From: a virus
Strand: one strand, 5' to 3'
Length of the DNA stretch: 64,000 nt
IMG/VR virus record: IMGVR_UViG_3300026488_000019
Location: 1-64,000 of that record
The translations under genes and the position numbers were made by a program. The notes below the pieces were generated by a model. The model searched no databases and was not told the DNA's origin. It was given only the letters and a program-made list of their open reading frames with translations. Of the stretch, positions 1-64,000 are shown one piece after another; positions within the stretch are counted from its first letter, which is position 1, and every line of letters starts with the position of its first letter.

Positions 1-1
1 A

Positions 2-169
2 TTACCTAATGGAGTGGACATTCAAGTTAAGTTAGTGAAACAAGATATTAAAGAAATTCCAGTTGAATATGAGTTAGATAGCTTCCAATCTCCTATTGAG
101 TTATTGGAAAATGAAATCAAAGAAGTGTATCCTGATAAAGTTAAGATGTTGAAAGAACTTCTTAAATAA
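2..169 (+). CDS. C-terminal end of a probable SbcD/gp47-like nuclease subunit (partial)
   Basis: An open frame enters from the left window edge and runs 55 codons to a TAA at 167-169. The visible piece is charged and lysine/glutamate-rich, with no catalytic motif, because the nuclease core would lie upstream. The assignment rests on position: the SbcC/gp46-type ATPase follows after one tiny gene, and SbcD normally precedes SbcC in phage and bacterial operons. It could be another protein. Confidence 0.45.
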   Translation, partial: LPNGVDIQVKLVKQDIKEIPVEYELDSFQSPIELLENEIKEVYPDKVKMLKELLK

Positions 170-183
170 TGAGGAGGAGTAAA

Positions 184-345
184 GTGAAAATGGATGTTCA
201 AGATATTATAGATATGATTCAAGTTTGGGATGATATTAGAAAATTAGAGTTTTATAAGCTTTATAATAATGAGAAAAAATTTAAAGAACTGAAAACTTTA
301 GTCTTTCTAATTGAAGAAATTAAAGGAGAAAGAGATGATAGTTAA
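184..345 (+). CDS. small hypothetical protein (53 aa)
   Basis: A short frame starts at GTG 184 (or ATG 190) behind a strong GAGGAGGAG Shine-Dalgarno at 171-179 and ends at TAA 343-345. It overlaps the start of the SbcC-like gene at 335 by 11 nt, suggesting translational coupling. The product is acidic/basic mixed and probably helical, with aromatic residues in the middle. No family is recognised. The ribosome binding site and exact packing between two recombination genes are the reasons for calling it. Confidence 0.6.
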   Translation: MKMDVQDIIDMIQVWDDIRKLEFYKLYNNEKKFKELKTLVFLIEEIKGERDDS

Positions 346-1945
346 GTTTCAAAGTTACTACATAGAAAACTTCCAATCTATTAAGGAACTCTCTGTTAAT
401 CTTGATACCAACAAAGTTTACTGTGTAGTAGGTAAAAATGGTTCAGGCAAGTCCTCTATGTTTGAAGGGTTAATTTGGGTTCTTTATGGTAAGGCTAGAA
501 CTAATAACTTTATCAGACAAGGTTCAGCTTACTGTTGTGGTAGTGTAGAGCTTTCCATTAATGATAAACTAATTCTTATCTCTAGATACAAGAACCATCC
601 TGAACACGGTTCTACTGTTAGAATAAAGATAGATGGTCAAGATTTAGTACTACACACTATTAGAGAAGCTAACAAGAAGATTGAAGAGCTTATAGGTAGC
701 TATGAACTTTTCCAATCCTGTGTTATCCTTACTCAAGGTTTGCCTTACGACTTTACTTCCCTTACTCCTACTACTAGAAAGGTAGTTTTTGAAGAGCTAA
801 TAGGTATAGCTTACTGGGATAAGTGGAAGGAAAAGTTACAGAAGAAGCTCAAGGAGGTTCAAACTCAACTTAACCAGATTCTATTAGAAATCTCTAACCT
901 TGAGAATAAACAAAACTACCTACAAGGTAAGTTAGAGGAGTTAGAAAACCAAACTGGTTTAGACTCTATTAAACAAGAGCTTTCCGAAACTGAATCTACT
1001 AAGTCTAGGATAGAATCAGAACTCAATAACCTACCTGATATAGAGCTTATCTCTATCCAGAATCAACTTTCCCAACTAGAAAGGAAGTTAACCTTATTCC
1101 AAAAAGAATACCAAGAAAAGTTTTCTATCATACAGTCTGGTATATGTCCAACCTGTGGTCAACCTTATCCTGATAGCTTAATAAAGCAAGTTGAAGAAAG
1201 GTTAAAGATTCTTAAGGATAGTATAGTCAAGCTAAAACAACTTAAATCTCAGTTGGAATCCCAAAGAGAGATTGCCTATAAGAGACAAAATTTACTCACT
1301 CAATACCAAACCCTTATGAGAAGGATAAACTCTCTTAAAGAGGCAATAGATAAATCTCAGAGTGATGTTAAAGGTAAGTTAGAAGAGATAACCAGAGAAT
1401 TAGACTTGATCCAAACTGAATTAAAAGACTTACAAGCTAAACAAAATGAATTGGAATCTGATATAGAATTCCTTAATTATGTTATAGATTTACTTAAACC
1501 TTCTTCTCAGTTTAGAACCAACTTGCTTAATAGATATGTAGAAGCTCTTAATACAATTCTAGCAGATTTCTCTATTGAGTTTGAGATTGGGTTCAAATTA
1601 GGTAGAGGATTGGATTTAGAGATTAAGAGGAATAATCAGGTATTGGATTTAAAACAACTCTCAGGAGGGGAAAGGAGGAAGGTTAGTATTGTTATTCTTT
1701 TAGCTTTACAGCAGTTAATGGAAAGGATAGGAGGGATTAGAACTAACCTTCTAGTAGTAGATGAAATCTTTGATGCATTAGATTTAGAGAACCTTCAATT
1801 TGCAGTAGAGTTGTTTACAGGTTTTGAAGGGGAGAAATCAGTATTCATTATTACCCACAATGAAATGCTAAAGGAAATGGTTTCTAATGTTATAGAAGTA
1901 AGAAAGAGTGAGGAAGGGGTTTCTGAGTATTCTAACCTACCTTAA
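335..1945 (+). CDS. SbcC/Rad50-like recombination ATPase (T4 gp46 type)
   Basis: SMC-like ATPase that, with an SbcD/Mre11-type nuclease, processes DNA ends in phage recombination-dependent replication. The 536-aa protein has Walker A GKNGSGKS near residues 33-40, a long coiled coil broken by a zinc-hook CPTC at about residue 270, the ABC signature LSGGE near 442 and Walker B LLVVDEIFDALD near 473-484, then a conserved ITHN-type H-loop. The length is close to T4 gp46 and shorter than bacterial SbcC. ATG 335 was chosen over an in-frame TTG at 311 because AAAGGAGA sits just upstream. Confidence 0.93.
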   Translation: MIVKFQSYYIENFQSIKELSVNLDTNKVYCVVGKNGSGKSSMFEGLIWVLYGKARTNNFIRQGSAYCCGSVELSINDKLILISRYKNHPEHGSTVRIKIDGQDLVLHTIREANKKIEELIGSYELFQSCVILTQGLPYDFTSLTPTTRKVVFEELIGIAYWDKWKEKLQKKLKEVQTQLNQILLEISNLENKQNYLQGKLEELENQTGLDSIKQELSETESTKSRIESELNNLPDIELISIQNQLSQLERKLTLFQKEYQEKFSIIQSGICPTCGQPYPDSLIKQVEERLKILKDSIVKLKQLKSQLESQREIAYKRQNLLTQYQTLMRRINSLKEAIDKSQSDVKGKLEEITRELDLIQTELKDLQAKQNELESDIEFLNYVIDLLKPSSQFRTNLLNRYVEALNTILADFSIEFEIGFKLGRGLDLEIKRNNQVLDLKQLSGGERRKVSIVILLALQQLMERIGGIRTNLLVVDEIFDALDLENLQFAVELFTGFEGEKSVFIITHNEMLKEMVSNVIEVRKSEEGVSEYSNLP

Positions 1946-1949
1946 CCAG

Positions 1950-1986
1950 CCTGATTTTCTCTAGCTAACCTGTTTAGTTTAGTAGA
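1950..1986 (+). promoter_or_regulatory. Bipartite promoter-like motif, copy 1
   Basis: CCTGATTTTCT, 11 nt, then GTTTAGTTTAGTAGA. This is the first of two tandem copies in the gap before the gene at 2067. The same two boxes with the same 11-nt spacing recur eight more times in the window, always in gene-free DNA upstream of early-type genes. Confidence 0.7.
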
Positions 1987-2005
1987 AAGGATAGTTAGCC
2001 TACAA

Positions 2006-2042
2006 CCTGAAATTTAACCTGAATCAGGTTTAGTTTAATAGA
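2006..2042 (+). promoter_or_regulatory. Bipartite promoter-like motif, copy 2
   Basis: CCTGAAATTTA, 11 nt, GTTTAGTTTAATAGA. It ends 24 nt before the ATG of the next gene, with GAGGAGGG as Shine-Dalgarno in between, a spacing that fits a promoter for the 2067-4529 gene group. Confidence 0.72.
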
Positions 2043-2066
2043 AAGATAAGTGATGAGGAGGGTACT

Positions 2067-2324
2067 ATGGGTAGGAGGAGGTTGGAAGGAATACTAAGGA
2101 AGTTCAATGCTATTGTTAAGGAAATCCAAGAGGGTAAAGAGTATTCTGAAGTTTTGTTTGAGGTTAAAGCTTCTGATAGGATTAGTTGGGAAGTACTAGC
2201 TATGGTAGGTAAAGATTGGTCTGAGGTTCTCTACACCAGGAAGAAAGGAGAGTGCTTAACTTCTCTAACTTGGAAGGAAAGAGAAGTTCTTAATAATTTT
2301 GTTAAAGAACTTAGAACTCTTTAA
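2067..2324 (+). CDS. hypothetical protein (85 aa)
   Basis: Starts at ATG 2067 behind GAGGAGGG and two tandem promoter-like motifs, so it is probably the first gene of an early transcript. The product is small, basic at the N-terminus (MGRRR) and predicted mostly helical, with tryptophans at the centre. Its 3' end precedes the methyltransferase start by only 16 nt. No domain is recognised. Confidence 0.7.
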   Translation: MGRRRLEGILRKFNAIVKEIQEGKEYSEVLFEVKASDRISWEVLAMVGKDWSEVLYTRKKGECLTSLTWKEREVLNNFVKELRTL

Positions 2325-2340
2325 AATAGAGGTAGTGGAA

Positions 2341-3078
2341 ATGAAAGTTAATGTTGTTTATGCTAAGTCTTTCTTTGGTTTTGAAGAGATAGAAGATGAA
2401 ACAGTAGATTTAATATTTGCTGATCCTCCTTATGGTATCAGTAGAAACGAAATTCTAAATAACCCTTTGATAGGGTATGAACCTAAAAAAGGAGACTGGG
2501 ATTTAGTTTCAGAAGAATATTTAGAAGAGTTTGCTGAGCAGTTAGTATCAGGTGCAAAAAGAGTTCTCAAACCTGGAGGTAATATAGTTATATCAGGAGT
2601 GTACGGTTCATTAATCCCTTACTTCTTGAAGTTAGAGAAGTATGGTTTTCAGTTTAGACATCACATTATTTGGCACAAAACTAATCCAGCTCCTTCAGTT
2701 CACAGGAGAAGTTTAGTTTACTCCAACGAAATATTACTCTGGTTCAATAAACCAGGAAAATGGTACTTTGATTATGAGTTGTCTAAGACTTATAACAACG
2801 GTAAACAACTTCACGATGTCTGGAACATTCCTGCTGTAAGAAAACAAGCTGGAGTTACGAGGAAGCCTCCTAAGCTATTAGAGATGATAGTTAGGATTTT
2901 ATCTCCTGAAGGAGGATTAGTGGTTGACCCTTGTGTAGGTTCAGGTACCACTATTGAGGTAGCTAGAGAGTGGAATAGAAATTTCATAGCTTATGAAATA
3001 GGAAAAGAACAACTCAATTTACTTAAAACCAAAGGATTTGAAGTAGTGAGGAATGAAGATGAAAGCTATAATCGTTGA
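2341..3078 (+). CDS. DNA methyltransferase (N4-cytosine/N6-adenine, beta class)
   Basis: SAM-dependent amino-methyltransferase. Catalytic motif IV DPPYG is near residue 27 and the SAM-binding motif VDPCVGSGTT lies near the C-terminus, the order typical of beta-class enzymes. In between are the aromatic and basic strands usual for target binding. At 245 aa it is complete. ATG 2341 was chosen over a TTG at 2299 because a GAGG-type site precedes it. It ends in TGA inside the start of the kinase gene. No cognate endonuclease is visible, so it is likely a self-protection or regulatory modification enzyme. The recognition site cannot be read from sequence. Confidence 0.88.
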   Translation: MKVNVVYAKSFFGFEEIEDETVDLIFADPPYGISRNEILNNPLIGYEPKKGDWDLVSEEYLEEFAEQLVSGAKRVLKPGGNIVISGVYGSLIPYFLKLEKYGFQFRHHIIWHKTNPAPSVHRRSLVYSNEILLWFNKPGKWYFDYELSKTYNNGKQLHDVWNIPAVRKQAGVTRKPPKLLEMIVRILSPEGGLVVDPCVGSGTTIEVAREWNRNFIAYEIGKEQLNLLKTKGFEVVRNEDESYNR

Positions 3079-3772
3079 AGGAGCAGATGGGTTAGGTAAA
3101 ACTACTATCAGTAAGTACTTAGCTCAAGTATTAGAATGGGATTGGATTAGACAACCTAATCCTAATAGTATTTTAGGTTGGATAAAAAGAGAAGTAAAGG
3201 AGAATTTTGATTGGAATCCAGTAGAAAGACAATTGTTACATACTTGTTCTAACTTAGTTGATTACTTAACGGTAAAAGAGAATACAGTATTTGATAGGTT
3301 TTGGTTATCTACCTATGTGTACTCTAAAATGTTAGGTATAGATGATAAGATTGTTAACACTTTAGTAAAGATTAATCGTGATGTGTTTGAAAAAGTATTT
3401 AGCGAATATAAAATAGTTATCCTTACTGGAAACCAACCTTTTATTAAAGCTGATAGGGATTACTATGAGAAGAAAGGCAAGTGGGACTTTTTAAACAACC
3501 TATACAAGAACTTACCAGCTCAATTCCCTGATTTGGATATCAAGGTTATAGATGTTACTAGTAAAACTGTTCCAACTATACTTTACGAAGTGTTAGAGAA
3601 AGTTGAACTAGTTCACAAAGTTTCAATAGAGAAGTTTCTTAATGCTTTTGGAGATGAAGAGTTAGTTAAAGCACTGTTGTGGGTCTACGGGATTCTACCA
3701 GATGAAACTCTTGCGGATATAGAATTGCCAATTATTGATGAATGGGTTCAAATAATCCTAAAAGGAGGTTAA
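3059..3772 (+). CDS. Thymidylate kinase-like deoxynucleotide monophosphate kinase
   Basis: P-loop kinase expected to phosphorylate a dNMP, probably dTMP. The N-terminal GADGLGKTT is a P-loop and FDRFW a DRX-type substrate motif of the dTMP kinase family. A C-terminal extension of about 60 residues is helical and acidic, and of unknown role. The start at 3059 has better Shine-Dalgarno spacing (GAGGA) than the ATG at 3053. It overlaps the methyltransferase end. ThyX and ribonucleotide reductase elsewhere in the window make a coherent dNTP supply set. Confidence 0.75.
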   Translation: MKAIIVEGADGLGKTTISKYLAQVLEWDWIRQPNPNSILGWIKREVKENFDWNPVERQLLHTCSNLVDYLTVKENTVFDRFWLSTYVYSKMLGIDDKIVNTLVKINRDVFEKVFSEYKIVILTGNQPFIKADRDYYEKKGKWDFLNNLYKNLPAQFPDLDIKVIDVTSKTVPTILYEVLEKVELVHKVSIEKFLNAFGDEELVKALLWVYGILPDETLADIELPIIDEWVQIILKGG

Positions 3773-3773
3773 G

Positions 3774-4529
3774 ATGGAACTGAAGTACACTGAACCTGTT
3801 AGTGGTAAGGAAAGGGTTATTAAGCTAGTTGACATTAATTTAGTTGAACCTTCTCCATTACAAAGGGAGATTAGCGAAAAACATGTTGATAATTTGGTTA
3901 AGTCTATGACCAAACTAGGTTTCCTAGACCCTCTTATTGGATATGAAAGTAATGGTAAGTACTGGATTGTTAATGGTCAACATAGGCTAATGGCTCTAAA
4001 GAAGTTGGGAGTTAGTGGAGAAATACCTGTTTTAGTAATTCCATTTGAAGATGCTAAGTATATCCTAGACATGAACATTGAAAAAGCTCCTAATGTCAAG
4101 GACAAGTCAATTGAAGCTCTAAAAGTTTATAAAGAGTTTATCAAAACTATACCTAACGAAACTGAGTTTATAGTGGAAGATACTGTTGGAGAGATGTGCT
4201 TAGTAACCTTTGGACTGTGCTACGCTATAGATAATCGCTTTCCAGCTTCTACTTTCTATAACTTAATTAAGAAAATTGATAGAGCTGAAAATGTTCCTCT
4301 TTCAGAAGGATTGGCTCTAAGACAAGAAAGGGCTAATAAGCTAATGGAACTCAGGGAGATTTTCAACCAGAAAAAGCAGGAATTTATTGAAGCTGGTTAT
4401 GATAAGTATCAGGTAGGTAATGTTATTATGAGTTTATCTAATCCTTGGGGGAGAAAGAGGTTGATAGAGGAGAGTTTTGATGAAGGGATTGATATGATTA
4501 TTGAAAAAATGAAAAGTCTTACTCCTTAA
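3774..4529 (+). CDS. ParB/Spo0J-like N-terminal domain protein
   Basis: The first 100 residues carry the ParB fold signature: a QREISEKHVDNLVKSM stretch and NGQHRLMAL, corresponding to the CTP/nucleotide-binding GxxR(H) region. The remaining 150 residues lack the usual ParB HTH and are helical. Such phage ParB-domain proteins may bind DNA, act as nucleases or regulate transcription. It starts 2 nt after the kinase stop behind AAAGGAGGTT, so it is coupled to it. It is the last gene before a hairpin terminator. Confidence 0.75.
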   Translation: MELKYTEPVSGKERVIKLVDINLVEPSPLQREISEKHVDNLVKSMTKLGFLDPLIGYESNGKYWIVNGQHRLMALKKLGVSGEIPVLVIPFEDAKYILDMNIEKAPNVKDKSIEALKVYKEFIKTIPNETEFIVEDTVGEMCLVTFGLCYAIDNRFPASTFYNLIKKIDRAENVPLSEGLALRQERANKLMELREIFNQKKQEFIEAGYDKYQVGNVIMSLSNPWGRKRLIEESFDEGIDMIIEKMKSLTP

Positions 4530-4542
4530 GGCAATTTAACTT

Positions 4543-4566
4543 AGAGCTCCCCAAGAAGGGAGCTCT
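4543..4566 (+). terminator. Hairpin terminator after ParB-like gene
   Basis: A 9-bp perfect stem (AGAGCTCCC with GGGAGCTCT) closes a 6-nt loop, 14 nt after the ParB-like stop. The downstream tail is only moderately T-rich, so termination may be partial. Confidence 0.65.
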
Positions 4567-4603
4567 TATCCTTAACCTAATTAAGTTAAGAGGAGTTAAT
4601 GTT

Positions 4604-4789
4604 ATGGGATTTAAGGAACTGGAAAGGGATTGTAAGGTTGGTAAAGATTGGAAACTGAAGTGTCCAGTATGCCAATCTTCTTATTTGGAAATTTCAGAAT
4701 TCCCAGAGTTTGAAAAGCTTTTATGTACTTGTGGTAAGTGTGGGGTTGATTTTATCCTTTATCCAAAGAGCTATAAGAAAATTGAGTAA
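4604..4789 (+). CDS. Small zinc-binding protein (61 aa)
   Basis: Contains CPVC near residues 20-23 and a C-T-C-G-K-C pattern near 44-49, a four-cysteine zinc ribbon. ATG 4604 follows AGAGGAG. Phage proteins of this size with one ribbon are often host RNA polymerase or nuclease inhibitors, but nothing here shows the target. The stop is 7 nt from the next likely start. Confidence 0.75.
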   Translation: MGFKELERDCKVGKDWKLKCPVCQSSYLEISEFPEFEKLLCTCGKCGVDFILYPKSYKKIE

Positions 4790-4799
4790 TGGAGGTATG

Positions 4800-5294
4800 A
4801 TGGAGTTTAGCTGGTTTGATAGATATTTTGACAATTGCTTAGAATATAATTCTGAAAGTTTAGTTGATGAATTTATTCCTGGTATATGGTATCATTACAT
4901 ATCTACTGATTTTTTACAAGGATATGTAAATTATTTAAAGAATAAAAAGTTTATTATCTTGCTTGATAATGAAAGTATTAGGAAGAAAGCACATATCATT
5001 AATATGTTTAAATCAGAGTTTCACCTTGACATACCTCAGATTTGTGATGTTTTAGACTGTACTTTTGATGTAATTATTTTTGGTAGTACTAAAAAGTATC
5101 ATTGGTGCTTATGGTCGTGTGCTGATGTGAGTAATTCAGGGATTGGAAGAATAGAAAAAGGTGAGATTGATTTAGAGGTAATAAAGAGTGATTTCATTGA
5201 GTTACATGTGAAAAAGTATTTGTTGGTAGAGGGATGGTTTGAAGACTTCATTGATTTGCAAGAGTTTGAAGCAAAAGGGTGGATAACCTTATAA
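4800..5294 (+). CDS. hypothetical protein (164 aa)
   Basis: GGAGG at 4791-4795 places the start at ATG 4800 (ATG 4797 is also possible). The longer in-frame extension upstream overlaps the zinc gene and is not needed. The protein is acidic, rich in aromatic residues and has no recognised motif or membrane segment. It sits between two other small unknown genes in the left early operon. Confidence 0.65.
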   Translation: MEFSWFDRYFDNCLEYNSESLVDEFIPGIWYHYISTDFLQGYVNYLKNKKFIILLDNESIRKKAHIINMFKSEFHLDIPQICDVLDCTFDVIIFGSTKKYHWCLWSCADVSNSGIGRIEKGEIDLEVIKSDFIELHVKKYLLVEGWFEDFIDLQEFEAKGWITL

Positions 5295-5308
5295 ATAAAG
5301 GGATAGCT

Positions 5309-5599
5309 ATGATTACAAAAGAACAATGGGAAAAGGTAATGGAGTGTTTTAGAATGATGAGAAGAATGGGATATGCTTATTCAATTTACTATAAAGAATC
5401 ATTGGTAATAGGAGTACCCAAAAGTGCTGATTATTTCATAATTGAGAAGAGTAATGGAGACTGGGAAAAGGTTTATAGATCAAAGTTTTATTCGTTGCAA
5501 AATTTAATAGAATCATTTACAATTGTTGAACCATTCCGCAAGTATTTTAGTAAATGTAAATCCCATCAACCAGACTATAAATCTGAGGGGAGGGGTTAA
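5309..5599 (+). CDS. hypothetical protein (96 aa)
   Basis: ATG 5309 follows AAAGGGA at an appropriate distance. An in-frame upstream start would overlap the previous gene without a better site. The product has several methionines and aromatic residues near the N-terminus and a basic C-terminus. No family recognised. It ends 2 nt before the lytic transglycosylase gene and is likely cotranscribed. Confidence 0.6.
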   Translation: MITKEQWEKVMECFRMMRRMGYAYSIYYKESLVIGVPKSADYFIIEKSNGDWEKVYRSKFYSLQNLIESFTIVEPFRKYFSKCKSHQPDYKSEGRG

Positions 5600-5601
5600 G
5601 T

Positions 5602-6261
5602 ATGAAATCCAAACTTTTACTAGGTTCTATCTTAACCTTACTAGGGCTTAACTCCATCCTAACCTTATCCTATGTTCACTCTTCCCTACAGGAAACCAAG
5701 ACTCTTATAAAGCAGGTACAGGTTCAGCAGAAGGAAACTCAAGCTAAGCTTAATCAAGAACTTAATGAAGTAAGAAACAGGTTAGTTAACCTAGAAGTTA
5801 AAGTTAATCATTGTGAGACTAAACCAAAACCTTCAGTCCTTAATAAACTAGAGTCTTTTATCAAAGGAGTAAATCCTAGTCTTCCTTCTAACCAAATTAA
5901 CCTGATAGCTAAAAGCTTAGTAGAATCTAGTAAAGAGTTTAATGTTCCTTTATCTATACTAATAGCAGTAGCTTGGCAAGAATCTCATTTTAATCCTTAT
6001 GCCTGTTCTAGTTATGGATGCATAGGAATAATGCAGGTTAATCCTAAAGTGTGGTCTGAAGCTCTTAATATACCTGAATCTTTACTAATCTATCCTGATG
6101 TTAACATTAGGGTTGGAGCTTATATCTTAAGGTACTATTACAACCAAACTGGTAGTTGGAGAAAGGCTATTAGAAGATATTATGGAATTTCTCCTTACGC
6201 CAAAATATATCATGAAAAGGTTTCCGAGAAGATTAGTCTAGTTAAAAGCAAGGTATTATAA
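5602..6261 (+). CDS. Membrane-anchored lytic transglycosylase (SLT, GH23)
   Basis: Cleaves peptidoglycan glycan strands non-hydrolytically. Residues 5-25 form an uncleaved signal anchor, 30-70 a coiled coil, and the C-terminal ~130 residues an SLT domain with catalytic Glu in AWQESHF, a GIMQV motif and a YY-rich end typical of family 1. Two cysteines in CSSYGC could pair. It is the last gene of the left + operon, apart from the - strand lysis cassette that converges on it, so it may serve DNA entry or early wall remodelling rather than lysis. Strong GGAGGGG site. Confidence 0.85.
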   Translation: MKSKLLLGSILTLLGLNSILTLSYVHSSLQETKTLIKQVQVQQKETQAKLNQELNEVRNRLVNLEVKVNHCETKPKPSVLNKLESFIKGVNPSLPSNQINLIAKSLVESSKEFNVPLSILIAVAWQESHFNPYACSSYGCIGIMQVNPKVWSEALNIPESLLIYPDVNIRVGAYILRYYYNQTGSWRKAIRRYYGISPYAKIYHEKVSEKISLVKSKVL

Positions 6262-6287
6262 CCACTATATCTACCTTATAAAACAAA

Positions 6288-6309
6288 GGTTAGAGGTTAA
6301 CCTCTAACC
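6288..6309. terminator. Perfect palindrome between convergent operons
   Basis: A 22-nt perfect palindrome (half-site GGTTAGAGGTT) lies between the + transglycosylase and the - nuclease gene, preceded by AAA and followed by TTT. It contains the TAG stop of the - gene. Position and symmetry fit a bidirectional terminator for both converging transcripts. Confidence 0.75.
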
Positions 6310-6696
6310 CTTTAAGTTTCTTAAACTTTGCTTATCTAGTTTATTCTCATTAATAAAATTAATGACTTTAGAATTTACACTTTCCACTTTACCATCCTTA
6401 ACAATAAAAATCTCCCCTTCCCACCTTCCATATATCCCTGGAACTTTAGATGTTTTAATGAATAAGTCCTGTTGGTTTTCAACTAATAATTTAGTTAGGT
6501 ATTCTTTAACTTGAAATCCAGCTTCTTTCTCTTTTTCATTAGCAGGTCTAAATATTTCTGGAGCATCAAAACCTTTTAACCTAACCTTAATCTTAAAGGA
6601 TAAATAAAAGCCTAAATCAACAGTAAGGATAACTGTATCTCCATCTACAACTTTATCAATAGACTTTACTTTGTAAAGGTAAAGGTTTTGTTTCAT
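6304..6696 (-). CDS. Staphylococcal nuclease-like (SNase/TNase) protein
   Basis: Calcium-dependent phosphodiesterase fold. DGDTV near residue 21, RLKGFDAPE with the metal-ligand Asp and catalytic-side Arg, and YGRWEG with the second Arg match the SNase pattern. At 130 aa it is one domain with no signal peptide, so it would act in the cytoplasm, perhaps on host DNA. ATG 6696 with GAGGTG was preferred to a TTG at 6729 inside the upstream gene. It is the terminal gene of the long - operon. Confidence 0.85.
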   Translation of the reverse strand: MKQNLYLYKVKSIDKVVDGDTVILTVDLGFYLSFKIKVRLKGFDAPEIFRPANEKEKEAGFQVKEYLTKLLVENQQDLFIKTSKVPGIYGRWEGEIFIVKDGKVESVNSKVINFINENKLDKQSLRNLKG

Positions 6697-6706
6697 TTTC
6701 ACCTCT

Positions 6707-7270
6707 TTAATTAACCACTCCTTTTTCAACTACTCTAAATCCATTAGCTAAGCACAGTTCATATACATCTTCTGGAGATTGCCTCCAGTAAGGTATTTCT
6801 TCTGGTAAAACACCTAAATATTGTAGAATAAAGCAAGTTCCAGTAGAACATACAAACTTACCATTAGGTTCTGATTCCTTACCTTTAATAACAAATTTAA
6901 TTATCTCTGTGTAATCGTAAGGTAACCCAGCTTGACAAATAAAATCTAATATTTTGAAGTATTCAGTATAAGTTTCATAGTCTACTTCTTTACCTAAGAC
7001 TACATAAGGAGTACCTTTAGTATGGTAGCTAGGAGTAGTTAATTGCCACTTAGCTCCAAAGATTCCTAAATACTTATGTCTAGTATTTTCCCAAGCTTCT
7101 ACTCTATAATAACCATCTAAATCAAATCCTACATGAGAAAATTTACTCCTAGTAAACCATTTGATAAGCCTGGATATGAATGATATCCCTTGGAAAAATA
7201 TTACTCTGATTAGATAAGGCTTTTCAGAGTCAAGGAATATTTGCTGAAGTTGAGAAGTCTTTAAGGTCAT
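6707..7270 (-). CDS. Permuted NlpC/P60-like (YiiX-type) cysteine peptidase
   Basis: A papain-like fold with circularly permuted catalytic order. FSHVGF (His) with a following RVEAWEN lies near residues 43-63, and the nucleophile is in FVCSTGT near residue 141, as in YiiX/NlpC-P60 permuted enzymes. These cleave amide bonds in peptidoglycan peptides or lipids. No signal sequence is evident, though residues 20-38 are hydrophobic. Between a transglycosylase and a nuclease in the lysis end of the operon it is plausibly a second endolysin activity. Confidence 0.65.
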   Translation of the reverse strand: MTLKTSQLQQIFLDSEKPYLIRVIFFQGISFISRLIKWFTRSKFSHVGFDLDGYYRVEAWENTRHKYLGIFGAKWQLTTPSYHTKGTPYVVLGKEVDYETYTEYFKILDFICQAGLPYDYTEIIKFVIKGKESEPNGKFVCSTGTCFILQYLGVLPEEIPYWRQSPEDVYELCLANGFRVVEKGVVN

Positions 7271-7278
7271 TCTTTACC

Positions 7279-7854
7279 TCACCTACTTAGTTTGAAATAG
7301 TAGTAGTTAATTCTATCTACATAAGTAATAGTTTCCCTACAATGCTTTCCAGTAAATTTACATAAGTTTTCTCTAAATTCCTTCCAATAGTAAGGCCTTC
7401 CTGCATCCTTCCACGCTTTATAAATCCATCCCATACCAGCATTATAACTAGCAAATATGTAGTTAAGTTTTTCTAAATATTCTAGTTTTGGGAACTTCTT
7501 CCTCCACCACTTAGCTATTATCCAATCATATTTAATACCAATAGCAATATTAACTTCTGGAATAAGGAGCAGGTTAGGGTTTTTAATACCTAACCATTTT
7601 CCTGTTTCAGGCATAATCTGCATTAATCCTAGAGCACCTACATAACTTTTAGCTCTAGGATTAAGAGAACTCTCTTGAATAGCTTGAGCTTTAAACCATC
7701 TCCAGTCCAACCACCAAAAATACCTTTTACCATACCTTTGAAAATAAATATCATATTTATGATTGTTAACTACTTGATTGATAGTTAAGCTATAAGCTTG
7801 ATTAGTAAGTATCGTAAGTAGCCAAATAAGAAAGATCAGAATTGACTTCTTCAT
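7279..7854 (-). CDS. Secreted lytic transglycosylase (SLT, GH23), probable endolysin
   Basis: A signal peptide or signal-arrest helix covers residues 4-22. The SLT domain has catalytic Glu in IQESSLNPRA, then GLMQIMP and ASYNAG motifs in the right order, and two cysteines near the C-terminus. With holin and spanin candidates a few genes upstream, it is the best endolysin candidate, exported by its own N-terminal helix (SAR-type is possible). It ends in TGA with an in-frame TAA a few codons later. Confidence 0.82.
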   Translation of the reverse strand: MKKSILIFLIWLLTILTNQAYSLTINQVVNNHKYDIYFQRYGKRYFWWLDWRWFKAQAIQESSLNPRAKSYVGALGLMQIMPETGKWLGIKNPNLLLIPEVNIAIGIKYDWIIAKWWRKKFPKLEYLEKLNYIFASYNAGMGWIYKAWKDAGRPYYWKEFRENLCKFTGKHCRETITYVDRINYYYFKLSR

Positions 7855-7864
7855 AGCTTTCTAC

Positions 7865-8119
7865 CTAAAGCATGAAGTTGGTAAAAGCGTAGATTAATCC
7901 TAAAGCTATTAATCCTATTATTAATCCTGAATAAATAGCTACTGCAACATTGCCTTCTTCAAACACTTTTTTGTGGATGATCTTAAATTCTTTTTGGAAA
8001 ATGTGGAGTACACTCATTCTAGTTAAGGTAATGGTGATTAACGATAACATTATGAATAGCACTAATCCCAAAAGTTTAGAAATAGTTAACATTTGAATTG
8101 GATTAAGGGTTTCCATCAT
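7865..8119 (-). CDS. Two-helix membrane protein, candidate holin
   Basis: 84 aa with hydrophobic segments at about residues 15-33 and 58-81 separated by a charged linker. The second helix has a GNVAVAIYSG stretch that recalls DUF350-type membrane proteins. Size, topology and position between an SLT endolysin and the spanin pair fit a class II holin, but holins share little sequence. Confidence 0.6.
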   Translation of the reverse strand: MMETLNPIQMLTISKLLGLVLFIMLSLITITLTRMSVLHIFQKEFKIIHKKVFEEGNVAVAIYSGLIIGLIALGLIYAFTNFML

Positions 8120-8128
8120 TCTACTCCT

Positions 8129-8920
8129 TTAGTAAGTTATCGCTAACTTTGTTAGTCTTTCTTGTTCTAAGTACCACTTAACAATGGTTCTAGACTCTGG
8201 ACTAGGGTTAATGTAATAAATTTTGAATTTGGTTTCTGGGAATTCTGAAAGTACTAAGTTAAAGATGTTAATCTCCTTGTTAAGGTAGAATACCTCTGGT
8301 AGTATGAAAACATGAGGGTCATTTTGTAGGAATGAGTCCAATGAGGTTACTTCACAAATAGAGTAGGCTAATCCACCTGATAAAAGCATCCCTATATTAT
8401 CAGTAGTTTCTTCATAAGGTAGATTCAAATCTAATATATACCTTAAGCGTTTAACAAATACTTGGAATACTTTAAAGTGAGTCTTAAGGAATAAATTGGC
8501 TAATTCATGATTATGGTTCCTTAGCTCTTCTGAATATTTCTCTTCAACTTCTCTAGCAGTCTCTAAAATAGGTTCAGGATATAAAGAACAATTACGATAA
8601 GCTAAGATTGAAATGTAGTTGATTAATTGATGATACCACAGAGACCACAAGGAATATTTTAACCTTATTATGTTATAAGTTTCAGGATAGAACTTTAGTC
8701 TGCAATACCTCATTTCCATAAATGTATTAGAAATAGTTCTAGCTATGATAGACAACCACTTACACCCACTAGCAGTTATCCTCAAATCTGTATCAACTTG
8801 TTCAAATGGAGGGTTTTCTTTAATCTCAGGATAGTGGATATTGTGAAGGATTTCCTTCATACTGATAATAGAGCAGGTATCTAGTCCACAAGATTTGTCA
8901 CAGGTCATTAGCTCCTCCAA
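8129..8920 (-). CDS. hypothetical protein (263 aa)
   Basis: Soluble, with four cysteines in the first 17 residues (CDKSCGLDTC), possibly metal binding, and a mostly helical body with many tyrosines. Its start overlaps the preceding coiled-coil gene by 13 nt. It resembles no family I recognise. Located inside the lysis cluster, but nothing in it indicates a wall or membrane role. Confidence 0.55.
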   Translation of the reverse strand: MEELMTCDKSCGLDTCSIISMKEILHNIHYPEIKENPPFEQVDTDLRITASGCKWLSIIARTISNTFMEMRYCRLKFYPETYNIIRLKYSLWSLWYHQLINYISILAYRNCSLYPEPILETAREVEEKYSEELRNHNHELANLFLKTHFKVFQVFVKRLRYILDLNLPYEETTDNIGMLLSGGLAYSICEVTSLDSFLQNDPHVFILPEVFYLNKEINIFNLVLSEFPETKFKIYYINPSPESRTIVKWYLEQERLTKLAITY

Positions 8921-9315
8921 GTGATATTCTTAACATTATCAGATATTTCATCTAGCTTCTTTGGAATATCTTCCTCTAGCTTTTTCTTCATGCTATTCAG
9001 TAAGGATTTTACTTCCTCTAGCTTCTCAGTAATCAGTTGATTATTAGCATCATTAGTCCTATCTCTAGATTCTATTAACTTTTCTATACTGTTAATAAGA
9101 TTCTCAATATTCCTGAACTGAAGCTCCAATACTTTTTCATCAGTTTTAGGTTTATCAATTGGAACTGATATGATAAGTTTTGCCATAAATCCATAAAAAG
9201 TTCTAGTTAAGAAATATCCCCCTACTCCTCCTGCTCCCATAGACATAGAAACTACAACCAATTTCCAAGTTGGGTATTCTCTAATTGCCTTGTCCATTAG
9301 TTCTACTATTTCCAT
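8908..9315 (-). CDS. Membrane-anchored coiled-coil protein (135 aa)
   Basis: A hydrophobic segment at about residues 19-50 with several glycines is followed by a coiled coil (about 60-130) ending in alternating charged heptads. The AAGGAG site before ATG 9315 lies inside the end of the Rz1-like gene. It could be an anti-holin, a holin with a long tail or a spanin accessory. Context favours a lysis role. Confidence 0.55.
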   Translation of the reverse strand: MEIVELMDKAIREYPTWKLVVVSMSMGAGGVGGYFLTRTFYGFMAKLIISVPIDKPKTDEKVLELQFRNIENLINSIEKLIESRDRTNDANNQLITEKLEEVKSLLNSMKKKLEEDIPKKLDEISDNVKNITWRS

Positions 9316-9613
9316 TTGATACTCCTTGTTGGGTAATCAATCTACAAGACTGTAAATAATTTTGGAGAAGAATTAAGTACTGAGAAACTTGGTAAGCAGA
9401 ATCTGAATCATAGCAGTAATAAACTTTGTTATTCAACTTAACTTTGTATAGGTTAATCTGGGGAGGTTGAGGTGGATTAGGAAGTTTAGGTAAATCACAT
9501 TTATAAACAACTTTGGTTTTATAAACTATTTTAGGTTGACTGGGTTGAGTAGTAACACAACTACTTAGCAGTAGAGGAATTGTTAGAAATAAAATCCTTG
9601 AATTGGAGAACAT
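9281..9613 (-). CDS. Outer-membrane lipoprotein spanin subunit (Rz1-like)
   Basis: A short signal peptide ends in the lipobox LLSSC, and the mature part starts with a proline-rich stretch (PKLPNPPQPP), the hallmark of o-spanins. Three further cysteines are present. Its start lies inside the 3' end of the coiled-coil i-spanin gene in another frame (9561-9613), the typical Rz/Rz1 overlap. It would bridge to the inner-membrane partner and disrupt the outer membrane, so the host should be diderm. Confidence 0.8.
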   Translation of the reverse strand: MFSNSRILFLTIPLLLSSCVTTQPSQPKIVYKTKVVYKCDLPKLPNPPQPPQINLYKVKLNNKVYYCYDSDSAYQVSQYLILLQNYLQSCRLITQQGVSNGNSRTNGQGN

Positions 9614-10013
9614 TGCTTACCTCATCACTAGGATTAACTTCTACTCTAATAGTTTGGTTCTTTAAAACCTTGTTAGTATGCTCTAATTTGTAGATAGTAG
9701 TTTTTAACTTAGTTAGCTTAGTGATTAAAGAATCTCTTTCTCTAATTACTTGTTCACAAGTTTGTCTATAAGAGTTATAAGTGGAGTAACAGGCTGTGAG
9801 TTGAGATTGAATAACTTTAAGTTGGCTGTTAAGGTTATCTATGGTAGCTTGTTTTTGTTTAATCTGTTGTTTAAGGGAAATAATCTTATTCTGTAATATC
9901 TCAGTTTCTATCTTAAAGAATGTTAGTTCTCCCCAAATAAAGATTGTTGATAGTAGTGCTATACCAGTTCTGCTGAATAGAAACTTTACGAGTATTGTTA
10001 AAATTGGTAGCAT
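9561..10013 (-). CDS. Inner-membrane spanin subunit (Rz-like)
   Basis: An N-terminal transmembrane helix (residues 5-27) is followed by a long coiled coil (about 35-125) with two cysteines near its middle, as in i-spanins. The 150-aa length is usual. The gene carries the start of the lipoprotein partner in its 3' end. ATG 10013 follows AGAGGT. Confidence 0.78.
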   Translation of the reverse strand: MLPILTILVKFLFSRTGIALLSTIFIWGELTFFKIETEILQNKIISLKQQIKQKQATIDNLNSQLKVIQSQLTACYSTYNSYRQTCEQVIRERDSLITKLTKLKTTIYKLEHTNKVLKNQTIRVEVNPSDEVSNVLQFKDFISNNSSTAK

Positions 10014-10023
10014 TGATTACCTC

Positions 10024-10389
10024 TTAGTAGGATTTATACATAGGAATAACCCATACCTTAACAGTTCCTTCAGAAGATAAATCACCATTCATAAAAACAT
10101 TAACTTGTAAAGCCTCCTCATTTTGAGCCATAGGGAGATAAATCCTATACTTGCCTGCACTAAGAATTCTTTTATAATCAACTAAATTAGAACCATCATC
10201 CTGCTGGATAGGAAATATCTCACCTGTGGTAACTTCTTTAGCTCCAAAGGAAACAGTAATAGAATCTTCACTACCTTTAGTGTAATCAATGTAAACCATG
10301 CAATCTCTTCTAGAATTCTCTACTTCTACTGAAATGCTACTATTAGACTCTGCAATCTTATTTCCGTTCTTATCAAATACTTGAATCAT
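10024..10389 (-). CDS. hypothetical beta-rich protein (121 aa)
   Basis: Acidic, strand-rich sequence resembling a small jelly-roll or Ig-like domain, with no signal peptide. It lies between the fibre genes and the spanins, so it may be a minor virion decoration protein or chaperone. AGAGGTGAG precedes ATG 10389. No family recognised. Confidence 0.55.
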   Translation of the reverse strand: MIQVFDKNGNKIAESNSSISVEVENSRRDCMVYIDYTKGSEDSITVSFGAKEVTTGEIFPIQQDDGSNLVDYKRILSAGKYRIYLPMAQNEEALQVNVFMNGDLSSEGTVKVWVIPMYKSY

Positions 10390-10399
10390 TTCTCACCTC

Positions 10400-10813
10400 T
10401 TAAGGTAGGAATTTAGTAAGAGGGATATACTTTTCCCTAGTTGCAAAGTAGATTTTGTTATCAGGGATAGAAGAATCATTAAGGATTTGTTTATGTAGTT
10501 GCTTGATTATACCCAACCAACCAGTCCTAACTCCAACCTTGAGTAGCTGTTCCCAACTTTCTCTCAAGTCAAATACCTTACAAAGATTTTCTAGTTCAGT
10601 ATTGAAATCAGAAACTCCTTCTAGAATCTTAGCTGAAGATTCATAAATAAGTTGACCTATTTTATCTACTGTAAGAGAACCTTTAGAATAAGTTACAAGT
10701 TTAGTAGTATGAAGTTTCCAATCAGCTTCATCACTCCTTTGCTTCCATTCAGGGTAATAACGATGGATATAAACGGAAGTTAGTTGAGATAAGACTAATT
10801 CCCTTTCAATCAT
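10400..10813 (-). CDS. hypothetical protein (137 aa)
   Basis: A mixed alpha/beta soluble protein with a tryptophan-rich segment near residues 20-32. It follows the lectin-like fibre gene by 15 nt and precedes a beta-rich small gene, so it is probably cotranscribed with the adsorption module. A fibre assembly role is conceivable but not shown. Confidence 0.5.
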   Translation of the reverse strand: MIERELVLSQLTSVYIHRYYPEWKQRSDEADWKLHTTKLVTYSKGSLTVDKIGQLIYESSAKILEGVSDFNTELENLCKVFDLRESWEQLLKVGVRTGWLGIIKQLHKQILNDSSIPDNKIYFATREKYIPLTKFLP

Positions 10814-10828
10814 AACTTAACTCCTTAA

Positions 10829-12244
10829 TTATTTCTTAAACTCTTCTTGAGAACCAATTGAATCCATCTCAGTATGCCAATCTACATAAAGTATCGGTAA
10901 TTCACTGTTGAAAGTATCATCAGTATCAGTCCCTAACCTAGTTAATCTGTGGAATACTATTTGAGATAATGATTTAACTTGGTCAATTGCTCCAAAGTTG
11001 AGTAAAACATGCTTACCAATCATATCTTCTGTTATTTCAAAAGTTTTGATTATAGTTTTAACATTCTTGTCCGTAGTACTAACTTGCTGATATTCTGAAC
11101 CAGTATTTATAATTTCTACTGGAATAGTTTCCCATTCCAACTTCAATTTAACCTTTCCAGGACTAGCATCAGGAGGAATGAAAGAGTGTATGTGAAACAT
11201 ACAGTTGCTATCATATTTAGCAGAGTGGTTAAACTGAGTAAAAAATGAGATAGAGCTAATAGTGTTAGGAGGAAAAGCTAAAGTAGTGAACGTAGGAGAA
11301 ATAACTTCAGCATATACAGTGTAATAATCAAGAGGTAATGTATCAATTGGAACTTGTATATCATAGTAAGGATTTTCAGATAAGTTAGTTATTTGAACTA
11401 ACTTATTTCCTTTTTCATCAGTAGTTACAGAAACATCAATATCACTCTCATTGAAGTATCTTCTAACACAAATGTAATCTACTAATAAAGGGTTAAGTGT
11501 GGTATCTGAGTCACAGACAAATTGGAGATATTCTCCACCTTTGTAAAGGATACTTACTGATTTAACTGTTTTATTAACAGATAGGTTCTTAAAGATAGTT
11601 TGAGTAGGAGTTAAAATAGCTTGATAATCATTCCACTTATTAGGTTGTTGAGAACCATTAGGATAACACAAACTAGTACAGATAGAATGATTACCAGTTC
11701 CTTTATCAGAAATTAGATAAAGGGGGCCCAGTCTAATACCTGAGTCAAAATCCATATCTTTAGAATACATATTCCATTCTATTACCACATTAGTAGGAAT
11801 AGGTATTTTAGATTTGGTACCTAGAATGTTATTTCCTCCATTTACCTTTAAATGACTGTTAGCGTCAAGCCCTCCATATTGGTAAGTCCAAGTATCTTCA
11901 TTTAAGGTATCAAAATCATCGTAAAGGAGAAATACAGCTTTATTGTTAGCACTACCTGATCCTGGAACAAACTTATAGGTTTTAGTCTCCCTAGGATTAA
12001 GAGAGGTTTTTATCCAAACTTTATTCTTGTAAACTGCATAATCAGTCTTCTGCTCATACTTAGTAGAAGCTAAAGCATATTCAACTACATTAGGATCACC
12101 TGTAATCCTATTAGTTAGCTGATCATTAAAAACTGTAGCATTACCTGTTAATCTTAAAGAACCATCAGGAGCAAATTCAAATCCAATAGGAAAGGAGGAA
12201 GACCCTCCCTTACCTCCTCTGAAAAAGAAACTTCCTAAACTCAT
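10829..12244 (-). CDS. Tail fibre/receptor-binding protein with lectin-like (DUF2341-type) region
   Basis: The N-terminus is glycine/serine-rich (FFFRGGKGGSSS), then comes a strand-rich body. Residues ~110-250 (FDTLNEDTWTYQYGG, then a substrate-binding-like beta sandwich) resemble concanavalin-type sugar-binding modules found after DUF2341 regions. The C-terminal 200 residues form another beta domain. The position at the distal end of the fibre cluster fits a receptor-binding tip. Confidence 0.6.
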   Translation of the reverse strand: MSLGSFFFRGGKGGSSSFPIGFEFAPDGSLRLTGNATVFNDQLTNRITGDPNVVEYALASTKYEQKTDYAVYKNKVWIKTSLNPRETKTYKFVPGSGSANNKAVFLLYDDFDTLNEDTWTYQYGGLDANSHLKVNGGNNILGTKSKIPIPTNVVIEWNMYSKDMDFDSGIRLGPLYLISDKGTGNHSICTSLCYPNGSQQPNKWNDYQAILTPTQTIFKNLSVNKTVKSVSILYKGGEYLQFVCDSDTTLNPLLVDYICVRRYFNESDIDVSVTTDEKGNKLVQITNLSENPYYDIQVPIDTLPLDYYTVYAEVISPTFTTLAFPPNTISSISFFTQFNHSAKYDSNCMFHIHSFIPPDASPGKVKLKLEWETIPVEIINTGSEYQQVSTTDKNVKTIIKTFEITEDMIGKHVLLNFGAIDQVKSLSQIVFHRLTRLGTDTDDTFNSELPILYVDWHTEMDSIGSQEEFKK

Positions 12245-12322
12245 TGTTCTACCTCATTTAACGTTGTTTAGAGATAATAAGTGAAACATTGATTGTTTAC
12301 TTAAACAAAGGATACATAGCCA

Positions 12323-12736
12323 TTACTTACTTCCCTTAATACCGTAGATTTCTTTAAAGAGTTTACCTATCTTGTCTTGCCTATCCATGAGTTTATCTAT
12401 TAACTCCTTACCGTTTATTAGAAATTCTACATCAGCACGAGTTTGAATTGAATGATACTTATTAAATGCATATTCAATCATTTCACGAGTTTCCTTATCC
12501 ATTTTATCTTTAATTTCATTTGGGATAGCTTCTTCCCAAATTCTAGAAAGGAGAGCAAAGATTAGAGAAATCATTTTAGCATTATCTGCAACACTATCAT
12601 GTATATCAAATACTTCATTATTAACCCTATACCTCATTTTACCTTTCTTGTTTAGAGAAATAGAAGATGGTTCCTCTATTACAACTTTTTTAAAGAATCC
12701 TGGTTTCACTTGCTTCTTTGCAATTTTAAACTTCAT
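12323..12736 (-). CDS. hypothetical protein (137 aa) inside the fibre cluster
   Basis: Basic N-terminus (KFKIAKKQVKPGFFKK), then helical. Unlike its neighbours it is not strand-rich, so it is more likely a fibre assembly chaperone than a structural fibre; this is inference from context. A 78-nt gap to the next gene contains only a small TGTTTA/TAAACA hairpin. Confidence 0.5.
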   Translation of the reverse strand: MKFKIAKKQVKPGFFKKVVIEEPSSISLNKKGKMRYRVNNEVFDIHDSVADNAKMISLIFALLSRIWEEAIPNEIKDKMDKETREMIEYAFNKYHSIQTRADVEFLINGKELIDKLMDRQDKIGKLFKEIYGIKGSK

Positions 12737-12756
12737 TACATTCTCCTCACTAAAGA

Positions 12757-15744
12757 TTACTCAGTCCATAAATTAACTTTGAAATTATCTACATATGTAT
12801 TTTCAATACCTTCAAGTTTGACTCTCAGTGCTCTACCTTTCTTATTAACAGTTTGGTACTTTGATCTGATAATGTCTTGATCTGTCAAGTAAGTTCTATT
12901 CTGTAGAGTTTGAAGTGTAATTCTCTGTGGAATGATAACAGATGTAATGGTAGAAGGTTGTTCTGGTACTTTAATTTGATAATTAATAGGTAAGAGATAT
13001 TGATGAACTTTGTCATCACTACCACTTAGTATATACACTTTATCGCCATTTGGATGGAAAAAGATGCTCTGTGGTTTTGACTCAATTTTATAACTTGATA
13101 CGAAAGTTGCTGTAGTAACATCCCAAGGTGTTGAAAGGTTATATTGGCAAACCAATGGGTCTGTTGTGCCTACTACATACATTTTATCACCAGTTGGATT
13201 AAAAGAAATACCAGTTAAATAGTCAAAGAATTCCTTAATACTTTTACTTGATTCAAGAGAGGCTGTGGTAACATCCCAAGGTGTTGAAAGGTTATATTGA
13301 TAAACTGTATTATTACCATCTCCAACTATATACATTTTACTTCCATCTGGATGGAAAAACAAGTCTCGTGGGTTATTGTCTTTATCTTTAATACTCTTAC
13401 TTGATACGAAAGTTGCCGTAGTAACGTCCCAAGGAGTAGAAAGGTTATACTGGTAAACTTTATCATTCCAAGAACCCACTATATACATTTTAGTACCATC
13501 TGGATAAAAGAAAATACCTTGTGGAGAGGAATCCTGGTCTTTAATACTTTTACTTGATTCAAGAGAGGCTGTAGTAACATCCCAAGGTGTTGATAGGTTA
13601 TATTGATAAACTGTAGCGTTAGTATAACCCACTATATACATTTTACTACCATCTGGGCGGAAGAAAATTCCTCCTGGATTTGTTTCTTCTTTTCCAACAG
13701 AGTAATCTGATATGAGAACCATAGTGGAAGTATCCCAACTACCTTTAGGAGTTACTTCATTCACTTTTACGTTATTACCATTAATAATTAAAGAATCTTC
13801 TGCTTTTACTAAATCCCTTCTAATGTCTTGAAATTCAAAAGATGATGTAGTAGCATTCTGTATTTTATCACTTATATCTTCGTCTTTCCACAGGCACCTA
13901 TCTGAATTAGATTCTAATGCAACATAAACTTTGGTTGGTTCTTTCCAAGCTTTTGTAGGAGGATTGGTAAGGTTAAAAGAGGAAATATCTATTTTATATA
14001 ACTCCTCTTTATATAGAGCCTTAATTTCTTCTTCTGATAAAGGCCTGTTAAAAATACGAACCTGATCTACGCTCCCTACTAGAGGTTGATAACCACCCCC
14101 ATCATAACCAGAACCTATTGTTGCATTCTTATCAGCATTTGTTGGTGTTGAAATTGATTCCGAACCTACCAAAACACTATTAACATAGAAAGATAAAGTT
14201 TTACCATCAAAAGTAACTACTAGGTGATACCAAGTCTTCTCTTTAGCAGGATAAGATATTATCTTACCAGAACTTCCTGAAATCCCATAATCAGTAAATA
14301 TTTCATTTGAGTTTGCTTTACGAGCAATTATTACTCCTCTTCTATCTACTGTGGTACCTGAAGCATAAAAATATTTGTCAAAAAATCTAGACCACTTATC
14401 ATTTATAGTATCAAATTTACCCCAAAGTGAAATAGTAAAAGGTTTAGTAGTGTCTAAAGCAGTTGAAGAGTTCTGGAGTTCTATATAACTACCTCCATCA
14501 AACTTAGCACACTTTCCAAACTTACCAATTTCGTACTGCTCACTACCTTTCCAAAGTCCATTGTACTTTCCACCTAGATCACTAGGATCTCCGTCTAAAG
14601 TATAAGTTGCAATGCAACTACCATCGTTGAAAACATCTAAAACATTAACAGTATTCACAATATCAGGATAACCATCTAGTTGTTTTTCTATTACTTCATT
14701 GTTAGAACATACTAATAAATTTTCACCTTTCAAAACTTCTGTTACAGTTTTAATTTCATTAACATCTGCTGAAACTATCTTAACTTCTCTAGGCTTTTCG
14801 TCAACTTCAATCTGATACCAATTCCAATCACTATCAGTTTCTTCTTGTTCAAAAGGTGTTGATACCCAAATAGAAAAAGATTCTTTCCTAAAAGCTTGTT
14901 CAGGAGCTTGGCTTAAATAGGAAAGTTGACAATGGTAATATTTCTCTCCAAGAGATAATAATTTAATTTCTTCTTCAGATAGGATACGATTAAAAATACG
15001 AATCTGGTCAACATAGGTTCCACTGCAAGCAAAATCGTTAGGATTATTATTGTCTGGATCCCAATCTCCTCCAATAAGTAAAGGTCTATCTACAGTTGAT
15101 AAATCAACCGAAGGTATTTCCAAAACCTTTTCACCATCTACATAAACATTTCCTAATGTATCAACAACTAGATGATGCCATAAATTATCCTCATAAGTTA
15201 GAGGAAGTGGTTTTGTGGATTCACCTTGATTAATATCAAAAAACATCTTCTTCTTTAGATCAGTTGTATATTGCCACAAATTTAAAATATTTTTACCGTT
15301 ACCAAAAAAGCTAAATAAACAGTGTTGAGCTGAAGTATCAATCTCCCCTTGTTTAAACCAAAAAGAGAGGGTTACTGTAGCTGGAAAACTACTAACACCA
15401 GTTTTTATAGAATTGTTTCCATTAAATTTAGCACATTGGTCAAACTTACCTGTATCATATTGTTCACTACCATACCAAGTTCCATTATGATTACCTGATA
15501 AGTCATTAGCATTCCCATCCAAAGTATAAGTTGCAATGCAACTACCATCACCAAAAATATCAAGAGTGTTGATAAAATTCAGTTCATCAACTTTTGACGG
15601 AGTAAACTCAACGAATTTATCAGATTTATTATAGACAATTATTTTATCCTTATTTGATATCCTATCAAAAAGATATAAGTCGTCTTTTGTTGTTTTTGAA
15701 GTTATTATACGAAGTTCTTTCCATCCGCCTTTAAGTGCTTTCAT
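12757..15744 (-). CDS. Large tail fibre with two LamG-like domains and a beta-propeller
   Basis: 995 aa. Two homologous LamG/concanavalin-like domains occupy about residues 60-265 and 370-580; each begins DGSCIATYTLDG and ends with a VDQVRIFNRPLSEEEIK-type strand. Residues ~675-915 hold five ~50-aa repeats containing PDGTKMYIVG and VYQYNLSTPWDVTTA, a blade-like pattern of beta-propellers. A separate beta domain follows. Such architecture suggests glycan binding at the host surface. The near-identical repeats imply recent internal duplication. It is flanked by an FN3-like protein and a small gene in the adsorption module. Confidence 0.75.
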   Translation of the reverse strand: MKALKGGWKELRIITSKTTKDDLYLFDRISNKDKIIVYNKSDKFVEFTPSKVDELNFINTLDIFGDGSCIATYTLDGNANDLSGNHNGTWYGSEQYDTGKFDQCAKFNGNNSIKTGVSSFPATVTLSFWFKQGEIDTSAQHCLFSFFGNGKNILNLWQYTTDLKKKMFFDINQGESTKPLPLTYEDNLWHHLVVDTLGNVYVDGEKVLEIPSVDLSTVDRPLLIGGDWDPDNNNPNDFACSGTYVDQIRIFNRILSEEEIKLLSLGEKYYHCQLSYLSQAPEQAFRKESFSIWVSTPFEQEETDSDWNWYQIEVDEKPREVKIVSADVNEIKTVTEVLKGENLLVCSNNEVIEKQLDGYPDIVNTVNVLDVFNDGSCIATYTLDGDPSDLGGKYNGLWKGSEQYEIGKFGKCAKFDGGSYIELQNSSTALDTTKPFTISLWGKFDTINDKWSRFFDKYFYASGTTVDRRGVIIARKANSNEIFTDYGISGSSGKIISYPAKEKTWYHLVVTFDGKTLSFYVNSVLVGSESISTPTNADKNATIGSGYDGGGYQPLVGSVDQVRIFNRPLSEEEIKALYKEELYKIDISSFNLTNPPTKAWKEPTKVYVALESNSDRCLWKDEDISDKIQNATTSSFEFQDIRRDLVKAEDSLIINGNNVKVNEVTPKGSWDTSTMVLISDYSVGKEETNPGGIFFRPDGSKMYIVGYTNATVYQYNLSTPWDVTTASLESSKSIKDQDSSPQGIFFYPDGTKMYIVGSWNDKVYQYNLSTPWDVTTATFVSSKSIKDKDNNPRDLFFHPDGSKMYIVGDGNNTVYQYNLSTPWDVTTASLESSKSIKEFFDYLTGISFNPTGDKMYVVGTTDPLVCQYNLSTPWDVTTATFVSSYKIESKPQSIFFHPNGDKVYILSGSDDKVHQYLLPINYQIKVPEQPSTITSVIIPQRITLQTLQNRTYLTDQDIIRSKYQTVNKKGRALRVKLEGIENTYVDNFKVNLWTE
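12990..13720 (-). repeat. Tandem coding repeats (beta-propeller blades)
   Basis: Five ~150-nt direct repeats within the large fibre gene. Blocks encoding YNLSTPWDVTTA are almost identical at the nucleotide level between copies, so the blade number may change by recombination. Confidence 0.8.
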
Positions 15745-15761
15745 ATGTTAAGCCTCCAATA

Positions 15762-16940
15762 TTAAGCTGTTAAGTCCCAACCATCATTATATTCAGTACT
15801 ATCTTGAAAGTTGGAAACACTTACAGCTGAATCAGATACAAGTGGTACATTTTTAATAGTAAGTTGCTTAGAAACTCTTTCAGTTGCGTCATTACCATCT
15901 GAATTCCTAGTTACCCATAAAGTAATGGTAGCTGTTGTGTCTTGATCTACTTCAGGCAATTCCCAAGTAAAATGCATTCCTGTTACTGTAAGTGTCCCAT
16001 GAGTAACAGTTCCACTTAAGGAATACTTAGAAGTATCAAAAGTCCTACCGTCATCATGGGTAACATCACCTTCCACTGTAGAAAGCTCATTCTCTTGGGA
16101 CGGAATTGTATATTCAATTTGGTACTTGGTAGTGTTATACTCTAGTACATTAGACCAGTTTGAAGAATGACCTTTATCTCCATTATACCTAGCTCTTACA
16201 TAATAAGTTGAATCTACATCAAGTACATCAGAAGAAATTGTTAGTGTATCCTGTTTTGATGGATCAGTTTCAGTGTAGCTAAAGACTAGATTACTAAATT
16301 CAGAATCAGTAGCTATTTCCCAATTAGTACTTTTCCAATTGTCTGAACATCCTACTGCTTTAAATGATGTAAGTTTAAATGTAGGATAAAGTGAACCTGT
16401 ATCAGATGTAGATAATGTAGGTGTTTCTATGTAAGCACTAGCTGTTGTAAACTTAACAGGATCAGACCAGTCTGATATGTGGTAATCTGATTTATACCTT
16501 ACTCTTACATAGTAAGTAGTTTCTGGGTCTAAGTTTTTGGGTTGATAAGAGGTTAAGTTAATAGTATCGTTATATGAGGACTCAACTATATTAGTAAACT
16601 CAGAATCAGTAGCTATTTCCCAATCAGATGCTTGATGAGTACCATAGAAATGCTGTGTTGGTTGAAATGGAGAAGACTCAATTGTTCCTAAAAAATCAGT
16701 TTCTCTATTAGTAGGGTTAGTAATAGTTGGTTTAACTATTACAGTAGCATCTTTCTTTGAAACACTTTCAATGGTTTCTGAAAGAGTCTCTAACTCTTGA
16801 ACTAGGTATTGATCATTTTCTAACAGTTGGGCTATTGGTCTATTAGCAACTCCTTGAGGAGTATCATCTGTAGTTCCATCAAACTTTTCGTATTGTTTAT
16901 ACCAATTTAAATTGTGGTAAGGAAGTTTCTTTTTGGCCAC
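15762..16940 (-). CDS. Fibre protein with two fibronectin type III-like repeats
   Basis: 392 aa. After an N-terminal part that reads like a virion attachment segment, two repeats share WEIATDSEF, TYYVRVRY and DWSDPVKF-type strands, characteristic of FN3-like modules in phage tails. A further Ig-like domain follows (about residues 270-365). FN3-like domains in virions mediate weak glycan contacts. A GAGG-type site precedes ATG 16940. Confidence 0.65.
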   Translation of the reverse strand: MAKKKLPYHNLNWYKQYEKFDGTTDDTPQGVANRPIAQLLENDQYLVQELETLSETIESVSKKDATVIVKPTITNPTNRETDFLGTIESSPFQPTQHFYGTHQASDWEIATDSEFTNIVESSYNDTINLTSYQPKNLDPETTYYVRVRYKSDYHISDWSDPVKFTTASAYIETPTLSTSDTGSLYPTFKLTSFKAVGCSDNWKSTNWEIATDSEFSNLVFSYTETDPSKQDTLTISSDVLDVDSTYYVRARYNGDKGHSSNWSNVLEYNTTKYQIEYTIPSQENELSTVEGDVTHDDGRTFDTSKYSLSGTVTHGTLTVTGMHFTWELPEVDQDTTATITLWVTRNSDGNDATERVSKQLTIKNVPLVSDSAVSVSNFQDSTEYNDGWDLTA

Positions 16941-16970
16941 TATTTGATCCTCCCAATCAGCTTCAACAAA

Positions 16971-17825
16971 TTAAGGAATTTTATACAACACAAAAGTAGA
17001 AAATTGAGAGGCTGAGGAAAGCTGAGATTTAAGCCTTTCTTTATCTTTGGTTATATGAAAAGGATTACCATTTTCAAAGATTTCAACATTAGGATACAGT
17101 TTAATGTCTTGAGAATAATAAGTAAGCTTATTATAAGCTTCTTTAACAGAACGGAGATTACTCCCTACTCCGTCTTGAATATAACAGTATATAAAAGGAA
17201 GATTGCATAAATCTTTTATGTATTGAAAATTTGGATTACTACAACCATTCCAGTAAGGAGAAACAACTGTAACGTATTTATACTTTTGGTATGCATAATT
17301 AGCAACTTCCCTTACATAAGAGGAATAGTTATCAAAAATAACACATAAGTTGAGTTCTTCAGGAATGTAAACTCCTAAAATGGAGGATTTCCATTTTGAA
17401 TAAATCCAATCTATATATCTTTTTTGATGTTCAACCCATTCTTTATTATAGTAACCATTAGACTGAGCAAATTTAGGATAATCTACATCTAAGCCAACAA
17501 TCACCTGAAAATTATTATCAATTAGATGTTGAATAATTCTGTTTTGGTTCCGTATATCTAAGTTTCCATTGTAAGTATCATAATTGACAATAAAGAAGCT
17601 AAAATCACAGTTTAATTCTGCTTCAGTTAGATAAATTTTCTCTAACAAGTTTTCTGGAGAATCTTTGTGATATTTATCTTGATAAATAAATGCTCCAACC
17701 TCATTATTTAATACCAACTTCATTTCAGTTCCAGTTGACTTGTTAGAAGGAGGGTTGTTGCCACCTCCTCCACAGGATATAAAAGTAGTAGCAACAACCC
17801 CCAAAATAACAAATAAACTACGCAT
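16971..17825 (-). CDS. Lipoprotein with TIM-barrel glycosidase-like domain
   Basis: Residues 1-17 are a signal sequence ending in the lipobox FISC followed by GGGG, so the product should be acylated at Cys18. The mature part alternates hydrophobic strands and helices (FFIVNYDT, VIVGLDVDYP, ILGVYIPEELNL, YVTVVSPYW, LPFIYCYIQDG), an eight-strand barrel rhythm resembling DUF4434-type glycosidases; IPEE could hold catalytic acids. It is unusual for a lipoprotein to be coded between fibre genes. It may act on surface glycans, block superinfection or be a moron. Assignment of the fold is by eye only. Confidence 0.6.
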   Translation of the reverse strand: MRSLFVILGVVATTFISCGGGGNNPPSNKSTGTEMKLVLNNEVGAFIYQDKYHKDSPENLLEKIYLTEAELNCDFSFFIVNYDTYNGNLDIRNQNRIIQHLIDNNFQVIVGLDVDYPKFAQSNGYYNKEWVEHQKRYIDWIYSKWKSSILGVYIPEELNLCVIFDNYSSYVREVANYAYQKYKYVTVVSPYWNGCSNPNFQYIKDLCNLPFIYCYIQDGVGSNLRSVKEAYNKLTYYSQDIKLYPNVEIFENGNPFHITKDKERLKSQLSSASQFSTFVLYKIP

Positions 17826-17827
17826 TT

Positions 17828-18415
17828 TTATCCTCTTGATGCAGTGTTGGTACTATCTGATGTAGCAGTAGAACTGCTATTTTGAAGTAAGTTAATAGCG
17901 TCTTGAATAGTATAGTCTAACACAAAGAATTTATGGGTAGGTCTTATCCAAAACTTTACCTCAGTCTTGGTTGCTAAGGAATGAAAAATTCTTTCTTTTA
18001 TAGTAAAAGCGTTAGGAACTATTGAATATACCTTAGTTACCTTATAGACTCCAGGAAAAAGAAAGGTTAATTTCATTCTGGATGAGTTAGAGTTTCGGAA
18101 TACCACTGGAACTAGTAGCGAATGGGTTTTAGAAGTAATTTCTACCAAATAGTAAGAGTTCTCTAAAGCTAAAGGTTTTCTTAAATAAATATCTGAATAC
18201 ACCTCAACTGTATAATTGTAAGGTTGTCCTTTTTCTAAGAAGTACTTTCCTGAAAATACAAAGGTAATGTCTGTTTCAGTAGGTAAATACTCCAAAGGTT
18301 CTATGTACCAATCTTTTCTATTTATGTTACCTTCATAGTAAGAAAAACCATCTAATTCTAGAATAGGAGTTAAAGGTATTTCCTTTTTATAAGTTGTAGG
18401 CACACGAAATTTCAT
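17828..18415 (-). CDS. hypothetical virion-associated beta protein (195 aa)
   Basis: Strand-rich protein with many tyrosines and a Ser/Thr-rich C-terminal tail (SSSTATSDSTNTASRG). It begins 2 nt from the end of the 704-aa fibre gene. Probably a fibre or baseplate-attached component by position. No domain recognised. Confidence 0.5.
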   Translation of the reverse strand: MKFRVPTTYKKEIPLTPILELDGFSYYEGNINRKDWYIEPLEYLPTETDITFVFSGKYFLEKGQPYNYTVEVYSDIYLRKPLALENSYYLVEITSKTHSLLVPVVFRNSNSSRMKLTFLFPGVYKVTKVYSIVPNAFTIKERIFHSLATKTEVKFWIRPTHKFFVLDYTIQDAINLLQNSSSTATSDSTNTASRG

Positions 18416-18416
18416 A

Positions 18417-20531
18417 TTAAGCCTCCTTTGGAAGTGCAGAGTAAGCTATTAATTCATACTCATGTGGACCTTGAAGTGAGCAAGAAACAGTCTGTTCTTT
18501 TGTTTCTTCAAAGATTTCTGGTACTTCATTAAGGGTTTCATCAGCAGTATCAGTTGAATAGGTCTTACGTTCAAATTCATATTCTAACTTGTCTTTGTTT
18601 ATTAAGCTAGTTCCTTCAGATACAAGAACTTTTTCGTCCTTTCCATACACTAACTTTGAAACTGGTTCATAGTCTGGAGCAATCCATATCCTAATATGAT
18701 AGTCGTCATATTCATCTTTAAAAAACTTAAAAGCAAAGTAGCACCCAAATACCTTTTTGTTGAGGAGATAGTCATTAAGAGCTCCAGTATAATGGGTATT
18801 CAGTATATTACCTGATCTATCAACTAACATTCCACCTATCCACATCTTTTCAATAGAGGAGTCACATAATTCAAAAAGACGAGAACCAAGTTCTACAACT
18901 TTGTAGGTTGTATCATTTTCCTTTCTAAGGAAAGTATTTTTAGCAAGAGGTACTAAATCAGTAGGTCTTAATGAATCATCTAAAAAGATAATGTAAGGAG
19001 AGTTGAGAGAATTACTAGGAGGTAAAGAACCCTCACCTTTCCATTTGTAGGTTTTACCTGAATTTAGGTCTGATATAACAAATCTATCATCAGGAGTGTA
19101 ACTAACATCACGAATTAATACAGCCAACCTTTTGTCTAAGGAAAAGGACATAAAAGGAACTTCATTATAATGAGTGATAGTATCTATTGCTGTATTTGGA
19201 AACTTAAAAGTAATTAAATTTTTATCTGGAGTTGATACAGCGTAAAAACATTGTGATGCATTAGTCAAAATACCATAACTAGAAGGACAATCTTGGGAGG
19301 AACTGCTAGGACAATTCACATTTGTTTTAGTTAAAACTAGACCTCTTACTCTAAAGTAGTCGCTATAGTATTTATAATTACCAAAAGTTTCCATCCAAAG
19401 TCTAGAAGAATCTGTAACTAAATCTTGACTGTGAGTATCTTGAGCTCTATACTCAACATAACCATCAAGGTCAAGATATGAACAAAAACTTCTTACTGTA
19501 GTAGAGGAGCAAATACAATCTGGATGAAGTGTCCAACCATCATCTTTACAAGTTCCATGACAAGTGTAATAATCTATATCTACATTTGGTCCGTAGCCTA
19601 ACTCAACAGAATCTGATTCTTCAATTGCATATTTCCTAATTTTCTTCTCCTTGAAATCATAAGATATGAGAAGTCCTGAAGAACTAAGTAGGAATTTAAA
19701 AGAATTACTCTGAACAATTGGTTTGTTAAATTCAGTAGAAGGGTCATCGTTTCCTTCTACTACAACTCCATATCCACTAGCAAAAGTCAACTCATTAAAC
19801 AAGATATAGTTTATCGTATTCCCTTTTTGAACTTTCAAAACGAATGGTACTTTACCTACTTCTCTAGGAGTAATATATGAAATCCTGAATTTATTGCTAT
19901 CTAACTTCTTAACTACTAATCTTGGGTCATTAGAAATTATTTCTACATTATCAGGAGCTTGGTCAAAATTGAAGGTGAGGTCATAGTAATAAACATTTTG
20001 TTTAGTGCAAGTCCAGTACCAAAATACCTCTATTTCTTCTTTAGTCTTACCTTCATAATCTACTACATCCCAAGAGTTAAGGTTGGAAAAGTTTTCGCTA
20101 CTATCTTTACATGTAACTTCTATAAAAGCAGGTTCAGAAAGATTACCTAACCTGTTTACTGCATAACAAACGATTTTAAACTTATCTCCTGGTTTAGCAT
20201 CAGAAGGAATAGTAAATTCTAAGGTGTCCCCTGCTACTGAATTACCATCAGGTAAAATCCACTTGTAGAAGATGTATTCAGAAGGGTCTCTTGGTATAGA
20301 AAAACCTGCTTTTAATGTAATCTTTTCACCAGCTTTTCCACTAGCTTCTCCCCAAACTAAAGGCTTAGTTAATTGAATTTCTAGAGCACTTAATTTACCT
20401 AAACTTGAACTGATTTGTTCAGAAAGCTCTTCAAAATTAGAGTTCATATCGTTGGAAAGGTTGTCAATGTCAAAACCCAACTCTCTAAGTTTCTTGTAAA
20501 TAGCTGGAGTTAAAAGTTCAAAACTTCCCAT
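18417..20531 (-). CDS. Tail fibre/baseplate protein with Ig/PKD-like domain (704 aa)
   Basis: Residues 1-50 are helical and may trimerise. Residues ~55-145 resemble an Ig/PKD module ending IEVTCKD, then another beta module to about 260. A cysteine-rich stretch (CHGTC, CICS, then FCSYL, about residues 325-350) may form disulfides or bind metal. The rest looks like a large beta-propeller or sandwich with repeated DLN/DG turns. Position immediately downstream of the collar fibre supports a structural or adsorption role. Confidence 0.6.
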   Translation of the reverse strand: MGSFELLTPAIYKKLRELGFDIDNLSNDMNSNFEELSEQISSSLGKLSALEIQLTKPLVWGEASGKAGEKITLKAGFSIPRDPSEYIFYKWILPDGNSVAGDTLEFTIPSDAKPGDKFKIVCYAVNRLGNLSEPAFIEVTCKDSSENFSNLNSWDVVDYEGKTKEEIEVFWYWTCTKQNVYYYDLTFNFDQAPDNVEIISNDPRLVVKKLDSNKFRISYITPREVGKVPFVLKVQKGNTINYILFNELTFASGYGVVVEGNDDPSTEFNKPIVQSNSFKFLLSSSGLLISYDFKEKKIRKYAIEESDSVELGYGPNVDIDYYTCHGTCKDDGWTLHPDCICSSTTVRSFCSYLDLDGYVEYRAQDTHSQDLVTDSSRLWMETFGNYKYYSDYFRVRGLVLTKTNVNCPSSSSQDCPSSYGILTNASQCFYAVSTPDKNLITFKFPNTAIDTITHYNEVPFMSFSLDKRLAVLIRDVSYTPDDRFVISDLNSGKTYKWKGEGSLPPSNSLNSPYIIFLDDSLRPTDLVPLAKNTFLRKENDTTYKVVELGSRLFELCDSSIEKMWIGGMLVDRSGNILNTHYTGALNDYLLNKKVFGCYFAFKFFKDEYDDYHIRIWIAPDYEPVSKLVYGKDEKVLVSEGTSLINKDKLEYEFERKTYSTDTADETLNEVPEIFEETKEQTVSCSLQGPHEYELIAYSALPKEA

Positions 20532-20543
20532 TTATACCTCCAA

Positions 20544-21749
20544 TTAAGAAAGAGTTTGATTAACAGTAATTGGTAAATTGTCCTCATTGTAAGAGATATT
20601 TTCAGTAATAGTATTACCACTAAACTGGTAGGTAACAGTAGTAGGTAATCCGTCTTCATTATAAGTTATTGATACAGTTCCTAATTCTTCACTTTTTGAG
20701 CTATCCTTCCAAACTTGAATAGTCTCAGGTAGGTTATCTGCATTGTAAGAAATCTCTTTATAGTAAGTTCCTTTATAGTCTCCTAATACAACAGCCCTTA
20801 ATATCTCTAACGCAAAATTGGAATTTTGAATAGAGGAAGAACTTACATTAGAAAGATCTGATAGAACATAGTCAGCTCCTAATCCACTATAAGCAAAAAG
20901 GAGAACTACTTTATCAGTTAAAGCATAACCTACTCTAACAGAAGTTTTGTTCTGAGTAAAAGAACCAGCTTCAGTATCAGATAGATAAACCATTTGATTA
21001 GGGTTAAATGTAGCATTAGGTATTTCTACTAATCCTGAAACTACTAAAGAATTCCTACTAGGGAAAGCTACTCCTATAACCTTCTCTTTTTCTGAACCAT
21101 CAGCTATGGCTGGATAATACTTTCCATCAGAACCTCTGTAAACTAACATTCCATCATTTACAGAAGAGTCAAATACAGCTTTCTCATCCCAATATTGCCC
21201 TACATAGGTAAACTCTGAACCATTACACAAGTCAACAAAAATTCCAGCCTTCTTTAAAGCATTTAGTAAATGAGTATGAGCACAAGGAGCAGAGTTGTGG
21301 TCTTCTATATCTGGAACTGCTGTATATACAAATTCAAAAAGGTCTGTTGCATCTATGTTCTGAATTTTAATCTGAATAAGAAGGGTTAAAGTTCCAGCTG
21401 GGTCATATTGGATAACAGGATCAGCTTGGTGGATAGCTAATAGGAAGTCTTGTCCTTCAGGATTAGTTCCTACTAAGTAAATCTCTGCTACATCTTTAAC
21501 TTCAGTAGTAGCTTTATAAGGAATAGTACATCTAAATTGAACTGTGTCGTAAGAGATAATATCTACACCTGATATGTTTTCAAATCCAAACCAAGTAGGA
21601 TTAATGTCATTAATAGTTCTACTTGAATCTAATTTTCCTTTAGTATCTGATACAGCAAACTTAACAGGTTTAATAAAGAAACCTTCTTTATTAGCTACTT
21701 TAATGGAATTGGCTAAACCTTCATTGGTAATGATACCCGTTATGGCCAT
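20544..21749 (-). CDS. Tail-collar fibre protein (DUF3751-like N-terminus)
   Basis: The first 160 residues (MAITGIITNEGL, then FAVSDTKG and the IPYKATTEVKDVAEIYLVG strand) match the phage tail-collar fibre domain that attaches side fibres to the P2-type gpI/J baseplate. The middle contains a head-binding-like beta region. The last 50 residues have three YN-D-LP-T repeats reminiscent of YD/RHS repeats. It directly follows the gpI-like gene, the usual order. Confidence 0.78.
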   Translation of the reverse strand: MAITGIITNEGLANSIKVANKEGFFIKPVKFAVSDTKGKLDSSRTINDINPTWFGFENISGVDIISYDTVQFRCTIPYKATTEVKDVAEIYLVGTNPEGQDFLLAIHQADPVIQYDPAGTLTLLIQIKIQNIDATDLFEFVYTAVPDIEDHNSAPCAHTHLLNALKKAGIFVDLCNGSEFTYVGQYWDEKAVFDSSVNDGMLVYRGSDGKYYPAIADGSEKEKVIGVAFPSRNSLVVSGLVEIPNATFNPNQMVYLSDTEAGSFTQNKTSVRVGYALTDKVVLLFAYSGLGADYVLSDLSNVSSSSIQNSNFALEILRAVVLGDYKGTYYKEISYNADNLPETIQVWKDSSKSEELGTVSITYNEDGLPTTVTYQFSGNTITENISYNEDNLPITVNQTLS

Positions 21750-21802
21750 AGTATCCCCCTATATCTACATAACAAAATAACGCCAAAATATAATGCCTTT
21801 CA

Positions 21803-22498
21803 TTATGAATTAAGGTAATACTTACCTATGTAAAATTCACCAACTTTAGTAGCTCCTACTATTGCTCCAGGATCTTGACTTATTATAGGAGCTTGAATCT
21901 TCTTTTTAAAGAAAGCTGAAGTCAATATTATTGAGGAAGAGGTAGCAAAACCGTCTTGCTTAACCTTGTTAGTAAAGAAACCAGCAGTTAAAATATCTGT
22001 ATCAATAGAGCCTAAGTTAACTACCCATACCAAATAAATTAGAGGATAAACATAGTTTCTCATAAACCAGAGGATTTGACTCATAGGAGTTTTTCCTGGT
22101 TGAGTATTAACATTGGAAGGGTCAACATATAAAGAAACTTCAGCAGTACAGCAAGGGAGTCTTTCAGGTTCTTCCCACCACTCTTTAATTTCAAACTTCC
22201 AACCTAGTAAGTTAAACAAAAGCTCCAAACCTGAGCGTTTACCTTTATAAGCTCTTATCAAAGAGAAATAGGCTGAAAGGATTTCTTTGGTTTCCTCAGT
22301 TTTAAGCATATCTATTATGTAGTCAACTCCAAACTCTTTATAAACTTCTTCTATATCTTCAGTATTGGAAGGGTCTAGCTTAGAAAGGAGAGGTTGAGCT
22401 ATTTCATTGTCTTTCTCCACTACTTTGTCCAGGAGTTCTGTTATATACTGAAATATCTCCTCATCTCTTAAGTTCTCTGGAATAAATTCAATCTTCAT
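21803..22498 (-). CDS. Baseplate protein, P2 gpI-like
   Basis: Matches the Tail_P2_I family in its core: FSLIRAYKGKRSG near residue 75, then LLFNLLGW and EWWEEP. gpI joins the baseplate wedge to the fibres. 231 aa. It overlaps the gpJ-like gene by 1 nt, as in P2, where J and I are adjacent. Confidence 0.82.
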   Translation of the reverse strand: MKIEFIPENLRDEEIFQYITELLDKVVEKDNEIAQPLLSKLDPSNTEDIEEVYKEFGVDYIIDMLKTEETKEILSAYFSLIRAYKGKRSGLELLFNLLGWKFEIKEWWEEPERLPCCTAEVSLYVDPSNVNTQPGKTPMSQILWFMRNYVYPLIYLVWVVNLGSIDTDILTAGFFTNKVKQDGFATSSSIILTSAFFKKKIQAPIISQDPGAIVGATKVGEFYIGKYYLNS

Positions 22499-23802
22499 TA
22501 GAAGAACTCCAATGAGTAGTTATTCACTTTTATGTAGGAATTCCAGTTTACAGTATAACCTGAAGTGTTATTGACTACCCTAGCTATTTTAATAAAGTCG
22601 TAATTTTCCTCTAGGTAAAACTCCATTTCATATAAGTCCAAATCTTTACCTAGTTTTTTAGAGAACTTTTCTATGCAGGACTCTACAGCTTCCTTTATTA
22701 GAGAAGTGTCAACAGTTCTGCTTAACCTGATTTTGAAAGTTAAATTTACTTGAATTTCCTCTGGGTCAATTATCTCTGGTAGAGGAATACCCATAGGTCT
22801 TAGTTGGTCAACAAAGTCTAAAAACTCTTGTTTCTCTTCATCAGAAAGTGAAGTTAAGTCTTCTTTTAAGTAGGAAAGCTGAACTATACAGAATTTATTT
22901 TCCTTATCGTGGGAAACTGCATCCCTCAAGTAAGGAAACTTGATTAAGAACAGTTTTTTGTAATCTTCTCTAGCCCTTACTATTAGAGAAGTATCAGCAT
23001 AGTAAGGAGCTATTACTTGTATAGATTTAAGGGAATCAGGTTTTATTGGCTTTTCTACTTTAAGAGGAGTAAATCTGTTATCATAGAAGATGATATCATT
23101 TACTTCAAATGAATCTGTTTTGTAGTCAAAGTAAATCCCTTTTATCTTGGCTTTATCTCCTTCTGAGTATGTATCATTAAGGTTAAGGTAGAAAGCATCT
23201 ATTGATAAAGCTTGATTGGTTAGTAATAACCACTTCTCCTTTAGGTCTCTAACCTTTAAAGAGTAATCAGCTTTAGTTCCATTTACCTCAAAGTCAAATA
23301 TTTCTGAAACTTGAGTTAAAAACCTTAAGAAGATGTATTTCTGAGTTTCAGAGGTAAAGGAGATGGTTTTCTCTTCCTCAACGTACTTACCTATATAAGC
23401 ATAAAACTTTTTAGTCTCCCCTGCATTAACAACTAAGTCATCTGAAAGAATTATATCGTAATCTCCAACATAGCCTATAACAGAGTATTTATTTAGTGTA
23501 AGTACCTCATCTGAAGAAACTTGGAAAACTACTTTAGGAGGATAACCTCTAAATACTGGATAAGATAAACCTTCAGCAATGGAAATAGCTGAGGAGGTTA
23601 TTTTGGCTTGATGGAGGTAAGCTTCTCTTCTAGCAAAGTAAGTCTTAGTTAATAAGAATGAACCAACTCCAGCTAACAGTTCCAAAAGTATTTGACCAGT
23701 AGAGGTTTCAAAGAAGTCTTTCCAAGATTCTCCTTGTGATTCAACATATTCCTTTAAATCCTGTAATATTTCCTCATAAGAAACTGATTTAGGGTCTATC
23801 AT
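22498..23802 (-). CDS. Baseplate wedge protein, gpJ-like
   Basis: 434 aa, with the Baseplate_J pattern: an N-terminal helical region (SWKDFFETSTGQILLELLAG), a central beta domain with YVGDYDIIL, and a C-terminal domain that includes RPMGIPLPEI and a domain with FKIRLSRTVDTSLIKEAVE. Homologous to P2 gpJ and T4 gp6, the main wedge protein. Located between gp25-like and gpI-like genes in the canonical order. Confidence 0.88.
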   Translation of the reverse strand: MIDPKSVSYEEILQDLKEYVESQGESWKDFFETSTGQILLELLAGVGSFLLTKTYFARREAYLHQAKITSSAISIAEGLSYPVFRGYPPKVVFQVSSDEVLTLNKYSVIGYVGDYDIILSDDLVVNAGETKKFYAYIGKYVEEEKTISFTSETQKYIFLRFLTQVSEIFDFEVNGTKADYSLKVRDLKEKWLLLTNQALSIDAFYLNLNDTYSEGDKAKIKGIYFDYKTDSFEVNDIIFYDNRFTPLKVEKPIKPDSLKSIQVIAPYYADTSLIVRAREDYKKLFLIKFPYLRDAVSHDKENKFCIVQLSYLKEDLTSLSDEEKQEFLDFVDQLRPMGIPLPEIIDPEEIQVNLTFKIRLSRTVDTSLIKEAVESCIEKFSKKLGKDLDLYEMEFYLEENYDFIKIARVVNNTSGYTVNWNSYIKVNNYSLEFF

Positions 23803-23810
23803 TTCTACCT

Positions 23811-24176
23811 CTACTCAGGTTTTAAAATCTTAGTCCAGTTATAAGTTCCCTCTAACCCTTTGATTTTGAATATCAGGTTTACTACATAAAGGTTATCATC
23901 AGGATAAGGGATTACAGAAAGGGTTATGAGCTCTACTCTTGGTTCCCATATTTGAATGCTTTCTATGAGCTTGGATTTAATTAAGAAAGCAGTCATTTCA
24001 TCAATAGGTTCAAATAAGAGCTTTCTCAGTTCTGCTCCAAAGTTAGGTAGGAATAACCTCTCTCCTTTCTCAGTAGAAAGAAGATTATCTAAAGCTTGGT
24101 AAACAGCATGTTCATTAATTACTTTTTCAGATTTACTAGGTTTATTACTTACATCCGAGTAAACTATTGGATTCAT
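23811..24176 (-). CDS. Baseplate wedge protein, T4 gp25/P2 gpW-like
   Basis: 121 aa, the usual gp25 size. GERLFLPNFGAELRKLLFEP is the family signature (EPR-core region: the FEP and WEPRVEL segments). It helps trigger sheath assembly from the wedge. ATGA overlap with the PAAR gene upstream. Confidence 0.9.
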   Translation of the reverse strand: MNPIVYSDVSNKPSKSEKVINEHAVYQALDNLLSTEKGERLFLPNFGAELRKLLFEPIDEMTAFLIKSKLIESIQIWEPRVELITLSVIPYPDDNLYVVNLIFKIKGLEGTYNWTKILKPE

Positions 24177-24463
24177 TCTATCACCCTAAACCAAGTTTGG
24201 TTGGAATTCCTAGTGTGTCCACAGTTATCAGGTTTAGAAGATACATTAACAGGAATGTTATCTATGGTAAACCAACTTAATCCATTATCTGTTTTACACC
24301 TACCATAGCAATGAATAGGAGGTTTAGGACAAGGAGGGTGGGAAGAAACATTATCTCCATTAGTAGCCACTGGTAAACCATCTACAGTAAACCAGTTCTG
24401 CTTAGTATCTACTACTTTCCCTCCAGCCTCATTAGGGTCTTTAAGCCTGCTTATATACATCAT
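24173..24463 (-). CDS. PAAR-like spike tip protein
   Basis: 96 aa. Conserved pattern VDGLPVATNGDNVSSHP, then HCYG and, near the end, NVSSKPDNCGH: His/Cys ligands for one metal ion, repeated PAAR-type strands. It would cap the gp5-like spike and pierce the outer membrane. It overlaps the spike and gp25 genes by 4 nt each, so translation is coupled. It ends in TGA followed two codons later by TAG. Confidence 0.78.
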   Translation of the reverse strand: MMYISRLKDPNEAGGKVVDTKQNWFTVDGLPVATNGDNVSSHPPCPKPPIHCYGRCKTDNGLSWFTIDNIPVNVSSKPDNCGHTRNSNQTWFRVIE

Positions 24464-25008
24464 CTCTTAACCCAAGTAGCTGTAGAAGTTTTAACATAGA
24501 AGTCTCCTGCTACATCCCATACAACATCTTTAACTGATTTAATGTAAATAGTTCCATCCTTCTCAATCCTAATTTTTGAACCAGATGAATGATGGAACTC
24601 TACATACTCCTTAGCTTTATTTATCTTAAACCAATTATTCTTCTTATCCCTAAACCCATAAGTTTCAGGGTAGTCTTCATCAAATAAATGTTGATGGGTA
24701 GGAGTTGACTGGATTTCCCCTATGTAGTAAGGGTTATAAATAGAATCTTCAAACTTAACTATTACATAAGAACCTTTCTCTGGAACTGAAAAGTTAGAGG
24801 AATCAGACCTAGCTCCTAACAGGTTTGGTCTAATAGGATGAACAAAAGGTAAGTGTTTAGCTGGGATACCTTTCCATAAAGGTTTTATCATTACCTTTAT
24901 CCTCCCCAACTGGAGAGGGTCTGCGTTTCAGATAACCTCGCCTACCCACAACTTACTTGTTATGTCAAATTTTTCATCTTTCAAAGTATCAGCTAATGCT
25001 ATTATCAT
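24460..25008 (-). CDS. Baseplate central spike (T4 gp5/gpV-like OB-fold) with in-frame UGA
   Basis: Spike protein that sits under the hub and ends in the PAAR tip. The frame runs 183 codons from ATG 25008 (GGAGG 8 nt upstream) but contains TGA at codon 27 (24928-24930). Before it is LWVGEVI, after it NADPLQLGRIKVMI; the two join without gap onto the family signature, T4 gp5 WFVGVVEDRMDPLKLGRV, with the UGA at one aligned residue. The rest is OB-fold (LPFVHPI, GSYVIVKFED) and a short gp5C-like beta-helix (SGSKIRIEKDGTIYI). If UGA is not decoded, internal ATG 24891 would give a protein lacking the first OB strand. Confidence 0.82.
24901..24930 (-). promoter_or_regulatory. In-frame UGA plus hairpin in the spike gene (candidate recoding element)
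   Basis: After UGA come 9 unpaired nt, then CCTCTCC pairing with GGGGAGG (7 bp, one G-U) around tetraloop AGTT at nucleotides 17-20 after the stop. The 3' arm is also a Shine-Dalgarno for in-frame ATG 24891. The hub gene has a matching arrangement. Confidence 0.6.
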
Positions 25009-25747
25009 TTTTCTTCCTCCACTTGGGGAAGGTTATATTAAGAGCTTCCCTATTCAGAGTTAAATCTGTTACAATGGATTTAGCTGTAAAATACCTACAA
25101 ATCTTAGTTATGATGTAGCTTCCTGTATATAGGTCGTAAAAGTGCTTTTGTTTAGAGTCTATGTCAAACAACTTCAAGTGGTCTAAAACTTGATGTTTTA
25201 TAAACCTACCAGTATATCTTATGTTTACTTCCAGTCTTGAAAAGTGCATTAAGTTAGAAAGATTCTTAGATTTAGCATAAACCCAATGCTTATGAACATT
25301 GGAAAAATCTACTTTTACATAATCCTTTAATCTCAGATGTTCTATATCGTAAATGGTTTTATTATCAGGAACTAATGAGTAGGAAAGTTTATTACTGGGT
25401 ACAATAGGTTTACAGCAGAGCTTATTTTCAGTCTCATTATAACCAGCTATCTTCTTGGTTGATAACTTATTGATAAAACCAGTCCTTGAGGTTACTTTTA
25501 TGTCTCCTTCAAAAATGAAATCCCTAGAGCCTAACTTTTCCTTTCTAGGGAAAGCATTCCAAGGTTCTTGTCCTACTATATAAGGTAAGGATAAACATCT
25601 AAATCTTCCAAAACTCGTAATTCCTATTAAGTAAAACTCTTCTTCAGATATATAAGAGTTGAGCCAAAGTTCATTTATAAACTTTCTGTTAGGAATGTTA
25701 TACTGAATCCAAGTCATTTTATCCCTAGAACTAGGGAGGACTTGAAC
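24989..25747 (-). CDS. Baseplate hub protein (T4 gp27/gpD-like), C-terminal part after UGA
   Basis: Continues in the same frame after the TGA at 25748-25750: VQVLPSSRDK leads into MTWIQYNIPNRKFINELW, the hub signature (threading segment with WIQ and F..L). The 242 residues from ATG 25717 then form beta domains with KLSYSLV and YTGRFIKHQV strands. Hub N-part plus this part totals 394 codons, close to T4 gp27 (391 aa). It ends in TGA overlapping the spike start by 20 nt. If UGA is not read through, reinitiation at ATG 25717 (AGGGA upstream) is the alternative. Confidence 0.75.
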   Translation of the reverse strand, partial: VQVLPSSRDKMTWIQYNIPNRKFINELWLNSYISEEEFYLIGITSFGRFRCLSLPYIVGQEPWNAFPRKEKLGSRDFIFEGDIKVTSRTGFINKLSTKKIAGYNETENKLCCKPIVPSNKLSYSLVPDNKTIYDIEHLRLKDYVKVDFSNVHKHWVYAKSKNLSNLMHFSRLEVNIRYTGRFIKHQVLDHLKLFDIDSKQKHFYDLYTGSYIITKICRYFTAKSIVTDLTLNREALNITFPKWRKKNDNSIS

Positions 25748-25750
25748 TCA
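25722..25750 (-). promoter_or_regulatory. In-frame UGA plus hairpin in the hub gene (candidate recoding element)
   Basis: After UGA come 10 unpaired nt, then TCCCTA pairing with TAGGGA (6 bp) around tetraloop GTTC at nucleotides 17-20. The geometry is the same as in the spike gene. G is the first loop base here and the second in the spike. Bacterial SECIS elements also place a small hairpin with a G near the loop start shortly after UGA; that comparison is from known SECIS rules, not a search. Confidence 0.6.
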
Positions 25751-26173
25751 GGCAAAATCTTCTTTGGCTACCCTTTCTATAACATAGGAGGAAGGTTTAT
25801 CTTCAAAATACCTTATTTTGGATTTATATAGGTAATCAGGCTTTCGTAAAATACCTGATAAAACTACTTCAAAGGTTTCACCAGTTTTGGAATACTCCTT
25901 TTCTAAAACTAACAGTTTAGTAGTAATAGATTTGGTTTCAGTTTGACCTACTGTTACTATTATTTCAGTTTCCTCAGCTAACCACTTCAACAACTTTAAG
26001 TCGTCTGTTACAAACCTTAACTGAAACTCAGGTAAGTGGTTACCTGTTTTCTCTATTAGTAAGAAGTCTATAAAATTTTCTCTGTTTATAAAGTCGTGTT
26101 TTTCTATCGTTCCATCTTTCCTTCTTATTACAATAGTAAAAAGTAAATACTGCTGGTTTTCATACTTTACCAT
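25748..26173 (-). CDS. Baseplate hub protein (gp27/gpD-like), N-terminal part before UGA
   Basis: 141 residues: a beta-barrel tube-like domain (LLFTIVIRRKDG, FQLRFVTDD, IIVTVGQTE, FEVVLSGILRKPDYL) as in the tube-like domains of phage hubs, ending SYVIERVAKEDFA before TGA. A complete hub needs the downstream half, which follows in frame. Lies between gp53-like and spike genes, where hub genes sit. Confidence 0.75.
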   Translation of the reverse strand: MVKYENQQYLLFTIVIRRKDGTIEKHDFINRENFIDFLLIEKTGNHLPEFQLRFVTDDLKLLKWLAEETEIIVTVGQTETKSITTKLLVLEKEYSKTGETFEVVLSGILRKPDYLYKSKIRYFEDKPSSYVIERVAKEDFA

Positions 26174-26177
26174 TTCT

Positions 26178-26513
26178 TTACCCTTGAGGTATTAAGGATT
26201 GATAGAGAATTTCTAAGTCTTCTAGTGAGAAGAGTTTTAGTTTTATTCCTGCTACAAAATTATCAATGTCTATTATGTTGTTGTAAACCATTATTAAATA
26301 CCAATACTGGGTATCTCCATACTCATCGTAGGAAAGTAAGTCTGGACGATGTTCATATTTGGCGTCTAAAGTTATAAACTTAGATGGAGGTAAAGTAGAG
26401 AGTTGTTCAAAGAACAAACTTGTTACTACATCATAGATGCCTTCCTGATATTCGCAAAACCTACCTAACGAATACTTAGGAAAGCCTTGGTAAGTTAGGT
26501 TTATCTTATACAT
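26178..26513 (-). CDS. Baseplate wedge protein, T4 gp53-like
   Basis: 111 aa. EHRPDLLSYDEYGDTQYWYLIMVYNNI is the gp53 signature: it has the HRPDLLSY, YGD and N-I landmarks. gp53 links neighbouring wedges around the hub. It lies between gp48-like and hub genes as expected. ATG 26513 follows an AGAGGT site. Confidence 0.85.
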   Translation of the reverse strand: MYKINLTYQGFPKYSLGRFCEYQEGIYDVVTSLFFEQLSTLPPSKFITLDAKYEHRPDLLSYDEYGDTQYWYLIMVYNNIIDIDNFVAGIKLKLFSLEDLEILYQSLIPQG

Positions 26514-26523
26514 TATTTACCTC

Positions 26524-27204
26524 TTATTCAAACTTGAACCAAGAGAGAACATCTTTATATGATGGAAGTTTATAAGGTTCAAATGTAACTTGAGCTGTTC
26601 CATAGAGAGGAAACCCTGTATCAGTAGTTTCGTTAGAAAAACTTAATTGAACATCTCTTATTATCATCCAGTTGTGAGCTTCAAAGAACCTAGCTATTCT
26701 TACTGATACTGCATTTTCAGCAAATATTTCTCCACCTGAAATTCTTGTTGTATAGTTAAAAGGTTTTGATACTGTTACAGAGGTTGCTACTTCAGGAAAA
26801 ACAGCTTTAAGGAGAGGAGTTAATCTCTTTATAGGATTCATATTAGGTTTGTAAGCTATATCTACTAGGACTACTGTAAAGACTGGTTTTTTATAACCAG
26901 AGAACATAGCTACAGTTTGGTTTACTGAAGTAAGAACTCCTTTATTAACATACTCACTTAGCTTTTGGAGTTTGTCTCCTCCTACTGCTGAAGCTACTTC
27001 AGAGAATATTTCTGAAGCCATTACTGAGAATTCTTTTAGCTTTTGAGCTCTTACAGAATCATAAGGGGTAGTAAACTCAGCACTACCCCCTATTGAAAAT
27101 TGCCCAGTCCATAAGAAAACTGTATCTCTACTATTACTTAAATGGGGTAATCCTATCTGAATAGTAGTTTCAGGTCTAGAGTAAAGCTTTTCTATCTCTA
27201 ACAT
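26524..27204 (-). CDS. Baseplate tube-cap protein, T4 gp48/gp54-like
   Basis: 226 aa. The C-terminal beta part (MIIRDVQLSFSN, GFPLYGTAQVTFEPYKLPS) has the pattern of tube-initiator proteins that cap the hub and nucleate tube growth. The helical insertion near residues 55-100 is usual. Downstream of the tape measure gene and upstream of gp53-like. Confidence 0.72.
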   Translation of the reverse strand: MLEIEKLYSRPETTIQIGLPHLSNSRDTVFLWTGQFSIGGSAEFTTPYDSVRAQKLKEFSVMASEIFSEVASAVGGDKLQKLSEYVNKGVLTSVNQTVAMFSGYKKPVFTVVLVDIAYKPNMNPIKRLTPLLKAVFPEVATSVTVSKPFNYTTRISGGEIFAENAVSVRIARFFEAHNWMIIRDVQLSFSNETTDTGFPLYGTAQVTFEPYKLPSYKDVLSWFKFE

Positions 27205-27207
27205 TGG

Positions 27208-29139
27208 TTAATCCCAGATTAAGTGATTTGCTAGTAGTACTCCATAGGAATCAATTTCTCTCTTAGGTAATACTGTAGGATTAACAGTAGGAGAAGATTC
27301 CTTAACTGGTTCAGGAGGGTTGTAAATCTTTTTCTCTTGAGTTCTATAAACTGTAGCTAAAGAAACTTCAGACTTATCCATCTTGGAAGCTATGTTGGTA
27401 ATCCTCTTAACATAAGACTGGGTTTCTTTAGGTAGGTAAGAATAAGCTTTAGAAAAGTCTCCTCCTACCCTCTTGTAAAGCTTTTTAGCATTACCTATTC
27501 CCCAGTTATATGCTACCAGAGCCCAGTTTACATTCCTTTTAAACTCTGAGAGCAACCATTTCATATATGCCTTCTGTGCTTCAATCTGGGCTTCAGGATT
27601 GGTTATATCAGGAATTCTTTTGAACTTAGATAGGTTGGGATTAAACTTAGTGAAGAACTTTCTTCTCTTTTCCCAAACATCCTTCCAAGTGGAGGGAAGG
27701 AATTGAGCTAATCCTACTGCTCCTGCTTTAGATACTGCTCTAGGATTGAAGTTGGATTCAACTTTAATCTGAGCTAAAAGGAGTTTTTCTAAATTAAATT
27801 GGTCTGAAAACTCCTTCTGAGATTTATCTATTGCTTCTTTATGGGAAGTTTTACCTTTACTAAAGGGTTTGGTATTTAGAAGGTTATAAAGCAGTCCAAA
27901 TGGCGTATATTTTAAAACTTTCCTGTTTAACCAATCTAAACCTTTAGCAACTTTCTCTTGGGATACTAAATCAAAGGTAAAGTCTGATACTACCTTAGCT
28001 CCTGCTGACTCTAACTTTTGTGCTAAAGTAGCATCTTCACCAAATATCTTTTCAGCATTCCTAAACCCTTTATAAGCTGAGTAAGTTCCTAAAGCTACTG
28101 TTAAAGGTAAAGCTAACTTACCAAGTAAACCTTTCCCAATATTGAAAACAGTTCCAAGTTTACCTACTTCAGCTACACTACTAACTTTAGATAAAGAAGT
28201 TCCAACTTTCCCTATTAATTGAAACTTCTTTAATAAGGAAAACCCTTTAGTAAAGACTTTAAAACCTTTCCCTATTGATTTAAGCTTACCTAGTAGAGGC
28301 AAGAAGAATAAAAGATCACTTCCACCTTCAATTAAGTCCCCTAGAAAATTACCTAATCCAGGCATTCCAATAGAGGAAAAGAAAAGCTCTACTGCTGAAG
28401 AAATGATGCCTCTTCCTCTACTAACAGAACTTGGAGCTGAAAGGAATAGTTCCTTGAGGGAAAGTTTCTTCTTTTTATCTACTTCTTTTTCTAATCTGGA
28501 AATGTCTAGTGTTTTGTTGAGTTTAACTAAAAGTTCTTTTAGCTCTTCTTTTTCCTTAAAGGACTCTAGTTTAGATGAGGATAAGACTTCAATAATCTTT
28601 TCCTTCTGCTCTTTAAACTCTTCTAGGGTTAGGTTAGTATATTCTCTTAACTCATCTGGTAATTTTCCTAACTCAGAAAGCTCTGATACAACTGTATTAA
28701 AAGTTTGATACTTTACTAAATCTGGAGCTGAGCTAGAGAGGAAATCTTTTAAGTTTTGAAGAATTGGAGATAGGGAAACTTTTATCTTATCTGGTAAATC
28801 TTGAACAATCTCATTTAGCTTATTAATCGCTTCTACAAACTTTTCAGCTTCTTTAGTTGAAACAGGTTGTCTTGAGTAAACTTTTTCTACAACAGGATAT
28901 ATGGCTTGAGTTATCTTATCTAAACTCTTCTTTTCCTCAATAGAAAGTTCTGAATTAATTTGGGTTAGTAATTGGGTTACTGAACTAGTAGAGTAGGAAA
29001 GTTTGGCTAATTCTCTGTAAGCTTTCTCAGTAGTAGAAATAGAACCAGATATCTTTTCAGATAAGGTTTCCAGCTTAGACTTCAACTCTTTTAAAGGAAT
29101 AGGGAGAGAGAAGTTAATCTTGAGATTTATACTTTTCAT
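27208..29139 (-). CDS. Tape measure protein with lytic transglycosylase domain
   Basis: 643 aa, the largest coiled-coil protein in the tail module. Residues 1-230 are alpha-helical heptads. Residues ~240-400 contain hydrophobic/glycine stretches typical of membrane-inserting tape measures. Residues ~450-560 form an SLT domain (QIKVESNFNPRA, GLAQFLPSTW, AYNWGIGNAKKL). The enzyme would open the cell wall during DNA injection. Its length should set the tail length. GGAGAAGG precedes ATG 29139. Confidence 0.85.
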   Translation of the reverse strand: MKSINLKINFSLPIPLKELKSKLETLSEKISGSISTTEKAYRELAKLSYSTSSVTQLLTQINSELSIEEKKSLDKITQAIYPVVEKVYSRQPVSTKEAEKFVEAINKLNEIVQDLPDKIKVSLSPILQNLKDFLSSSAPDLVKYQTFNTVVSELSELGKLPDELREYTNLTLEEFKEQKEKIIEVLSSSKLESFKEKEELKELLVKLNKTLDISRLEKEVDKKKKLSLKELFLSAPSSVSRGRGIISSAVELFFSSIGMPGLGNFLGDLIEGGSDLLFFLPLLGKLKSIGKGFKVFTKGFSLLKKFQLIGKVGTSLSKVSSVAEVGKLGTVFNIGKGLLGKLALPLTVALGTYSAYKGFRNAEKIFGEDATLAQKLESAGAKVVSDFTFDLVSQEKVAKGLDWLNRKVLKYTPFGLLYNLLNTKPFSKGKTSHKEAIDKSQKEFSDQFNLEKLLLAQIKVESNFNPRAVSKAGAVGLAQFLPSTWKDVWEKRRKFFTKFNPNLSKFKRIPDITNPEAQIEAQKAYMKWLLSEFKRNVNWALVAYNWGIGNAKKLYKRVGGDFSKAYSYLPKETQSYVKRITNIASKMDKSEVSLATVYRTQEKKIYNPPEPVKESSPTVNPTVLPKREIDSYGVLLANHLIWD

Positions 29140-29266
29140 AATATTCCTTCTCCAAATCCATTAAGTAAAGGAAAGTTCCAAAATCAACAAAGTGTATATG
29201 ATAAACATCTACAAAGTGAAACTTACTTGCTAAGAATTTCAAACGCTGAAGTTCTTTTGGGTTCAC
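29114..29266 (-). CDS. Possible small overlapping ORF (50 aa), tail assembly
   Basis: GTG 29266 opens a frame that overlaps the end of the gp26-like gene and the start of the tape measure gene and fills the 83-nt gap between them. The product has FHFVDVYHIHFVDF and a charged helical end. Overlapping small genes at this position are often tape-measure chaperones. There is no clear ribosome site, so this is tentative. Confidence 0.3.
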   Translation of the reverse strand: MNPKELQRLKFLASKFHFVDVYHIHFVDFGTFLYLMDLEKEYYEKYKSQD

Positions 29267-29948
29267 GAAAAGGTTTTACTATTTCCTCCAAATCACTAGC
29301 TAAATCTATCTCTCTTATCTTACCACAGTTAGGACATTTCACGATAATAGGTTTAAAGCTGTGGTAAAACTGAGTTATGATAGACTCTAACTCTTGAACT
29401 TCGTTGAAAGGTAGGTTAGTAATAAAATCATAGGCTTCTTGGTAGGGCATAGAGTAAATATGTAGAGCTAATAATTGACTCTCTTTCAAGTCAAAGGTAT
29501 TTATTCCTGAACTTAAGAACCTTTCTAAGGTAACAGGTTTAATTAGAAGCTCTAAAGAACCTTTGTAAGAGAGTTCTATTTTCTGAGGTACTTGACCTAA
29601 GTCCTCAAACTCTATATCAGAGATATGGAAAGTAGAACTAACTAAGTTTCCACACTCACAGGTATATTCAATAGTGTATTTCTCTTCTCCTAAAGTGTAG
29701 AGCTTCCTTAGTATTGATAGGAAAAAGAAATCAAATAGAGTTAAAAGTTTCTTATTGAAGCTACATTCAATCCCCTGTAGTATATACTCTACATAATCTT
29801 TTACATGCAAATCAGATTGGGATAGATATTCTACCTCTCCAAATGTGTAAGGACGAATATAGAGGGAAAATCCTTCTGGGTAGAACTTACCTTGGGAGGG
29901 TAGGGAGTGGGGTTCTACTTTATACTTAGGTAGAGTTAACTTATTCAT
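29223..29948 (-). CDS. T4 gp26-like baseplate/tail assembly protein with zinc ribbon
   Basis: 241 aa. The N-terminal part (LPSQGKFYPEG, IRPYTFGEVEYLS) matches the T4_baseplate/gp26 family pattern. Two cysteine pairs, CECG near residue 103 and CPNCG near 205, can bind one zinc. In T4-like phages this family acts in hub or tape-measure assembly. It sits between tube and tape-measure genes. Start ATG 29948 overlaps the upstream gene. Confidence 0.68.
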   Translation of the reverse strand: MNKLTLPKYKVEPHSLPSQGKFYPEGFSLYIRPYTFGEVEYLSQSDLHVKDYVEYILQGIECSFNKKLLTLFDFFFLSILRKLYTLGEEKYTIEYTCECGNLVSSTFHISDIEFEDLGQVPQKIELSYKGSLELLIKPVTLERFLSSGINTFDLKESQLLALHIYSMPYQEAYDFITNLPFNEVQELESIITQFYHSFKPIIVKCPNCGKIREIDLASDLEEIVKPFREPKRTSAFEILSK

Positions 29949-30435
29949 TTATAACTCCTACTATTCTGTATAGTAGATTAACAGACTCTATTTCGCTATT
30001 AGAGTTCCAAGCTCTCTTAAATGAAGATGATAAAAACCCAATTACAGACTTATTCCATATAAGCTGATTTTGTCTGCTGTACTTCTTAATGTGGAATAGC
30101 AGTGTAATAGAGAGCAAAGGTTTTCTTTTGTATCTTAATTCTTCTTGTAAGGTTAACCACTTTGCTAATCTTCCCTCATCGTCTAATAATAATGTAAAGG
30201 AAAGTTCTCCTAAAGTTACTCCAGTTGGGTAAGAAGCTGTAATTCCTGCTGTAGTAACAGAGGATTCAGTTGGGGAGTAAAGCTCTAGGTTTACATCTGT
30301 AATAGGTAGAAACTTGTCAAAAGGAGAAGGAGGAGGGGGAATTTCACTCCCCCTATAAGGCTCTACTGTTATATCCCACTTATAAGTAGTTGAAAAATCC
30401 CATTTTTTGTATAGTAGGTCTGATAACTTTATCAT
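29941..30435 (-). CDS. Second tube-like protein (tube terminator/baseplate tube candidate)
   Basis: 164 aa with the strand pattern of tube proteins (YKWDITVEP, SYPTGVTLGELSFTLLLDD, SVIGFLSSSF). It directly follows the major tube gene and has a Pro-rich loop (IPPPPSPFDK). A gp54- or gp3-like adaptor is likely by order. ATG 30435 was preferred to GTG 30438. Confidence 0.55.
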   Translation of the reverse strand: MIKLSDLLYKKWDFSTTYKWDITVEPYRGSEIPPPPSPFDKFLPITDVNLELYSPTESSVTTAGITASYPTGVTLGELSFTLLLDDEGRLAKWLTLQEELRYKRKPLLSITLLFHIKKYSRQNQLIWNKSVIGFLSSSFKRAWNSNSEIESVNLLYRIVGVINE

Positions 30436-30440
30436 CACTC

Positions 30441-30959
30441 TTACTCATCATAGTAGTCTACATAAGTGATGGTGAGAGTAGGTTTAGCTATGTCTGAATC
30501 AGAACCTAAATCCCCTCCTACTGGATCATAATCAGAAAGGAAGCAACCTACTAAATGGTATCTCCAGATAACTTTATCTTGCCTATCCAACCTTTCTAGA
30601 ACTATTTCAGCTTCTACATCAGAAGTTTTCTTGTGGGTTTGAGTATTGTATTCAGCACAGGCTTCTCTCCAATCCCTAATCCACTTCTGAACTAGAGCAT
30701 CAACAGTATCTACTAAGGTAACTGTAATCTCTCCAGATGACTCATTAACTCCAGGTTGGAAAAGTCTGTGTCCTCTAATTCTATACTCAATCTTCTGGTT
30801 AGTTTTCTTAGGAACTCCACTAGTAAGAACTCTTAAGTTAATTTCGTTAGAAGAAGGGAAAGGGACTGCTGGAGGAGCTTTTACTACTATAAAGTTCCAT
30901 TGATAAAGAGTTGCTTTATCAGGTAAAGTTCTAAGTTCACTAAGGGTAGGCCTAACCAT
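30441..30959 (-). CDS. Tail tube protein (T4 gp19-like)
   Basis: 172 aa, the common size. LYQWNFIVVKAPPAVPFP, the IEYRIRGHRLFQPG hairpin and the C-terminal PTLTITYVDYYD strand fit gp19-type tube subunits that stack into the inner tube. It follows the sheath gene at once, the usual order. ATG 30959 has GGAGG five nt upstream; the TTG at 30971 is unlikely. Confidence 0.83.
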   Translation of the reverse strand: MVRPTLSELRTLPDKATLYQWNFIVVKAPPAVPFPSSNEINLRVLTSGVPKKTNQKIEYRIRGHRLFQPGVNESSGEITVTLVDTVDALVQKWIRDWREACAEYNTQTHKKTSDVEAEIVLERLDRQDKVIWRYHLVGCFLSDYDPVGGDLGSDSDIAKPTLTITYVDYYDE

Positions 30960-30960
30960 A

Positions 30961-32541
30961 TTAACCTCCAATAGTTATTTCACCAAAGTTAACTCCAGTA
31001 GAGCTAAGCGTAAGAGGTACTTTAATGTATTCAACTACTCTCATAGGTTTAATGAAAATCCAAACTTCTAGTTCATTGTTATCTATTACTTGAGGAGTGT
31101 TATTCTCCTCATCACACTTTACATAGTAGTCGTAGATACCTCTTTTAGCTTTTACTTCCTCTAGGTAAGAAGAAAGGATAGTTCTAACACGATACCTAGT
31201 TTCTTCATCGTTAAACTCAAAGAAGAAGGATTCAAGCATACGCTTAATAGCAGGTTTGAGAGCTACAAGGAGAAGTCTAACATTTAGCCTATCTAAGGCT
31301 GAAGGAATTCTTTGGAGTGTCTTTTGACCAAAGATAGCTATTCCCATTCCTGGTTTAAACTTGATGAAGTTAACATTATTATCATAGAGGTAATCTTGTT
31401 CTGCTTTAGTAAACCTCTTATAAACATCTAAAACATTGAGTTTACCCCTATTCCAACCAGCAGGAGCATACCAAATCTCTTGGTTAGTAGCAGTTTGGGA
31501 GATAACAGCTCCTACAAAACCAGTAGGGTCTACATATATTTCCCTGTTGTTAAACCTATCTAAAACTTTGACATGGGAAACATATACAGCTCCATAGGAA
31601 GAAGGGTTGTTAAGTTCTTTAGTTACATAATCAACTATATCATTTACTGAATTTTGCTTATCAATAGGAACTGATAGAATAGCTACACAGTCCTCTCTTT
31701 CTTCAGCAATGGAGATAAGTTCTCTTTGATAAGCTGGAGTTGACCAACCTCCATCCATTAAAACTGTAACAGGGTAGGAATCAGCATCTTTAAACTCTTG
31801 GAGAGCTTGAACCATTTGAGCATCAGTTACAGGATTTCCATCATCTCCACCTGAAAGGGAAACTGGAGTAGTTATATCTTCAGGGTTAATTGAGCTATCT
31901 ACAGCTATATTATCTACAATCTGGATATACCTAGACTTTCCATTTACTGATTCTACATAGATGTTATTACCATAACCATCTTTAGCTTCAGGATTTCTAG
32001 AAAGAACCCAAGACTCTACAGGTTTTCCATCTAGGAGAACCTCTAAGAGGAAAGCATTAGGAAGTTTTACTAGGTCTGGATTAGTAGAGTAGTTAGTAAT
32101 CTTAATGCTTAACCTGTTGTTCCAAGCTCCTCTATTAGAACCTAATACTGCAAATACATGATCGTTTCCAAATGATACATCAGTAGGAGAAGAGACTCCA
32201 GAAGTTAGTCCTTTAGTAGAATCTACTGAACCGTCTCCATCAATATCTTGACCTGAAGATACTAATACCCCTCCATAAAGAGCTCCATTAGTTACTCTCT
32301 TTACCCAGAGCTTATTTGATTTCTCTAGAAAAGCTAAAGCTGAAAAGTGAGTAAGAGTTTCTCCTATGTGAACCTTACCATCTAGAGTAAACTTGTTTAG
32401 GTAATCTGTTTGAGAAGATACTAGAGTAGGTTCCTCTGAACCAAACTTAGAAGGAACTAACATTAAACCATATACTCCAGGAAATCCTGGAACCGTTTGG
32501 GAAAGGTCTTTTTCTGTTATCACAATGGTAGGAGCAGACAT
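30961..32541 (-). CDS. Tail sheath protein (T4 gp18-like)
   Basis: 526 aa. Starts with the sheath pattern TVPGFPGVYGLMLVPSKFG. The C-terminal ~200 residues are the conserved sheath core (EIWYAPAGWNRGKLNVLDV, NNVNFIKFKPGMGIAIFGQKT, RIPSALDRLNVRLL, FNDEETRYRVR). Contraction of this protein drives the tube through the envelope. It is strongly expected to be abundant. Confidence 0.93.
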   Translation of the reverse strand: MSAPTIVITEKDLSQTVPGFPGVYGLMLVPSKFGSEEPTLVSSQTDYLNKFTLDGKVHIGETLTHFSALAFLEKSNKLWVKRVTNGALYGGVLVSSGQDIDGDGSVDSTKGLTSGVSSPTDVSFGNDHVFAVLGSNRGAWNNRLSIKITNYSTNPDLVKLPNAFLLEVLLDGKPVESWVLSRNPEAKDGYGNNIYVESVNGKSRYIQIVDNIAVDSSINPEDITTPVSLSGGDDGNPVTDAQMVQALQEFKDADSYPVTVLMDGGWSTPAYQRELISIAEEREDCVAILSVPIDKQNSVNDIVDYVTKELNNPSSYGAVYVSHVKVLDRFNNREIYVDPTGFVGAVISQTATNQEIWYAPAGWNRGKLNVLDVYKRFTKAEQDYLYDNNVNFIKFKPGMGIAIFGQKTLQRIPSALDRLNVRLLLVALKPAIKRMLESFFFEFNDEETRYRVRTILSSYLEEVKAKRGIYDYYVKCDEENNTPQVIDNNELEVWIFIKPMRVVEYIKVPLTLSSTGVNFGEITIGG

Positions 32542-32543
32542 TA

Positions 32544-32762
32544 CTACTTAACCTCCATAATAGAGTGGTTTCCAAAAGTTTGAATTTGAGAGTTAGAGTT
32601 AACTTCTATTATTCCTTTAGGAGGAAGGATTAGAACTTGTCCATCTACTCTAATACGAATATCAAAAGGATTAGGGTTTAGCAGTTTTTTAGTTGTTTTA
32701 GTAGGAATTGTAGGCTTTTCTTTAATGGAAAGTTCTTTAGGTTCTTTTCGTTTTTTAGCCAT
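32544..32762 (-). CDS. hypothetical small protein (72 aa) before sheath
   Basis: Basic N-terminal third (MAKKRKEPKELSIKEK), then a beta hairpin segment (FDIRIRVDGQVLILPP). Ends 2 nt before the sheath start. Small proteins at this place are often neck or connector accessory factors; no family recognised. Confidence 0.6.
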   Translation of the reverse strand: MAKKRKEPKELSIKEKPTIPTKTTKKLLNPNPFDIRIRVDGQVLILPPKGIIEVNSNSQIQTFGNHSIMEVK

Positions 32763-32777
32763 ATTTCTAACCTCACT

Positions 32778-33467
32778 TTAAGGAGTTAAAGTTTCTTTAT
32801 CCAAAGTTGATGAATCATCCCAGTCATAGATAATATCTCTAATTGTCTTGATAATACCTATCTTCTCCTTGTTTAAGGAGAGAATTGGAACTTCAAAAGT
32901 TATTTCAAAAGTACCTGAGAAAAGTTTCTTATCTGGGTACTCTTTTACTATCTCTAGGAAAGGTTCACACTTGATACCAATCTTAGTATCAAAAGTTATT
33001 TCATCAGTTAAAGGAACTGATATATCTAAAGAACCGTGTCCAACCCAATCTAAAAAGAACATTTCCTCAAATTCATACTGATACCTAAACACATTAGTGA
33101 GAGGTTTAAGTCTTAAAGTTATCTCAGCTAAACGATACCTTCCTTTGTAATTGTAAGGTATTAATCCTGCTTCAACTAAACTTTTTAAATACTCTCTAGA
33201 ATAAGCTTGAATGTCAAACCTTCTGTAGTTTTGAATTTGAAAGGAGCTTCTGTTATATAAGAGGAGGAAGAACTTAGATTGCTTACTTAAACCTACCCTC
33301 TTTAATCCATCTGGAACAGTTTGTAAATCAGGAGAGAAGTAAAAGCTTTTTTGGAAAGTAAAGTGGGGGGTTGAATAGGGAGTTTTCACTAAAGGGAAAT
33401 CAAAAGTATCTTCTAGGTAGTCTTGGAGGGATTTAAGAACTCCAAAGATATAGAAATCGGATAGCAT
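32778..33467 (-). CDS. hypothetical neck/tail-completion protein (229 aa)
   Basis: Mixed alpha/beta with a long beta-rich C-terminal half (SLDISVPLTDEITFDTKIG, SGTFEITFEVPIL). Located between head-completion-type genes and the sheath, the place of T4 gp14/gp15- or gp3-like terminators. The assignment is positional. Confidence 0.5.
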   Translation of the reverse strand: MLSDFYIFGVLKSLQDYLEDTFDFPLVKTPYSTPHFTFQKSFYFSPDLQTVPDGLKRVGLSKQSKFFLLLYNRSSFQIQNYRRFDIQAYSREYLKSLVEAGLIPYNYKGRYRLAEITLRLKPLTNVFRYQYEFEEMFFLDWVGHGSLDISVPLTDEITFDTKIGIKCEPFLEIVKEYPDKKLFSGTFEITFEVPILSLNKEKIGIIKTIRDIIYDWDDSSTLDKETLTP

Positions 33468-33469
33468 TA

Positions 33470-33892
33470 TTACCTCATACTAGTAAGGTAAATTTCATAG
33501 TAAGCTCCAGCTCTAGTAGGATCTTCTTTTATATGAGAGACTTGGAAAGCTAAAGTTTTGTTATTAATAGTAATTTCAACCTTAGAATTAAGAGGGGGAG
33601 GTTCTTTCTTACCTGAAAGAAACCAAACTACCTCATCTTGAGAGAAAGCTTCCTCTAAAGATGAATCAGTAGGAGATAAGAAAGCTGAATTGTATATGCT
33701 AGCTAAAAGTATATTTGCTTCTAGATCTGGAGTGTTGTTATAAGTAATCTCAGCATCTTGATCTAGCAAAGAACCATATTGAACTGGATAATAAATCTTA
33801 GCTGGAAAACCTAAGATGTTTTCCAGAACTGAAAGTTGAGTAGAGGTTGTTTTAGCTATTACTCTAGTTATCTGTTCTAATACAGTTGCCAT
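33470..33892 (-). CDS. hypothetical neck protein (140 aa)
   Basis: Helical N-terminus, then a strand-rich region with a Gly/Pro turn (SGKKEPPPLNSKVEITI). Compact size and place upstream of the 229-aa neck candidate suggest a head-tail joining protein. No signature recognised. Confidence 0.5.
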   Translation of the reverse strand: MATVLEQITRVIAKTTSTQLSVLENILGFPAKIYYPVQYGSLLDQDAEITYNNTPDLEANILLASIYNSAFLSPTDSSLEEAFSQDEVVWFLSGKKEPPPLNSKVEITINNKTLAFQVSHIKEDPTRAGAYYEIYLTSMR

Positions 33893-33910
33893 TGTATATC
33901 CTTAATGGAG

Positions 33911-34093
33911 TTAGGATTCTTTGTCTAGTGAAATAAGCTTTAAAGCTCTACTGTAAAGTAGAGTAGAAAGGGTCTTATCTTCATCATAAAGAAGTAAAGC
34001 AGTATTAAGCAATTGGATAGCTTCTATAATGTAGAGTGTAGGTTCTTTACTGCTTAACCTGATTATTAACCTTACTATGGCTTGCTTGTCCAT
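33911..34093 (-). CDS. hypothetical small helical protein (60 aa)
   Basis: Predicted entirely helical, with leucine-rich helices (IEAIQLLNTALLLYDED). Ends just before the neck candidate and starts next to the palindromic repeat at 34103-34216. No family recognised. Confidence 0.55.
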   Translation of the reverse strand: MDKQAIVRLIIRLSSKEPTLYIIEAIQLLNTALLLYDEDKTLSTLLYSRALKLISLDKES

Positions 34094-34102
34094 TTGAACT
34101 CT

Positions 34103-34216
34103 CTAGTATTACGATTAGTTGGATTAGTATTACTTAATAATACTAAATTTTATTGACCCTAGGAAATTTTGAATAGCAGTAATACTAAGTAAGATGAATT
34201 AGTTAAAAAGTATTAC
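34103..34216. repeat. Imperfect palindromic (MITE-like) element, copy 1
   Basis: Core at 34129-34191 shares about 60 near-identical bases with 63511-63573 (TACTAAATTTTATTGA, CCTAGGAAATTTTG and AATAGCAGTA blocks). Imperfect inverted arms containing AGTATTAC flank the core. It fills the only sizeable gap between neck genes and may also act as a hairpin regulator. Confidence 0.65.
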
Positions 34217-34998
34217 TAACCTAGTACAGCCTCTATATAACCTGCATCCTTAACCCAATCTACTAACTGCTGGTCTGTTATCCCGTTCTTACCTTTAATC
34301 CTCTTATCTCTTGCAAACTGAAGGAAAGAAGTTTCATCAGAAAAACTCTCTACACTACCACTAGGATAAACTACATCAAAAGTATCTCCATCATAAGTAA
34401 TTATCACTTTAGTAGCCTCTTCCTCAGTTTTCTTAAATATCTTTCTTAAGAGCTGAAGTACTTTAGTCCTCTTCTTACAGATTGGATCTCCTTTCCTATC
34501 TCCTGAACAACCATACCTGTTGTAGAAAAAGTTTACCCTAGCAACAGCTTGCTTATAATCCTTAGAAGCCTTAGCTACTGTTTTAGCTATTGTTTCAGGG
34601 TCTTTAGTAAACAAACCTTCAGGAGGATGCCACTTAGGTTTAACTTTGTTTACCCAGTTAGCTTCATCTATCTCTAGGAGTAAGTTGTTAAGTCTTTCTA
34701 TTAACCTCATCTCATTAACTCCACAAACCTTTTTAAGCTTTTGTATTAGTGAAAGCGTTTTAGAGCTGAATTTTCTTTCCTTAGCTAGTTTTATTACTCT
34801 GCAAACAAAGATTCTCTGGTAGTTAGATTTACAACCAAACTTAAGTATTTCCTCCAACCTTCTCTGAAGAGAGTCCTCTGGAAGTAAGTGGAGATGGTTG
34901 ATTAGGAAAAGGAAGGAGGCTTGGTCTATGAAGAACTTAGGGAGTTGCTCTTTAACCTTCCTCTCCTCCACTTTGAAGCTCCTTAGCCTTATTCTCAA
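34216..34998 (-). CDS. DUF3175-like domain protein (260 aa)
   Basis: Residues ~125-185 contain WHPPEGLFT, DPETIAKTVAKAS and VARVNFFYNRYG, landmarks of the DUF3175 pattern (P-x-GxFT, IA, NFYxNR-G). The N-terminal 120 residues are helical and basic, and the C-terminus is a small alpha/beta region with TYDGDTFDVVYPSG. Function unknown; its place among head genes suggests a virion or packaging role. The start overlaps the upstream gene by 47 nt in another frame. Confidence 0.55.
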   Translation of the reverse strand: MRIRLRSFKVEERKVKEQLPKFFIDQASFLFLINHLHLLPEDSLQRRLEEILKFGCKSNYQRIFVCRVIKLAKERKFSSKTLSLIQKLKKVCGVNEMRLIERLNNLLLEIDEANWVNKVKPKWHPPEGLFTKDPETIAKTVAKASKDYKQAVARVNFFYNRYGCSGDRKGDPICKKRTKVLQLLRKIFKKTEEEATKVIITYDGDTFDVVYPSGSVESFSDETSFLQFARDKRIKGKNGITDQQLVDWVKDAGYIEAVLG

Positions 34999-35290
34999 TA
35001 AACTCTACCATAGCTTTAAGTCCACCTTCATCTACCTCATAGGAATCAAAGACAATGTTACCATTTTCATCTAGCTTAGTATTTACTTGGATGATTTCCT
35101 TACCTGCTACATTAATAGCTACCATGTAAGTACCCTGCTCTTCATCAATAGGGTCAAAGTCAAAGTAAGAGGACTCCCTAAGGATAATTCCCATTTTATC
35201 GTAAAGGTCAGATGTAAGAGCTTCCTTAACCTTTTTCTTCTTAGATTTACACCTCTCTACTAAAGCTAAAAGTCTTTTAGCGTTAGCCAT
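34952..35290 (-). CDS. hypothetical protein (112 aa) after ferredoxin
   Basis: Basic helical N-terminus, then a beta hairpin domain (GTYMVAINVAGKEIIQVNTKLDENG). Downstream of the ferredoxin gene by 13 nt. No family recognised. It could be a partner of the Fe-S protein or a head component. Confidence 0.5.
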   Translation of the reverse strand: MANAKRLLALVERCKSKKKKVKEALTSDLYDKMGIILRESSYFDFDPIDEEQGTYMVAINVAGKEIIQVNTKLDENGNIVFDSYEVDEGGLKAMVEFIENKAKELQSGGEEG

Positions 35291-35303
35291 AACTTAACCT
35301 CCT

Positions 35304-35495
35304 CTACATAACTGAATCTTTCCAATCTATTGCTAGTGTAGGGCAATTTTGGATACATAACCCACAATTTAAACAAGAGGATTCACTTGAACTAGAAAAG
35401 TGAGGGTAATCGTTAAGAATTTGAAAACAACCCATAGGACATTCATCTACACAGATATAGCATTGGATACACAACTCGTAATCTATTTTCACCAT
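35304..35495 (-). CDS. 2[4Fe-4S] ferredoxin
   Basis: 63 aa with two complete cluster motifs, C9-x2-C12-x2-C15-x3-C19-P and C41-x2-C44-x2-C47-x3-C51-P, as in bacterial dicluster ferredoxins, with an additional Cys23. It would carry low-potential electrons. It lies between the zinc-ribbon gene and a hypothetical gene, immediately downstream of the capsid gene, with 2-nt spacing; the strong late transcription expected there suggests high expression. A partner could be ribonucleotide reductase or ThyX reduction, or a host enzyme. The location in a virion cluster is odd. Confidence 0.88.
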   Translation of the reverse strand: MVKIDYELCIQCYICVDECPMGCFQILNDYPHFSSSSESSCLNCGLCIQNCPTLAIDWKDSVM

Positions 35496-35497
35496 TC

Positions 35498-35938
35498 CTA
35501 TCCCTCTACCTCAACTTCTATTTCACACTCTCCATCTTCCATAGCACAAAGAACTGCATCTTCAGCAGTAGGATTGGACTTAAGTTGAAGGAGTTTAGCT
35601 ATTGCATCTACTTTATTAAGAGCTGAAAAGATAGGATTACCTTGCTCATCTATTAAATCAAAAGTAGGAGCATCTGAACCATTAAAGATAAGTTTAGCTT
35701 TTATAACTTTAGTTTCATTTTTCTTAGACTCTTCAGGCTCTTCATCAGGTTGTTCTGGTTCTTGATTATCTACTTTCCTAGTCATAGGAGTACCACACTT
35801 AGGACAATCATAGTTAGAACAAGGTACTCCCATAGGAGCTTCCATCTCATAACCACAGTTAGGACATACACAGGTTTTAGTAGGAATTTCTATATCTAAG
35901 TCCTCTAGCAAGGAAATTATTTCATGTATCTTTGCCAT
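35498..35938 (-). CDS. Rubredoxin-like/zinc-ribbon protein with acidic linker (146 aa)
   Basis: Residues 22-46 contain C-x-C-P-x2-C-G and, after MGVPC, CPKCGTPM: a metal-binding knuckle pair of the type seen in small rubredoxin-like proteins attached to Fe-S systems. An acidic Glu/Pro linker (residues ~55-70) leads to a C-terminal alpha/beta domain. The metal cannot be told from sequence. First gene after the capsid terminator hairpin, with AGGAGGTTAG as ribosome site. Confidence 0.65.
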   Translation of the reverse strand: MAKIHEIISLLEDLDIEIPTKTCVCPNCGYEMEAPMGVPCSNYDCPKCGTPMTRKVDNQEPEQPDEEPEESKKNETKVIKAKLIFNGSDAPTFDLIDEQGNPIFSALNKVDAIAKLLQLKSNPTAEDAVLCAMEDGECEIEVEVEG

Positions 35939-35956
35939 AACCTAACCTCCTTTATT

Positions 35957-35990
35957 ACTGAAAATGGGAGAGGGTTAGTACCCTCTCCCT
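35957..35990 (-). terminator. Hairpin after major capsid gene
   Basis: GGGAGAGGGT pairs perfectly with ACCCTCTCCC (10 bp) around a 4-nt loop, starting just after the capsid stop, followed by ATTTTCAGT. It probably reduces transcription into the ferredoxin and tail genes so that capsid mRNA is most abundant. Confidence 0.75.
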
Positions 35991-35997
35991 ATATCAA

Positions 35998-36426
35998 TTA
36001 AGCATTCTTAACTTCAAGCTTACCTACAAACTGAGGAACAATTACCTCTACTCCAGCCCATACAGCAACAGCCCTCTGGTTTGTTAGTGGGTTAGGGGAA
36101 AGTGGAATGAGGTCTGTAGTGGTGAGAGGCATATAAGGAGCATAAACTGCAGCACCTTCAAATGGATTATCAGGATTATAAATTCCTAATGCTACATTAG
36201 CAGGTAGTGCATTAGCATCATTAACCCTAATAACAGTTACTCCATCAAGAGTACCAAATACATGAGCACCCATTGCCTTACCATCAGCTATCTTCTCAAA
36301 TCCAGGGAGAGTTGAAAGGATGGATGCTACCTTAGCACCTGCTATGATAACATTAATAACTCCTCTACCTGCATTCTGAACAATAGAACCTTCAAGGTCT
36401 GCAAGTGCGTCCTTAACTGTTTGCTT
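35998..36426 (-). CDS. Major capsid protein (T4 gp23-like), exon 2
   Basis: C-terminal 142 residues of the capsid protein. KQTVKDALADLEGSIVQNAGRG joins directly onto exon 1 FEH after splicing. Later strands (GAHVFGTLDGVTVIR, GAAVYAPYMPL, PNPLTNQRAVAVWAGVEV) match the HK97-fold C-terminal half of gp23 family proteins. An unspliced GTG start at 36432 gives only a fragment with no plausible function. Confidence 0.85.
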   Translation of the reverse strand, partial: KQTVKDALADLEGSIVQNAGRGVINVIIAGAKVASILSTLPGFEKIADGKAMGAHVFGTLDGVTVIRVNDANALPANVALGIYNPDNPFEGAAVYAPYMPLTTTDLIPLSPNPLTNQRAVAVWAGVEVIVPQFVGKLEVKNA

Positions 36427-37721
36427 CATCACCTTCAGCAGGGATCGCTACTCCCCACCCGTCTTACCAGGAGGTTCTATGTAATCTTTATACTTTCTAA
36501 GATAAGTTTTCCAAGTAGGATAAGAATTGGGATAATATTCTTTCCTCACTCTTTCATAATTTTCTTCAGTACAGGGAAGAGAAAGTTCATTAAGCTTATC
36601 CAGAATCTTAACTATCATTCTAATGGTTCTTTGTCTCAGACCTTCTTCAGTATGAACTTTCATTCCTTTAGTAATTCTTATTAAACCTTTAGCTAACTTC
36701 TCCTTTCTAGTTTTAACTCTCTTCTCAATTGCCTCTTTAGGCATCTTCCTACCTTTAAGCTTCTCACTAATCTTCCTCTTGGTCTCCTCGCTATGTCTCC
36801 TTCCTCTGGACTTTTCACCTATTTTTCTCCTAGTTTCCTCGCTCCACTTTCTACCCCAATTAGGATGCTCAGGCCCTCTTGGGTAATACCTACTTCCTAT
36901 CTTCTTTCTAGTTTCTTCATCAAATTTTCTTCCAAATCTCTTCTTCCTTATTTCAGAGGGTAACCCTTCTCCTGAAACTCCATCACCACCAGGAGTAAGG
37001 TTATGTAGAGGGCCTTGCCCTAACTCATACCTTCCTATGGTAGCTATTAGTTCTTTTTCTTTCTCTAACGCTTCCTCTTCTGTTAAACCTGAAAATACTT
37101 CCAAAATAATAGGTTCAAGTCCAGCATTCCAAATAGCTTTAATTTGGTTATTTTTAGGGTGCTTAATACCCTTCCTCGCTTCATCCAAATGAGCAAACTT
37201 TCTCTTCCCTGTACCCTTACCTACATAGAAAGGTTCATAATCAAACTCATACTTACCATACTTGAACTTTCCAGGATAACGAGGGTCTAGGTAAACATAT
37301 ACATAGAACCTTCTGGCAGACCGCCCAGAGGTTTCCCTCTGGGATGGGACTATATCACCACTCTGGGGCATTTTATTAACCTCCTAAAGCAGGATATATG
37401 ATTATTATAACCTATAACCCCAGAGTGCCCCCCATTTCGTCCTCGCTTGAGGACTACTCCAGGGCAGGAATCCAAAATAGGATTCCTGTTTATCCCCTTG
37501 GATAGTCTCTGAACCTTCCCCATAGGTATCATAAGATACCTTTAGGGGCTTGGCTGCGGGTTGCCCATTTCAGGAGTTTTACTCCCTCATCCCTTAGCTT
37601 TTTACCATACCCACAGGCTTGCGACCTGTGGCCCTCACTAAGGTTTCCCTTAGTGAGTTGGTACTAAGGGCTTTAGGGCTTTCCCGCAATTAGGGGGGTT
37701 TAACGAGCACTAGCAAAACTA
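36427..37721 (-). ncRNA. Group I intron in the major capsid gene
   Basis: Self-splicing ribozyme, 1295 nt. Conserved cores are readable: P (AATTGCGGGAAAGCCC, 37676-37691), Q (37545-37562, AACCCGCAGCC), R (GTTCAGAGACTATCC, 37500-37514) and S (GATATAGTCCC, 37342-37356); R and S pair as P7 (GACTAT/ATAGTC). The 5' site follows GAGCAU, which pairs with GUGCUC inside the intron (P1, U-G at the site). The last base is G, and exon 2 AGCAAA pairs with UUUGCU (P10). Loss restores one 460-codon frame. It carries an endonuclease gene. Confidence 0.93.
36448..37371 (-). CDS. GIY-YIG homing endonuclease (intron-encoded) with NUMOD3 repeats
   Basis: 307 aa. The GIY-YIG core is present as FYVYVYLDP and FYVGKGTGKR, with a downstream Glu-rich helix (EEEALEKEKELI). 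Several NUMOD3-like DNA-binding repeats follow (SEETRRKIGEK, SEETKRKISEKLKG, each ending GR). It would spread the intron to intronless capsid alleles. GGAGG before ATG 37371 sits in the loop of intron helix P8, and the first codons contain the S element, so coding and ribozyme sequences overlap. It ends in TAG 21 nt before the 3' splice site. Confidence 0.9.
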   Translation of the reverse strand: MPQSGDIVPSQRETSGRSARRFYVYVYLDPRYPGKFKYGKYEFDYEPFYVGKGTGKRKFAHLDEARKGIKHPKNNQIKAIWNAGLEPIILEVFSGLTEEEALEKEKELIATIGRYELGQGPLHNLTPGGDGVSGEGLPSEIRKKRFGRKFDEETRKKIGSRYYPRGPEHPNWGRKWSEETRRKIGEKSRGRRHSEETKRKISEKLKGRKMPKEAIEKRVKTRKEKLAKGLIRITKGMKVHTEEGLRQRTIRMIVKILDKLNELSLPCTEENYERVRKEYYPNSYPTWKTYLRKYKDYIEPPGKTGGE

Positions 37722-38675
37722 ATGCTCAAAATAGCTTACTCCATCTGGAGGAGTTTTGTCCCAATTAATAGTTCCACCAGCAGGATTAGCATTCATCTTC
37801 CTGATAAGGTCACCACCAATCTCATTGTTAATAGCTACAACCAGGTCTTTAGCTAGTTCATCTTCAGCTACAATTCCAAACCTTTGCCTGAGAGCATAAG
37901 ATTGGAGAAGTCCTACTACTCCTTTAAGAGCATAAATCCTAGCTGTAACAGGTACAGATTCAAATACAGAACCAATGCTAGGTAGGTCTGCTTGAGCTTC
38001 TACATCAAGCTGATATCCAACTACAATAGGAGTTCCATTAGCAGGAGCATCAGCAAAGTGGAGTTCTACTGTACCAGTTTTGTAGTCAATAGAACCCCAA
38101 ACTCCTACTCCAAGGATTACTCCATTACCATCATCCTTACCGTAAACCTTTCCAGCTTTAACTTGGAAAGTTTCAGGTCTTACAGGAACAGGTTCAATTG
38201 TTACTGTGAAGTCTTTAGTAGTACCGTCTCCAGTAGCTACTTCTTTATCTGAAACTACATTAGAAGCAAGTCCACTAGGAAGAACTGCTCCAGTTCTAGG
38301 GTCAATAATAGTATCTCCTGTGTCTTGCCTCTTGATTACTTTGAAGTAAACATTTCCACGCTCTTCTTCAATGTTCTGTACACTAGCTATGAAAGGAATA
38401 ACAGAGTTACCATAAGCTACTGTGATAACATCAAAAGCTACTTTGGGAAGAGCTCCTAGTGAGCTAAGTCCATCTTCCTTAACAGTAGCTTCTAGCATTT
38501 CCCACTTTTCAAGCTCTTTCCCAAGCTGAACTACATCCCAAGCTTGTACTCCTTTAAGCTTACCAAGAATAGTATGATCTTCAAGAGTTTCTACCTGCTC
38601 ACGATATCTTTTAAAGTAGTTCTCTGCCTGTGCTTCTACTTCCCTAAGCTTCTTTTCAATAATGAGTTCGCTCAT
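37722..38675 (-). CDS. Major capsid protein (T4 gp23-like), exon 1
   Basis: N-terminal 318 residues. The first ~50 residues are a helical region such as protease removes in gp23. NSVIPFIASVQNIEEERGNVYFK and later KTPPDGVSYFEH are gp23-family landmarks around the insertion. GAGGATT precedes ATG 38675. Read through the splice site, the exon ends in a stop at 37719-37721, so intact capsid requires intron removal. It is the main virion shell subunit and should be the most abundant late protein. Confidence 0.88.
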
Positions 38676-38718
38676 ATTAATCCTCCTTTGTGTAATTTAA
38701 TTTGAGTTGAAGTGAGTT

Positions 38719-38746
38719 TAACTAACCTGATAGTGCAGGTTAGTTA
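38719..38746 (-). terminator. Hairpin between scaffold and capsid genes
   Basis: TAACTAACCTG pairs perfectly with CAGGTTAGTTA (11 bp, 6-nt loop) and includes the scaffold stop codon. The downstream strand is not T-rich, so an RNA-processing or stabilising hairpin is as likely as a terminator. Confidence 0.55.
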
Positions 38747-39490
38747 CTTGAGGAATGATTCAGCTATCCTTACTGTTCTGGGTTTAAGGAATTTAGGAGA
38801 ATCCTCTTTGGTTTCATTTACCTTAGACGAGGAAACTTTATATTTGTTAACATACTTAGCTGATTCAGTCATCTTAGAAAGAACTTCTTTAGCTTCCTCT
38901 ACTCCTAACTTAGAAACTAACCTTTCTACAACTTCCTTGTCTGCTTTAAACTCTTTAGCGAGTTCCTCTACTTGCTTGTTGAGTTTTTCTTCCTTAAGCT
39001 TAAGGAGAACTTGTTCTATACCTTTAAGGAATTCTTCAACCTCTTCTAATGAACCTACCCTAGACTGAAAGTCTGCTAGTTTTTCTAGTGTGGATTTAGC
39101 TTTTTCTAATGTTTCCTTAATTTCTTCAGGAGTACCTAGCTCAAGGTACTTTTCAAGAGTTTCTTTAGACTTGAGGAGAGACTTTTCAACTTCTTCAGGA
39201 GAACCTATTTTGAGGTAAGCTTTGAGGATTTCCTCAGACTCTTTTAGAGCCTCTTTAATCTCTTCAGGAGTACCTAATACTTCATACTTAGCAAGAGTTT
39301 CTTTGAGAGATTTGAGCTCCTCTTCTACCTTAGTGAGGGATTCCTTTACAGATTTAGCTTCCTCTTGATTCTTTTGGAGCTCTTCAAGTTGTCTTTTGAG
39401 TTCTTCGTTTTCCTTAAGAACCTTGTCTAGTTCCTTTTCCAATTCTACTTTCTCTTTAGTAAGTTGTTCAAGGACTTGCTCCATAGCCAT
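38744..39490 (-). CDS. Internal-start scaffold protein (T4 gp22-like) nested in the protease gene
   Basis: AAGGAGGAT at 39497-39505 lies 8 nt before ATG 39490, in frame with the protease, and would yield a 248-aa coiled-coil protein. Phage lambda C/Nu3 uses the same nested layout to make far more scaffold than protease. Its LGTPEEIKE-type repeats and final lysine-rich tail (RTVRIAESFLK) suit a capsid-binding scaffold. The start signal is better than that of the full-length gene. Confidence 0.65.
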   Translation of the reverse strand: MAMEQVLEQLTKEKVELEKELDKVLKENEELKRQLEELQKNQEEAKSVKESLTKVEEELKSLKETLAKYEVLGTPEEIKEALKESEEILKAYLKIGSPEEVEKSLLKSKETLEKYLELGTPEEIKETLEKAKSTLEKLADFQSRVGSLEEVEEFLKGIEQVLLKLKEEKLNKQVEELAKEFKADKEVVERLVSKLGVEEAKEVLSKMTESAKYVNKYKVSSSKVNETKEDSPKFLKPRTVRIAESFLK

Positions 39491-40132
39491 ATTTTTATCC
39501 TCCTTAACCTGAATTTGATTAAAGTTAGCTTGGTTGTCTGATATACTACATATACCTCCTATACACTCTTTTAAGTCTTGCTTTATGGATTCAACTAGTT
39601 CAGGGTTGGCTTGTAAGAATCCTGGATCATAAACGAAGTCAAATCCTATTAGTTCATACTTATCAGGGTTTAAAGCTGGAACTTTACCAGTAGGGTCTTT
39701 ACCTTCGTATTCTCCAAATGCTCTAGAAGATACATAGAGTTTAGCTCCTGCTCTTAAGAGAGTATTAAGAACCCTACCAGCAGGAGTGTTAAGGATTAAA
39801 GCTTCTCCTATACCTCTACCTTGTTCATCTATGTAAAGGTTAGTTACTATGTGAGAAATCTTACCTTCTGCTATTGTGTTGTCGTTTATAGGGGTATCGT
39901 GACCAATAGTACCAAACATTCGTCTTTCTTTAAGTTTCTTTTTGATGTTTGGGTTGGATATTACCTTTTCCCAGAGCTTACGAGGGTAAAAGCGATTATT
40001 TCTAGAGTAGCCATCTGGTACAAAGAATTGGCCTTTTACCTTACCTAAGATGTGAATACCATCTACTTCGTTAGACTCTTGCAGTGTGAACTGAATTTGT
40101 GGTTCTATGAGGTCAACTAACCTTTCCATCAT
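38744..40132 (-). CDS. Prohead protease-scaffold fusion (T4 gp21 + gp22-like)
   Basis: 462 aa. Residues 1-205 form a gp21-type serine protease: MFGTIGHDTPI (catalytic His), then YVSSRAFGEY (nucleophile Ser) and DFVYDPGF. Residues ~215-462 form a highly charged coiled coil with repeats LGTPEEIKEALKES, typical of scaffold cores; four ~28-aa copies can be aligned. The protease would cut scaffold and capsid N-terminus after assembly. The fusion has no stop between the two parts. A strong internal Shine-Dalgarno could also make scaffold alone. Precedes capsid gene as in T4. Confidence 0.85.
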   Translation of the reverse strand: MMERLVDLIEPQIQFTLQESNEVDGIHILGKVKGQFFVPDGYSRNNRFYPRKLWEKVISNPNIKKKLKERRMFGTIGHDTPINDNTIAEGKISHIVTNLYIDEQGRGIGEALILNTPAGRVLNTLLRAGAKLYVSSRAFGEYEGKDPTGKVPALNPDKYELIGFDFVYDPGFLQANPELVESIKQDLKECIGGICSISDNQANFNQIQVKEDKNMAMEQVLEQLTKEKVELEKELDKVLKENEELKRQLEELQKNQEEAKSVKESLTKVEEELKSLKETLAKYEVLGTPEEIKEALKESEEILKAYLKIGSPEEVEKSLLKSKETLEKYLELGTPEEIKETLEKAKSTLEKLADFQSRVGSLEEVEEFLKGIEQVLLKLKEEKLNKQVEELAKEFKADKEVVERLVSKLGVEEAKEVLSKMTESAKYVNKYKVSSSKVNETKEDSPKFLKPRTVRIAESFLK

Positions 40133-41054
40133 ATTTCCTCACTAATTCAAGGAATAGTGAAACTGGGATTGTTTTTATGATTTGGCACTGAGAACCTTTT
40201 ATGTTAGAGTAGCTAATACTAGGGTAGTCGTAAGCAACTCTATTTTTCTCTAATGAGTCAAATAGTACCTTAGACTTATCTCCTGATATTATCAATGCAT
40301 GGTTTACTTTAGGTTCGCCTTGCTGTGATAAGGTTACAGAAGGATTACTACCACAAGATACTAAAGCTATTAAGTGAGAGTGGTACTTATCAGGGTTGTT
40401 ATAAACCTGCTTTGCTACCTGAGCATAGCAGGAAGAGTTAGCAGGGTTGTTAGAGAGGGAGAAAAGTAGCATTTTCTTTAACACATCTTTTACTGTAAAC
40501 AAGTCCTCTCCTATTATGTCTAGGAGGAACTCTACATCCTCTTTATCAAGCTTATTCTCTATAAGAACCTTCTTTTCAATTTCATCTATTAGAGGTAATA
40601 CTTCTTCAGTAAAGAGTTCATACTCAACTTCTTCTAGGAGAGGCTTGTAGTAAACTCCTTCTATATACCAATGGGTTTTAAGACTGGAAAGTAGCTTGAG
40701 GAATTCGTATCTTTCTAATGGAGATAAGTAAGATTCGCTCCTGAATAACCTAGTAGCTAAGAATCTACCTAGTGCTCTGTGAAACCTTTTACCAGATATA
40801 GATTTGTGCCACTTTCTTAGAGCTAAGAGGTATTTAGTTCTGTACCTTTTCCAGTTTTGCTTTTGAATTAAAGAACGCTTCCTATCCTTTAACCTCTTCT
40901 TTAGAGGTTTACGACGCTTAATAATACCTTGCCAGATTTCTTCAATGGCTTCCTGTGAGAGTTTCTCTACATCACTAAGGGTTTCATATTGGTTTAACAA
41001 ACCTGCTTCAGAAAGAAGCAATATTTTGTCGTTTGGGTCTCTAAACTTTATCAT
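40113..41054 (-). CDS. hypothetical protein (313 aa), possible papain-like C-terminal domain
   Basis: The N-terminal third is strongly basic (RRKPLKKRLKDRKR). Residues 205-310 contain SSCYAQVAK, then VNHALIISGD and LFDSLEK, a Cys-His-Asp order that could be a papain-like peptidase. It overlaps the protease gene start by 20 nt and lies inside the head module, so a minor capsid or internal protein is plausible. The peptidase idea is weak. Confidence 0.5.
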   Translation of the reverse strand: MIKFRDPNDKILLLSEAGLLNQYETLSDVEKLSQEAIEEIWQGIIKRRKPLKKRLKDRKRSLIQKQNWKRYRTKYLLALRKWHKSISGKRFHRALGRFLATRLFRSESYLSPLERYEFLKLLSSLKTHWYIEGVYYKPLLEEVEYELFTEEVLPLIDEIEKKVLIENKLDKEDVEFLLDIIGEDLFTVKDVLKKMLLFSLSNNPANSSCYAQVAKQVYNNPDKYHSHLIALVSCGSNPSVTLSQQGEPKVNHALIISGDKSKVLFDSLEKNRVAYDYPSISYSNIKGSQCQIIKTIPVSLFLELVRKYDGKVS

Positions 41055-41090
41055 TGGGTTGCCCTTTAGCGTATTCTTCTAAAATTTAAC

Positions 41091-42350
41091 TTATAGGTTA
41101 GTCAATCCCCACTTATAACCATAGTCTTGTTTAATTGGTTTTGGACAAGAGCCTACAAAATCAAAGAAGTCCTGAGTTGATTTTACTGATAAAGCTATGT
41201 AAGGGAATTTCTTTTTGGTTTTGTATTCAGTTCCAGTTCTTAAATATGCTTTTAATCCAAGTTTATTAAGTTGTTCTACCAAAAAGTTAACCTCTTCAAA
41301 AGTAAAACAATTGGTAGCAAAATGGATGAAAGGTTTACCTTTTGATGGTTTAATTAGACTCCCATCACCAATATACCAATGAAGAACAACTGTTGGAGTA
41401 AGTTTTAAATCTTTTGGTATTATCTTCTTTCCATTCCGATACCATCTATGATATTGCTCTGTTAAACAAGGATATTTTCTTGTAGAAAAATAAAATGCTA
41501 TACTACCAGGTTTAAATCCTTTTTCATTGACCTTTTCATAAATTTTACCACACTCCAAACCTTCATCAATAAACTGTTGTCTTAGCCACTCTATATAATT
41601 CTTGTGTTTATCAGTATGCTGATAACAAGAATTAGAGTTTAAAGATTTTGGTTTAGCTAAAGACCCATCTCCAAGTAATAACCCATCCAAAACTTGCTTA
41701 AAATAATCTGAAAGTTGGTGATAAAAGTTAGAAACGGAAGAATTAGCTTCATTTACATTCCTTATAGGAATATTATACTTCTTTAATAAATTAGAAACAG
41801 TTTTATAATGAATTCCTAACTCCTTTGCAATTTCTTTTATTGACTTCTTTTTAATTACATATTCTTGATATAACCACTCTCTTCCAATAGCGGGTTTAAA
41901 CTTTTCTCTTGATACAAAACCAAATTTATCAAACCAATATTTAACTGAAGAAGGATCTACATCACATTCTTCAGCAATTTGTTTTATAGATTTTTCTTTA
42001 ACATAATACTCATTATAAAGCCATTCTTTATTAGTGTACTTTCCTTTCTTATGCCATCTTCTTATTGGTATTCCAAATTTCTTTAACCACTTTAATATAA
42101 CAGTTTCAGAAACCCCTAATTCTTCTGCTATCTGAATAGTTGATTTTCCTAACTTTACATATTGTTCCTCTAACCATTCTTTGTTTTGATAAAGTTTCTC
42201 TGGATAACCTAATCCAAATTTTCTTGCCCACTTCTCAATAGTATCTCTATTAACTCCTAACTCTTTCGCCACTTGAATTCTTGATTTACCTTTTACAATT
42301 AATTCATTATACAACCAATCTCTATTCCTGTAAGGTTTATTCTTAAACAT
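41091..42350 (-). CDS. Free-standing LAGLIDADG homing endonuclease with four HTH repeats
   Basis: 419 aa. Residues 1-200 are four ~48-aa repeats, each with a WLYNEY or similar helix, then KSIKEIAKELG and a WLKKFGIP recognition-helix end: homeodomain-like HTH modules. The C-terminal half has two LAGLIDADG helices, VLDGLLLGDGSL near 220 and VLHWYIGDGSL near 330, plus the usual YKTKKKFPY strand. No intron or intein can be seen around it, so it is a free-standing mobile gene inserted between head genes, overlapping the upstream gene by 1 nt. Confidence 0.88.
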   Translation of the reverse strand: MFKNKPYRNRDWLYNELIVKGKSRIQVAKELGVNRDTIEKWARKFGLGYPEKLYQNKEWLEEQYVKLGKSTIQIAEELGVSETVILKWLKKFGIPIRRWHKKGKYTNKEWLYNEYYVKEKSIKQIAEECDVDPSSVKYWFDKFGFVSREKFKPAIGREWLYQEYVIKKKSIKEIAKELGIHYKTVSNLLKKYNIPIRNVNEANSSVSNFYHQLSDYFKQVLDGLLLGDGSLAKPKSLNSNSCYQHTDKHKNYIEWLRQQFIDEGLECGKIYEKVNEKGFKPGSIAFYFSTRKYPCLTEQYHRWYRNGKKIIPKDLKLTPTVVLHWYIGDGSLIKPSKGKPFIHFATNCFTFEEVNFLVEQLNKLGLKAYLRTGTEYKTKKKFPYIALSVKSTQDFFDFVGSCPKPIKQDYGYKWGLTNL

Positions 42351-42925
42351 TACTTTTTCCTACCACCATCTTTATACTTCATAACATTCCAAACAATTTT
42401 CCCTTTAATTATTCTATGTTTAATTAAATATTCTGTCAATAAACATAGATGTTTTCCGATTTGGGGAATGTTCATAGGATTACGGATTTTAGCAGGTACT
42501 TTATTCCAGAGAGAAGGTCTACCAAATAAAGCTCCATGAGAATAAAGAGCATAAGCCAGGAAATATCTAAAAGACTCACAAGAACACCTTACTGCTACTG
42601 GTAAATCCCAACTCCAATCTATATTAGTATTAGGTCTCGCTAACTGTAAGACACAGCTATGATATTTCCCTGGTCTTGAAACCGATTTAACATAAGCATG
42701 GACAGTCATTACCAACTCATCTTCAGTTAACTCTATCCTTCTAATCTTCACAGGTTGAGGAGGAATGGGATCGTACTTATAGACAGAGTAGGGGAAGTTC
42801 AAATAAATCTGTTTTAATGTTACCCTACTCTTTCTCCTTAACCTTTTTGGAACTTCTACTATCTGAGATGGGTCAGGTTTATTAGACTTTTCTAGCAATC
42901 TTAAAACCTCTTGAGATAGGTTCAT
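42350..42925 (-). CDS. SWIM-like zinc protein in head module (191 aa)
   Basis: Residues ~105-170 contain VAVRCSCESFRYF, a ring of small residues, then IGKHLC: CxC...HxC, the pattern of SWIM-type zinc modules seen in unnamed head proteins of large myoviruses. The rest is mixed alpha/beta with a PPQPV linker. Next to portal-region genes; function unknown. Confidence 0.55.
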   Translation of the reverse strand: MNLSQEVLRLLEKSNKPDPSQIVEVPKRLRRKSRVTLKQIYLNFPYSVYKYDPIPPQPVKIRRIELTEDELVMTVHAYVKSVSRPGKYHSCVLQLARPNTNIDWSWDLPVAVRCSCESFRYFLAYALYSHGALFGRPSLWNKVPAKIRNPMNIPQIGKHLCLLTEYLIKHRIIKGKIVWNVMKYKDGGRKK

Positions 42926-42927
42926 TA

Positions 42928-43431
42928 CTACTTACCTTTAGAAAGCTTTTTGAGTTCTGTGAAGAGGGTTATAAAGGCTTCTCTCATACCCTTTAATACT
43001 GAGTCCTGTTCAAACTTCTTTACTGATGATAAAGTATCTTGAGAAAGCTCTTCTTTAGATATTACTAGTTTAGTTTGTAATCTTTGAGGTAGTCCTGGAA
43101 CATATTCTCTAGCTTTGGAAAAGCCTGCTGAAACTTGAAGAACCACTCTATCAGAAAGCTCATTAGCTAAAACCTGAAGAGAGGCTACTGAGTATCTAAC
43201 ATCAGGCTTCTTAGAAAAGTCTAACCAGATTCCATCTTTCTTAGTAAACTTTACTTTTACTATTGCCTCATAGGTAAAGGATCTTCCAGGAAAGATAGCA
43301 TCTTGAGGGTCAGTAGGCCACTCTGGTATTAGGTACATTAAAAGTTCTCTTATTAACCATCTTAAATTTAGGTCTTGCTTATCAGTTAGCTCTTCTAACA
43401 AGAGGTTGAGGTTATCTATTAACCTTCCCAT
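42928..43431 (-). CDS. hypothetical head-region protein (167 aa)
   Basis: Helical ends around a central strand-rich region (SFTYEAIVKVKFTKKDGIWLDF). GAGG-type site before ATG 43431. It shares the LNLLLEEL opening with the 201-aa protein at 44305 (LNLMLEDL), perhaps a common N-terminal targeting motif. No family recognised. Confidence 0.55.
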   Translation of the reverse strand: MGRLIDNLNLLLEELTDKQDLNLRWLIRELLMYLIPEWPTDPQDAIFPGRSFTYEAIVKVKFTKKDGIWLDFSKKPDVRYSVASLQVLANELSDRVVLQVSAGFSKAREYVPGLPQRLQTKLVISKEELSQDTLSSVKKFEQDSVLKGMREAFITLFTELKKLSKGK

Positions 43432-43443
43432 TTACTACTCCTC

Positions 43444-44040
43444 TTAGATTAATATTGAAGATTGTTGAAGCTTCTCTATTGTGTCTTCATAAAGTTTTTG
43501 TCCTTCAGATGCAAGTATTTCGGAATCATTGGTAATTGGAAGATCACCAAGATGGAACGCTCTCCTACTCCTAGCTAATCCCACTAAGAACTCTGCTGTT
43601 ATTAAGTCTAGGTAAAGCTCATCCTCAAGTTCTATAAACTTTTTACCTGAATCATCAGTTTTGACTTCCCACTCAAACCAAGCTATAACTTCTGCTTTAC
43701 CATTAAAGTTAGTATAAAGAGTAGGTTTCCTATACTCCCACTCTACGAATGGAATATTACCAGATTGAGTAGCTATCTGTAACAGTGGATTGAATACAGT
43801 AGAATAACAAGGTGTTACATCTGATATATAGTGAGGAATGTTTTCAGTAAAAGTGTACTGGTAGTTAGTTAGGGTTATAAAGAGCTTTTCCCTAATAGGC
43901 TTATACTTAGAGTAGGTTTTGAGGGTCTTTTTAACTAAAGTTTCAAACTTATCGTAGTCTAGTTCTACATCATCTTTACCTATTAAAAATTGACCTGAGC
44001 GAATAAGGATTAGATTAAAGAGCTCTTCTAAGGTTAACAT
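43444..44040 (-). CDS. hypothetical neck/head-completion protein (198 aa)
   Basis: N-terminal helix with KTLKTYSKYKPIREK, then beta strands (LTNYQYTF) and a helical end. A mixed protein with this arrangement is often a head-completion (gp6- or gp13-like) adaptor. Location after portal genes supports that, but no signature is decisive. Confidence 0.5.
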   Translation of the reverse strand: MLTLEELFNLILIRSGQFLIGKDDVELDYDKFETLVKKTLKTYSKYKPIREKLFITLTNYQYTFTENIPHYISDVTPCYSTVFNPLLQIATQSGNIPFVEWEYRKPTLYTNFNGKAEVIAWFEWEVKTDDSGKKFIELEDELYLDLITAEFLVGLARSRRAFHLGDLPITNDSEILASEGQKLYEDTIEKLQQSSILI

Positions 44041-44043
44041 TGA

Positions 44044-44292
44044 TTAATCCTCTTTCTTAGGTTTCCTACCTCTCTTAGGTTTAGAATCTTGCTTTACCTC
44101 TTTAGGAGAATCTTCTTTAATAGGTTGAGGTTTAGGTTCTTTAGTTACTACTTTTAGTAAACCTTTAGTGAGGAGTAGTTTTACTGGAGGTAAATTGGCT
44201 AATTCCTCAGAATACTGAGTAGGAAATTCGTATCTTTTGCCTTTGTAGTTTACTATGACTTTACCTTTAGCAGTAGGTTTTATGATTTTCAT
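44044..44292 (-). CDS. hypothetical small basic-tailed protein (82 aa)
   Basis: Residues 1-45 form a small SH3-like beta unit (GKVIVNYKGKRYEFPTQY). The C-terminal 35 residues alternate Lys, Pro and Asp/Glu (PKRGRKPKKED), AT-hook-like GRKP, suggesting DNA contact. Three nt from the next gene. Confidence 0.55.
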   Translation of the reverse strand: MKIIKPTAKGKVIVNYKGKRYEFPTQYSEELANLPPVKLLLTKGLLKVVTKEPKPQPIKEDSPKEVKQDSKPKRGRKPKKED

Positions 44293-44304
44293 TAGTAGTC
44301 CTCC

Positions 44305-44910
44305 TTAACTTACCTTACACTTTTTAAGCTTAAACTTAGGTTGTAGTGGTTGAGCTTTTACTCTTTTAAGATTAGCTTTAACTATCTCAGGTAGTTTTCC
44401 TTTCCTTACTAGAGGTAATCTCTCTCTACGATTACCTCTTATAACATGGTAAGATTCAGGTATTAACTTACCAGCTAAGAGTAGAGCTGATACTACAGAC
44501 TTCTTAAGCCAAGTTAGAGGTTCATCCCAATCTATTCCTGCTGATATAGTGTAGTAAGCTAGTGGAACTTCTAGGTTAGTTAAATTTACTTCTATTGGTT
44601 CATCATCTGGACTAACTACTACTGCTAATACTTCATTATCTACTACTGTAAAGAATACATCTACCTCTTCCTTAGTTTCAGGGTTAGTAAACCTGATTAA
44701 AAGTTCTCCAGTGTTAGGGTCAAAGGAAAGGATTCTAGGTTCTATGTTAGAGTAGCCTAAGTAGTTGAGATACTCCTTAAACCTGTTTTCTAACTCCTGT
44801 ATGTCTAACTCTACTTCATCATAGGTTATTAAAGCTAGAGGGTTACTAGGAATAACTCCTAAAGTTGATAAATCTTCTAGCATTAAGTTAAGTTGTTGGA
44901 TTAGCTTCAT
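44305..44910 (-). CDS. hypothetical head protein (201 aa)
   Basis: Acidic beta-rich central part and a basic C-terminal 45 residues (RGNRRERLPLVRKG, KFKLKKCKV). The start overlaps the portal stop by 23 nt. The N-terminal LNLMLEDL recalls the 167-aa neighbour. Possibly an internal or decoration protein; no family recognised. Confidence 0.5.
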   Translation of the reverse strand: MKLIQQLNLMLEDLSTLGVIPSNPLALITYDEVELDIQELENRFKEYLNYLGYSNIEPRILSFDPNTGELLIRFTNPETKEEVDVFFTVVDNEVLAVVVSPDDEPIEVNLTNLEVPLAYYTISAGIDWDEPLTWLKKSVVSALLLAGKLIPESYHVIRGNRRERLPLVRKGKLPEIVKANLKRVKAQPLQPKFKLKKCKVS

Positions 44911-46381
44911 AGTCTTGTTCCTCTCCAGGAAGTTGAATTAAGGAGTCTAAACCTATCTTACTGAGTTCATTGTTAAGATATTCAGCAAAGCCTTCTGTGT
45001 TTACATATTGAGAAAGGTTTTCATCACTCTGTAAATCATTAACGAACCTGTGGATGTCTGAAAGGTTTTGAGTTATGGTTACTGTGTACTCAATCTTATC
45101 TAAGTCGTCTATGTTGATAATAGAGTTAGTAAACCTGATTGAGAAGTCTTCAGGAGTCACTGATATACCTTTGTTGATAAGATGGATAAGAGTAAGCTCT
45201 CTTAACCCATCTACAATAGCTTTCTGTATGTACTTAAGCTTACGATAGTACCTAGAGTACCTCTTTAAGATTTCGTTCTTAGTACTATCTCCTGAGTTGA
45301 AAATAAGTTCAGGAGGAATACCTACACTGGTTAATATAACTTGCCTTAAGTCTTGAATTGAATCTAAAAGGTTGGAAGACTCTTCAGGTTTGTAGTCCAG
45401 TTTAGTAATTTGACCTTTCTCTGAGGTAACAGGTATTACTTTTACCCTACCAGCTCCTTTTAGGATTTCTACTATTGAGAGCTGGTCTAGGTCTTTATCT
45501 ACTGATATGCCTAAAGAGTTAAGCTTCCTCTCTAGTTGTTTAGCAAAGTTTAAAGCTTCTTCAGGGGACATAGAAGGAGGTACATATACTCCTACTACAT
45601 TACCTTTAGAGAGGAGTTGGATTTGAGAAGCAGGTATTAGCTTTTCTAGTAAGTCAAGTTCTTTAATCTTCTTAATAACTCCTGATGTAAAGAGAGGAGT
45701 TCCTATCTTGAGGAAGGAGGGTAGCTTCTTCCTCTCTTCCTCACTAAAGTAAGATAAGAACCCTTTACCTAACTTTAACCTGATTCTTCTAGCATTAACA
45801 AAGAATACTATGAAGTCTGTTGGATTGTAGTAGAAATTAGGTTTACCTTTGTCATCTAACTTGAGGTAGAACTCTAAATCAGTACCTTTATAGAAAGGTA
45901 TTACTTCATAAGGTAAGTAGTCATCTTTGATTTCTACTATACCTTGACCTTCCTCTATTATTGGCTTAAGAGTGTAAGAACCAAAAGCTATTAGGTCTGG
46001 AGTTATGTCTTGTACTAACCTATCTATATCAAACCTGAGTTGGAAGTCCTCTAAAGCTTTAGCTAATTCTGAGTTATCAATATTAGGAGTTATCTCTATA
46101 ATGTTATCTGATGATACATCAGGAGTTAACGTATCAAAGGTAAATTGGTCTAGGATTACTTCTGCTATATAGGTTTCCCTTACCCTTTCTATTTCCTTAT
46201 AGAACTTTTGATAATCCCTAGAAACCTCTAGGTACTTAGAAACTACCTCTGTTATTACTTTGTAGTCCTTTTGGGTAAACTGAATAGGAGAGTTAGTTGA
46301 ATTGGTTTGAGTTGGTTTGTAGTTTTCAGGTAAGTTTAGCTCTAACCCTAAACCTGAAAGTATTTTAGATAGCAATCCCAT
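44888..46381 (-). CDS. Portal protein (T4 gp20-like)
   Basis: 497 aa. The clip/stem region has DLITPDLIAFGSYTLKPI, and GVYVPPSMSPEEALNFA with GRVKVIPVTSEKGQ fits the portal core; SVGIPPELIF and the YRKLKYIQKAI helix lie in the crown side. The dodecameric ring is the DNA gate and docks terminase and neck. Downstream of TerL in the packaging module. ATG 46381 has AAGGA; an upstream TTG at 46402 overlaps the previous gene. Confidence 0.8.
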   Translation of the reverse strand: MGLLSKILSGLGLELNLPENYKPTQTNSTNSPIQFTQKDYKVITEVVSKYLEVSRDYQKFYKEIERVRETYIAEVILDQFTFDTLTPDVSSDNIIEITPNIDNSELAKALEDFQLRFDIDRLVQDITPDLIAFGSYTLKPIIEEGQGIVEIKDDYLPYEVIPFYKGTDLEFYLKLDDKGKPNFYYNPTDFIVFFVNARRIRLKLGKGFLSYFSEEERKKLPSFLKIGTPLFTSGVIKKIKELDLLEKLIPASQIQLLSKGNVVGVYVPPSMSPEEALNFAKQLERKLNSLGISVDKDLDQLSIVEILKGAGRVKVIPVTSEKGQITKLDYKPEESSNLLDSIQDLRQVILTSVGIPPELIFNSGDSTKNEILKRYSRYYRKLKYIQKAIVDGLRELTLIHLINKGISVTPEDFSIRFTNSIINIDDLDKIEYTVTITQNLSDIHRFVNDLQSDENLSQYVNTEGFAEYLNNELSKIGLDSLIQLPGEEQDYEANPTT

Positions 46382-46394
46382 TTTAGTTTCCTTG

Positions 46395-47168
46395 TCATTC
46401 AAAGGTTAAGTGTTCTATCTTTAGGTTAAAACTTCTTTTAGTAGCATTAGGTATATTAGGTAGTTCTATCTTTACAGTACCATTTACACTGGGAGGATAG
46501 GCCTGAGCTGAACCATATCCTCCATACTCCATAGAAAAGGAAGGTACATTTATGTAGTAAGTTTTGTGGAATCTAATCCTAGAGTGTTTTCTATCTATTA
46601 TGTACTTTTGGTCTGCTGTTACTATGAAGTCATGAGTGTGACCTGTTAGGATTATATCTGCATTAGGGAAAATATTACCAAACCTGTGCAGATTGTTTAT
46701 CTTACCTCCCTTTAACCTACCTCCTCCTATTCCATGATGCAGTACCAAGTACCAAGCTGTTTTAGGTAGAGAAACTTTTAAGACTAGGAAGTCTGGAGAA
46801 TAGAACCTTTCTAAAGTTAGCTTTCTCATTAAGAGAGATAGGATATCTAGTCCTACTGATTTGGATATACGGTTTTCGTGGTTTCCACTTACTACTCCTA
46901 TTATCCTATCTCTAATAGGTTTTAAGACTGAAACTGCTAACCTGATTTCTTCATCAATTGATTTGGCTTTATAAGGATTACCTTTACTACCTATGATAGC
47001 TGACTCTAGCAAGTCTCCTAATAATACTACCCTAACATTAGGATTAGATGTTATATAGTTAAGAGCTGAGTGGATTTTGCGTAGGTTACAAGTTTCTGAA
47101 CCTAAGTGTAAGTCTGAGAGTGGTATTAACTCAATTGAGTCTTGTTCTTTTACTGTTATGAACTTCAC
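46395..47168 (-). CDS. Calcineurin-like metallophosphoesterase
   Basis: 257 aa with the full metal-ligand set: SDLHLGS (near 17), GDLLES (51), SGNHEN (94), LHHG (about 141) and TGHTHD (about 178). This two-metal fold cleaves phosphodiesters or phosphomonoesters, including nucleic acids. Placement between the large terminase and portal genes, with only 7-17 nt gaps, suggests a role linked to packaging, such as DNA end or branch processing. The substrate cannot be read from sequence. Confidence 0.85.
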   Translation of the reverse strand: MKFITVKEQDSIELIPLSDLHLGSETCNLRKIHSALNYITSNPNVRVVLLGDLLESAIIGSKGNPYKAKSIDEEIRLAVSVLKPIRDRIIGVVSGNHENRISKSVGLDILSLLMRKLTLERFYSPDFLVLKVSLPKTAWYLVLHHGIGGGRLKGGKINNLHRFGNIFPNADIILTGHTHDFIVTADQKYIIDRKHSRIRFHKTYYINVPSFSMEYGGYGSAQAYPPSVNGTVKIELPNIPNATKRSFNLKIEHLTFE

Positions 47169-47185
47169 ATTCAGAAACCTCTTAG

Positions 47186-49051
47186 TTAGTCAAGATAACT
47201 ACCCCAAAACAGTTGAGTTAGAGTTTGGTTTTGTTGAGAGGTATTACCTACTTCTGCTTTATGAATCCTTTGGAAAGCTAACTGTTTGATTAAATCTTTA
47301 TTAGTTACTAAATTCCAGTAAACTCCTACTACTGCATCAGCACCATCCTTACTACCTTTAGTTCCATCAGGAAACTCTTGAGGGTGGTCTATCTTCTTAC
47401 CTACATCCTCTACATGCAATAGCTCTTTAATCAGTAAGTCGTGTTTAGGTATCCAAACTCTTTCTTCATATATAGCATCTCTGAAGGAGAGGTAAGGATC
47501 TTTAGTTCTATCTACTGATAAAAGAGCTGTTTTATAACCCATCTGGGTTAACTGTTGCCTCATATCCTCAGACTGGAATCCATCAGTGGTCACCATTGCT
47601 ATTGGGTAACCTAATCTAGAAAGATCTACTATAAACTGCCTTATCTTATAGAATGGGATCCTCTCCCCTGGAAGAGGTTCTAGGTAGGCTACGAAGTCTA
47701 TAACTACTTCTGGTTCAGAAAAGGTATGCTTTTCTAAGGTTAGTGGATCAACTCTTTCTATTGTTTTGTAGCCTTTTATGTAACCTGAAGCTATACCTGT
47801 TCTGTCTCCTGTTATGGAAAGGTCTATATGGATAACTCTAGGAGACTCTTTAAAGAGTGGGTTCTTTAGGTAGTTTATGTTGAAGTAGTTAATTAAGACA
47901 TCTGATTTGTCGTTAAAGGAAAGTCTAATTATCTGTTGGTTAACAGGGTTAGTAACAGAGGCTTGTTTTATGAGTATGTTTTTAGTTTTGAATATCCTGT
48001 GGGTTGAACCTACTGAATAACCAGCTAAATCTCTTATGGCATTGTGTAAGTCTAACTCAAATTTATCCTTTAGCTCTATTGGAACATCTATTACCTTAGA
48101 CTCATCTATGTATTGTAGCTGGGATTCATCTTCTATTATGAATGGATCAGTAGTTTCATCTCCTATGAATACTTTGAAAGTTTTACCTGAGTAGATGCCT
48201 AAGTGCTTTTTAACTTCCCATATAGGGTATTGGAAGATTATTACTCCTTGCTTACCTCTTACCTTTTCTGCATGCTGGGAAACGAAATCAGTAGGAGATT
48301 TCTCTGAAGAAACTAAGCAAAGGTGTCCTGGAAGCTTACCTCCAGCTTGAGCAAATCTAGATTCCATTCTTCTTAGGAGTGCATTGTAAGACTCTTGAGC
48401 TTGGTTAGATATTACATCAAAGTTAGCTTCGTCTAGTATTCCGCCAAATACAGCCATACCAAGGGTATGAGTAAATCTTGAACCTGCTACTATACCTATG
48501 TTGTTAACAAACCTGATTTCTGATGTTTTCTTGTTCTCAGCATCTAAGTGTTCTTGGAAGAACTCTGAGTTAGCTATTAAGTTTTTGAAAGGCTCATATA
48601 AAACCTGATCAGCTAGTCCTAGTGTAGCGTTGAAGAGAGCTATTACTATTCTATCAGTAGGAATTAAGTTAAACTTTTTATGAGGGTTTTCCAATAGGAG
48701 AAGTTTGTAAAGGTCGTAAAGTGTTATAACCCTTGCTATTGAACTCTTACCAACCCCTATCGCACCTCGCAAGATGCACTCATAATAAGGAGAATAAAAT
48801 GGGTTAGGAAAGATTGTTTTTAGAGCTTCTTTCCATACTGGGTATATCTTACCTCCTAAAGAAAGGCCTAAATACTTAGGATGTTCTATAAATGTTATTA
48901 TGTCAACTGGAACTTCTTTATAACCTTCTAATTCAGCATATAGTTGGAATAAAGATTGAGGGTCATTTTGGAACTTCTCTATTAGCTTCTTTAGTATAGA
49001 CCTCTCTTTAGGAGGTAAGGTTTTTAGTTTATTGATTAGTTGGTTTAGCAT
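47186..49051 (-). CDS. Terminase large subunit (packaging ATPase-nuclease)
   Basis: 621 aa. Walker A GAIGVGKSS at residues 96-104, Walker B with FGGILDEA near 220, and an RNase H-like nuclease domain with the first acidic residue in IHIDLSITGDRTG (about 420) and more acids in MVTTDGFQSED and KDGADAVVG near the end. It cuts concatemeric DNA and pumps it through the portal. A three-way-junction-like sequence lies just upstream. Confidence 0.92.
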   Translation of the reverse strand: MLNQLINKLKTLPPKERSILKKLIEKFQNDPQSLFQLYAELEGYKEVPVDIITFIEHPKYLGLSLGGKIYPVWKEALKTIFPNPFYSPYYECILRGAIGVGKSSIARVITLYDLYKLLLLENPHKKFNLIPTDRIVIALFNATLGLADQVLYEPFKNLIANSEFFQEHLDAENKKTSEIRFVNNIGIVAGSRFTHTLGMAVFGGILDEANFDVISNQAQESYNALLRRMESRFAQAGGKLPGHLCLVSSEKSPTDFVSQHAEKVRGKQGVIIFQYPIWEVKKHLGIYSGKTFKVFIGDETTDPFIIEDESQLQYIDESKVIDVPIELKDKFELDLHNAIRDLAGYSVGSTHRIFKTKNILIKQASVTNPVNQQIIRLSFNDKSDVLINYFNINYLKNPLFKESPRVIHIDLSITGDRTGIASGYIKGYKTIERVDPLTLEKHTFSEPEVVIDFVAYLEPLPGERIPFYKIRQFIVDLSRLGYPIAMVTTDGFQSEDMRQQLTQMGYKTALLSVDRTKDPYLSFRDAIYEERVWIPKHDLLIKELLHVEDVGKKIDHPQEFPDGTKGSKDGADAVVGVYWNLVTNKDLIKQLAFQRIHKAEVGNTSQQNQTLTQLFWGSYLD

Positions 49052-49082
49052 TATTGAACTCTTTTTAGAGTGTTATGGATTT

Positions 49083-49152
49083 GCAAGGTAGGAGAAGGGA
49101 GGACTGGGACTCCCTTTAACCTGAGTGGCCAACTCAGGCTCTCCTACCTTGC
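49083..49152 (-). ncRNA. Structured three-way-junction element upstream of terminase
   Basis: Outer stem of 13 perfect bp (49083-49095 with 49140-49152, GCAAGGTAGGAGA). Inside are two hairpins: 49096-49115 (AGGGAG/CTCCCT) and 49120-49138 (CCTGAGT/ACTCAGG, 5-nt loop). It is unusually GC-rich for this genome and lies 32 nt before the terminase start. It may be a leader RNA, a packaging-recognition site or a protein-bound operator. Confidence 0.65.
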
Positions 49153-49202
49153 CCCAGTCTGATAAATGGGTTGTAACGAATAATGTTTTGTGGTTATATT
49201 AA

Positions 49203-49682
49203 CTATACTTCCAAGTGTTCTACTACTGAACTTAGTATTTCCTTTAAGGTGTTTCTAGTTTCTTGGTTTATTTCTAGTTGCTCTAGTATAGAAGAGTCTT
49301 CTTCAGTTTCTACTACTCTTAATTCTACTGATTGGGATAGCTTGGAAAGTTCTTTTAAGATTGGTACTAAGGATTTAAGATTATTGAATACTGAATTATA
49401 GGCTTGAACTAATCCATTGTAGAACTCTACCTGTTCTATAAAGTTAGAGAAGTTAGCATTGGAAAGTAATTCATCCTCTAAGGTTTCTAATTTTTCTCCT
49501 AGTTTTATTAGACGAGACATATACTTTTTTATCATTAACCTTGTAAAAGAAGCTACTTCTAGTTTTAAAGAGTCTAAGTCTGGGTCTAATTTAAAGTCCT
49601 TAGAGTTACCTTCTAGGTAGTCTCTTAGAGAGGTTAGTTGTTTATCTAGTTCTGATTGAACCTTTATGTTAGGTTTTTTCAT
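49203..49682 (-). CDS. Coiled-coil protein, candidate small terminase
   Basis: 159 aa, helical throughout, with acidic heptads and a basic N-terminus (KKPNIKVQSELDK). Small terminase proteins (T4 gp16-like) are helical coiled coils encoded immediately upstream of the large subunit, as here, but no DNA-binding signature is evident. The call is mainly positional. Confidence 0.5.
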   Translation of the reverse strand: MKKPNIKVQSELDKQLTSLRDYLEGNSKDFKLDPDLDSLKLEVASFTRLMIKKYMSRLIKLGEKLETLEDELLSNANFSNFIEQVEFYNGLVQAYNSVFNNLKSLVPILKELSKLSQSVELRVVETEEDSSILEQLEINQETRNTLKEILSSVVEHLEV

Positions 49683-49710
49683 TAGTTACCTCTTTAAGAT
49701 TAGAAAGAGA

Positions 49711-49735
49711 GGGTAGAGGGTTGTTTCCTCTACCC
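49711..49735. terminator. Hairpin upstream of small terminase candidate
   Basis: GGGTAGAGG pairs with CCTCTACCC (9 bp, 7-nt loop); on the - strand TCTCTTTCT follows. A second short stem (CTCCC/GGGAG) sits at 49739-49755. Together they likely end or attenuate the upstream - transcript. Confidence 0.6.
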
Positions 49736-49782
49736 TTAACTCCCCTGGTCAGGGAGGAAGAGATGGAGGGAAGGACTTTAGA

Positions 49783-49860
49783 ATGGAGTATAAAGTAAAG
49801 AGGATGGTTCAGGTTAGTAGGTATTATTTAGCCTTAGCTAACCTAGTTAAGGCTGGTTAA
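49783..49860 (+). pseudogene. Duplicated start of the primase gene (25-codon fragment)
   Basis: ATG 49783 opens MEYKVKRMVQVSRY, identical in 13 of 14 residues to the primase start at 61251; over 42 nt there are four differences, all G for A. After codon 14 the match stops and the frame ends at TAA 49858. It is the only + strand candidate in the - block and has no promoter-like motif, so it is most simply a translocated remnant. A short functional peptide cannot be excluded. Confidence 0.6.
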
Positions 49861-49882
49861 CTCTATTATAATAACCTGATAA

Positions 49883-50317
49883 TTATAATGGTACTTGATT
49901 AGGTAAATTAGAAATTAAAGTTTGGATTGGGTTGTTTATGTAGGAATAGGATTTAACTATACTTTGGATTAGATTAGCTAATGAACAGTCTTGGTCAAAC
50001 TGGTAGTTTATTTCATATTTCTCATTAAATTTGGACTCGTCTATTAATAAGGAAAACTTTAAGTCTTTAGCTTTTATATGGGTTAGAATTAGTTCTAATA
50101 AGGTAAGCATAAAGCTTCTACTTACTTTAAGTCTTAACTCTTTATCAAATTGATAGTACTTAAGAGGAATGGTTAGTATTAGTCCTGAATAAATATCATT
50201 GGCTGTAAAGTGGTATTTAGGATAGCGTAATGTAGAAGAGTAGGTTAGGTTTAGTAAGTAGGTCTTCCTTTTACCTTTCTTTAGTCTTCTTATGAAATCT
50301 CTTTCTATAATCAACAT
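49883..50317 (-). CDS. hypothetical protein (144 aa)
   Basis: Basic N-terminus, many tyrosines, alternating strands, with a helix at the centre (SFMLTLLELILTHIKAK). Between the endonuclease-like gene and the terminase region. No family recognised. AGGAGAG precedes ATG 50317. Confidence 0.5.
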   Translation of the reverse strand: MLIIERDFIRRLKKGKRKTYLLNLTYSSTLRYPKYHFTANDIYSGLILTIPLKYYQFDKELRLKVSRSFMLTLLELILTHIKAKDLKFSLLIDESKFNEKYEINYQFDQDCSLANLIQSIVKSYSYINNPIQTLISNLPNQVPL

Positions 50318-50330
50318 AATTAGCTCTCCT

Positions 50331-50855
50331 TTATATGTAAACTGGAGATAAACAGTAGTTAAGGAAGAGGTCTAACCAAGTTCCTATGTAATCATTATTA
50401 ACAATGTAGAAAGGTAAGGATTCAGGTCTCTTAGGCAAGTAAAGGTTTAAGAGGTTGGAGAAGTCTGGTATTCTGTTTAGCTGAGCTGTGTTTACTATTG
50501 CTAGAGGTCGCATATTATTAGTAGCGAATACTATCATTGGGAAAGGGAATACTCCAAAATGTTCATAATACTTTTGAGAAGATACTTCTAACTGGTTAAC
50601 CCAATCCTTTAGTTCTGATGTAAAAGTTAGGAGCTGGTTGGCTGAGACTCTAGAACGCTTTTTACACTCTACTATTAAGTGAGGTCTTTTTATTGTATCA
50701 GGAGAAAATACTATATCTGAATAGTCAACTTGGTAAGTACCTGAAGATAAGGCTCTGTGGCATTCATGTTTTTTGAGATTCCAACACTCTCTAAAGATTT
50801 TAGCTACCCTCTCTTCAAACTGCTTTCCCTTGTTCTTAGACCTATTCCTACCCAT
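50331..50855 (-). CDS. PD-(D/E)XK nuclease, possible Holliday junction resolvase
   Basis: 174 aa. KGKQFEERVAKIF, VDYSDIVFSP and HLIVECKKR follow the E...D...ExK pattern of the Hjc/PD-(D/E)XK fold. Phages need such enzymes to clear branched DNA before packaging, and the gene lies upstream of the terminase module. The basic N-terminus (MGRNRSKNKG) suits DNA binding. The ATG overlaps the small zinc protein stop. Confidence 0.7.
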   Translation of the reverse strand: MGRNRSKNKGKQFEERVAKIFRECWNLKKHECHRALSSGTYQVDYSDIVFSPDTIKRPHLIVECKKRSRVSANQLLTFTSELKDWVNQLEVSSQKYYEHFGVFPFPMIVFATNNMRPLAIVNTAQLNRIPDFSNLLNLYLPKRPESLPFYIVNNDYIGTWLDLFLNYCLSPVYI

Positions 50856-51027
50856 ACTTGCTTCTCCTTATTAGTTTCTTTAGAACCTTTACCAGTTTAA
50901 TTTTCTCTGAATCAGTTAGGAGTCTCCAACCTAGCCTACTATCATAGACTTGAACCTTAAAACAGTTTTGACAAAATCTGTAATACTTTGACTTAACTTT
51001 AACCTCCTCCCATTGATGATTACACAC
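50848..51027 (-). CDS. Small zinc-finger protein (59 aa)
   Basis: GTG 51027 behind GGAGTGAG, just after the reductase beta stop. C2NH, then FCQNC makes a possible CxxH/CxxC-type zinc site (Cys2, His4, Cys25, Cys28), followed by a basic helical tail ending RRSKYG. It overlaps the next gene by 8 nt. It is too short for most gene callers. Zinc finger and tail suggest nucleic acid binding. Confidence 0.6.
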   Translation of the reverse strand: MCNHQWEEVKVKSKYYRFCQNCFKVQVYDSRLGWRLLTDSEKIKLVKVLKKLIRRSKYG

Positions 51028-51038
51028 AACTCACTCCA

Positions 51039-52145
51039 CTAATCAAAGTTAATCTTGTCTATATCTTCCTCACTTACAGGTATGTGAGCATAATCAATAG
51101 CTCCAGTTTCAAAGAAAGAGGTTTTGTCTTGAGTTAAGAGTTTCTCTATATCCTCAAATGGATTTCTGTTAACATCAAATATCGGAGATATACCTAATAA
51201 GGCTAACCTTTGGTTGGTTAAAGTTTGAATGTAATCTTTTATGTTCTGTTCAGTCATTAATGGAACTTCTCCTGCTATTGAATTAGTGTAAAACTCAATA
51301 TCTGCTTCTGCACTCCTACCAAATATCTCTTTAATTTCTTCTTCGTTGTAGTAATATCCTCTATCCCTCCACTCTTTTAGAATGTAAGTGAATAGAGGAA
51401 TGTGGAGAACTTCATCCTTTCTGATCTGGGTTATCTGTTGGTTAGAACCTTGAAGAATACCTAACTTATAGGCAAATATGTGGAAAGTGTTAAATCCTGT
51501 AAAGAAGACTACTCCTTCAATAGCTAAATCGTTTATCATAGCTCTAAAGATAGCTCTTTGGAGAGTTTCTTGCCTATAAGAAAGTTGGTTTAGATTATTC
51601 TCATCTACTATTCCTCTGTTAACTAAATCATTAAGAGCCTGAAAATCCCTAGTTATAGCATAATTCCTCTTAAGGAGAGGTTCAAAATGCTTGAACTTGT
51701 AGTAAACCTCATTAATCTTCTTGTCATCTTCCCCAAACACTGATTTAAGTATATACTGGTAAGACTCTCTGTGGAGGGACTCAATAGCTGTATGCCAATA
51801 GAGAGCTGTTTTTATTTCCTCATCAGCCATTACTCTTAACAATGTTGAAGTGTTATTAGGAACTATTGAGTCTAAGAGAATTAGGAAAGATATAACATAC
51901 TCAAAGGTATCCTTTATACCTTTAGGTAAGTCTTCAAATTGTTTTTTATCCTCAGACATAGATATTTCCTCTGGTCTCCAGAGAATAGACATAGCTTGCT
52001 TAATCCACTCTATTGCATAAGAGTGTTTGTTCAAGTTGAGGTTGGCTAGTCCTGAAGATTTTTCTACCACTTCATCAGTCCAGATTAATTCACTGAAGTT
52101 GTCATTACCACTTGGATTAAACACTTGAGGAAACCTACTTACCAT
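51039..52145 (-). CDS. nrdB: Ribonucleotide reductase beta subunit (class I)
   Basis: 368 aa. The helical ferritin-like core has metal ligands in DEEIKTALYWHTAIESLHRESY (E, ExxH) and IRKDEVLHI (E, ExxH). A tyrosine in the ESLHRESY segment is positioned as the radical site. The C-terminal IDKINFD end fits the alpha-binding tail. It makes dNTPs with the alpha subunit encoded nearby. AAAGGAGG precedes ATG 52145. Confidence 0.92.
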   Translation of the reverse strand: MVSRFPQVFNPSGNDNFSELIWTDEVVEKSSGLANLNLNKHSYAIEWIKQAMSILWRPEEISMSEDKKQFEDLPKGIKDTFEYVISFLILLDSIVPNNTSTLLRVMADEEIKTALYWHTAIESLHRESYQYILKSVFGEDDKKINEVYYKFKHFEPLLKRNYAITRDFQALNDLVNRGIVDENNLNQLSYRQETLQRAIFRAMINDLAIEGVVFFTGFNTFHIFAYKLGILQGSNQQITQIRKDEVLHIPLFTYILKEWRDRGYYYNEEEIKEIFGRSAEADIEFYTNSIAGEVPLMTEQNIKDYIQTLTNQRLALLGISPIFDVNRNPFEDIEKLLTQDKTSFFETGAIDYAHIPVSEEDIDKINFD

Positions 52146-52674
52146 CTTTCCTAACCTCCTTTATCCTTTTCTTAGCTATTTCACAATATTTCTCATTAAT
52201 TTCTATTCCTATCCATCTTCTATTCAGCTTTTCACAAGCTACTAAAGTAGTTCCTGAACCTATAAAAGGATCTAAAATTAAATCACCTCTATTAGAATAA
52301 AAATAAATTAAATCTTCCATTAAACCTAATGGTTTAGTTGTAGGATGATTGTATTTCTTTTTTGGAACAGTCCTGTAATTAAAACAAGCATATCCATATC
52401 TCTTTTCTTTGTTAGTTTTCGGAACAGTTTTAGCAAAAACTAATATCGGCTCAATAGAATACCAAATATTAGTATGCATTGCTCCTGCAAACTGACTTCC
52501 TGGAGGTTTATTCCAAATAAGTAATCTATGGAATATCTCTTCTTTACCTTTTAAAATGTAAGGCATCATTTTCCCTGCACAAAACCATAAAACTACAGTT
52601 TTTGTGATTTTATAACAAAGATTTATCCATCTATCTACCATATCTAAAAAATTTTCTTTATTATCCCATTCTTC
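52135..52674 (-). CDS. DNA methyltransferase, C-terminal part (after frameshift)
   Basis: Entered by a -1 shift at 52674: EEWDNKENFLDMVDRW continues the first part, and 179 residues follow with the MTase strands, NHPTTKPLGLMEDLI and the SAM motif LILDPFIGSGTT near the end. As with the 2341 gene, motif IV precedes motif I (beta order). An independent start at ATG 52641 would lack the catalytic motif. It overlaps the reductase beta gene by 11 nt. Confidence 0.75.
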   Translation of the reverse strand, partial: EEWDNKENFLDMVDRWINLCYKITKTVVLWFCAGKMMPYILKGKEEIFHRLLIWNKPPGSQFAGAMHTNIWYSIEPILVFAKTVPKTNKEKRYGYACFNYRTVPKKKYNHPTTKPLGLMEDLIYFYSNRGDLILDPFIGSGTTLVACEKLNRRWIGIEINEKYCEIAKKRIKEVRKDGK

Positions 52675-52832
52675 TTTTTTTCTCTCACTCCATAAGGAGG
52701 ATCAGTCAAAACTAAATCTACACTCTCTTCAGGAAATTTCTTCATTATTTCTAAACAGTCCCCACAATAGAGAATACCATTCTCAGTCTCAAAATATCTG
52801 TTTTCTTTAGGAAATATGTCTTTCCAAGACAT
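52644..52832 (-). CDS. DNA methyltransferase, N-terminal part (before frameshift)
   Basis: Begins at ATG 52832 behind AAGGAGGTG and contains ENGILYCGDCLEIM and the catalytic VDLVLTDPPYG, then runs into a poly-A stretch and stops after 62 codons. The missing SAM domain is in the next frame. The two halves equal one 232-aa beta-class enzyme if ribosomes shift -1 on A-AAA-AAG. Confidence 0.75.
   Translation of the reverse strand: MSWKDIFPKENRYFETENGILYCGDCLEIMKKFPEESVDLVLTDPPYGVREKKKNGIIKKIF
52674..52680 (-). promoter_or_regulatory. A-AAA-AAG slippery heptamer in methyltransferase gene
   Basis: The heptamer is in the phase needed for a -1 shift (GA[A AAA AAG]) and lies exactly where the reading frame must change. 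A homopolymer sequencing error or an inactivating deletion would look the same. Confidence 0.55.
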
Positions 52833-52859
52833 TAGACACCTCCTTAGTAGAGTAGTATG

Positions 52860-55800
52860 TTAATTAGCACAACTTACACACTCTTCTTTAGTTTGTTTTC
52901 CCTCTGCTTTAGCTACTATTCTAGCGTAATAAAGAGCTTTTATTTTACTCTTCCAAGCTTTATAAATAAATTGACCTAATATCCTACCTACTTCTTCTTT
53001 TGGAATAAAGCCATCTCTTATGTTAACTGGGTAATCAAAGGAAATCCCTGAGTCTATATACTTTTGGATAAACGAAACTATCTCTATTACATCGTATAAG
53101 TCCTGCTCAGTAAACTTTGAGTACTCATCATAATAGAACCAACCTTCTGTGATATATCTAGGGAATACTACATAAACTCCAGTAGACTGCTTTTCAGTCT
53201 GAATAAGGTTGAATGGAGGGGAAATGCTCGCAGTAGTTCCTGCGTAGATAGATGTAGAAGTATTAGGAGGAGCATTTAACAGCATTGTATTCCTGATACC
53301 ATATTTCTGAATATCTTCTATCAACTCATCAACTTCACCCCTATCTACATCAAATTCAACAGTAGTAGAAACTTCAAAACCTTCTCCATAAGGAATTTGA
53401 CCTAAGAATACTTCATCCCACTTGGTTTCACTATACTTATTTGCCCTACCTCTCTCTTTAGCTAAATCTACGCTAGCTCTTATAGAATAAAATGCTATCC
53501 TACCAAATATCTGCTTAAGCAAGTTGAACAACTCATCTTTGTTAACATTTCTACTAGTTAACCTGTAAGCGTATAACTTACCATTATCTATTGACTTCCT
53601 AACGAGCAAATCTGCTAGTCCCACAAAACCTATTCCTAAAGTTCTGTAATCCTGATTGTGCTTTTTAATCTCATAGATAGGATGACCTGCTATATCAAGA
53701 ATGTTGTCCATATACCTAACTACTAACCTCATCAAAGAACTTAATTTCTGATTATCCTGTAAATAACCTAGCTCATACAAAACTGGTAAATTAAGGGAAA
53801 GAAGATTGCAAGAATGTACATAACCTAAATCTTCTATCTTTTCATCAGGTTTCTTACCTTCAGGGTTTGAGTTAGAAAATGGGGAATAAGACTCAACACA
53901 ATTACCAGTCAGAACTCCATTTAAAATACCTCTATTTAATTTCGGCTCAAAAAAGCAATAACTATCAGAAACAAAACCATCAAGTTTTCTTATTGACTTA
54001 ACTCTTACAAATTGGCTTGCCTCTCTATTTGGAACTTTTCTACCTTTCAAATCTAATCTCTTAGGATTGAAACCAAGCTCAATTAACTTTGCTAAGTTAT
54101 ACGCTGAAATTAATATACGCTTTGTCTCTTTACAATAATAATCTTTATAACCACCTTTACCATCTGGCATACTACGATAACCAGCTTCACAACCATCAAC
54201 TATCTTAGATTGAATACCTAATGTATCTAACATTCTTTTTACATTTAGCAAGAATTCAAAATTAATAGAAGACAATTGGAGTGTGTAAGTATTACCATTC
54301 CTCACTACTGTACCATCACCATCAAATAATCCCTCAAGCCATCTTATCCTACTCTCAACAGTATAACTGCTATCAGGAACAAAAAACTTATCTTTCAGTA
54401 CCCCTTTCTTATAATAGACATCTATGCGATTAATTTTCTTATTACTGTATGTTCTATAATATCCACTCAAATAATCAATTAACTTTCGCTTCTTATCGTA
54501 TAAGTAAATACAATCTACACCATCATAAGCAGTACCTTCTGCTGTAAATAATCCATTTTCATATGCATACTCAAGTATTTTATAACCTTCTATAACAGGC
54601 AAATTCCATTTTTCTAAAACATCTCCTTCAGAGAGCTCAAAAGTTCTTTTAACTTTCGTTTTACTATGATAAGGTCTTGCTTTATCTCCTCTAACATACC
54701 ACCTATGATAGTCTGTTACAATAATTTTTTCACCGTTAGTAAATTCTATCTCATACCAATCACTATAATTATCCCCTGTCTTAAATATTGCTGATTTACT
54801 CCATTCTACACCATTCCAAACTTCAAGAATCTGCCCTGCCACTTTTTTTATCTCAATATAACCGTATTCTTTGGTAAGGATTCTGGTATCAGGAGCTACA
54901 CAAAGGTTCCCACACTTAATTTGCTCCTTAAAAGGAGAATACTGATTTACTGTGTCTACAAAGAAGAGATAAGGCATTCCTGATGCCAATATGTTCTTTA
55001 TCAGTTGCCTATAAATCTCCCTAGCTTTATAAACTTTACCTCTTACCTTTCCTTGCTTAACTAACTCTTCTGCTTTCATATAATTTTCTTCAAACTCCTC
55101 CCCCCAACAGTTTACCAAGTCAATACCATACTTCATCTTCAACTCATAGTGATCTATAAGTGTCCAATCTTTATTTTCTTTAACTTTTTCCATAAATAAG
55201 TCTGGAATTACTACTTGAGGATATAAAGAAAACATTTTCATACGAATTTCACCGATAGGATTACGCATAGCCATAAAGTCCAATATATCCATATGCCATA
55301 TAGGGAGGGCTACTGTCCCAGCTCCTTTGCGTTTTCCAAGCTGATCTACTGTATCTAACATATCGTCAAGTATTTTACACCACTTTAATATTGATACTGA
55401 TTTACCTTTATTTCCTTGTATATAACTTCCATTAGGCCTTATCTCTCCAAGATAAATACCTAACCCTCCTCCTCTTTTACTAATCTCTGCAACTTGCCAA
55501 AATGAATACATAATACTTTCAAGGTTATCGTGAATATCAAGGATATTACAAGATGATAAATTACCTTTAGCTCTTCTAAGGTTAGAAAGTTGAGGGGTAG
55601 CTGGAATTATTGTTCTATCAAGTAATAGCTTGTAAAACTTTTTAACATTATCTATAAATAGCTCTTTATTCTGTTTATAGTCTGGAAGAAAACCAAGAAT
55701 GGAAATCAAAAGGAGAGCTTCGGCAAAAGTTTCTATTGGTCTATTATTGTAAGTCAAAATATATGATTTTGAAAATTTTACTACCTGATAGTAAAAGTCA

Positions 55801-56300
55801 TTCCACATAAAATAAGGAAAGTTATAATTATAATCTAACTGAACCTTTTTAGCATACTCATAGAGTTCTTCAAGAATGTCATTAGAGATTTTGAGTATTC
55901 TCTCATCATAAATACCTAATTCTATATACTTTTTTAAGTGAAAAATCCAATCGTTAGCATTTTGAAAAAACCCATAATCATCAGTAAAAGTGTCATACTC
56001 CCTTTCTCTATGTAATCTTATGTCTTTTATCCAATCTAATAAATAAAACCTACCTGCTAGAATAGAATAGTCCTTAATTCTACCTTTATCTGATATTGAA
56101 AGCTTATTAGCAGTAGCTATTAAATTCTGTTGAATTTCTTTGGTAGTAATACCAGACTTAAGAGTAAAGCGAAATTCTTTCCAAAATTGCTCATCATCTA
56201 TATTTAGACCTTGCCTGCAAAAGTTATACATCTTAATAATCTTATCCATACTGAAAGGTTCTTTATGACCGTCTCTCTTTACAACTTCAATTCCTATCAT
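52860..56300 (-). CDS. nrdA: Ribonucleotide reductase alpha subunit with intein (class I)
   Basis: 1146 aa before splicing and 812 after removal of residues 467-800. Class I/II core motifs: N-terminal ATP-cone-like region, LSSCNILDIHDN (first active-site Cys), RGGGLGIYLGEIRPNGS, NLC|VESYSPF with the partner cysteine, NAPPNTSTSIYAGTT and the C-terminal CVSC reduction pair. It reduces ribonucleotides to deoxyribonucleotides with the beta subunit two genes away. The gene starts 4 nt inside the ThyX stop. The intein interrupts the NLC active-site loop, so activity requires protein splicing. Confidence 0.93.
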   Translation of the reverse strand: MIGIEVVKRDGHKEPFSMDKIIKMYNFCRQGLNIDDEQFWKEFRFTLKSGITTKEIQQNLIATANKLSISDKGRIKDYSILAGRFYLLDWIKDIRLHREREYDTFTDDYGFFQNANDWIFHLKKYIELGIYDERILKISNDILEELYEYAKKVQLDYNYNFPYFMWNDFYYQVVKFSKSYILTYNNRPIETFAEALLLISILGFLPDYKQNKELFIDNVKKFYKLLLDRTIIPATPQLSNLRRAKGNLSSCNILDIHDNLESIMYSFWQVAEISKRGGGLGIYLGEIRPNGSYIQGNKGKSVSILKWCKILDDMLDTVDQLGKRKGAGTVALPIWHMDILDFMAMRNPIGEIRMKMFSLYPQVVIPDLFMEKVKENKDWTLIDHYELKMKYGIDLVNCWGEEFEENYMKAEELVKQGKVRGKVYKAREIYRQLIKNILASGMPYLFFVDTVNQYSPFKEQIKCGNLCVAPDTRILTKEYGYIEIKKVAGQILEVWNGVEWSKSAIFKTGDNYSDWYEIEFTNGEKIIVTDYHRWYVRGDKARPYHSKTKVKRTFELSEGDVLEKWNLPVIEGYKILEYAYENGLFTAEGTAYDGVDCIYLYDKKRKLIDYLSGYYRTYSNKKINRIDVYYKKGVLKDKFFVPDSSYTVESRIRWLEGLFDGDGTVVRNGNTYTLQLSSINFEFLLNVKRMLDTLGIQSKIVDGCEAGYRSMPDGKGGYKDYYCKETKRILISAYNLAKLIELGFNPKRLDLKGRKVPNREASQFVRVKSIRKLDGFVSDSYCFFEPKLNRGILNGVLTGNCVESYSPFSNSNPEGKKPDEKIEDLGYVHSCNLLSLNLPVLYELGYLQDNQKLSSLMRLVVRYMDNILDIAGHPIYEIKKHNQDYRTLGIGFVGLADLLVRKSIDNGKLYAYRLTSRNVNKDELFNLLKQIFGRIAFYSIRASVDLAKERGRANKYSETKWDEVFLGQIPYGEGFEVSTTVEFDVDRGEVDELIEDIQKYGIRNTMLLNAPPNTSTSIYAGTTASISPPFNLIQTEKQSTGVYVVFPRYITEGWFYYDEYSKFTEQDLYDVIEIVSFIQKYIDSGISFDYPVNIRDGFIPKEEVGRILGQFIYKAWKSKIKALYYARIVAKAEGKQTKEECVSCAN
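53901..54902 (-). mobile_element. Intein with LAGLIDADG endonuclease in reductase alpha subunit
   Basis: 334 residues between NL and CVESYSPF. It starts with CVAPDTRILT (block A, Cys1), has a block B-like VTDYHRW, a LAGLIDADG helix WLEGLFDGDGTV (and a second shortened block) and a C-terminal LNGVLTGN followed by extein Cys. The penultimate residue is Gly instead of the usual His. The insertion point is the conserved NLC site favoured by reductase inteins. Confidence 0.92.
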
Positions 56301-57328
56301 CTATTAACCTCCTCCTTAAGAATTTTCTCATCAAATAATCCAATTTCTAAATTAAACCTAGCATAATAATCTTTATCTCCGTACTCTACATAAACACATC
56401 TGGCATCCTTATTCCAACCATTACTTTGCATTTGTTTATATTTATCTTGAATATCTAAAATCCTAATAGTAAATCCACCTTTGTCATATAAACCTAATTT
56501 ATCATCTCCTACAACTTTAACATATTGGCCTAAAAATTCAGGTTGATATTTGTATAAAAGTTCAAGTTCTGCTTTAGCTACTTCTCTTATTTGTTCTTGA
56601 GCTTGTTTTGAATATCTTTCTACAAAGAAATTCCTTGCACATTTGTAATCTTTCATAGTCCAAAATATAGTGTAGAGAGATTGAGGCAATACAGAACGGG
56701 CTACTTCAGGTTTATAGCCTATTTTAAGCAAAATCTTATACATACTTTCAAGTTCTTGATAAAAATAACTAAGCTCTTGGAATGTTAAACCTGTTGCTTC
56801 ATTAAGCAACCCATCTGGATACCAAAACTCAAATTCTACTTTATCAGGTTTTACATACCTACGAGAAAGTTCTAAAAATGAACAACATCTGTGACGATGA
56901 TATTGACTTCTTACAAAGAGAGGAATTTTAATTTTAAAGGTAGCTATCGTTTGCTTGTGTATCCTAACTAGATCCTCTAAACTAATTAAAGAGTTAAGTT
57001 CCAAAAACTCTTTGTATGTCATAAAATAATTATTCCTCAAACTTCCACTTATACTACAATCTTCAAACCCTCCTAAATCTTCTTCAGGAAATCTGATAAA
57101 TTCAAAAACACTACTATGTCCTCTTTTAGTAAGAAAATCCCAAAGTTTCTTAGGATTTTTAGCCATTTCATTACCATAACTAATTGATGCTACTACTGAT
57201 ACAGCTTCCTCTCTTGATTCTTGGTTAAGATTGGATAAAGAAAAATCCCATAGTTCCACAAATCCTTTTACAGGAGAGTAATCATAAATCTCCTTTTTAG
57301 CTATTTTCTTTACATATTTCAACTCCAT
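56297..57328 (-). CDS. thyX: FAD-dependent thymidylate synthase ThyX
   Basis: Makes dTMP from dUMP with a flavin and methylene-folate. QYHRHRCCSFLELSRRY contains the ThyX motif RHR-x7-S, and the ERYSKQAQEQIR helix is the C-terminal dUMP/FAD region. At 343 aa it is longer than typical ThyX (about 220-250), with an additional ~60-residue C-terminal extension. Next to ribonucleotide reductase, it is part of the dNTP module. GGAGGGTT precedes ATG 57328. Confidence 0.9.
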   Translation of the reverse strand: MELKYVKKIAKKEIYDYSPVKGFVELWDFSLSNLNQESREEAVSVVASISYGNEMAKNPKKLWDFLTKRGHSSVFEFIRFPEEDLGGFEDCSISGSLRNNYFMTYKEFLELNSLISLEDLVRIHKQTIATFKIKIPLFVRSQYHRHRCCSFLELSRRYVKPDKVEFEFWYPDGLLNEATGLTFQELSYFYQELESMYKILLKIGYKPEVARSVLPQSLYTIFWTMKDYKCARNFFVERYSKQAQEQIREVAKAELELLYKYQPEFLGQYVKVVGDDKLGLYDKGGFTIRILDIQDKYKQMQSNGWNKDARCVYVEYGDKDYYARFNLEIGLFDEKILKEEVNR

Positions 57329-57339
57329 CTTAACCCTCC

Positions 57340-57774
57340 TTAATAACCTTCTACAGGTTCAATTACAAAACTAACTTCATCCTCTTCTTTAGTTAAAGTC
57401 CAAAATACTGGATAAGACTCACCAAACCTGATAGTATATAGGCGTGAAATCAAGTCTTCCAAAATCTTTACCAGTTCAGCATTCTTAATAGAGGTTTTAA
57501 CTTCAGTAGGCGAAACCAAATGTTCAATTGCTGATACTATCACTTTGTAAAAGTGATAAAAGTTCAGAACATCATCCTCTAACAAGGAGATAAGTTCCAT
57601 ATAATCAGAATTATCCATTATGTTATCTATAAAGCTAATAAACTTGGTTGGAGTTAAAACCAAATTCAAATCTGCATCCTCATAAAGAACAGACACCCTA
57701 AACTTCCCTATCTTCTCATCAAAGGTAATTTGAATTTCTTGTATATCTCCTGTAAAAAGTTCTAGCAGTCTCAT
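57340..57774 (-). CDS. hypothetical protein (144 aa)
   Basis: ATG 57774 has AGGTGGAG directly upstream; an ATG at 57792 lacks a site. A beta-rich N-terminal half with VSVLYEDADLNLVL and a helical rest. Precedes ThyX by 12 nt. No family recognised. Confidence 0.55.
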   Translation of the reverse strand: MRLLELFTGDIQEIQITFDEKIGKFRVSVLYEDADLNLVLTPTKFISFIDNIMDNSDYMELISLLEDDVLNFYHFYKVIVSAIEHLVSPTEVKTSIKNAELVKILEDLISRLYTIRFGESYPVFWTLTKEEDEVSFVIEPVEGY

Positions 57775-57796
57775 TACTCCACCTCTATACATTTAG

Positions 57797-58021
57797 TTAA
57801 ATTGATCTTGTATTGTCAATACAAATCAAATTATCCTTTTTAGCTAACTCCTTTGCACATTTCTCACATAAATATTTAAGAAGAGTTCCAAAGCCTTTCT
57901 TAAGACTAGAAAGGCTTTTACCCTCTTTAAGAGAGTAACAATACCTTGTCATAATAAAACCACACTTATTACACCTTAATGCAGTTCCTTCATAAAGTTT
58001 ATATTTACACAATGCTTTCAT
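57797..58021 (-). CDS. Small zinc-ribbon protein (74 aa)
   Basis: Contains CNKC near residue 17, CEKC near 52 and other cysteines, with basic stretches between, a two-knuckle zinc-binding arrangement. It lies just before a 144-aa unknown and could be a transcription or translation modulator. It overlaps the upstream stop with ATGA-type spacing. Confidence 0.65.
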   Translation of the reverse strand: MKALCKYKLYEGTALRCNKCGFIMTRYCYSLKEGKSLSSLKKGFGTLLKYLCEKCAKELAKKDNLICIDNTRSI

Positions 58022-58425
58022 CTCACTTCCTCCTCTTCCTCAATTGAAAGAACATTCCTCAAGTTTATAAGAGCTGGAACATCCTTGGCCTGTTCAAACT
58101 CTAGCATTAGTCCAGCATCCTTAAACTTCTCCCAAAATCTATTCATGTATTGAACTCCAACTATTGGAATATTCAAAACTAGTCCATCAAAAGTTTCTAC
58201 TTTTAGTCTTAACTTAAAGTCGTATAATTGGGTCTCCTCTACGAAAACTGATTCAGCTCCACTTAAACTTATCCAATTCCTCTTACCCTTGCTTTCGTAG
58301 TAGTAACTATCCTTACAGTTCAAAACAGCTTCAAACAACCTTCTGTAATCCTTCCAAGATTCCAGCTCAACAGTTTTAACTAAATTGCTGTAAACTACCT
58401 TTGCTTTAATGTAAGTTTTAGCCAT
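58018..58425 (-). CDS. hypothetical protein (135 aa)
   Basis: ATG 58425 has TAGGAGGTT upstream and is preferred to ATG 58443. Beta-rich protein with KWISL-like strands and an acidic C-terminal tail (SIEEEEEVR). Second gene after the divergent promoter cluster. No family recognised. Confidence 0.55.
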   Translation of the reverse strand: MAKTYIKAKVVYSNLVKTVELESWKDYRRLFEAVLNCKDSYYYESKGKRNWISLSGAESVFVEETQLYDFKLRLKVETFDGLVLNIPIVGVQYMNRFWEKFKDAGLMLEFEQAKDVPALINLRNVLSIEEEEEVR

Positions 58426-58435
58426 CTTTAACCTC

Positions 58436-58912
58436 CTATTCATTTATAAATTTATAAATTGTCTTTACAACATCTCCTATAAATTTCTTCAACATTACTT
58501 CTACAAACTCTTCTAAATAGAACATCTGTTCTGCTACATATTTAGCTTCATCATAAATCTCTTCAGTAGTCCACCTCTTTAACCTCCGTCCAAGGAATTC
58601 GCTTGACCCCTCAAAATATCCTTTCCAATCTCCACTGTGAGCATAATCCCAACCGTACCACCAATACCCTTTTGGTAAATAATTCCCATCCCCTCTCTCT
58701 GAATAGGTAAAACCTCCATGAACATTAATGAAAGCTAAATCAAAATAATCAAAACCTGCAAAGATATGATTCTCAGGAAGTCCCACATAAGCTACTGGGT
58801 GAGTTCCTAAAGACATTCCTATAATCCTAAAACCAAGATACTCTTCATCAAAGAGTACTTCTGGTTTGTCTAACCTCTCCTTCTGATAAACCATCTCCTT
58901 AAACCTTCTCAT
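58436..58912 (-). CDS. Conserved phage protein with VHGGFTYS motif (158 aa)
   Basis: Carries VAYVGLPENHIFAGFDYFDL, INVHGGFTYS and YGWDYAHSGD, a pattern I recognise from a family of unnamed phage and plasmid proteins (usual form: YVGVPxGHPxYGxDYDDL, VHGGLT, GFDCAHAGD). Conserved His/Asp/Gly sites suggest an enzyme, but no function is established. It follows three - oriented promoter-like motifs and AAGGAGGAC, so it heads the - operon. Confidence 0.7.
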   Translation of the reverse strand: MRRFKEMVYQKERLDKPEVLFDEEYLGFRIIGMSLGTHPVAYVGLPENHIFAGFDYFDLAFINVHGGFTYSERGDGNYLPKGYWWYGWDYAHSGDWKGYFEGSSEFLGRRLKRWTTEEIYDEAKYVAEQMFYLEEFVEVMLKKFIGDVVKTIYKFINE

Positions 58913-58930
58913 CCTGTCCTCCTTAATTCG

Positions 58931-58967
58931 TTTACTAAACTAAACCCAAATCAGGGAGAATTTCAGG
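58931..58967 (-). promoter_or_regulatory. Bipartite promoter-like motif, copy 7
   Basis: On the - strand, CCTGAAATTCT, 11 nt, GTTTAGTTTAGTAAA. Nearest of three tandem copies to the gene starting at 58912; the second box ends 19 nt from its ATG. Confidence 0.72.
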
Positions 58968-58990
58968 CTGGTTAACCTAAACTTTCTATC

Positions 58991-59027
58991 CATAACTAAC
59001 TAAACCAACCTAACCTAGAATTTCAGG
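58991..59027 (-). promoter_or_regulatory. Bipartite promoter-like motif, copy 8
   Basis: CCTGAAATTCT, 11 nt, GTTTAGTTAGTTATG on the - strand. The second box is less conserved than in other copies, the first box perfect. Confidence 0.65.
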
Positions 59028-59047
59028 TTAAAACTATCCAACTATCC

Positions 59048-59084
59048 CATCTTAAACTAAACTCTCTTACCATCAAATTTCAGG
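59048..59084 (-). promoter_or_regulatory. Bipartite promoter-like motif, copy 9
   Basis: CCTGAAATTTG, 11 nt, GTTTAGTTTAAGATG on the - strand. Its first box lies 10 nt from the first box of the divergent + copy at 59095, so both transcripts could start from a shared control region. Confidence 0.65.
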
Positions 59085-59094
59085 TTGGTAGTAG

Positions 59095-59131
59095 CCTGAA
59101 ATTCTAATCCAATCCAGTTTAGTTTAGTAGA
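59095..59131 (+). promoter_or_regulatory. Bipartite promoter-like motif, copy 3
   Basis: CCTGAAATTCT, 11 nt, GTTTAGTTTAGTAGA, a perfect consensus copy 21 nt before ATG 59153. It would drive the right-hand + operon. Confidence 0.75.
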
Positions 59132-59152
59132 TACCAATTAAAGGAGGTTAAC

Positions 59153-59362
59153 ATGAGTAAGAAAACTTACCAATCCTTACAAGAGTGGTTATCTACTACT
59201 AATCCTATGAACAAACATTACCTAGCTCAGATTATTTCCCTAATAACTATGTTAGAAGTAGGAGATGAAATTAGCTTAGGTTTAGTTAAGGTTAAGAAAG
59301 AGTCTCATACTAATAATGGTTATACTTTCTCAGTTAGTATAGATAGTTCTCTATTAGAGTAA
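59153..59362 (+). CDS. hypothetical protein (69 aa)
   Basis: ATG 59153 follows AAAGGAGGTT and the + promoter-like motif, so it is the first gene of this operon. N-terminal helical half, then a beta hairpin (EISLGLVKVKKES, YTFSVSIDS). No family recognised. Followed by the first CCCC-TTTTCAGTAGG repeat. Confidence 0.65.
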   Translation: MSKKTYQSLQEWLSTTNPMNKHYLAQIISLITMLEVGDEISLGLVKVKKESHTNNGYTFSVSIDSSLLE

Positions 59363-59363
59363 T

Positions 59364-59396
59364 CCCCCTATTTTCAGTAGGTATTCTAAGTAATAC
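59364..59396 (+). repeat. CCCC-TATTTTCAGTAGGT repeat, copy 1
   Basis: CCCCCTATTTTCAGTAGGTATT lies just after the stop of the small gene, followed by TAAGTAATACAA. The same block recurs at 60685, 60818 and 60975. Confidence 0.65.
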
Positions 59397-59434
59397 AACA
59401 ACTTTCCCAACCTAGTAAACTAATAGGAGGAGTT

Positions 59435-60508
59435 ATGATTAAGTTTGAGGAGTATGAAGAGGTATTAGTAGAGTTACAAGATAAGCTAAATGATGAAAAT
59501 AGTACTCTAACTTTCCTAGATGTATTAACTAAGTTGATAAGGGATTTATTGGGTACTCATTACAGTAAGTACAGCTGGGTAAAAGGACTTAACTTTGATG
59601 AGATAGCTCCTCAGATAGCTTTAGACTACTACCTTAAGGTAAAGTCTGGGTTAAGGATTAACAAGTGGGGGATTTACCTGAGGAAAAGCTTAGCTAGTGA
59701 TTTGGTAAAGTTTGCTCATCCTAAAGATGTGAGCTATGACGACCTGCTTAAAACTCCTTACACTAAAGATGAGGAAGATGATAAGGACTACCTAATAGAA
59801 ATCCAAGAACTGTGGAAAACCCTCTTCCCTCACTTAACTAAATCTGAAATCTTAATCTTGGTAGAACTCTCTACTGAGTATAAACTCTCTCCCTACGACA
59901 AGGTAAGAGGATTAGCTAAGTACTCTTACAGGAAGAGAATAGAACTAGCTAAAATCTTAATGAAGTTAACTCACTATTACAGAACTAAGGAGGTAAGCAT
60001 GAACAGGGTAACATCCAACTCACTGGTAAGAACCTTAGCTGGGATTATGATTTCTCCTTTATTCTTAGTTCTAGACTTAGAAGACATGGCTAAGGTAATA
60101 GCTACTCTAGGAGGTCAAACTGTTCGCATTCCTACCTACACAGAACTCCAAAAGCTAATCCCACTCATCATCCTCTTCTACGAACACAAGATTAACAACA
60201 AGTCCCTCTCAGAACTCTCTAAAAAATTCAACCTAGACCGTAAAGACCTTTCCCTAATCCTAGACATCTTAAACCAAGTAAAGCTCTCAGACTACGAAAA
60301 GAAGAACCTAATCATTACCCTTTCCAAACTTACCCAACTGGTAAATACTCAAGACTCCTTCATATCTCAAAGATTACAGGAGATAGAAGATAAGCTCAGA
60401 AAGAACTCCAAAACAGCTCTAGAACTCTACAAATCCCTCTCCAAGGAAGAAGCTAAAGGATTAGAAGACCTAATCAAACTAACTACTGAGATAGTTAAAC
60501 TACTCTAA
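59435..60508 (+). CDS. Putative phage transcription regulator (sigma-like N-terminal, Mor-like C-terminal)
   Basis: 357 aa. Residues ~45-110 (FDEIAPQIALDYYLKVKSG, then NKWGIYLRKSLASDLVKF) resemble sigma-70 region 2 helices, and residues 120-185 (LFPHLTKSEILILVELS) could be a region-4-like HTH. Residues ~215-285 contain TLGGQTVRIPTYTELQ, then LSELSKKFNLDRKDLSLIL, the GG-x-IP plus HTH layout of Mor/C activators. The rest is a coiled coil. Family matches were made by eye. It lies next to the phage-specific promoter motifs, so it may direct polymerase to a promoter class. Confidence 0.5.
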   Translation: MIKFEEYEEVLVELQDKLNDENSTLTFLDVLTKLIRDLLGTHYSKYSWVKGLNFDEIAPQIALDYYLKVKSGLRINKWGIYLRKSLASDLVKFAHPKDVSYDDLLKTPYTKDEEDDKDYLIEIQELWKTLFPHLTKSEILILVELSTEYKLSPYDKVRGLAKYSYRKRIELAKILMKLTHYYRTKEVSMNRVTSNSLVRTLAGIMISPLFLVLDLEDMAKVIATLGGQTVRIPTYTELQKLIPLIILFYEHKINNKSLSELSKKFNLDRKDLSLILDILNQVKLSDYEKKNLIITLSKLTQLVNTQDSFISQRLQEIEDKLRKNSKTALELYKSLSKEEAKGLEDLIKLTTEIVKLL

Positions 60509-60684
60509 CTTACTTACTTATCCTATACTCTCAACACTGTTATACTACTAACTCATATTAACCTAGTTACCCTAACTAACCCTATTAGCTAGCTTACTAT
60601 TCCAGTACTCTAGTTTTGAGTTGGATAGTTAGCTATGTTACATTGTTATATACCCCCTTCTGATATTGTTATAGTTATACTGAT

Positions 60685-60720
60685 ATCCTCTATTTTCAGT
60701 AGGTATTACTTGATTTACAA
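60685..60720 (+). repeat. CCCC-TATTTTCAGTAGGT repeat, copy 2
   Basis: TCCTCTATTTTCAGTAGGTATT followed by ACTTGATTTACAA, degenerate at the C-run. Confidence 0.6.
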
Positions 60721-60817
60721 TAGCTTTCTAGTATTACTTATTCAGGTAAAGTTATATCTCTATACCTTACATATTCAGTTAGTTAATATCTGATTAGTAG
60801 TATAGTTACTATATAGA

Positions 60818-60852
60818 TCCCCCATTTTCAGTAGGTTTTCCTTGTATTCCAT
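60818..60852 (+). repeat. CCCC-TATTTTCAGTAGGT repeat, copy 3
   Basis: CCCCCATTTTCAGTAGGTTTT followed by CCTTGTATTCCA. Confidence 0.6.
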
Positions 60853-60974
60853 AGGTTATTTCACTATTCATAGAATACTAATTTGATAGAGATATACTGG
60901 TAATGGTATAGGTAATAGGTATAGAGTTAGGTAAGTAGGTTAGATAGTTCTCTTATAGTAGTATAAGTATAGAT

Positions 60975-61014
60975 ACCCCCTCCTATTTTCAGTAGGTTTC
61001 TTAAGTATTACAAT
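60975..61014 (+). repeat. CCCC-TATTTTCAGTAGGT repeat, copy 4
   Basis: CCCCCTCCTATTTTCAGTAGG with TTTCTTAAGTATTACAAT downstream, the TTAC(A)A tail shared with copies 1 and 2. Confidence 0.6.
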
Positions 61015-61135
61015 ATCTATCTCAGGATTAGTAATAGAAAACTTATGAATTACAATAATTAAGAGAAATAGAGATATGGGAAAACTAAGTAACTCAAGGA
61101 GTTATACATATTAGGGAAAATATCTAACTAACCTA

Positions 61136-61172
61136 CCTGAAATTCTAACTCAGACTAGTTTAGTTATGTAGA
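61136..61172 (+). promoter_or_regulatory. Bipartite promoter-like motif, copy 4
   Basis: CCTGAAATTCT, 11 nt, GTTTAGTTATGTAGA. First of two tandem copies before the primase gene; the second box is slightly degenerate. Confidence 0.68.
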
Positions 61173-61194
61173 GTGGGAAAAGTTATATACTCAG

Positions 61195-61231
61195 CCTGAA
61201 ATTCTTAACCAAATCAGTTTAGTTTAGTAGA
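61195..61231 (+). promoter_or_regulatory. Bipartite promoter-like motif, copy 5
   Basis: CCTGAAATTCT, 11 nt, GTTTAGTTTAGTAGA, perfect consensus, 19 nt before ATG 61251, with AGGAGG just before the start. Confidence 0.75.
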
Positions 61232-61250
61232 ATAGCAGGAGGTTGTAAGT

Positions 61251-63485
61251 ATGGAATATAAAGTAAAGAGAATAGTTCAGGTTAGTAGATATAAGAAGTT
61301 GGGAGAAGAGGTAGATAAGACTACTGGTATAATCTTCGTTAAGTATTACGATAGACATAAGAAAACTGAGTTTTCAGCTTTCAAGAGTAAGGAAGATGCT
61401 AGGAAGTACTGGGAATATTGGATTGGACACGACCCAGAGGCTTTAAAGTTCTACATAAGCAGTGCTACGATAGAAGGGGAGTTTTCAGACTTTACCAGAG
61501 ATGTAATTGAGTTTGAAACTCCCAATGGTAATAGATATCTCTCCTACTACAAAACAGACTTCTCCTTTGGTAAGGATTCTAACTTTACCTTTGGAGTTCA
61601 TGTTCCTAAAGGTACTACTCCTTACTATCCTACTGGTTGGTGGAATCTAAATGTACCTATGAAACCTGATGACAAGCTAATAGTAGGAGTAGGTTCTCAG
61701 GTTAACATGGGTAAAGCTTTTACTAAGGAGCTAACCATAGATGAGTTCATAAAGCTTATGGAAGCTAAAGGTAAGTTCTACACTCCCTTTGTCTTTGAGA
61801 ATAACAAGAGGAATAAAGCTAATGCTTACAGGCCTGATAACACTTTAACGATGATTTGTATTGATGTGGATGACGACCTGAACCTGATAGATGTTCTGAA
61901 AGAAAAAGATAAAAATGGGTTTGTTAATTCTTTTCTTAATAAAGTTACCTACTACCTAGAGCAAGTTAGTAAGAGTGGAGAAGGTTATCACTTCTTTGTA
62001 CCTGTAAAGGTAAAAGACACTCAGCAACTCTTAAAAATTCTCAACTACCTTCAGTTAGAGTACAAAGGAATAGCAGACATCTCAGTATTTGAACCAGCTA
62101 GGCTAATCTTCTCCTCTCCTTACAGGATAAAAGAGGTTTCTAGGATAGCAGTTACTAGGAACTTCTATGCTGATGTAGAGCTTACCCAACTAGAACCAGC
62201 TTCAGAGAGGTTAGAAAGAATTAAATCCCATCAGCTAACTATTGAGGGTCATAAGAACTATGTGAGGAATGATGGAGCTCTCTACATAAGAACCTATGTA
62301 GATGGAGATAGGTTAGTTAAGTGGTTTGAGGAAAAGCACGGAAAACTAACTAGCAAAAAGCTTTTCTCAGTTCAGATTACTTCTAATCGCCAATCTATTT
62401 CCTCTATAAGCAACGAAAATGGTGAGGTAAATACCCAACCTTTAGGTAAGGGTAAAAAGTCCGATAATGGCCAAATAGATAAACGAGAGAGCAAATTTAG
62501 GGAAGAGTTAAAAACTAGTACCATAGCAACTGTGAAAGGAGACCTGAACCCAGTTTCAGATAAGAGTAAGGTAAGGGAATACCAGAGTGGGTTAATAGGT
62601 TTGATTAAAGAGCTTTCCAAGTTAGCAGGATTTAAGCTCTATGAGTTTAATAGATATGATAAAGATGGAAATGTAGTAGGTAAGTATTACCAAATTTCAG
62701 TATCTCCTGATGAGAAATCTCCTATGGACATATTTCTGTATGATAACAATCCTGAGTTTTTCTACTTTCAATCTCAAAACGCTTTAAGACACTTCCCTAA
62801 GATATTTGAAGAGATAGTTAGTTATACTACTGATGGAAGACCTTGCTTACACATATCTTGGCTAATTAAACTATTAAGCTTTATTTCCAAGAACTTCAAA
62901 CCAGACTTTAATACAGCTAAGATTAGGGATTTGATTAAAAAGTATGGAATACATGAGAAGTACCTCTACTCTCACTTTGAGGAAGTAGAAGGATATGTAG
63001 TAGAGCTAATCAAAGCTCTTATCAAGAAGAAAGGTAAGCCTGTAAGGGTATCTAAATACATTCCTAAAGAGATTATTAGTAAGTCTAAAGTGTGGAGAAG
63101 TTTTAGGAAAGAGTTGGAAAACTTAGGCTTTGTGTTTGAAAGGAAAAGAGGGGGGTTAATAGTATATTGGGATGAAGAAAAGAGGAGTAATATTGATTAC
63201 CTGAAGTATAACTCCAAAGGGCTTTCTCCTAAACTGAGGGAAATTCTTAAGAAGTTCTTTGCAGTAGTAAATCAGGAAACTTGGTTTGAAGAGGTAGTAG
63301 TAATACTAGAAGAAAACTGGGTTAAGCATATGGTTTATTGGGTTAGGAAGATGGTAGGAGAGGAGTTGAGAAAGTGGGAAATGATGTTTAAACGAAAATT
63401 GCGAAGTGGAGAAATGTTGTGGTATGAGGATAAACAAAAGCCTATCAGTGCTTTGTCTTATGTAATCACTAGGATGGTAGCTTAA
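61251..63485 (+). CDS. Archaeo-eukaryotic primase (AEP)-like protein
   Basis: 744 aa. Motifs of AEP/PrimPol enzymes appear in order: ICIDVDD (D205, D207 metal ligands), SGEGYHFF (His247) and ISVFEPARLIFSSPY (D277, R284). The N-terminal 180 residues add beta domains. The C-terminal 440 residues lack a visible helicase P-loop and are rich in lysine, with a winged-helix-like stretch. It likely makes primers for phage replication. Drivers are two promoter-like motifs upstream. Its first codons have been copied to 49783. Confidence 0.72.
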   Translation: MEYKVKRIVQVSRYKKLGEEVDKTTGIIFVKYYDRHKKTEFSAFKSKEDARKYWEYWIGHDPEALKFYISSATIEGEFSDFTRDVIEFETPNGNRYLSYYKTDFSFGKDSNFTFGVHVPKGTTPYYPTGWWNLNVPMKPDDKLIVGVGSQVNMGKAFTKELTIDEFIKLMEAKGKFYTPFVFENNKRNKANAYRPDNTLTMICIDVDDDLNLIDVLKEKDKNGFVNSFLNKVTYYLEQVSKSGEGYHFFVPVKVKDTQQLLKILNYLQLEYKGIADISVFEPARLIFSSPYRIKEVSRIAVTRNFYADVELTQLEPASERLERIKSHQLTIEGHKNYVRNDGALYIRTYVDGDRLVKWFEEKHGKLTSKKLFSVQITSNRQSISSISNENGEVNTQPLGKGKKSDNGQIDKRESKFREELKTSTIATVKGDLNPVSDKSKVREYQSGLIGLIKELSKLAGFKLYEFNRYDKDGNVVGKYYQISVSPDEKSPMDIFLYDNNPEFFYFQSQNALRHFPKIFEEIVSYTTDGRPCLHISWLIKLLSFISKNFKPDFNTAKIRDLIKKYGIHEKYLYSHFEEVEGYVVELIKALIKKKGKPVRVSKYIPKEIISKSKVWRSFRKELENLGFVFERKRGGLIVYWDEEKRSNIDYLKYNSKGLSPKLREILKKFFAVVNQETWFEEVVVILEENWVKHMVYWVRKMVGEELRKWEMMFKRKLRSGEMLWYEDKQKPISALSYVITRMVA

Positions 63486-63604
63486 CCAGTATCACGAATT
63501 ACTCAAAAGTATTACTTAGTAATACTAAATTTTATTGATCCTAGGAAATTTTGAATAGCAGTATTACTAAGTATTACTAATTTCACAAATCGTAATACTA
63601 CCAA
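63483..63604. repeat. Imperfect palindromic (MITE-like) element, copy 2
   Basis: The core 63511-63573 has 14-nt perfect inverted ends TACTTAGTAATACT/AGTATTACTAAGTA and the same central block (TATTGATCCTAGGAAATTTTG) as copy 1 at 34103-34216. Outer imperfect arms (AGTATCACGAATTACT / AATCGTAATACT) extend it to ~120 nt. Confidence 0.68.
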
Positions 63605-63620
63605 AGTTGGATAATTTTAA

Positions 63621-63657
63621 CCTGAAATTCTAGGTTAGGTTGGTTTAGTTTAGCAAA
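63621..63657 (+). promoter_or_regulatory. Bipartite promoter-like motif, copy 6
   Basis: CCTGAAATTCT, 11 nt, GTTTAGTTTAGCAAA, 20 nt before ATG 63678, indicating that a new transcript starts after the primase gene. Confidence 0.72.
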
Positions 63658-63677
63658 TAGGTTTTAGAGGTTAAGGT

Positions 63678-63887
63678 ATGACAAAAGTCCTAAACATTTC
63701 AGGAAATTGGGATGATAAGGATGTAGTAGGTCGCTTTGACTTTAATACAGAAGAATACTGGTTGGTTATAAGTCAGAATGGTAGAGTAGTAGAGATTAAT
63801 GAAGGAGAGTTTGCGTTGTTCAAATTTCTCCAACTTCTCTTAGATGAAGTTGGGAGTGAAGCTTTAACTAAGCTTAAAGGAGGTTAA
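63678..63887 (+). CDS. hypothetical protein (69 aa)
   Basis: ATG 63678 is preceded by a promoter-like motif and AGAGGTTA. A beta-rich first half (ISGNWDDKDVVGRF) and a helical rest (FKFLQLLLDEVGSEAL). No family recognised. Ends 3 nt before the next start. Confidence 0.6.
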   Translation: MTKVLNISGNWDDKDVVGRFDFNTEEYWLVISQNGRVVEINEGEFALFKFLQLLLDEVGSEALTKLKGG

Positions 63888-63890
63888 GCT

Positions 63891-64000
63891 ATGGAAACTA
63901 AGTGGAGAATTTTGTTACGCTCTCATCAAATTCCAATCATAATGGAAATTGATTACTGTATAGGTAGATGTAGTCAAAAGTTAACTTGGGATTTAAAACA
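63891..64000 (+). CDS. hypothetical protein, N-terminal part (cut by window end)
   Basis: ATG 63891 follows AAAGGAGGTT, overlapping the end of the previous gene region. The first 36 residues are visible (METKWRILLRSHQIP, then a CIGRC). It runs off the window, so length and identity are unknown. Confidence 0.55.
   Translation, partial: METKWRILLRSHQIPIIMEIDYCIGRCSQKLTWDLK

Follow-up and report, generated by a model that had tools for sequence, protein, structure and literature searches.

The locus and its variable cassette

The stretch of DNA analyzed here (hereinafter the window) covers nucleotides 1-64000 of an 84,995-base IMG/VR virus record and contains, on its minus strand at 16971-17825, a complete ORF with an ATG start coding for a 284-aa protein. 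The original prediction had placed this gene between fibre genes, which is a fair description: it lies inside the tail module, with 704-aa and 195-aa ORFs upstream and an FnIII-like 392-aa and a LamG/beta-propeller 995-aa ORF downstream, though the 195-aa neighbor matches no family. The stop codon of the 195-aa ORF is separated from the start codon of the 284-aa ORF by a gap of just 2 nt. The genes and sites of this region are:

15762..16940, minus strand: FnIII-like tail protein that is conserved and bounds the cassette downstream (35% identity in the sister phage L004, 85% in G020)
16971..17825, minus strand: predicted DUF4434-like (beta/alpha)8 barrel lipoprotein (complete ORF; profile and AlphaFold2 evidence)
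17832..17836, minus strand: Shine-Dalgarno-like AGAGG, about 6 nt 5′ of the ATG of the 284-aa ORF
17828..18415, minus strand: 195-aa ORF of the same variable cassette (no family match; no counterpart in L004)
18417..20531, minus strand: 704-aa fibre-like ORF of the same variable cassette (assigned by position; no family match; no L004 counterpart)
20544..21749, minus strand: 401-aa tail protein that is conserved and bounds the cassette upstream (L004 counterpart 56% identical across 286 aa)

This contractile-tailed phage is related to the T4 supergroup; it has a sheath, a Gp23-type capsid protein, an S77 prohead protease and a gp6-like baseplate wedge protein. Two overlapping minus-strand ORFs resemble a spanin pair, the one at 9561-10013 being i-spanin-like (150 aa) and the one at 9281-9613 an o-spanin-like lipoprotein that has weak LysC/Rz1 matches. 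The pair suggests a host with an outer membrane, and the phage probably infects a Gram-negative bacterium. Elsewhere in the window, the gene for the ribonucleotide reductase large subunit (52860-56300, minus strand) is split by an in-frame LAGLIDADG intein-like insert, and the head-gene region holds homing endonuclease genes of the LAGLIDADG (41091-42350, minus strand) and GIY-YIG (36448-37371, minus strand) types, the latter adjoining a Gp23 capsid fragment (35998-36432). Further observations concern an 899-aa fusion of a uracil-DNA glycosylase domain, at the N-terminus, to a family A DNA polymerase (L095:16016-18715, plus strand; record positions 80016-82715), and, in the same phage, two IS605 TnpB-like (Cas12f1-like TNB) genes that lie on opposite strands about 0.7 kb apart (L095:8230-9744, minus; L095:10472-11890, plus).

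Comparison with sister phages brought out the variable nature of the site. The phage on an 88.8-kb record (L004) follows the window colinearly between 33.5 and 12.3 kb, its proteins being 33-81% identical; it has no counterpart of the 704-aa, 195-aa or 284-aa genes and carries at their site genes for a Gp53-like tail fibre, for proteins of 233 and 363 aa and for a DUF4376 protein. In a closer relative (G020) the gene next upstream of that for the FnIII protein codes for 179 aa and the lipoprotein is missing; a further record (G021) likewise has fibre-like genes at this position. Profile searches of the sister records recovered no copy of the 284-aa gene, which is absent from G003 and G020, two records that show the site in full, and from that part of the site visible in G021; a search of IMG/VR gave no relative of the 704-aa fibre-like ORF. 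Since the flanking tail genes are shared and other genes take its place in the sisters, the 284-aa gene belongs to a variable cassette, which is presumably receptor-specific, its neighbors having putative receptor-binding roles. We also observed that the baseplate genes upstream of the shared FnIII gene in G020 (L107:3521-8328) are very different, which suggests large-scale exchange of baseplate modules.

A consensus scan found nothing promoter-like on the minus strand between the upstream end of the cassette and the 284-aa gene, and nothing terminator-like across 15700-20700; hence, the gene looks co-transcribed with the tail genes, and its translation probably occurs late, off the tail transcript. 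The original prediction had offered a moron as one reading of the gene: its absence from the site in relatives agrees with this, but with neither a promoter-like nor a terminator-like site of its own, a moron in the strict sense was set aside. The position within the tail operon without a promoter-like site of its own, and the tail-fibre genes at the same site in sister phages, would also suit a virion-associated or released depolymerase, that is, a protein exported late that helps break down capsule or biofilm when the cell lyses, or a small glycanase carried on the tail. Glycan-active tail proteins are indeed common in phages.

A predicted lipoprotein signal and tether

Two further elements precede the globular part of the protein:

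17772..17825, minus strand: signal peptide (residues 1-17) and lipobox Cys18 (FIS-C), by sequence and lipobox rule
17700..17771, minus strand: Gly/Asn/Pro/Ser-rich tether, residues 19-42 (GGGGNNPPSNKSTGTEM...), free of predicted secondary structure

The lipoprotein signal claimed at the outset stands up to scrutiny. The N-terminus (MRSLFVILGVVATTFISCGGGGNN) displays a basic n-region residue, a hydrophobic h-region, the lipobox F-I-S-C and a glycine at position +2, and its first 18 residues (MRSLFVILGVVATTFISC) fit the lipoprotein signal rule as a class-II signal (...TTFIS-C18-GGGG). When a PS51257-like rule (Cys at 15-35, basic n-region) was run on window ORFs of at least 60 aa, just two of the 98 passed, these being the 284-aa ORF and the o-spanin-like ORF at 9281-9613; a chance lipobox was accordingly set aside. 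The tether region has low confidence in the alignment-based AlphaFold2 model (pLDDT about 51 for residues 11-40). From the signal we infer that the protein is lipidated at Cys18 and located in the envelope; a glycine at +2 suggests sorting to the outer membrane under the E. coli Lol rule. Such a signal would export the protein from the cytoplasm, the site of tail assembly, which counts against the depolymerase raised above; moreover, family searches gave no match to a trimerisation or baseplate-attachment domain and the predicted domain is a stand-alone barrel. We regard a virion-associated or released depolymerase as unlikely.

A remote relationship to DUF4434

Searches of Pfam, PHROGs and PDB sequences (phmmer for PDB) returned no meaningful match for the 284-aa protein, and a PDB phmmer match to the GH18 structure 4wiw (E 4.8) was dismissed as chance level. 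The DUF4434 family was first suggested by motifs spotted by eye (GVYIPEE, VVSPYW, QDGVG and NVEIF). Its members were retrieved with an approximate sequence as bait, and all tests used the real sequences retrieved; the seven retrieved proteins that were scanned, one of them from an unverified gut phage scaffold, all pass PF14488 strongly. A nine-member DUF4434 (PF14488) profile matched residues 77-278 of the 284-aa protein with 27.8 bits, as against at most 5.7 bits for 2000 shuffled targets and at most 3.4 for the other window ORFs. The score holds at 17-27 bits upon removal of member subsets, a 60-sequence profile gave 20.3 bits (shuffle maximum 5.6), and hhalign comparisons with DUF4434 profiles gave a probability of 93-95%. 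PF14488 itself, with its gathering threshold of 30 bits, gave no match at E up to 10, and for this reason we treat the protein as a divergent DUF4434 relative rather than a formal member. Identity to aligned members is 13-22%, and 11 of the 15 near-invariant columns are kept, a count to be read against 200 realigned shuffles with a mean of 4.6 and a maximum of also 11. Two hallmarks are missing: the tryptophan of the GWY motif is replaced by V152, and the DD.NW segment after the beta4 glutamate is absent.

Closer relatives were sought widely. A tblastn search in phages and plasmids found no real relative; IMG/VR and genome scans with the single 284-aa sequence, and IMG/VR scans with two alignments (A4 and A5), found none; and 103 Thermotogota genomes yielded sub-significant fragments only. 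A further alignment (A2) was too divergent to serve in a pattern search. Overall, we are confident in naming the protein a DUF4434-like barrel lipoprotein, and the filing of its barrel as a divergent DUF4434 (PF14488) relative that keeps both predicted catalytic glutamates is well supported. Within the literature and sequence collections searched, a DUF4434-like lipoprotein in a phage tail cassette appears to be undescribed; its components, namely the fold family, the lipoprotein class and the module logic, are already known.

The predicted barrel and its conserved glutamates

The globular domain and its conserved positions are as follows:

16974..17699, minus strand: (beta/alpha)8 barrel domain, residues 43-284 (AlphaFold2 with a 40-sequence alignment; Foldseek)
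17355..17357, minus strand: E157 codon; the residue follows directly on beta4 (GVYIPEE), is the predicted acid/base and does not vary in the alignments A7 and A2
17163..17177, minus strand: QDGVG motif, residues 217-221, end of beta6, from conservation in A7
17082..17084, minus strand: E248 codon; the residue closes beta7 (NVEIF), is the predicted nucleophile and likewise does not vary in A7 or A2

A glycosidase-like barrel rhythm had been read from the sequence, and structure prediction, proposed at the time as a check, is in line with it. Given an alignment of 40 sequences (A7: the target and 39 DUF4434 relatives, 13-21% identical), AlphaFold2 produced eight alternating beta/alpha units (pLDDT 81, pTM 0.79); the single-sequence model was poor (pLDDT 45). 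A Foldseek search with the alignment-based model recovered as its best natural PDB match 4h41 (E 4e-7, TM about 0.6), the DUF4434 protein BT_0435 of Bacteroides thetaiotaomicron, a match that is not independent because the alignment consisted of DUF4434 relatives; clan GH-A glycosidases, GH10 and then GH1, ranked next. Clan GH-A enzymes were also among the top, if weak, matches of the poor alignment-free model.

Across the 40 sequences of A7, E157 and E248 are invariant, as they are in A2; within the QDGVG motif, Q217 and G221 are invariant and D218 and G219 are conserved in at least 90%. In clan GH-A enzymes the acid/base and nucleophile glutamates sit at the ends of beta4 and beta7, and E157 and E248, placed likewise in the model, are the predicted catalytic pair. 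The modeled barrel fold and these glutamate positions would thus be shared with clan GH-A glycosidases (GH10, GH1, GH5), from which the 284-aa protein differs in showing no sequence match and in having an activity that is only predicted. With 4h41/BT_0435 and DUF4434 at large it shares the (beta/alpha)8 barrel, the two invariant glutamates, a remote profile match and the order of motifs (beta1 ..Q, VGL.D, G.Y..EE, VSP, QDGVG, VE.F); unlike them, it falls below the Pfam threshold, is phage-encoded, has a Gly-rich lipid-anchored tether and lacks the GWY tryptophan. To our knowledge, no DUF4434 protein has a proven activity, and 4h41 is a "putative" fucosidase.

Bacterial relatives and the NfrA connection

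A genome scan that used DUF4434 members as queries yielded 80 loci, all from one subfamily, and in 70 of these the DUF4434 gene is directly preceded by a gene for an NfrA_C-like exopolysaccharide exporter, a proportion valid for that subfamily alone because it was chosen by its own motif. The Pfam NfrA_C domain was confirmed in four examples of the upstream gene. This adjacency occurs in Pseudomonadota, Thermodesulfobacteriota and Elusimicrobiota (L015-L094), and in E. coli ybcH follows nfrA. NfrB and NfrA, the synthase and exporter of an exopolysaccharide, are required by phage N4 and make its glycan receptor (PMC8669469, PMC8669472); YbcH is described as periplasmic, with an uncleaved signal anchor, and as dispensable for N4 infection (PMC8669469). 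DUF4434 is not named in the open literature searched. Several bacterial DUF4434 proteins carry a lipobox, and the phage protein is thus not alone in its predicted lipidation. A clear DUF4434 protein (140 bits; L014:310-1419) also lies on MT838497, a gut phage scaffold marked "UNVERIFIED" and of possibly bacterial origin.

The 284-aa protein scored 25.0 bits with a mostly non-NfrA-linked DUF4434 set as against 13.7 bits with an NfrA-linked set. In a phylogenetic tree it fell outside the 99/96 clade of NfrA-linked proteins and beside a Petrotoga protein with weak support, a position that is unreliable because its branch is very long (3.89 changes per column). Its membership in the YbcH clade was set aside, given this placement and its tail-gene neighbors in lieu of NfrA_C. 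As an exported, DUF4434-type envelope barrel it resembles YbcH of the nfrBA-ybcH operon and the other NfrA-linked proteins; it differs in lying outside their clade and having no NfrA neighbor, and in that the signal anchor of YbcH is described as uncleaved. These results bear directly on a scenario of periplasmic interference, wherein a YbcH-like mimic cleaves or blocks the growing chain in an NfrA/NfrB-type system such that the receptor glycan is not displayed. The strong genomic linkage of a DUF4434 subfamily to NfrA exporters, the periplasmic location described for YbcH and the glycine at +2, which by the Lol rule of E. coli suggests an outer-membrane destination, all speak for it, but the better score with the mostly non-linked set and the position outside the linked clade make the link to exopolysaccharide export one of family analogy only, and we do not think this scenario likely.

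The long branch, together with the loss of the GWY tryptophan and the DD.NW segment, would fit a lipoprotein that retains the barrel but has lost catalysis and acts by binding glycan or plugging a receptor; retention of the QDGVG motif and of both predicted catalytic glutamates argues against this, and we hold it to be quite improbable. Some DUF4434 genes adjoin sugar-uptake genes, for instance those for an MFS sugar porter and a ROK regulator in Bacteroides finegoldii (L007). By this token the phage protein might serve metabolism, as a lipoprotein glycosidase of the outer membrane that nourishes the host while it is infected and has no part in adsorption; however, its gene sits in the variable cassette of the tail operon and not with metabolic genes, and we give this option very little credence.

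A presumably lipid-anchored protein that may edit a host surface glycan

Our preferred reading, which we put forward tentatively and at somewhat less than even confidence, is that of a lipid-anchored, late-made, glycosidase-like protein that edits a host surface glycan and thereby limits re-adsorption. The lipoprotein would be translated late together with the tail genes, and its divergent DUF4434-type (beta/alpha)8 domain would be held by a flexible tether to a lipidated Cys18 in the infected cell's envelope. There it would hydrolyse, or at least bind, an envelope glycan of the host (exopolysaccharide, capsule or LPS side chain), the target being the one recognised by the phage's own fibres. 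The receptor would consequently be stripped from the dying cell and its debris, which would spare progeny from loss and lower superinfection. The role and purpose, the substrate, the catalysis, the side of the membrane, the lipidation and the late timing are all elements that we infer. A late-made protein would be better suited to shielding progeny against debris that still bears the receptor than to early superinfection exclusion, with which co-transcription alongside late tail genes agrees poorly.

This proposal has a parallel in the Llp lipoproteins of T5/BF23 and the Cor lipoproteins of T1-type phages, where a phage lipoprotein gene likewise lies beside receptor-binding genes as a swappable module (PMC4728585). 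In T5/BF23, the llp gene for the receptor-blocking lipoprotein adjoins the receptor-binding gene and is non-homologous between phages using different receptors (PMC4728585, PMC9586334). Llp is small and blocks its receptor by binding (PMC9586334), whereas the 284-aa protein is a much larger, enzyme-like barrel. T5 Llp, the model exclusion lipoprotein of phages, is periplasmic (PMC9586334), and because it binds from that side, surface exposure of the 284-aa lipoprotein is not to be assumed. An outright enzymatic erasure of the receptor, in which a tethered DUF4434 glycosidase removes the glycan matching the phage's own fibres and is swapped with them as one module, strikes us as rather doubtful; if true, it would be the catalytic counterpart of the stoichiometric receptor-blocking Llp and Cor lipoproteins. 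For the family as a whole, a phage-borne, lipid-anchored DUF4434 member in a receptor-region cassette would allow a direct test of the function of this fold, and would point to enzymatic superinfection exclusion or progeny release.
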